Shown one piece after another: positions 1 through 5,252 of a stretch of DNA of 5,252 nt. The stretch is taken from the NCBI GenBank assembly GCA_024276815.1, contig JAJRWM010000040.1:1-5252 (forward strand), given 5' to 3'. The stretch comes from a bacterium. GTDB taxonomy: Bacteria; JACRDZ01; JAJRWM01. The translations under genes were made by a program, and so were the position numbers. The notes beneath the pieces were generated by a model. The model did not search any database, had not been told where the DNA came from, and was given only the letters and a program-made list of their open reading frames with translations. Numbering within the stretch: the stretch's first letter is position 1; each line of letters starts with the position of its first letter.

Positions 1-104
1 CAGGCGAACCTGAGGAGAAGCTCTTTCCCGAAAAAAAACGCTCCCCTCATCCTCGTAAACGCTTTAGTTGTTTTATGATAAGTTGTGCCCGCTTGAAACG
101 CGCT

Positions 105-827
105 CTAATTGCCAAAACCTTTTAATTCACTTTCCTTGATCTCTTTTTTTAGCGTTACGATTTCATCACTTACTTTACCAAGCTGAGCTTCAAGACGCCC
201 TAACTCCTTTTCCAGGATTTTCAGACGGGCCTTTTTTTGGCGCAACTCATTAAATTTGACCGCCAGCGGGCCAAAATCCCATTCCAGCGAAACAGCAAAA
301 GTGACAAAGGTGTAACGACAGTGCGTTAAGCTTAACTTTACCCGTCCCAGGGGCTCTTTCAGTTTCGGGAAATGGAGCGATAAACCAATCTCCTCTCCCG
401 GGGGCAGGATGAAATCCTTCTTGATTGGCCGGGCGTCCAAAGCGTAGAAGGAAGCGGGCAGGAATTGTTCTCCAAGATCGTTTGCCAAGATCATATTACT
501 GAAAGACAGTTCAATGTCTGAAGCGCCGGTATTCTCCAGCCAGAGAAAGATAACAGTCTGCTTCCTGACCAGGTTCAGCATGTTGTTGCGACTGTTTTCC
601 GAGTAACGCGGGTGAGCGGCGATTAGTTCAGGTGAATTAAGTCTCGCTTTGACGACCAGGAATTTACCAACTTCGGTCTCTCTTTCCCACTTTATCAGCA
701 GATCATCAAAGGAAATTTTCGCGGTTTCTTTTTCCCGCGTGTCGCTATAAACAGTCAGAGTGAGCAGGGCTAATGTCGCCATCAGCAAACAGGCGCTAAT
801 AAACATTACTCTTTTATGACAACGCAT
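105..827 (-). CDS. Membrane-anchored extracytoplasmic protein with C-terminal coiled coil, function unknown
   Basis: I do not recognise the family. I start it at the ATG at 827 (240 aa), because a GGGAG Shine-Dalgarno lies at 833-837, 5 nt upstream. The ATG at 839 overlaps that site and has none of its own. The N-terminus has basic residues (R2, H4, K5, R6) and then a hydrophobic segment at about 7-26. With no clear signal-peptidase or lipobox site, this fits a signal anchor with the rest outside the membrane. Residues ~85-185 alternate short hydrophobic strands with turns (…FLWLENTG…, LPPGEE), which suggests an immunoglobulin-like beta sandwich of the kind seen in DUF4352-type domains; this is inference only. 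Residues ~192-233 are a Leu/Glu/Lys-rich heptad region, a likely coiled coil for oligomerisation. It is divergent from the DUF2062 gene and has no same-strand partner in view. The gene is confident, the function open. Confidence 0.8.
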   Translation of the reverse strand: MRCHKRVMFISACLLMATLALLTLTVYSDTREKETAKISFDDLLIKWERETEVGKFLVVKARLNSPELIAAHPRYSENSRNNMLNLVRKQTVIFLWLENTGASDIELSFSNMILANDLGEQFLPASFYALDARPIKKDFILPPGEEIGLSLHFPKLKEPLGRVKLSLTHCRYTFVTFAVSLEWDFGPLAVKFNELRQKKARLKILEKELGRLEAQLGKVSDEIVTLKKEIKESELKGFGN

Positions 828-868
828 TATAGCTCCCATGCATGGCAGTATCTTATCATTAAACGGAA

Positions 869-903
869 GAGCCAGGAAGAAAGAAATGGGATGTCTCTGG
901 CTC
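869..903. repeat. Perfect 7-bp inverted repeat (GAGCCAG / CTGGCTC)
   Basis: GAGCCAG at 869-875 and CTGGCTC at 897-903 are exact reverse complements with a 21-nt loop. A G-T pair (876/896) can extend the stem. It lies 40 bp upstream of the minus-strand gene and 220 bp upstream of DUF2062, outside any credible reading frame. It may be the first stem of a transcribed leader or a protein-binding site; no known riboswitch consensus was recognised. Confidence 0.4.
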
Positions 904-912
904 CAGGGAATC

Positions 913-1040
913 CAGTCGCTTTCATCAGGAGTTCCCCCAGAAATTTTGTGGGCAAACCTCTTTGGGTAAAAAGGATGTCCCCAAGGTTTTTCTGCTCCCC
1001 TTATGACTGATCCTAAAGCTATGTTTTACAGTCGCTTTCA
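913..1040 (+). repeat. 12-bp direct repeat CAGTCGCTTTCA, two copies
   Basis: Exact copies lie at 913-924 and 1029-1040, 116 bp apart. Each is followed by a terminator-like hairpin (stems begin at 960 and 1057). A weaker relative, TCGCTTTCC, occurs at 4838-4846, downstream of the hairpin at 4800-4835. The repeat could be a protein site or the remnant of a duplicated intergenic unit. The function is unknown. Confidence 0.4.
960..991 (+). terminator. Intrinsic terminator-like hairpin 1
   Basis: The stem is CTTTGGG (960-966) with CCCAAGG (980-986): 7 pairs including one G-T. The loop is 13 nt, and five T residues (987-991) follow directly. The polarity suits a + strand transcript. No + strand gene lies immediately upstream in this window, so it would end an unannotated RNA or readthrough from the left. 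Confidence 0.4.
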
Positions 1041-1056
1041 GCTGACCGCCTCGTTT

Positions 1057-1081
1057 TTTGGGGGAAAACTCCAAAGTTTTT
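1057..1081 (+). terminator. Intrinsic terminator-like hairpin 2
   Basis: The stem is TTTGGGG (1057-1063) with CTCCAAA (1069-1075): 7 pairs including one G-T. The loop is GAAAA, and after one G five T residues follow (1077-1081). This is the better of the two terminator candidates in this intergenic region. It lies just 5' of the -10 element assigned to the DUF2062 gene, so it could insulate that gene from upstream + strand transcription. Confidence 0.5.
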
Positions 1082-1105
1082 GAGGCTTGACAAGTATTGT
1101 ATAAT
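1078..1105 (+). promoter_or_regulatory. Probable promoter for the DUF2062 gene
   Basis: A perfect TATAAT lies at 1100-1105. The correctly spaced -35 is only a poor TTTTGA at 1078-1083 (16-bp spacer). A perfect TTGACA is present at 1087-1092 but only 7 bp from the -10, which is too close to act with it. Transcription would start near 1112, leaving a leader of about 14 nt before the ATG at 1126. Confidence 0.45.
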
Positions 1106-1144
1106 GTTCATTAAGGTTTTTAATCATGAGACGTTCATTAAGGT
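1106..1144 (+). repeat. 12-bp direct repeat GTTCATTAAGGT bracketing the DUF2062 start codon
   Basis: Identical copies lie at 1106-1117 and 1133-1144, with a 27-bp period. The first covers the likely transcription start and supplies the TTAAGG ribosome binding site. The second lies within codons 3-7 of the gene. A period of two to three helical turns around the start would suit an operator for a dimeric repressor, or it may be a small duplication. Confidence 0.45.
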
Positions 1145-1602
1145 ACTATTGGTTAAAATTTCTCAGGATGCAGGACACCCCGCACCGCATCGCTCTGGGT
1201 ATCGCTATCGGGATGTTTATCAACTTTACCCCCTTTGTCGGCTTCCATACTATCCTCGCCGTACTCTCCTTCTTCCTGTTGCCGGTTAACCGTATCGCCA
1301 CCCTTTCCGCCGTCTGGCTCAACACTCCCTGGACCGTACCGGTTTTGCTGGCCTTGGATTACAAGCTGGGATCCTGGCTGATGGCTTGCCCGGCGACCTG
1401 GACCAATTTCAACTTTACCAGTTTTCAGTCTTTGCTGGAATTCGGCTGCGCCACGTTCATGCCGATGCTGTACGGCGGGATTATTCTGGGATTGCTGGGC
1501 GCTGTTTTGAGTTATGCCTTAAGTCTCAATATCATGCTCTACTGGCGGCGGCAAAGAAAAGCTCATCTGCTCAAGGTTTATAATTCAACAACCCTGCCTT
1601 AA
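1126..1602 (+). CDS. DUF2062 family integral membrane protein
   Basis: This 158-residue protein matches the usual length and layout of DUF2062 (COG3216) proteins. It has a basic N-terminus (MRRSLRYYWLKFLR), then a helix with the family-typical pattern IALGIAIGMFINFTPFVGFHT (about residues 22-42), a second hydrophobic stretch (~43-57), and the N-P-W-T-V-P segment (~66-72) before a further membrane helix. The last long hydrophobic segment (~116-138) is followed by a basic tail. It is predicted to lie in the cytoplasmic membrane; the molecular role of the family is not established. The ATG at 1126 has AAGG at 1113-1116, 9 nt upstream. The next in-frame ATG (1168) would remove conserved residues. 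Its stop overlaps by 4 nt the stop of the convergent mgtC-like gene. Confidence 0.88.
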   Translation: MRRSLRYYWLKFLRMQDTPHRIALGIAIGMFINFTPFVGFHTILAVLSFFLLPVNRIATLSAVWLNTPWTVPVLLALDYKLGSWLMACPATWTNFNFTSFQSLLEFGCATFMPMLYGGIILGLLGAVLSYALSLNIMLYWRRQRKAHLLKVYNSTTLP

Positions 1603-2054
1603 TTCGTCAGACGCCCCAAGCTGTGCAAGACTAAAAACGTGGTGATCGTCAGGTAGACCGCTTCAATATAATAGCCGGTCGCTACCGTGATACCAATGGC
1701 CGCCGTTACCCAGATGGTGGCCGCGGTAGTCAGGCCGGCGACTTTATCGCCGGTGCGGATCACCGTGCCGGCGCCGATAAAGCTGATGCCGACGACAATC
1801 TGTCCGAGTACCCGGCTGGGATCGAAATCCGTGCGCCCGGAGAATAGCGACGGCATGATCATTGCCATCTGCATGTAAGTGCAGGCGCCGATGGTGACCA
1901 GGATGTGCGTGCGTAACCCGGCCGGTTTTTTCCTGATACCTCTTTCATAACCCACGATACCGCCAAGAATTATCGAGACAACGCTTTTCACTAAAAAATC
2001 AAGCTTGAGAGCCTGGTATAAAAAATGATACTGCCGCCAATCTATCATATACAT
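1599..2054 (-). CDS. MgtC/SapB family membrane protein (short form)
   Basis: This 151-residue protein carries the hallmark MgtC/SapB N-terminal membrane domain: G-Y-E-R-G-x-x-K-K-P-A-G-L-R-T-H (about 35-50), then LVTIGA, the R-V-x-G-Q-I-V-x-G-I-x-F-I-G-A-G block (81-96), and GLTTAATIWVTAAIG (107-121). Four to five helices are expected in the cytoplasmic membrane. The soluble C-terminal ACT-like domain of Salmonella MgtC is absent, so the SapB-like short type is the better comparison. Family members are linked to growth in low magnesium and, in pathogens, to F-type ATPase inhibition; which applies here is unknown. The ATG at 2054 has no convincing Shine-Dalgarno, nor does the ATG at 2048. In-frame extension stops at TAA 2082-2084. 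A 189-nt hairpin-rich region precedes it on the same strand. Confidence 0.9.
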   Translation of the reverse strand: MYMIDWRQYHFLYQALKLDFLVKSVVSIILGGIVGYERGIRKKPAGLRTHILVTIGACTYMQMAMIMPSLFSGRTDFDPSRVLGQIVVGISFIGAGTVIRTGDKVAGLTTAATIWVTAAIGITVATGYYIEAVYLTITTFLVLHSLGRLTN

Positions 2055-2243
2055 AATACATCGGCAGGTTTGCTTGCTGGTTTAATCTAAACTCAGGACT
2101 TCGTCCTGCTTTACAAGCGTACCGCTTGACCATGTTTCGCTATTGCGTCTTTCAATTACGCTCGCGAACAGTTGCTCGCTTGAGTATTACCTGAGACATA
2201 GCCGAGTACTTTTACGAGGCGGAATCAAAAGTCGCGAAGCGAG
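2055..2243 (-). promoter_or_regulatory. Hairpin-rich intergenic region, candidate structured leader of the mgtC-like gene
   Basis: Between ubiA and mgtC (both minus strand) lie several short perfect inverted repeats. CAGGAC/GTCCTG (2094-2099 and 2103-2108) has a 3-nt loop. CAAGCG/CGCTTG (2114-2119 and 2123-2128) also has a 3-nt loop. CTCGCGA pairs with TCGC-TT-GAG at 2161-2184, with a 2-nt bulge. TCGC/GCGA (2232-2235 and 2239-2242) again has a 3-nt loop. The first two stand in tandem about 40-75 nt upstream of the mgtC start, where an attenuator or ligand-sensing leader would be expected. No consensus M-box or other known riboswitch was recognised. A mobile palindromic intergenic repeat is the main alternative. 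Confidence 0.4.
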
Positions 2244-3131
2244 CTAAAACAAGCCCACCGGCTTGCGGAGATAGAGGATAACGCCGACCGCCCCAATCCA
2301 TAAAAGGATATCCGCTAACAAGGGAAGATCGGTGAACAGCAGCTTCTCGGGACGGCCCCCTTCAGCTTTGCGGTGAATCAGGTAGAGGTAGCGGAATATT
2401 CCGTAAAGCACAAAAGGGACGGTGTAGGGCAGGTTGGTAGTCTTCAGTTCCTTGATGGTGCGGTCGCTCATGGTGTAGAGGGTATAGGCCATGACGGTTG
2501 AAGCCGTGACCACGCTGATCATCTGGTCCAGAAAATAGGCGCTGTATTCTTCGAGGATCTTGCGGTGGTTCTCGGCGGAGGTTTCCAGCAGGATTAATTC
2601 ATGACGGCGTTTGCTTAAAGCCAGGAAGAGGGCCAGCAGGATGGTGCAGATCAGCAGCCAGGGCGAAATTTCCACCTTGATGACCGAAGCCCCGGCTACC
2701 GCCCGAAGCACAAAACCAATCGCGATCACCAAAACGTCGATAATGACCAGATGCTTCAGGTACAGCGTATAGGCGACAAATAAAAGCAGGTAGCTCAAGG
2801 CGATCAGGCCAAAACTTTTCCCCAGCCAGAACGACAAACCAACGCTCAGCACAGCCAGGATCACGACCATCATCCAGGCCGCTCGCGTGGTTACCTTGCC
2901 GGCTGGCAGGGGCCGGAACTTTTTGGTGGGATGATTGCGGTCATTTTCCAGGTCATACAGATCGTTAAAGATATAGACGCTGCTCGATAGTAAACAAAAC
3001 AGGAAAAAGGCGAAGATGGTGGTGGTTAGCAAACCAACATTTGTTAATTGATGAGAAAAAATGAGACCAGCGAAGAGGATCAGGTTTTTCACCCATTGGC
3101 GGGGGCGTAAAAGTACCAGGTATTTGGTCAT
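2244..3131 (-). CDS. UbiA-family prenyltransferase, probable decaprenyl-phosphate phosphoribosyltransferase
   Basis: This 295-residue polytopic membrane protein is close in length to mycobacterial Rv3806c (UbiA). It would transfer 5-phosphoribose from PRPP to a polyprenyl phosphate. The N-terminus L-L-R-P-R-Q-W-V-K-N (7-16) is typical of this subfamily. The first Asp-rich motif is N56-D57-L-Y-D60-L-E-N-D64, followed by H67-P68-x-K-x-x-R73-P74-L-x-A-G78. The second region is Y-x-L-K-H…D132-V-L-V-I…F-V-L-R143-A-V-A-G. About eight to nine hydrophobic helices alternate with these loops. The ATG at 3131 has AGAAGG at 3137-3142, 5 nt upstream. The open frame continues to an ATG at 3542, but that part is antisense to the cheW start and promoter and lacks family similarity. 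No dprE1/dprE2 or PAP2 phosphatase gene is nearby, so the final product is uncertain; another UbiA-type substrate is possible. Confidence 0.85.
   Translation of the reverse strand: MTKYLVLLRPRQWVKNLILFAGLIFSHQLTNVGLLTTTIFAFFLFCLLSSSVYIFNDLYDLENDRNHPTKKFRPLPAGKVTTRAAWMMVVILAVLSVGLSFWLGKSFGLIALSYLLLFVAYTLYLKHLVIIDVLVIAIGFVLRAVAGASVIKVEISPWLLICTILLALFLALSKRRHELILLETSAENHRKILEEYSAYFLDQMISVVTASTVMAYTLYTMSDRTIKELKTTNLPYTVPFVLYGIFRYLYLIHRKAEGGRPEKLLFTDLPLLADILLWIGAVGVILYLRKPVGLF
2246..2265 (-). terminator. Possible intrinsic terminator overlapping the 3' end of the ubiA-like gene
   Basis: On the minus strand, CAAGCC-GGTG-GGCTTG (2265 to 2250) forms a perfect 6-bp stem with a 4-nt loop, followed directly by four T residues (2249-2246). 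The hairpin is made from the last sense codons (KPVGL), and the T-run contains the Phe codon and the T of the TAG stop. The short U-tract makes it weak. A second small stem (2232-2242) followed by CTTTTG lies just downstream. Confidence 0.35.
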
Positions 3132-3170
3132 CAGCACCTTCTCATTTACTGAAACTTCCTGCTCAATTTG

Positions 3171-3199
3171 TTGACAAAAGGTAAATTTGAAGCTAACAT
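3171..3199 (+). promoter_or_regulatory. Sigma-70/SigA promoter of the cheW operon
   Basis: A perfect -35 TTGACA (3171-3176), a 17-bp spacer and the -10 TAACAT (3194-3199, 4 of 6 matches) lie in the 120-bp divergent region. The expected transcript start near 3206 gives a leader of about 46 nt. No sigma-28 (flagellar) pattern was seen, so expression need not follow the motility regulon. Confidence 0.65.
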
Positions 3200-3251
3200 G
3201 AAATACAGTTAAAGTCAAGCTATCAAGTGAACTCGAAGGTGGAACAAGGAT

Positions 3252-4052
3252 ATGGCGGAAAGACAACTGGTTGGTTTTGTTATCGAAAAAGAAGAATACG
3301 CGATTGACATTCTGCTGGTGCAGGAAATCATCCATAAACAGGAAATTGTCGCTGTGCCCGGCTCGCCTGATTTCATGGAGGGGATCATCAGTATCCGCGG
3401 CAAGATTATCCCGGTGATTGATCTGCGCAAACGATTCGGCTTCCCGCCCCAGGAGGACAGCGACAGTAGCAGAATCATCGTTCTCAACATCCAAGGGAAA
3501 ACCATCGGGATTGTGGTAGATCAAGTCAGCGAGGTTCTGCATTTATCCGAGAACTCGATTTCGCCGCCGCCGCGAATCACCATCAGCAAGAGTAAAGAAT
3601 ATATTGAGGGTATTGGCCAGCTCCAGGATCGCTTGATAATTATCCTGGATATCAAGAATTTGCTTACTTCTTCGGAGTTGAGCCAGCTTGACGGCTCGTT
3701 TGTTCCGGCGCCCGGTTCCGAAGACATTATGGCGGCCAGTGAGGGACCGGCGGAAGAAGTGGAGCCGGCGGCTGAACTGGGGGTGGAAATACCTGAAGCG
3801 GAAGCGAAAAAGTCAAGTCCTGAGGCAACGCAAGTTGAACCTCAGGCGGTGACCGAAAAAGTTGGAAAAGAATCAGTGGTTCCGCCCATTGCTGAAGAAG
3901 CCGGGCCTGGAGCAGTGGGTAAACCGGTGGAGTCTGAAGTGGTGGCGGAGCAGCCGGTCAAGCGGAAAAGAGGGCGCCCCCGGAAGATACGCACCGAAGA
4001 GGAGTTGAACAAACCGAAACGTCCCCGGGGGCGGCCCAGAAAAAACAAATAA
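3252..4052 (+). CDS. CheW-domain protein with a C-terminal tail carrying two AT-hook motifs
   Basis: Residues ~4-143 are a complete CheW domain: EEYAIDILLVQEII (14-27), the signature F-M-E-G-I-I-x-I-R49-G50-K-I-I-P-V-I-D-L-R-K-R-F-G (41-63), G-K-x-I-G-I-V-V-D-x-V-x-E-V (82-95), and Y-I-E-G-I-G…L-I-I-I-L-D-I-x-x-L-L (117-138). CheW couples receptors to the kinase CheA. Typical CheW proteins end soon after this point; here about 123 more residues follow. Residues ~144-235 are an acidic Glu/Pro/Ala/Val-rich, probably disordered linker. The end is strongly basic with two AT-hooks: KRKRGRPRK (237-245, core R240-G-R-P243) and RPRGRPRK (257-264, core R259-G-R-P262). AT-hooks bind the minor groove of AT-rich DNA. 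The SD is AAGGTGG at 3236-3242, 9 nt upstream. cheA and receptor genes are absent nearby. DNA binding is inferred from motif identity; RNA or membrane binding by the basic tail is an alternative. Confidence 0.93.
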   Translation: MAERQLVGFVIEKEEYAIDILLVQEIIHKQEIVAVPGSPDFMEGIISIRGKIIPVIDLRKRFGFPPQEDSDSSRIIVLNIQGKTIGIVVDQVSEVLHLSENSISPPPRITISKSKEYIEGIGQLQDRLIIILDIKNLLTSSELSQLDGSFVPAPGSEDIMAASEGPAEEVEPAAELGVEIPEAEAKKSSPEATQVEPQAVTEKVGKESVVPPIAEEAGPGAVGKPVESEVVAEQPVKRKRGRPRKIRTEEELNKPKRPRGRPRKNK

Positions 4053-4070
4053 GCTTCCAGGAGGTGCGTT

Positions 4071-4430
4071 GTGGCGGAAATGGGGAAATGGTGTATTGAT
4101 GAGAGTGAGCTGGAAAACCTAAACCCGATAAAAGTCAGGGACTTGATGATTGATTGCTTTTTCCACGCTCAAAAAGCGACGATTGCCAAGGCGAAAGAGT
4201 TGTTGAAGGCGCCGGGAAGCGATGATGATATTATGAGCAGCATTCAAACGACGATAAGACTGGCTTTTGACGAAGCCGGGGGTGATTTTAATAATCCAAC
4301 CAGGGATAGCCTCGCGAAGGTTGTCGGTATTTTGGCCGCGAAAGCGGCTTTGTGGCATACCCCCCGGGAGATCATTGAGTGTCATCAGGCTGAGATTACC
4401 AAGGCTATCAACCGGCTCCCCTTCGATTAA
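4071..4430 (+). CDS. Conserved-looking 119-residue protein of unknown function, second gene of the cheW operon
   Basis: I cannot name a characterised family. The GTG start at 4071 is chosen because AGGAGG (4059-4064) lies 6 nt upstream; the ATG at 4080 would be 15 nt away. It begins 18 nt after the cheW stop, so the two are almost certainly cotranscribed and perhaps cooperate. The protein looks cytosolic, soluble and mainly helical, with no membrane segment. It has an N-terminal MGKWCIDE segment, a helix rich in charged residues (K-V-R-D-L-M-I-D-C-F-F-x-A-Q-K, ~21-35), an acidic GSDDDI turn (~49-54), a G-G-D-F-x-N-P-T turn (~69-76), and a final amphipathic helix (~97-115). Two Cys (8 and 28) are too far apart for an obvious metal motif; a third (103) and two His do not form one either. 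I have an impression of similar unnamed proteins in Desulfotomaculum-like Clostridia, which needs a search. Confidence 0.82.
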   Translation: MAEMGKWCIDESELENLNPIKVRDLMIDCFFHAQKATIAKAKELLKAPGSDDDIMSSIQTTIRLAFDEAGGDFNNPTRDSLAKVVGILAAKAALWHTPREIIECHQAEITKAINRLPFD

Positions 4431-4510
4431 GCGGCCAAAGCAAGTTACAATTAAGGGGTTCAAAGTTCAGTTCGCCTGTTGTCCCGGATGTTTTTTATTT
4501 ACTGCCTATA

Positions 4511-4539
4511 TTGACTTTTTCGCTGTCAGCATTTAGAAT
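4511..4539 (+). promoter_or_regulatory. Promoter of tRNA-Leu
   Basis: The -35 is TTGACT (4511-4516), the spacer is 17 bp, and the -10 is TAGAAT (4534-4539); each hexamer matches 5 of 6 consensus bases. The predicted start near 4546 lies about 70 nt before the mature tRNA 5' end. The rest of 4431-4615 holds no credible gene. A T-run at 4491-4496 after the cheW operon lacks a convincing preceding stem. Confidence 0.65.
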
Positions 4540-4615
4540 ATGGGGACTGTCGCGCTCGGTGCCTGTTTTTAGCCTGACGGTGAGTTGACGCTCAGACAAG
4601 ATGATCAAATCAACG

Positions 4616-4703
4616 GCCGGGGTGGCGAAATCGGTAGACGCAACGGACTTAAAATCCGTCGGAGCTAGCCTCTGTGCGGGTTCAACTCCCGCCCCCGGCA
4701 CCA
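4616..4703 (+). tRNA. tRNA-Leu (anticodon UAA, reads UUA)
   Basis: The acceptor stem GCCGGGG (4616-4622) pairs fully with CCCCGGC (4693-4699), followed by discriminator A and an encoded CCA (4701-4703). The D stem is GCG/CGC with GG in the loop. The anticodon stem ACGGA/TCCGT (4643-4647 and 4655-4659) encloses CTTAAAA with anticodon TAA at 4650-4652. A long variable arm (4660-4675), typical of class II tRNAs, contains a GAG/CTC stem. The T arm is GCGGG/CCCGC around TTCAACT. The A-73 discriminator and class II shape support leucine. It stands alone, with no other tRNA beside it. Confidence 0.97.
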
Positions 4704-4751
4704 ACTACTTAGCACAGATCAGCTAACAATTCACTTTAATTAAACCACACC

Positions 4752-4771
4752 TCAAGCCTGGGCTGATTTTT
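4752..4771 (+). terminator. Weak terminator candidate after tRNA-Leu
   Basis: TC-(A)-AGC pairs with GCTGA around a CTGG loop (one bulged A), followed by five T residues (4767-4771). It stands about 50 nt after the tRNA 3' end and is the only terminator-like pattern between the tRNA and the next gene. The stem is short, so support is modest. Confidence 0.3.
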
Positions 4772-4799
4772 GACCTTATATTTTGGGGAGGGGGCGTGG

Positions 4800-4835
4800 G
4801 GGGAACTCTTTTTGGGCATAAAAAAAGGTTTCCCC
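4800..4835. repeat. Imperfect inverted repeat (GGGGAA / TTCCCC)
   Basis: GGGGAA (4800-4805) is the exact reverse complement of TTCCCC (4830-4835). Inside, CTTTTT (4808-4813) can pair with AAAAAG (4822-4827) across a 2-nt internal loop on each side. No T-run follows on either strand, so it is not a standard terminator. The surrounding 4704-4946 stretch is rich in homopolymer runs and contains no credible gene. Confidence 0.4.
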
Positions 4836-4946
4836 ATATCGCTTTCCTGAGGTTTTGTTTTGCTATAGGCCGCGCCTCAAATTCCGGACTGGGATGCCCT
4901 TGCCGTGCCCGGTATAGTGAAAAGTGTGCCCGCGGAGGTCGAAAAA

Positions 4947-5252
4947 GTGAAGTCGTCACGTTACCTGTCCGATGAAAAAGTAAAGAAACTCTTCGGTGAG
5001 TTCCATTATACCCGTATTGATAACCGGTCCCGGATCATAATTGAAAAAGAATGGCTGGCGGAAAACATCCAGTCAGTTTTTATTCCCCAATTAAAGGGTA
5101 AGCTCACCTACGGCGGTCGCTGTAGCGGCCGGGCTTATTTTCATATCAAGATACACGAACAAATCAAAGGCGCGTTCGCGGCCGTAGAAGAGCGCGGTCT
5201 CCTCGATGATATTGTTTTCTGGGGCGGCAGTTTCAGTCCCCGGTTGATAAGA
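4947..5252 (+). CDS. M15-family metallopeptidase (D-Ala-D-Ala carboxypeptidase/endolysin-like), 5' part only
   Basis: The gene runs off the right edge; 102 codons are visible. The GTG start at 4947 has GGAGGT at 4934-4939, 7 nt upstream. The frame is open back to a TAG at 4866-4868, with other GTG codons at 4905, 4917 and 4926, but none has a comparable ribosome site. Features matching M15-type cell-wall peptidases are L-F16-G-x-F-x-Y21, then W36-x-x-x-N40-I…V-x-I-P-Q-L49-K-G (36-51), the F-H-x-K-x-x-x-x-I-K-x-A-F segment (65-77), and E-E-R-G-L-L-D-D-I-V-F-W92-G-G-S-F-S-P-R (81-99). In this family the last block leads into the zinc-binding H…D motif, which would begin just beyond the window. 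No signal peptide is visible, which fits an endolysin-like enzyme or secretion by another route. The assignment rests on recognised sequence pattern, not catalytic residues. Confidence 0.7.
   Translation, partial: MKSSRYLSDEKVKKLFGEFHYTRIDNRSRIIIEKEWLAENIQSVFIPQLKGKLTYGGRCSGRAYFHIKIHEQIKGAFAAVEERGLLDDIVFWGGSFSPRLIR

Follow-up and report, generated by a model that had tools for sequence, protein, structure and literature searches.

A CheW protein with an acidic linker and two AT-hooks that may anchor a chemosensory array to the nucleoid

CarD of Myxococcus xanthus has an HMGA-like C-terminal tail in which an acidic segment is followed by RGRP hooks, and this tail binds the minor groove of AT-rich DNA (PMC4374960). 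The same tail is thought to mediate the localisation of the protein to the nucleoid (PMC4374960). A chemosensory array of M. xanthus is also found on the nucleoid, where FrzCD places it by means of a basic tail that acts without sequence specificity (PMC5716589). FrzB, a divergent CheW, lacks about 20 residues required for contact with the kinase, to which it fails to bind (PMC6952110). The CheW described here resembles both systems in part. Like CarD, it is a folded protein with a disordered C-terminal tail made of an acidic segment and then RGRP hooks, but CarD has four hooks and a domain that binds RNA polymerase and CarG, whereas the window protein has two hooks and a CheW domain. The Frz system uses a short basic tail to bring chemosensory proteins to the nucleoid (PMC5716589, PMC6952110), as the window protein would, although the DNA-binding part of Frz is histone-tail-like and belongs to a cytoplasmic receptor, whereas here it would belong to CheW and consist of AT-hooks. 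The combination of a CheW with an HMGA-like tail was not found in the literature or in the genomes searched; in principle it is close to FrzCD and CarD taken together.

The window, that is the whole stretch of DNA that was analysed, is an entire contig of 5252 bases from the 2.39-Mb draft genome, in 246 contigs, of an uncultured flagellated bacterium, and its features are listed in Table 1. The CheW open reading frame matched Pfam PF01584 with 140.2 bits (4.4e-41, family cut-off 23.5 bits) over profile positions 1-137 of 138. It aligned without gaps over 145 residues (2e-31) to the CheW chain 2ho9, which we take to be the E. coli protein, and the strands that contact CheA are undeleted. Two further CheW-type chains aligned about as strongly, and the Thermotoga CheW chains (1k0s, 2ch4, 4jpb) more weakly. 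The match runs from one end of the domain to the other, for 2ho9 as well as for the CheW chains from solved complexes. Residues V23, E25, R49 and G50 were invariant in an alignment with the CheWs of Succinivibrionaceae/Aeromonadales; R49 and V23/E25 presumably correspond to R62 and V36/E38 of E. coli, known contact residues. A loss of the kinase-binding region as in FrzB was considered and rejected on the gap-free alignment to 2ho9, and the window CheW differs from FrzB in retaining this region. As the core is full-length and the kinase-contact region is kept, we regard the protein as a normal CheW plus a tail which, with no part of the domain missing, should be able to enter an ordinary array. 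A protein encoded elsewhere (L018 1486-3126, G030) carries three tandem CheW domains in one chain, about 50% identical to the window CheW.

Table 1. Features of the window, and the Clostridia/Firmicutes proteins that match its hook tail.
Feature	Position	Strand	Basis
Candidate sigma-70-type promoter TTGACA-17-TAACAT, about 50 bases upstream of the start codon	3171..3199	+	consensus match alone, 10/12 positions
CheW gene with hook tail, 266 aa	3252..4052, stop codon included	+	ORF and Pfam match
CheW domain, residues 5-141, complete, with conserved R49 of the 'IRG' motif	3264..3674	+	Pfam and alignments
Acidic Pro/Ala-rich linker, residues 148-235 (88 aa), net charge -14	3693..3956	+	charge count, structure prediction
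Basic tail, residues 236-266 (31 aa), net charge +13	3957..4049	+	charge count
First AT-hook, KRGRPRK	3966..3986	+	motif
Inter-hook linker, IRTEEELNKPKR; core recurs between hooks of unrelated Clostridia proteins	3987..4022	+	pattern and scan matches
Second AT-hook, PRGRPRK	4023..4043	+	motif
119-aa protein, family unassigned, possible operon partner	4071..4430	+	starts 18 bases past CheW stop, strong AGGAGG
Hook-repeat proteins	L012 4983-6512; L013 3186-5366; L014 3093-5312; L015 3492-6752

Canonical CheWs stop a few residues past the domain, whereas the window CheW continues for about 119 further residues, comprising the acidic linker and then the hooks. The linker holds 19 D/E against 5 K/R and the tail 16 K/R against 3 D/E, with the RGRP cores at residues 240 and 259 (window 3969 and 4026). 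An earlier note on this DNA had described a full CheW domain, an acidic stretch of about 90 residues and two RGRP hooks 19 residues apart that are written in different codons, and this anatomy was borne out at every point. The note had also argued from the codons that the second hook is no recent DNA copy; the difference does exclude duplication, but only a very recent one. The note's further view that both hooks appear to be maintained goes beyond this evidence, as the searches gave no ortholog with the tail. When the window was shuffled 200 times with its dinucleotides preserved, a pair of hook patterns never appeared. Two RGRP cores appeared in a fraction of 5e-6 of the shuffles of the whole protein and of 8e-5 when only the basic last 31 residues were shuffled, and the pair of hooks is not due to chance. 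The Pfam AT_hook model scored 16.2 bits at residues 237-248, just below its cut-off of 17.4; since this model has only 13 positions, single hooks score close to the cut-off. The tail is accordingly described as hook-like by its residues, KRGRPRK and PRGRPRK being the canonical core, and not as a member of the Pfam family. With two GRP cores in basic flanks and an adjacent acidic segment, it has by sequence the make-up of an AT-hook or HMGA-like tail. The linker is predicted to be nearly without structure and has low confidence, two short helices being the only regular elements, in a weak AlphaFold model of the window CheW (mean pLDDT 56) built on a shallow alignment of four sequences.

The CarD-like order of the tail, together with the precedent of FrzCD for an array on the nucleoid, makes a tether the likeliest function. 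We propose, with moderate confidence at most, that the window protein is a working CheW with an acquired HMGA-like tail that tethers a chemosensory array to the nucleoid. Its CheW domain would dock on the receptor tips and on the P5 domain of CheA, as in any array, and the acidic linker would hold the tail off the baseplate. The two hooks would bind the minor groove of AT-rich DNA and discriminate little between sequences, and the resulting link between array and nucleoid would help to place, space or partition the arrays. For AT-hooks as a class, DNA binding is well founded, and we infer it for the window tail from its residues; membership in an array, and its positioning by the hooks, we infer beyond that.

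The basic tail could also act as an electrostatic anchor that binds a polyanion other than DNA or a protein surface, for instance RNA, acidic phospholipid, its own linker or some acidic partner, and does not tether DNA, an explanation which is unlikely but must be taken seriously. It agrees with the position of a strongly basic tail directly next to an acidic linker, and RNA binding is known for some AT-hooks (PMC11354804). Other CheWs, moreover, have basic tails without hooks. Lysine-rich tails of this kind were found at the C-terminus of CheWs in L041 (G052), L023 (G047) and L033 (G057), and a weaker one in L039 (G017). The loci L041 3-2621 and L023 1336-3421, which belong to different families, have the same order of genes: an AAA_22 ATPase, a CheW with an N-terminal extension and a CheW whose lysine-rich basic tail is disordered. 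The fourth gene in this order is the start of a membrane protein in L041 and a HAMP/receptor-like protein in L023. Since such tails occur in several genomes, they probably have more than one origin, and their repeated appearance would suit a recurring demand for an anchor, electrostatic or DNA-binding, without proving one. Two exact RGRP cores with K/R and P in their flanks have, however, more specificity than a merely basic tail would need.

The hook tail is confined to one CheW gene. The KRGRPRK pattern occurs once in the four genomes examined for the phylum, in the window CheW gene; the three other genomes lack the tail, and nothing matching its 31 residues was found among 385 further diverse genomes. 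Among 96 CheW-domain open reading frames from about 33 genomes, RGRP hooks were present in the window CheW only, and neither its nearest homologs nor its paralogs in the same genome have them. A scan that covered 84,980 species genomes gave hookless CheW relatives and no hooked ortholog. No second CheW with hooks was found in the viral contigs, phages or plasmids searched, in 290 genomes searched with the hook-linker pattern, or in 398 genomes of the phylum of the Clostridia locus. A looser hook pattern, MGNGGNMGNCCNMGNAAR, was uninformative in diverse genomes because its frequency was about that of its reversed control. The literature search linked no CheW to AT-hooks, the matches apparently being papers on HMGA or instances of "chew" as a surname or ordinary word. 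The architecture is known from a single sequence. The earlier note had named homologs without conserved hooks as evidence against its reading; in a weak form this is what was found, the nearest homologs being hookless and the hooks being seen in a single gene.

The hook tail itself, in contrast to the whole architecture, has counterparts, since four proteins from Clostridia/Firmicutes matched it in the scan of species genomes (Table 1). A unit of 19 residues, RGRPRKx[KR]TEEELNKPKxx, is common to the window tail and all four, with up to 86% identity over 28 residues. The hook-linker copies read RGRPRKIRTEEELNKPKRP in the window, RGRPRKERTEEELNKPKLP in L012, VGRPKKEKTEEELNKPKRG in L013, RGRPRKEKSEEELNKPKAG with three more copies in L014, which has five hooks, and RGRPRKIVPEEELNKPKGK in L015, mostly with a period of 19 residues. 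The recovery of EEELNKPK was forced, as it was one of the six seeds of the scan, but the presence of hooks on both of its flanks in proteins unrelated to CheW was not. No CheW is among the hosts: one resembles short-chain dehydrogenases, another matches no Pfam family, and the others are membrane coiled-coil-like proteins. L013 and L014 have an evident N-terminal membrane segment and a long coiled-coil-like region, as read by eye, and this layout suggests that there too the hooks end a scaffold-like protein. The unit may recur because a small module was inherited from a common source, or because a spacer that works well was reached by convergence.

These findings bear on a neutral origin, in which a lineage-specific low-complexity tail acquired hooks that are tolerated and have no important function. 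CheW C-terminal tails vary freely, and the restriction of this tail to one genome, with the relatives in the phylum and the diverse genomes lacking it, is as expected from such a gain; its absence from all relatives also lowers our confidence that the tail matters. Neutral gain is nevertheless quite improbable in our judgement, as the different codons of the two hooks and a linker that matches an independently used unit argue for selection on the peptide.

The window CheW gene lies apart from receptor and CheA genes. It is flanked by a gene for decaprenyl-phosphate phosphoribosyltransferase on the opposite strand and by the gene for the 119-aa protein (4071-4430), which matched no Pfam, NCBIfam or PHROG family. 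Homologs of the latter in three distant genomes (26-41% identity) make up a small family; they are not adjacent to CheW, and a role as conserved CheW partner was rejected. A tRNA-Leu gene with anticodon TAA is found downstream of the possible operon, at window 4616-4703. The tail layout that the window CheW shares with CarD, a transcription co-regulator, would allow the hooks to put CheW at AT-rich promoters, where array components would titrate or modulate transcription. Pfam, however, detected neither an RNA-polymerase-binding nor a folded DNA-binding domain, the gene context is not regulatory, and the activity of CarD resides in an N-terminal domain which the window CheW does not have; we consider such a regulator very unlikely, and the earlier note's suggestion of a transcription factor found no support. 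That a CheW gene was joined to an unrelated 3' end during assembly is hardly credible, because even though the contig is short and the assembly fragmented, a single uninterrupted frame, with ordinary codon-position GC in each part, runs through domain, linker and tail to a stop codon of its own, and the next start downstream has a ribosome-binding site.

The tether to the nucleoid, also put forward in the earlier note, is thus left with the CarD and FrzCD parallels and the complete core on its side. It is favoured further by two canonical hooks far above chance and by the genome, which encodes a flagellar motor (FliG was found) and 12 matches to the CheW domain, which include CheA proteins as well as CheWs encoded next to membrane receptors. 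The reuse of the hook unit in Clostridia proteins, two of which have a membrane and coiled-coil layout compatible with a tether, and the lysine-rich tails borne independently by other CheWs point the same way. Against it stand the hookless nearest homologs and paralogs, the single sequence of this architecture and the distance of the gene from receptors and CheA; the acidic linker could also neutralise the basic tail. In addition, FrzCD is a cytoplasmic receptor with its basic tail at the N-terminus, whereas a cytoplasmic receptor was not evident among the complete receptors of the genome: its seven MCP signalling domains belong to five complete receptors, all with membrane segments, and to two that are cut by contig ends.

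More tentatively, and as a possibility we think doubtful, it could here be the CheW adaptor and not a receptor that uses AT-hooks to link a membrane chemoreceptor array directly to the chromosome. It would then be one of a wider unrecognised class of CheWs with DNA-binding tails, hooked in this case and lysine-rich in others, which would have arisen several times and would serve to position or partition arrays with the help of the nucleoid. Should the tail bind DNA, the Frz system of Myxococcus would not be a special case in placing arrays on the nucleoid, and no dedicated receptor would be needed, as a tailed adaptor would suffice to connect a membrane array with the chromosome. CheW with and without the hooks would then be a portable tool for testing the nucleoid positioning of arrays.
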